A stretch of 8,632 nt of DNA from a bacterium (lineage in GTDB: Bacteria; Blakebacterota; Blakebacteria; Blakebacterales; Blakebacteraceae): contig JALGWK010000054.1 in NCBI GenBank assembly GCA_025774205.1, forward strand, positions 1-8,632, written 5' to 3'. The notes beneath the pieces are model-generated. The model was not told the origin of the DNA and did not search any database. It saw nothing but the letters and a program-made list of their open reading frames with translations. Each line of letters begins with the position of its first letter. Within the stretch, counting starts at the first letter, position 1. Below, piece by piece: positions 1 through 8,632 of this stretch. Made by a program: the position numbers and the translations under genes.

Positions 1-285
1 TTCACTCTTCTGCCGGGTCAGGTAGCCCTTGCGGACCAGAGCCTTCATGCTGTCGCTGATCGTGGGAGGTGTAAGCTGCATCTTGTCGGCCAGGACGCCG
101 ACCGTGCTGCCATTGCCGTTAAAAGTATGCATGTGGATGAGGAGAGAGGCCTGGAGGGTGGGCAGCCCCTCATTGCGTGCGGCAACGGTCTTGTTCGCCA
201 GGGCTGCCATCCCGTTCTCGATGAGTGTAAGCGCGATCCGCGCCGGCAGGCTTTCAGACCGGTGAGTCTTGTCGAACACGGCCAT
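1..285 (-). CDS. MarR-family transcriptional regulator (partial, C-terminus outside window)
   Basis: This gene reads leftwards off the window edge; 95 codons are visible, without a stop. The start ATG (285-283) follows a purine-rich AGGGG ribosome site about 7 nt upstream, which fixes the start. The protein begins MAVFDKTHRSESLPARI. Residues 1-55 form an N-terminal helical part. Residues 62-92 (VGVLADKMQLTPPTISDSM, then KALVRKGYLTR) match the helix-turn-helix and the start of the wing of MarR winged-helix regulators. Family members bind DNA as dimers and usually repress nearby or own genes, often released by small ligands; the ligand cannot be told here. It lies 95 nt downstream of the glycosyltransferase on the same strand and may have its own promoter. 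A short dyad at 334-349 could be its operator. Family assignment is fairly safe, the target unknown. Confidence 0.75.
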   Translation of the reverse strand, partial: MAVFDKTHRSESLPARIALTLIENGMAALANKTVAARNEGLPTLQASLLIHMHTFNGNGSTVGVLADKMQLTPPTISDSMKALVRKGYLTRQKSE

Positions 286-333
286 GATTTTTCCCCTGTC
301 TCATCTGGGCAGGGCACTTCGATCAGCAGGCAG

Positions 334-349
334 ATACCGGGTCAGGTAT
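334..349. promoter_or_regulatory. Candidate operator dyad upstream of the MarR gene
   Basis: ATACC (334-338) and GGTAT (345-349) are perfect inverted 5-nt arms separated by 6 nt. The 16-nt size and the place, about 50 nt before the MarR start codon in the 95-nt gap, suit autoregulation by a MarR dimer. Arms this short can arise by chance, and no clear -35/-10 pair was found around it. Confidence 0.25.
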
Positions 350-380
350 TCAAGCATAGTCGCAAGTTGGGCGGGATTTG

Positions 381-1562
381 TCAAGGAGTCCTTATCATTT
401 TCTGAAGGAAATCCTCCAGCCGATCGAGCATGATCGTTTCAGTGAAGAATCGTTCCACCCGCCGTCTGCCTTCGCGCGCCATCTTCCGTCGCAGAGCGCC
501 GTCGAGCGCCAGTCTGCTGAGGCTGGCGGCCAGAGCGGGTCGATCACCGGGCGGGATCAGGAATCCGTTGGCGCCGTCGGTGATGACCTCCGGGATTCCG
601 CCGACCTTCGATCCGATAACCGGGACGAAGAATGCCATCGCCTCGATAAGCACCTGCCCGAAGGTTTCGTAATCGGTAGTAGATGGGAGGACGAGGGTGT
701 CGAAGGAGGTCATCAGCTGGTAAGGATCGTCGACATGGCCGAGGAATCGGATCCGCTCTCCGACTGCTCCCATGGAGGCAGCCTGGTTCCTGAGCGCTCC
801 CTCCCTGGAACCGCTCCCTACGATGATGAGGGCCGCCTGTTCCAGTTCACCGGCGATGAGCCCGAAGGCGGCGATCAGGTGATTGATGCCCTTGTGGGGT
901 TCGAGTCGCCCAACCGCTCCGATGATGTAGGCGTCGGCAGTGAATCCCAGGTCCTGCCGGACCGGTCCCCGGCCACCCTGGTATCTGTCTACCCGTGACA
1001 GATCGATTCCGTTGGGGATGTTACAGACCGTGGTCCCGGCCATCCACTCGAACGATTCGATCACCCGCTTTACTTCCCGACTCGGTGTGATCAGGCCGTC
1101 GAGGTGCTTTCTGTAAAGGCGCCGATATTGCGAATCGGTGTCGAACATGGGCAGGACGCTCCGGCCGATCACCTTCCGGATCGGGGAACGGTCCCTCGCC
1201 CGGGCAACATGGGTGAGTTCCTTGTTGTAATTGACGATGGCGATCTCGAGCCCCTCCTGCCTGGCGAGGCGCGCGATCCGGTTGGCCTGCATGGGACTGT
1301 GATCCATCCCGGTGCAGCCATTGTGGACGGGGATGCCGGCCTGGCTGAGCCGGGCCAGAAAACGGCTCCCCTGCCGACCGATGACATGGATGGTGTGCCC
1401 TCGCGCCTTGAGACCGAGCGAGCTTCGAAGCATCCACTGTTCCACTCCACCGAACACATCCACCGGCGTACTGTTCAGCATGAGCAGCCGGATCGGATCT
1501 TCAGCCGGTATCCGGTGGTCGAACAGGGCTCCGGTGGGTGAAGCCTCAGGTCGGTCAGGCAT
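381..1562 (-). CDS. Glycosyltransferase family 4 (GT-B fold)
   Basis: A 393-residue retaining GT4 glycosyltransferase, predicted to move a sugar from an activated nucleotide donor to a cell-surface or small-molecule acceptor in the cytoplasm. The N-terminal domain carries the glycine-rich GGVE motif (about 38-41), typical of the GT4 acceptor domain. The C-terminal domain has VGRLEPHKGI (217-226), whose basic residues contact donor phosphates, and the EX7E motif in YETFGQVLIEA (Glu299 and Glu307). GGIPEV near 321-326 is also typical. The length is normal and no membrane segment is seen. I chose the ATG at 1562, which has AGG 6 nt upstream and overlaps the HD gene stop by 8 nt; an ATG at 1589 would add nine residues but has no well-placed ribosome site. 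Translation is probably coupled to the HD gene. Donor and acceptor cannot be told from sequence. Confidence 0.88.
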   Translation of the reverse strand: MPDRPEASPTGALFDHRIPAEDPIRLLMLNSTPVDVFGGVEQWMLRSSLGLKARGHTIHVIGRQGSRFLARLSQAGIPVHNGCTGMDHSPMQANRIARLARQEGLEIAIVNYNKELTHVARARDRSPIRKVIGRSVLPMFDTDSQYRRLYRKHLDGLITPSREVKRVIESFEWMAGTTVCNIPNGIDLSRVDRYQGGRGPVRQDLGFTADAYIIGAVGRLEPHKGINHLIAAFGLIAGELEQAALIIVGSGSREGALRNQAASMGAVGERIRFLGHVDDPYQLMTSFDTLVLPSTTDYETFGQVLIEAMAFFVPVIGSKVGGIPEVITDGANGFLIPPGDRPALAASLSRLALDGALRRKMAREGRRRVERFFTETIMLDRLEDFLQKMIRTP

Positions 1563-2163
1563 CCGGTGCCTGATCTGTGGTGGGCGCATTCCCGGCCGGG
1601 ATGCCCTCCAGGCCGAGCTCGCCGGCGATGCCCTGCATCGCCCCGAGGACTACACCGACATGTTCCGGGACCTCCAGGCCCAGGTCACCGGCTCCCTCGA
1701 CGATGTCCTCCCTGCTGACCAGCGCGGCGAAGGATCGGTCCTTGAACTTCTTGGTCACCGATTTGACCTTCACGTCATGAATAGAGCGGCTCGGGCGAAC
1801 CAGCGCCACCGCGACGATGAAGCCGGTCAATTCGTCGACAGCGAAGAGTGTTTTTGCCATCGCCGTCTCCCGTTTCGCTCCTGTGTAGGGCGCGTGCGCC
1901 AGTACAGCCTGGATCATCTCGGGAGGGTACCCGGCCTCTTCGAGGATCTTCACCCCCGCCCAGGGGTGCTCTTCGGCATTCGGGTGTTCTTCGTAATCGA
2001 GGTCGTGAAGGAGACCGGTGATACCCCACAGTTCCTCGTCCTCACCACCGCGTCGCGCGAACTCCCGCATGGCGGCTTCAACAGCCAGGGCGTGGTTGAG
2101 GAGGTTCTCCTTCCTGGTGTGGGTGGTCAGCAGCTCCCAGGCGGCATCCCGATTCAATTCCAT
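1555..2163 (-). CDS. HD-domain metal-dependent phosphohydrolase (COG2316-like)
   Basis: A 202-residue protein of the HD hydrolase superfamily, whose members use a metal-bound His/Asp set to cleave phosphate esters. Visible ligand candidates are His24, the His53-Asp54 doublet in GLLHDLDYEEHP, His66, His90 in VLAHAP, and Asp110 in LFAVDELTG. This order resembles the small stand-alone HD proteins grouped as predicted hydrolases of unknown substrate. The later segment SIHDVKVKSVTKKFKDRSF is also typical of that group. There is no signal peptide, so it is probably cytoplasmic. The ATG at 2163 follows AGAGGGG with ordinary spacing. A promoter lies just upstream at 2198-2227. It is the first gene of a two-gene unit with the overlapping glycosyltransferase, but no pathway link is known to me. 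The last 20 residues are Pro/Ala/Thr rich and look disordered. Confidence 0.85.
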   Translation of the reverse strand: MELNRDAAWELLTTHTRKENLLNHALAVEAAMREFARRGGEDEELWGITGLLHDLDYEEHPNAEEHPWAGVKILEEAGYPPEMIQAVLAHAPYTGAKRETAMAKTLFAVDELTGFIVAVALVRPSRSIHDVKVKSVTKKFKDRSFAALVSREDIVEGAGDLGLEVPEHVGVVLGAMQGIAGELGLEGIPAGNAPTTDQAPDA

Positions 2164-2197
2164 GACGGCACCCCTCTTCCGGTTGTGACAGGTTATG

Positions 2198-2227
2198 AAT
2201 ATATGACCACTTCCTGAAACGGGTCAA
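2198..2227 (-). promoter_or_regulatory. Sigma70-like promoter for the HD-GT4 operon
   Basis: On the minus strand, TTGACC (2227-2222) and TATATT (2203-2198) form near-consensus -35 and -10 boxes with an 18-nt spacer. This leaves a leader of roughly 30 nt before the HD start codon at 2163. The boxes are AT-rich in a GC-rich neighbourhood, which supports the call. No test of transcription is possible here. Confidence 0.6.
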
Positions 2228-2266
2228 CGGGAGGGCTTTGCAGGTGAAGGATCCGCCCGCATTCGT

Positions 2267-2272
2267 TACAAT
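2267..2272 (+). promoter_or_regulatory. lemA: Possible -10 box of the lemA promoter
   Basis: TACAAT at 2267-2272 differs from the consensus -10 by one base and lies in the divergent gap, 124 nt before the lemA ATG. The matching -35 is poor: a TTGCAG at 2238-2243 is too far (23-nt spacing). If used, it gives a leader of about 115 nt holding the hairpins described separately. Confidence 0.35.
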
Positions 2273-2307
2273 GCTTCTTACGGGTCTGATCGGGATCCCG
2301 GGTGAGT

Positions 2308-2350
2308 TCCGCTGAAAGCGGACCATCCCTGTTCCGTATTCCTGATACGG
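2308..2350 (+). promoter_or_regulatory. Two leader hairpins upstream of lemA
   Basis: TCCGCT-GAA-AGCGGA (2308-2322) and CCGTAT-TCCTG-ATACGG (2334-2350) are both perfect 6-bp stems. A self-complementary CGGGATCCCG (2291-2300) lies just before them. Neither stem has a following T-run, so they are not intrinsic terminators. They look like a structured 5' leader of unknown role. Confidence 0.4.
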
Positions 2351-2380
2351 CCCCGACAGTCCCTTCGCGTCAGCTCGAAC

Positions 2381-2399
2381 CTGTGAGGAAACCTCATGG
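2381..2399 (+). promoter_or_regulatory. lemA: Hairpin enclosing the lemA ribosome site and start codon
   Basis: The Shine-Dalgarno-like GAGG (2385-2388) can pair with CCTC (2392-2395) across an AAA loop. Including two G-U pairs the stem extends to 2381 and 2399, so the AUG at 2396-2398 is itself paired. In mRNA this would reduce initiation unless opened. The pairing is seen directly; the regulatory role is inferred. Confidence 0.4.
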
Positions 2400-2953
2400 A
2401 TCCAATCTTCATCATTCTGATCATCCTGCTCGGCTTTACCCTGATTTTCGTGATCAGCACGTACAACATCCTGGTCCGAGTGCGGAACCAGGTGCGGAAC
2501 GCCTGGTCACAGATTGACGTACAGCTGAAACGTCGATACGACCTCATCCCCAACCTGGTGGAGATGGTCAAGGATTACATGGAGTACGAGCAGGAAACCC
2601 TGCAGCGGGTCATCGAAGCCCGGAACCAGGCGATCGACGCCTCCGGTGTCAAGGAACAGGGTGCGGCCGAGAACATGCTGACTGGTGCCCTCCGGCAGCT
2701 CTTCGCCCTGGTAGAGAACTACCCCGATCTCAAGGCGAACCAGAACGTTCTCTCCCTGCAGGAAGAGCTCACCAGCACCGAGAACAAGATCTCATTCTCG
2801 CGGCAGCACTACAACGACATGGTCATGACCTTCAACACCCGCATCGAGCAGTTCCCGGCCAACATCATCGCCGGGATGTTCAACTTCGGTCAGCAGGACT
2901 TCTTCGAGATCGAGTCCACCGAGCGCGAGGTGCCGAAGGTCGACCTTAGATAG
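2396..2953 (+). CDS. lemA: LemA family membrane-anchored protein
   Basis: A 185-residue LemA-family protein, the usual length. Residues 4-22 form one N-terminal hydrophobic segment, and the rest is a long, highly helical domain. The hallmark is residues 24-50, NILVRVRNQVRNAWSQIDV followed by QLKRRYDL, then IPNLVEMVKDYM (51-62); these are the most conserved parts of the family. The C-terminal FNTRIEQFPANIIA (146-159) is also diagnostic. The biochemical role is unsettled; the family is widespread and is often encoded beside htpX-type proteases, as here. The ATG at 2396 follows GAGG at 2385-2388, so the start is well supported, although both can be folded into a hairpin. The next gene is separated by a large inverted repeat but is probably in the same transcription unit. 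I am sure of the family, not of the function. Confidence 0.95.
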   Translation: MDPIFIILIILLGFTLIFVISTYNILVRVRNQVRNAWSQIDVQLKRRYDLIPNLVEMVKDYMEYEQETLQRVIEARNQAIDASGVKEQGAAENMLTGALRQLFALVENYPDLKANQNVLSLQEELTSTENKISFSRQHYNDMVMTFNTRIEQFPANIIAGMFNFGQQDFFEIESTEREVPKVDLR

Positions 2954-2959
2954 GGTACG

Positions 2960-3120
2960 AGTGCCCGGTCACGCAACAAACGTCGCATTCGAGCGGCGCC
3001 GTATCTCGCCCGTCTGCGTTGCGCCTCTTCGCCATAGCCACTGCTATGCCTCGTCGCCACGCCTTGCCGGTCAAGCACGGCGTCACTCCGAGACTGACGT
3101 TCGTCACCTGACAGGACACT
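2960..3120. repeat. 161-nt imperfect inverted repeat filling the lemA-htpX gap
   Basis: The gap is almost wholly one large dyad. The centre is CATAGC-CACT-GCTATG (3033-3048). Outward, matching arm pairs include CGCCGT (2997-3002) with ACGGCG (3077-3082), AACGTC (2979-2984) with GACGTT (3096-3101), GTCA (2968-2971) with TGAC (3109-3112), and AGTG (2960-2963) with CACT (3117-3120). Arms of about 79 and 78 nt agree at roughly two thirds of positions by eye, with small gaps. It starts 7 nt after the lemA stop and ends 3 nt before the htpX start. The form suggests a dispersed intergenic palindromic element (MITE- or REP-like) that settled between two co-oriented genes. There is no transposase and only one copy in view. 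In mRNA it could fold into a long stem. Confidence 0.75.
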
Positions 3121-3123
3121 AGC

Positions 3124-4080
3124 TTGGATTACGGAAATATGAGCCAGGGCATGGACAAAGGGGCCGCCGCAGAGAAAACCCTGGGCGGGTTCTACTCCCA
3201 CATCAGCGGGAACAAGCGGAAGTCGATCTTCCTCGTCTTCCTCTTCACCCTCGGTGTGGCAGGTTTCGGCTGGCTCGTCGGGGAAGCGTGGATGGAACAG
3301 GGGCTAGGGTTTCTGGGCATCTTCGGCGTCTTCGCGATCGTCTACAGCCTGGTGGCCTACTACGCCGGGTCGAAGATGGTCCTCGGGGTGAGTAAAGCGA
3401 AGCAGATCCACAAGAAGGAAGACCCGGAACTGTGGAACGTTATCGAGGAACTCTGCCTCGCGGGCGGTCTGCCGATGCCGCAGGTCTACGTGATCGACGA
3501 TACCGCACCGAACGCTTTCGCGACCGGCCGCGATCCGGAACACGGGGTGGTGGCCATCACCACCGGGCTGCGCCAGAAGCTCACCCGCGATGAACTGCAG
3601 GGTGTGATGGCGCATGAACTCTCCCACATCCGATTCTACGACATCCGTCTTCAGACCCTGATCGGCGTGCTGGTCGGATTGACGGCACTGCTCGCCGACA
3701 TCTTCTTCCGGGGGCTCTTCTGGGGCAGGCGGGGTGGCAGGAGGGGAGGAAACCGGGAGGGTAATGGCATCCTGCTCATCCTGGCAATCGTGGCGGCGAT
3801 CGTCGCCCCGATCGCGGCCAGGATCCTCCAGTTCTCCATCAGCCGGAAACGGGAGTACCTGGCCGACGCCGGGGCAGTGCAACTGACCCGCTACCCGCAA
3901 GGCCTGGCAGACGCACTGAAGAAGATCTCGGGCGACAAGGAAGTTCTGGAAGTGGCCAACCGGGCCACCCAGCACCTATATATCGTCAATCCGATCAAGT
4001 CGTTTGAGGATCGGGCCAAGAAACTGTTCAGTACTCATCCCGCCATCAACGAGCGCATTTCCCGCCTGAGCAGCATGTGA
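3124..4080 (+). CDS. htpX: HtpX-like M48 family membrane zinc metalloprotease
   Basis: A 318-residue integral membrane protease expected to cut misfolded or damaged membrane proteins at the cytoplasmic face. The catalytic HELSH (164-168) gives two zinc-binding His and the catalytic Glu165. Glu244 in SRKREYLADAGA is the expected third zinc ligand. TAPNAFATG (127-135) and STHPAINERI (303-312) are also M48 signatures. Hydrophobic segments lie near 34-52, 63-82, 176-195 and 215-236, with a Gly/Arg-rich loop (201-214) between the last two. Start choice: TTG at 3124 has AGGA 7 nt upstream, and this AGGA lies inside the right arm of the inverted repeat; ATG at 3139 or 3151 would be five or nine codons shorter but has less well-placed ribosome sites. 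It follows lemA, a common pairing, and its stop overlaps the DUF481 start. Symbol by similarity to the HtpX family. Confidence 0.93.
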   Translation: MDYGNMSQGMDKGAAAEKTLGGFYSHISGNKRKSIFLVFLFTLGVAGFGWLVGEAWMEQGLGFLGIFGVFAIVYSLVAYYAGSKMVLGVSKAKQIHKKEDPELWNVIEELCLAGGLPMPQVYVIDDTAPNAFATGRDPEHGVVAITTGLRQKLTRDELQGVMAHELSHIRFYDIRLQTLIGVLVGLTALLADIFFRGLFWGRRGGRRGGNREGNGILLILAIVAAIVAPIAARILQFSISRKREYLADAGAVQLTRYPQGLADALKKISGDKEVLEVANRATQHLYIVNPIKSFEDRAKKLFSTHPAINERISRLSSM

Positions 4081-4922
4081 TGGCATCACCGGTTCTGCGC
4101 GGTCCCAGGCTGGGCGATGCCCTCCCGGTCACGCTCCTCCTCTTATTGCTCAGACCACTCAGACTATTCAGATCGCTCAGACCGGTGCTTCTCCTGGTGC
4201 TGATCGCGCTGATCCCCGGGCGGGCCGGGGCGCAGATCGTCAATATCGAGAGCATCCTGGTCGGGGAACCGAAAGATGGCTTCGGGGGCGCGGTGCAGAT
4301 CGGTTTCCGCTACCTGAAGGGGAATTCCGAATACCGTCAGCTGGAGGGCAACGGCCTGGTCCGCTGGAAGGGGGAGGGGCACATCTTCCAGCTCGTGCTG
4401 GGCGGAATGTACAAGACTGCGGGTGAAAAGAAGGTGGCCGACAACAGCCTGGGCCATCTCAGGTACGGCCATGAGATCTCCGACCGGATCAGGCTCGAAG
4501 CGCTCCTTCAGATACAGCAGAACGAATTCGTCCGCCTGAAACGCCGGCTGCTGACCGGCGCCGGATTCAGGGCCAATATCCTCGAATCGGATACCGCCCG
4601 CATCGACCTGGGACTCATCCTCATGCACGAGAACGAATTGCTGAGGAACGCCGTCTCCGAACCGGGCTGGCGGGCTTCCACCCTGGTCAGCGCCGGATGG
4701 GAACTCACTTCCTCTGTACAGCTGAGCGGTCAGGTCTACGTTCAGCCTCTGCTGGGTGACCCGGGGGACTACAGGATCCTGAGTGACACCGGCCTGACCG
4801 TCCGGGTGCTCGGCCCGCTCTCTCTGCAGATGAGTGCCCGGGTGGTCTACGACAGCCGCCCCCCGGCCGGAGTGGAGACGACCGACATCTCCCTGCGCAA
4901 CACGCTGGCTATCACCTTCTGA
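4080..4922 (+). CDS. DUF481 family outer-membrane beta-barrel protein (YdiY-like)
   Basis: A 280-residue exported protein resembling DUF481, the family of the putative salt-induced outer-membrane protein YdiY. The hydrophobic segment VLLLVLIALIP and the ending GRAGA|Q give a probable signal-peptidase site near residue 51. The mature part has alternating strand patterns such as VQIGFRYLKGNSEYRQLEGN and ends in a terminal phenylalanine (LRNTLAITF), a usual outer-membrane insertion signal. The start is either ATG 4080, sharing one base with the htpX stop (TGATG), or the adjacent GTG 4077; no strong ribosome site is seen, so coupling to htpX is likely. The n-region before the hydrophobic core is unusually long (about 35 residues) and contains a four-unit 9-nt tandem repeat. 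The real start might therefore lie further in. Function is unknown; DUF481 assignment is moderate. Confidence 0.72.
   Translation: MASPVLRGPRLGDALPVTLLLLLLRPLRLFRSLRPVLLLVLIALIPGRAGAQIVNIESILVGEPKDGFGGAVQIGFRYLKGNSEYRQLEGNGLVRWKGEGHIFQLVLGGMYKTAGEKKVADNSLGHLRYGHEISDRIRLEALLQIQQNEFVRLKRRLLTGAGFRANILESDTARIDLGLILMHENELLRNAVSEPGWRASTLVSAGWELTSSVQLSGQVYVQPLLGDPGDYRILSDTGLTVRVLGPLSLQMSARVVYDSRPPAGVETTDISLRNTLAITF
4148..4183 (+). repeat. Four-copy 9-nt tandem repeat in the DUF481 signal sequence
   Basis: Four adjacent 9-nt units, GCTCAGACC, ACTCAGACT, ATTCAGATC and GCTCAGACC, share the core NTCAGAYY. The first and last are identical. Being 9 nt, changes in copy number keep the frame and add or remove three residues with an Arg-Xaa-Leu or Leu-Arg pattern. 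The array lies in the n-region of the predicted signal peptide, between two hydrophobic stretches. Confidence 0.7.
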
Positions 4923-5012
4923 TCGGTTCTATCTTTCAGCGACGGTTGTGACGATCCCGCCGGTCGTATGTACCCCATGAACTGACCCGTACCCCCGAGG
5001 AGTCCGTACCCG

Positions 5013-6578
5013 ATGGAACGAAGAAACCTTCCCGCAACCCTGGCGATCCCGCTCATCCTGATCCTGTTCGCTGCTCCGCTGACAGGCGCCGCTGCCGCCG
5101 GACAGCAGAATCCGGCAGTCTACCGGCCCGGCGAGATGGTTGTTCTGAACAGGGATATGGCCCTGCGGCTGGCTCTCGACCAGTCGTGGCGGATCGAGGA
5201 GATGAAGCTGCATCTGCGGCGTGACACCTGGAACCTCGAATCGAACCGTGCCGCGCTCAAGTCGAATGCGAGCATGAGTTTCACTCTGCCCAACTACGAC
5301 CAGTCTATCAAGGAGATCATCGATCCCTCCACCGGCGACCCGATCGTGCTCGGGACCCGCTCGGCCCGGTACGCGGGCAGTATCTCCATCAAGCAACCCC
5401 TGCCGACCGATGGGGTCGTCTCACTGAACGGCTCCTTCAACCGGACCTCAGACAGGCTCTTCTCCTACACCCCGGGTCGAAAGGCGTATTACGGAAATGT
5501 CTTCCTCCGCTACGAGCAGCCGATCCTGCGGCCGAACCGGATCCAGGTGGCGATCCGGCGGGCCGAGCTGACGCTGGAGAACACCCAGCTGGAATTCGTG
5601 GGCAAGCAGATCGATATCATCCGGGACATCTCCCGGGCGTATTTCGAATTGTACGAGCGGACCTACCAGGACCAGCTGGCGATCGAGGAGCAACAGCGAC
5701 TCGAACAGCTCTACGAGGCGGGTCGACGACGCTTCCAGCGGGGCGACCTCACCGAGATCGACCTCCTCCAGCTGGAGGTCGACCTGCTCGACAAGCGGAA
5801 CAAGTCCTCCAGCAGTACCGGACGGTTGACCCGTGAGAAGAGCAACTTCAAGAACGCCATCGGTCTTCCACAGGAAATAGCTATCACGATCGAGCCCGAC
5901 CTGACCTTCACCCCGATCGAGATCGATGCCGATCTGGCCATTGAGCGAGCCTTCGAGTACCGCTCCGATCTCAGGCGGAATGAGATGTGGCGCGAGGGGC
6001 ACGAGATGACCATCGAAGAGACCCGTTCACACGGACGGATGAGCGGCAGTGTGAGCCTCACCCTCGGGCTGGAGGGGCGGGGGGATGAGATGGGGCAGTT
6101 CTATGACAACATCCTCGACCCCGACCAGGCCCGGGGCGCGGCCATCAGCTTCAACGTTCCCCTGTGGGATTGGGGTCGCAACCAGGCCCGGCTCAACGCC
6201 CAGCTCGCCGACCTGGAGCGGATCGATCGGTCGCGGGACCAGACCCGCCTCAATATCGAGCGGGGGGTCGTAAGTACGGTCGACCGGGTCGCCGAGGCCC
6301 AGACCAGGCTCGACCTGCTGGTGAGCAGTCTCGATGCCGCCGAGCGCTCCTACCGCCTGGCGGTGCAGCAGTTCGAGTCGGGATCGCTCAACGTCCAGGA
6401 TCTCCTCCTGACCCAGGGGCGGCTGGCCAGTACGCGGCGCAACTACCTGTCCGCCTACCTCGACTACCGGCGGGCGCTCATCGATCTGCTCCGGAATACG
6501 TATTGGGACTGGGAGAAGGAGCAGCCCCTGACCAGGACCCTGGCCACCTATATCGTGGAGAGCGACAGCGATTTCTGA
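5013..6578 (+). CDS. TolC-family outer-membrane efflux protein
   Basis: A 521-residue protein of the outer membrane efflux (TolC/OEP) family, which as a trimer forms a barrel in the outer membrane and an alpha-helical tunnel across the periplasm. Residues 7-30 are a signal peptide ending in Ala/Gly (GAAAAG). The two expected repeats are visible: an N-terminal half with long coiled-coil helices around 176-282 (including LEQLYEAGRRRFQRGDLTEID), and a C-terminal half around 385-490 with the matching ERSYRLAVQQFESGSLN and VQDLLLTQGRLASTRRNYL. ISFNVPLWDWGRNQARL (378-394) is the typical strand-to-helix turn. Length is at the upper normal end. ATG 5013 follows GAGGAG (4997-5002). No inner-membrane pump or adaptor gene is next to it, and a terminator follows, so it is either an orphan partner or belongs to a complex encoded elsewhere. 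Substrate unknown. Confidence 0.92.
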   Translation: MERRNLPATLAIPLILILFAAPLTGAAAAGQQNPAVYRPGEMVVLNRDMALRLALDQSWRIEEMKLHLRRDTWNLESNRAALKSNASMSFTLPNYDQSIKEIIDPSTGDPIVLGTRSARYAGSISIKQPLPTDGVVSLNGSFNRTSDRLFSYTPGRKAYYGNVFLRYEQPILRPNRIQVAIRRAELTLENTQLEFVGKQIDIIRDISRAYFELYERTYQDQLAIEEQQRLEQLYEAGRRRFQRGDLTEIDLLQLEVDLLDKRNKSSSSTGRLTREKSNFKNAIGLPQEIAITIEPDLTFTPIEIDADLAIERAFEYRSDLRRNEMWREGHEMTIEETRSHGRMSGSVSLTLGLEGRGDEMGQFYDNILDPDQARGAAISFNVPLWDWGRNQARLNAQLADLERIDRSRDQTRLNIERGVVSTVDRVAEAQTRLDLLVSSLDAAERSYRLAVQQFESGSLNVQDLLLTQGRLASTRRNYLSAYLDYRRALIDLLRNTYWDWEKEQPLTRTLATYIVESDSDF

Positions 6579-6644
6579 TCGTTGAGCACTGAAGGGAACA
6601 ATCAACTCGACATCCGGCCGAGACCGGTTCGATCGAAGGGAGTG

Positions 6645-6672
6645 AAGGGGGACCTTACCGGGTCCCCTTTTT
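6645..6672 (+). terminator. Rho-independent terminator after the TolC-like gene
   Basis: GGGGACC (6648-6654) pairs perfectly with GGTCCCC (6661-6667) across a 6-nt loop, and further A-T and G-T pairs extend the stem. A run of five T (6668-6672) follows. It ends the envelope gene block and insulates the sigma operon. Confidence 0.88.
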
Positions 6673-6702
6673 CATGCAACAATCCGGGTTCCGACCGCGC
6701 CT

Positions 6703-6726
6703 TTGATATGAGATCAACAGGAGGAG
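6703..6726 (+). promoter_or_regulatory. Dyad and strong ribosome site before the ECF sigma gene
   Basis: AGGAGGAG (6719-6726) is a near-perfect Shine-Dalgarno two bases before the sigma ATG at 6729, counted from its end, and it fixes that start against a longer upstream reading. Directly before it, TTGAT-ATGAG-ATCAA (6703-6717) is a perfect dyad with 5-nt arms. It could be an operator or a short RNA hairpin. No convincing ECF promoter was found. Confidence 0.5.
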
Positions 6727-6728
6727 CG

Positions 6729-7298
6729 ATGTCACTGCCGGACGAACAACTGATCGAACGGACTCTCGCCGGGGACCTGGAGGGCTTCGGTGAACTCCAC
6801 CGACGCTACTTCGCGCGCGTTGTGGGAGTCGTAGAGGGGATCCTCTCCGATCGATCGGGAGCCGAGGATACCGTGCAGAACGCTTATGTCGCTGCCCTGC
6901 AGGCGCTCCCCCGTCTGGCCGACAAGGACCGGTTCTATCCCTGGCTCCGCCGGATCGCGGTTAATCGCGCCATCGAGGAGAAACGCCGCCTCGACCGGAA
7001 GGGCCGGCTTCATTCGTCGTGGGTCGAGGCCGGACGGGTCGACCGGGATGCTGACGATGCTCCCTCCGCGCCCCTGGCCTCCCTTGTACGGGAGGAAAGG
7101 GCGGAACGGGTCAGGGATGCCCTCGATGAACTCCCGGATGGGATGAGGGCCGCGGTCGTGCTCCGCTTCTTCGACGAACTGCCGATGAGCCGGATCGCGG
7201 AAGTGCTGGGCTGCGAAGAGGTGACCGCGAGAACCCAGGTCTTCCGGGGACTCAGGAAACTCGGTCGGATATTGGGCGATATGACTGCCGATGAATGA
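6729..7298 (+). CDS. ECF-type RNA polymerase sigma factor
   Basis: A 189-residue extracytoplasmic-function sigma factor. Region sigma2 spans about 5-88 and shows the core-binding and -10 elements: GAEDTVQNAYVAALQAL (44-60) and FYPWLRRIAVNRAIEEKRR (69-87). Residues 89-120 are a polar linker. Region sigma4 (about 125-182) has ALDELPDGMRAAVVLRFFDE and a helix-turn-helix, MSRIAEVLGCEEVTARTQVF, for -35 recognition. The protein directs RNA polymerase to a stress or envelope regulon and should be held by the anti-sigma factor encoded next. The ATG at 6729 sits behind a strong AGGAGG; the frame is open further upstream, but that part crosses the terminator and is not coding. The gene abuts the anti-sigma gene, so the products are probably made together. 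The ECF subgroup cannot be set by eye. Confidence 0.92.
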   Translation: MSLPDEQLIERTLAGDLEGFGELHRRYFARVVGVVEGILSDRSGAEDTVQNAYVAALQALPRLADKDRFYPWLRRIAVNRAIEEKRRLDRKGRLHSSWVEAGRVDRDADDAPSAPLASLVREERAERVRDALDELPDGMRAAVVLRFFDELPMSRIAEVLGCEEVTARTQVFRGLRKLGRILGDMTADE

Positions 7299-7309
7299 GG
7301 GATGATGAG

Positions 7310-8188
7310 ATGAACGTATCAGATCACACCGGAAATGAAGCGTGCCCCGAACGGGAGCAGACACTCGAACTGTATCTGTTCGGTCAGCTCCGTGAAGGGG
7401 AGAAGGAGGATCTCCGGGAACATCTCGAATCGTGCCCAGGGTGTCGGATGGCGCTGGATGAGGCCGTCTCCGGCATGGAAGGGCTGGATGATCTGGATGA
7501 ACCGCCGCTTCCCTTCGGGGATATCTCCCCGCGACCGGAGGAACAGATCGCCGCGGAGCGGGCCTGGTCCCGATTCGTGGGAGGCGTGCCCGGCCGGGAA
7601 AACCGGCCGGACCGGTGGTCGTGGACTCGCGTGGCGGCCGCGGCAGCGCTGGTACTGGTCGGGATCGGGATCGGGTACTGGGGTCTCCCCGGGGAACCGA
7701 CACCGATGGAGGATCCAATCGCGATCGTTTCGGCGGAGGTCGACTCCGGTGCCGTGGAGGCCCTCGTCCGGGCCGAGTTCCTGGCCGACCTGGGCCTGCC
7801 CTGGATCGAAGGAGTACTGGAACTGGTCGCGATGGTGATGGAACTCGATCAGGGAGATGTTGCCGTCGGCAACGTGGAAATGATTCGGGCGCGTGCCCGC
7901 GATCTGCTGCGGGACGGGAGTCTTCTGCAGAGACGGCTGGAGCCTGAACGCGACCGGATCTTCCTGGCAACCATAGGCCGGGCAGCCTTCTTCCTGGAGG
8001 ATGTGGCCGTCCTCGGAAGTGGGGGTGGTGAAGAGGGATCATTGCGCGAATTGAGGGATACCCTCCAGATGACCGGTCTCGGGGACCGGCTGGTGGCTCT
8101 CGATGTTGACGGGGCGGTGTCCGAGGCCCTCGAAGCATCGGGCTGGATCGGTGAGGAATACGCACAGAGCAGGGAGACAAGACGATGA
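7310..8188 (+). CDS. Zinc-finger (ZAS) transmembrane anti-sigma factor with long periplasmic domain
   Basis: A 292-residue single-pass membrane protein. The cytoplasmic N-terminus has the zinc-binding anti-sigma motif HLESCPGC (His38, Cys42, Cys45), preceded by LELYLFGQLREGE, typical of ZAS domains that hold ECF sigma factors. A proline/acid-rich linker follows. Residues 108-125 (VAAAAALVLVGIGIGYWG) are one membrane span. About 165 residues then lie outside; they are helix-rich and contain acidic patches and no cysteine, and I recognise no domain. This outer part is the likely sensor. Start: ATG 7310 has GAGGG 8 nt upstream; the ATG at 7295, overlapping the sigma stop as ATGA, would add five residues and could be used by coupling. 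The 3' end overlaps the next start codon as ATGA. A hairpin at 7590-7610 lies inside the gene. Confidence 0.85.
   Translation: MNVSDHTGNEACPEREQTLELYLFGQLREGEKEDLREHLESCPGCRMALDEAVSGMEGLDDLDEPPLPFGDISPRPEEQIAAERAWSRFVGGVPGRENRPDRWSWTRVAAAAALVLVGIGIGYWGLPGEPTPMEDPIAIVSAEVDSGAVEALVRAEFLADLGLPWIEGVLELVAMVMELDQGDVAVGNVEMIRARARDLLRDGSLLQRRLEPERDRIFLATIGRAAFFLEDVAVLGSGGGEEGSLRELRDTLQMTGLGDRLVALDVDGAVSEALEASGWIGEEYAQSRETRR
7590..7610 (+). repeat. Perfect 8-bp hairpin inside the anti-sigma gene
   Basis: CCGGCCGG (7590-7597) and CCGGCCGG (7603-7610) flank GAAAA. Because the octamer is its own complement, the copies are both direct and inverted repeats. The stem codes for the linker just before the membrane span. 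No T-run follows, so it is not a normal terminator; an mRNA attenuation or pausing role is possible but unproven. Confidence 0.45.
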
Positions 8189-8313
8189 GATTCGGGAAAT
8201 GTATGACAGGGACAGGGTGGACAGAAAGAGTGATGACGCTGGTCTGCCTGGGGATATTGCTGGCGTCAGCGAGCGATTCGAGCGCGCGCTGGAACTCTTC
8301 CGGGAGGTGGTGA
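8185..8313 (+). pseudogene. Signal-peptide start of the third sigma-operon gene, frameshifted
   Basis: ATG 8185 overlaps the anti-sigma stop as ATGA and has AGGGAG (8171-8176) 8 nt upstream, the best ribosome site here. It encodes MRFGKCMTGTGWTERV, then the hydrophobic MTLVCLGILLASAS and an SSA cleavage-like end: a convincing signal peptide. The frame then stops at TGA 8311-8313 after only 42 residues. The natural continuation, a TPR protein, lies in another frame from about 8277. A loss of one base (or gain of two) between roughly 8262 and 8285 would explain this. It may be a real mutation or a sequence error; no slippery heptamer was seen. Confidence 0.65.
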
Positions 8314-8632
8314 CAGAGCACTCGCAGAGCAGCCGGGTCGACGATGCCCAATACTATGTCGGCTACACTCTCGAGCGGATGGGACGCGGCAGCGAGGCCG
8401 TGGAGGCGTATGAAGAACTGATCCGTCGGTGGCCTGATTCATCACGGGTCGAGTCGGCCCGATCGCATCTGGTAGACCTTGTTGGAAGGCAGGGAAGCAC
8501 GACCCGTCAGATGCCGCTCGACGAACTGCTCTCGAGCAGTACCTCGTGGGAGCTGAGAAGAGATGTTGTCTACGCCATGGCCCGCGCGGGTGATTTCGCC
8601 GCCGTGTCGATCCTCGAGGAGGCGATGCGGCG
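8199..8632 (+). CDS. TPR/HEAT-repeat protein body (partial, 3' end outside window)
   Basis: This frame is open from ATG 8199 to the window end (144 codons), but only from about 8277 does it look like protein. Residues from FERALELFREVVTEH through DDAQYYVGYTLERMGRGSEA and AVEAYEELIRRWPDSS form two tetratricopeptide-type repeats of the YbgF/outer-membrane TPR kind. After a linker (STTRQMPLDELLSSS) the part SWELRRDVVYAMARAGDF and SILEEAMRR resembles a HEAT repeat, probably the first of several. Such repeats are protein-binding scaffolds; in an ECF sigma operon a secreted one may sense or assemble envelope partners. ATG 8199 has only a badly spaced purine run before it and the first 26 residues are charged and unlike a signal peptide. 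The true start is therefore more likely 8185 in the other frame. Confidence 0.7.
   Translation, partial: MYDRDRVDRKSDDAGLPGDIAGVSERFERALELFREVVTEHSQSSRVDDAQYYVGYTLERMGRGSEAVEAYEELIRRWPDSSRVESARSHLVDLVGRQGSTTRQMPLDELLSSSTSWELRRDVVYAMARAGDFAAVSILEEAMR

Follow-up and report, generated by a model that had tools for sequence, protein, structure and literature searches.

The closest counterpart of the locus described here is found in a genome of the same genus (G001; record JALGVQ010000043.1, the metagenome-assembled genome of bacterium isolate Meg19_1012_Bin_119), in which the genes of an ECF sigma factor operon follow in the same order and the third gene has its signal peptide in the same position. 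In this relative, the third gene reads without a break through 661 residues, in a single frame from the ATG equivalent to position 8185 of our sequence, and its product consists of a signal peptide, MRIGKDVRRPLGRVMTLAYLGALLVSLSPVQA, followed by QEE, TPRs and HEAT repeats (HEAT_2, E 1.3e-12). In this intact homologue (locus L003, 1354-3339), an SSV/SSSV motif recurs every ~33 residues across the HEAT repeats, about one per repeat (11 copies of SSV). A second counterpart occurs in a genome of the same family (G002, contig C190), where an anti-sigma-like (zf-type) gene lies directly 5' of the gene for a TPR/HEAT-like protein, which is encoded in a single frame and has a hydrophobic N-terminus; its repeats are related to the TPR part of our locus, but the identity is ~31-37% and the N-terminal linker is different. 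The matches in a scan of genome contigs were the G001 record and one unrelated record only, and no publication was retrieved when the literature was searched for the combination of ECF sigma factor, anti-sigma factor, HEAT repeat and tetratricopeptide.

The window (the whole stretch of DNA analysed, 8632 nucleotides) is the complete contig C169 of a draft metagenome assembly (G000; 3.09 Mb, 527 contigs, 86% complete), and position 8632 is the physical end of the contig. At its other end, positions 1-285 of the minus strand look, by eye, like the N-terminus of a MarR-type regulator clipped by the left contig end. The first gene of the operon, at 6729-7298 on the plus strand with ATG 6729 as the preferred start, encodes an ECF-type RNA polymerase sigma factor (Sigma70_r2 and Sigma70_r4_2 in Pfam and NCBIfam). 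It is followed on the same strand by an open reading frame at 7295-8188 for a zf-HC2 anti-sigma factor (PF13490, E 8.8e-6), which also matches an NCBIfam anti-sigma model at E 4.9e-13, under the curated cut-off of that model. On a by-eye reading, the anti-sigma factor probably has one transmembrane segment, VAAAAALVLVGIGIGYWGL; it shares 69% identity with its G001 counterpart (omega ~0.27). Both genes are intact in the window. Examined as an ECF sigma/zf-HC2 anti-sigma operon with a TPR-HEAT third gene, the locus has all of the relevant domains, the HEAT domain having been scored on the G001 protein only.

The third gene begins on the plus strand with ATG 8185, which overlaps the end of the anti-sigma gene (ATGA) and lies downstream of a plausible ribosome site, GCAGGGAGACAAGACG. 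Its 5' end, at 8185-8313, encodes MRFGKCMTGTGWTERVMTLVCLGILLASASDSSARW and matches the signal-peptide region of the uninterrupted gene in G001, but past a deletion junction this frame is out of register and it terminates at the stop codon 8311-8313. The TPR sequence lies one base back, within an open frame at 8103-8630, and the stretch from 8271 to the contig end at 8632 (plus strand) encodes the TPR repeats (TPR_6, E 5.9e-8; TPR_14, E 6e-8) and the start of the HEAT repeats, with 76% protein identity to G001. Since position 8632 is the physical end of the contig, the gene is also truncated in the window. The split between frames is not due to chance, because both halves are colinear with a single intact frame in G001. 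An earlier sequence-only reading had noted the ribosome site, the ATGA overlap, the signal peptide and its stop, and the TPR sequence one base back; all of these are borne out by the open reading frames, the Pfam matches and the colinear alignment, and its proposal that the third operon gene specifies an exported TPR/HEAT protein agrees with the intact gene in the same operon of G001.

The same reading attributed the split to the loss of one base near 8262-8285. Alignment with the G001 DNA shows that a one-base deletion cannot be the whole explanation: a net 67 bp within the 661-residue frame of the relative has no counterpart in the window, at a junction that maps to 8267-8275 on the plus strand, and the TPR frame stands in the -1 register because of this net loss. 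MAFFT places a single 67-bp gap directly 3' of GGCGTC, and another aligner divides it into 48 and 19 bp around AGCGAG. The absent segment spans the end of the signal peptide, the mature N-terminus and the first helix of the first TPR (the first half of TPR 1). In consequence, the signal peptide is not joined directly to the FERALELF segment in the homologue, as had been envisaged; ~22 residues intervene in G001, around P-VQA-QEEASTMYLEAREHLIEE.

The 3' part of the gene was located at the very end of another contig of the same assembly (C143, 3386 bp), the downstream genes of which align to the same G001 contig, so that C169 and C143 are most likely neighbours. The recovered HEAT part is 84-85% identical to G001 and contains two further breaks: 16 bp (CGCCGGTCTCGATCGG) are repeated perfectly in tandem, and 85 bp are deleted. 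The ~678 bp between the two parts were not found anywhere in the G000 assembly. No sign of an insertion element splitting the gene was seen; both contigs end within the gene, and an element could still lie at the gap. In G001 (C320, ~6060-7650; L057), ~1.6 kb separates the HEAT gene from a glycosylasparaginase-like gene, and the matching interval on C143 is much shorter.

The frame break in the window is probably an assembly artefact, an explanation that the sequence-only reading had listed among its alternatives as sequence error. In the living organism, the third gene would most likely be ordinary and intact and encode an exported TPR-HEAT solenoid protein, and a local assembly error would have dropped 67 bp where the signal peptide meets the first TPR. 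Such a loss would be one more instance of the false deletions and short tandem duplications that recur in the draft assembly. The artefact reading accounts for the break, its size, its closeness to the contig end and the indels that accompany it.

The strongest evidence comes from rpoB (C111, 7444-11109; loci L181 and L191). Its sole match in G000 lacks exactly 63 bp, in frame, in the region ~8300-9850, with a GGCCG repeat at the deletion junction; the 21 conserved residues thereby missing are present in both G001 and G002. We take these residues to lie in the rifampicin region, a central part of RNA polymerase, and a cell without them is not expected to survive. The rpoB loss is thus almost certainly an assembly deletion, and at least one false deletion of such size is almost certainly present in the assembly; an indel of the same kind is seen in a gene that cannot be broken in a living cell. 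Because RNA polymerase, too, is short of 21 essential residues in this assembly, we do not regard the split third gene as a new biological mechanism. On the same contig, a 31-bp deletion splits fusA (EF-G; C111:603, L191) in the VGGVIPREYIPSV segment; this is weaker evidence than rpoB because C438 carries another EF-G paralogue whose frame is open throughout.

The same class of break recurs, at a rate that can be measured, in other, unrelated genes of the assembly. In the comparison of orthologous genes between G000 and G001, 7 of 54 are in more than one frame in G000 and 7 of 53 in G001; a few of these represent paralogues or alignment ambiguity, and we therefore relied on the inspected cases. 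In G000 they include 127 bp lost on C274, 22 bp lost twice on C56 and a 5-bp tandem duplication on C417. Conserved genes of G001 show a perfect 10-bp tandem duplication (C57:3749) and losses of 65 bp (C260:19473) and 37 bp (C117:4414). Outside the two contigs of the third gene (C169 and C143), the G000 rate is ~0.09 events per kb (6 events in ~66 kb aligned, rpoB counted). Seven of the nine G000 events fall within 1.6 kb of a contig end, compared with 33% of the aligned bases, a threshold that was picked post hoc with the data already seen; without the third gene the clustering is weaker (4 of 6, P ~0.10).

The main rival is that the gene is a true young pseudogene, in which case the population itself would carry the 67-bp deletion, the 16-bp duplication and the 85-bp deletion, and the exported partner would have been lost recently. 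Three frame-breaking indels in ~1.1 kb do exceed the assembly background of ~0.09 per kb, and a search of G000 for another, intact copy gave only a paralogue (on C224) with ~34-37% identity. Nevertheless, omega against G001 is ~0.14 over the TPR stretch of the window and ~0.15 over the HEAT stretch of C143; there is purifying selection on both sides of the breaks, and the value lies below the 0.27 of the anti-sigma gene. Relaxed selection is thus not observed, although a very recent break would leave omega unchanged; the gene was maintained as a protein up to the very recent past, or is so even now. Upstream, the genes of the sigma and anti-sigma factors are undamaged, rpoB and fusA of the same assembly carry indels of the same class, and all three indels of the third gene lie 358-591 bp from contig ends, the 67-bp junction being the one at 358 bp. 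Local difficulty of assembly, with both contigs ending in the third gene, would explain the excess of indels as well as decay does. We consider a young pseudogene unlikely on this evidence, and it is likewise doubtful that an exported TPR-HEAT partner has been lost from an intact ECF sigma/anti-sigma pair, with the sigma factor left under altered control.

A cytoplasmic product starting at ATG 8199 in the TPR frame is very improbable. That frame is indeed open from 8199 to the contig end, but the first 24 residues, MYDRDRVDRKSDDAGLPGDIAGVS, are an out-of-frame reading of the signal-peptide region, the proper frame of which matches the G001 signal peptide, and there is no good ribosome site 5' of 8199. 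The start is unsupported because the ATG of the one close homologue aligns with 8185 and opens a signal peptide. Programmed -1 frameshifting that links the signal peptide to the TPR body is the least credible of all, for although the TPR frame lies at -1 relative to the short signal-peptide frame and overlaps all of it, no heptamer of the form X_XXY_YYZ occurs in the correct frame at positions 8185-8313 (GGGAAAT at 8194 is the sole match and lies in a different frame), a shift cannot supply the ~22 extra residues of the relative's single frame, and the two-frame layout is not conserved, the G001 and G002 homologues both being single-frame. From the sequence-only reading, the exported TPR/HEAT gene, the split frames and the option of error are retained; the one-base loss, the direct joining, the -1 shift and the start at 8199 are not.

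With an assembly artefact as the preferred explanation, the frame break itself reveals no new biology, and attention returns to the native protein. Its signal peptide and its position in the operon suggest that it operates beyond the cytoplasm, together with the membrane anti-sigma factor. The envelope is the probable site of action of the exported TPR-HEAT solenoid, which would be either a sensing partner or a main output of the sigma factor. For users of these genomes, the consequence is more practical: both G000 and G001 contain deletions and tandem duplications of ~5-130 bp that are probably false (in G000, about one per 10 kb aligned), and claims of pseudogenes, frameshifts or protein fusions from either assembly need to be checked against a relative or the reads. 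The rpoB gene provides a clear internal control for false indels, and its gap could itself be mistaken for the mark of an atypical RNA polymerase or for a resistance allele.

Samples from the Guaymas Basin, including core Meg19, were assembled from short reads with IDBA-UD (PMC10290634); this is the assembler given for the samples, and that used for G000 may differ. Assembly error is a documented source of spurious pseudogenes (Cooley and Wright 2024, PMC11017572). As in that study, the breaks described here affect the frames of conserved genes and are ascribed to assembly and not to evolution; unlike that study, which left out metagenome-assembled genomes, ours concerns two such assemblies, G000 and G001, in which many of the indels are tens of base pairs long.
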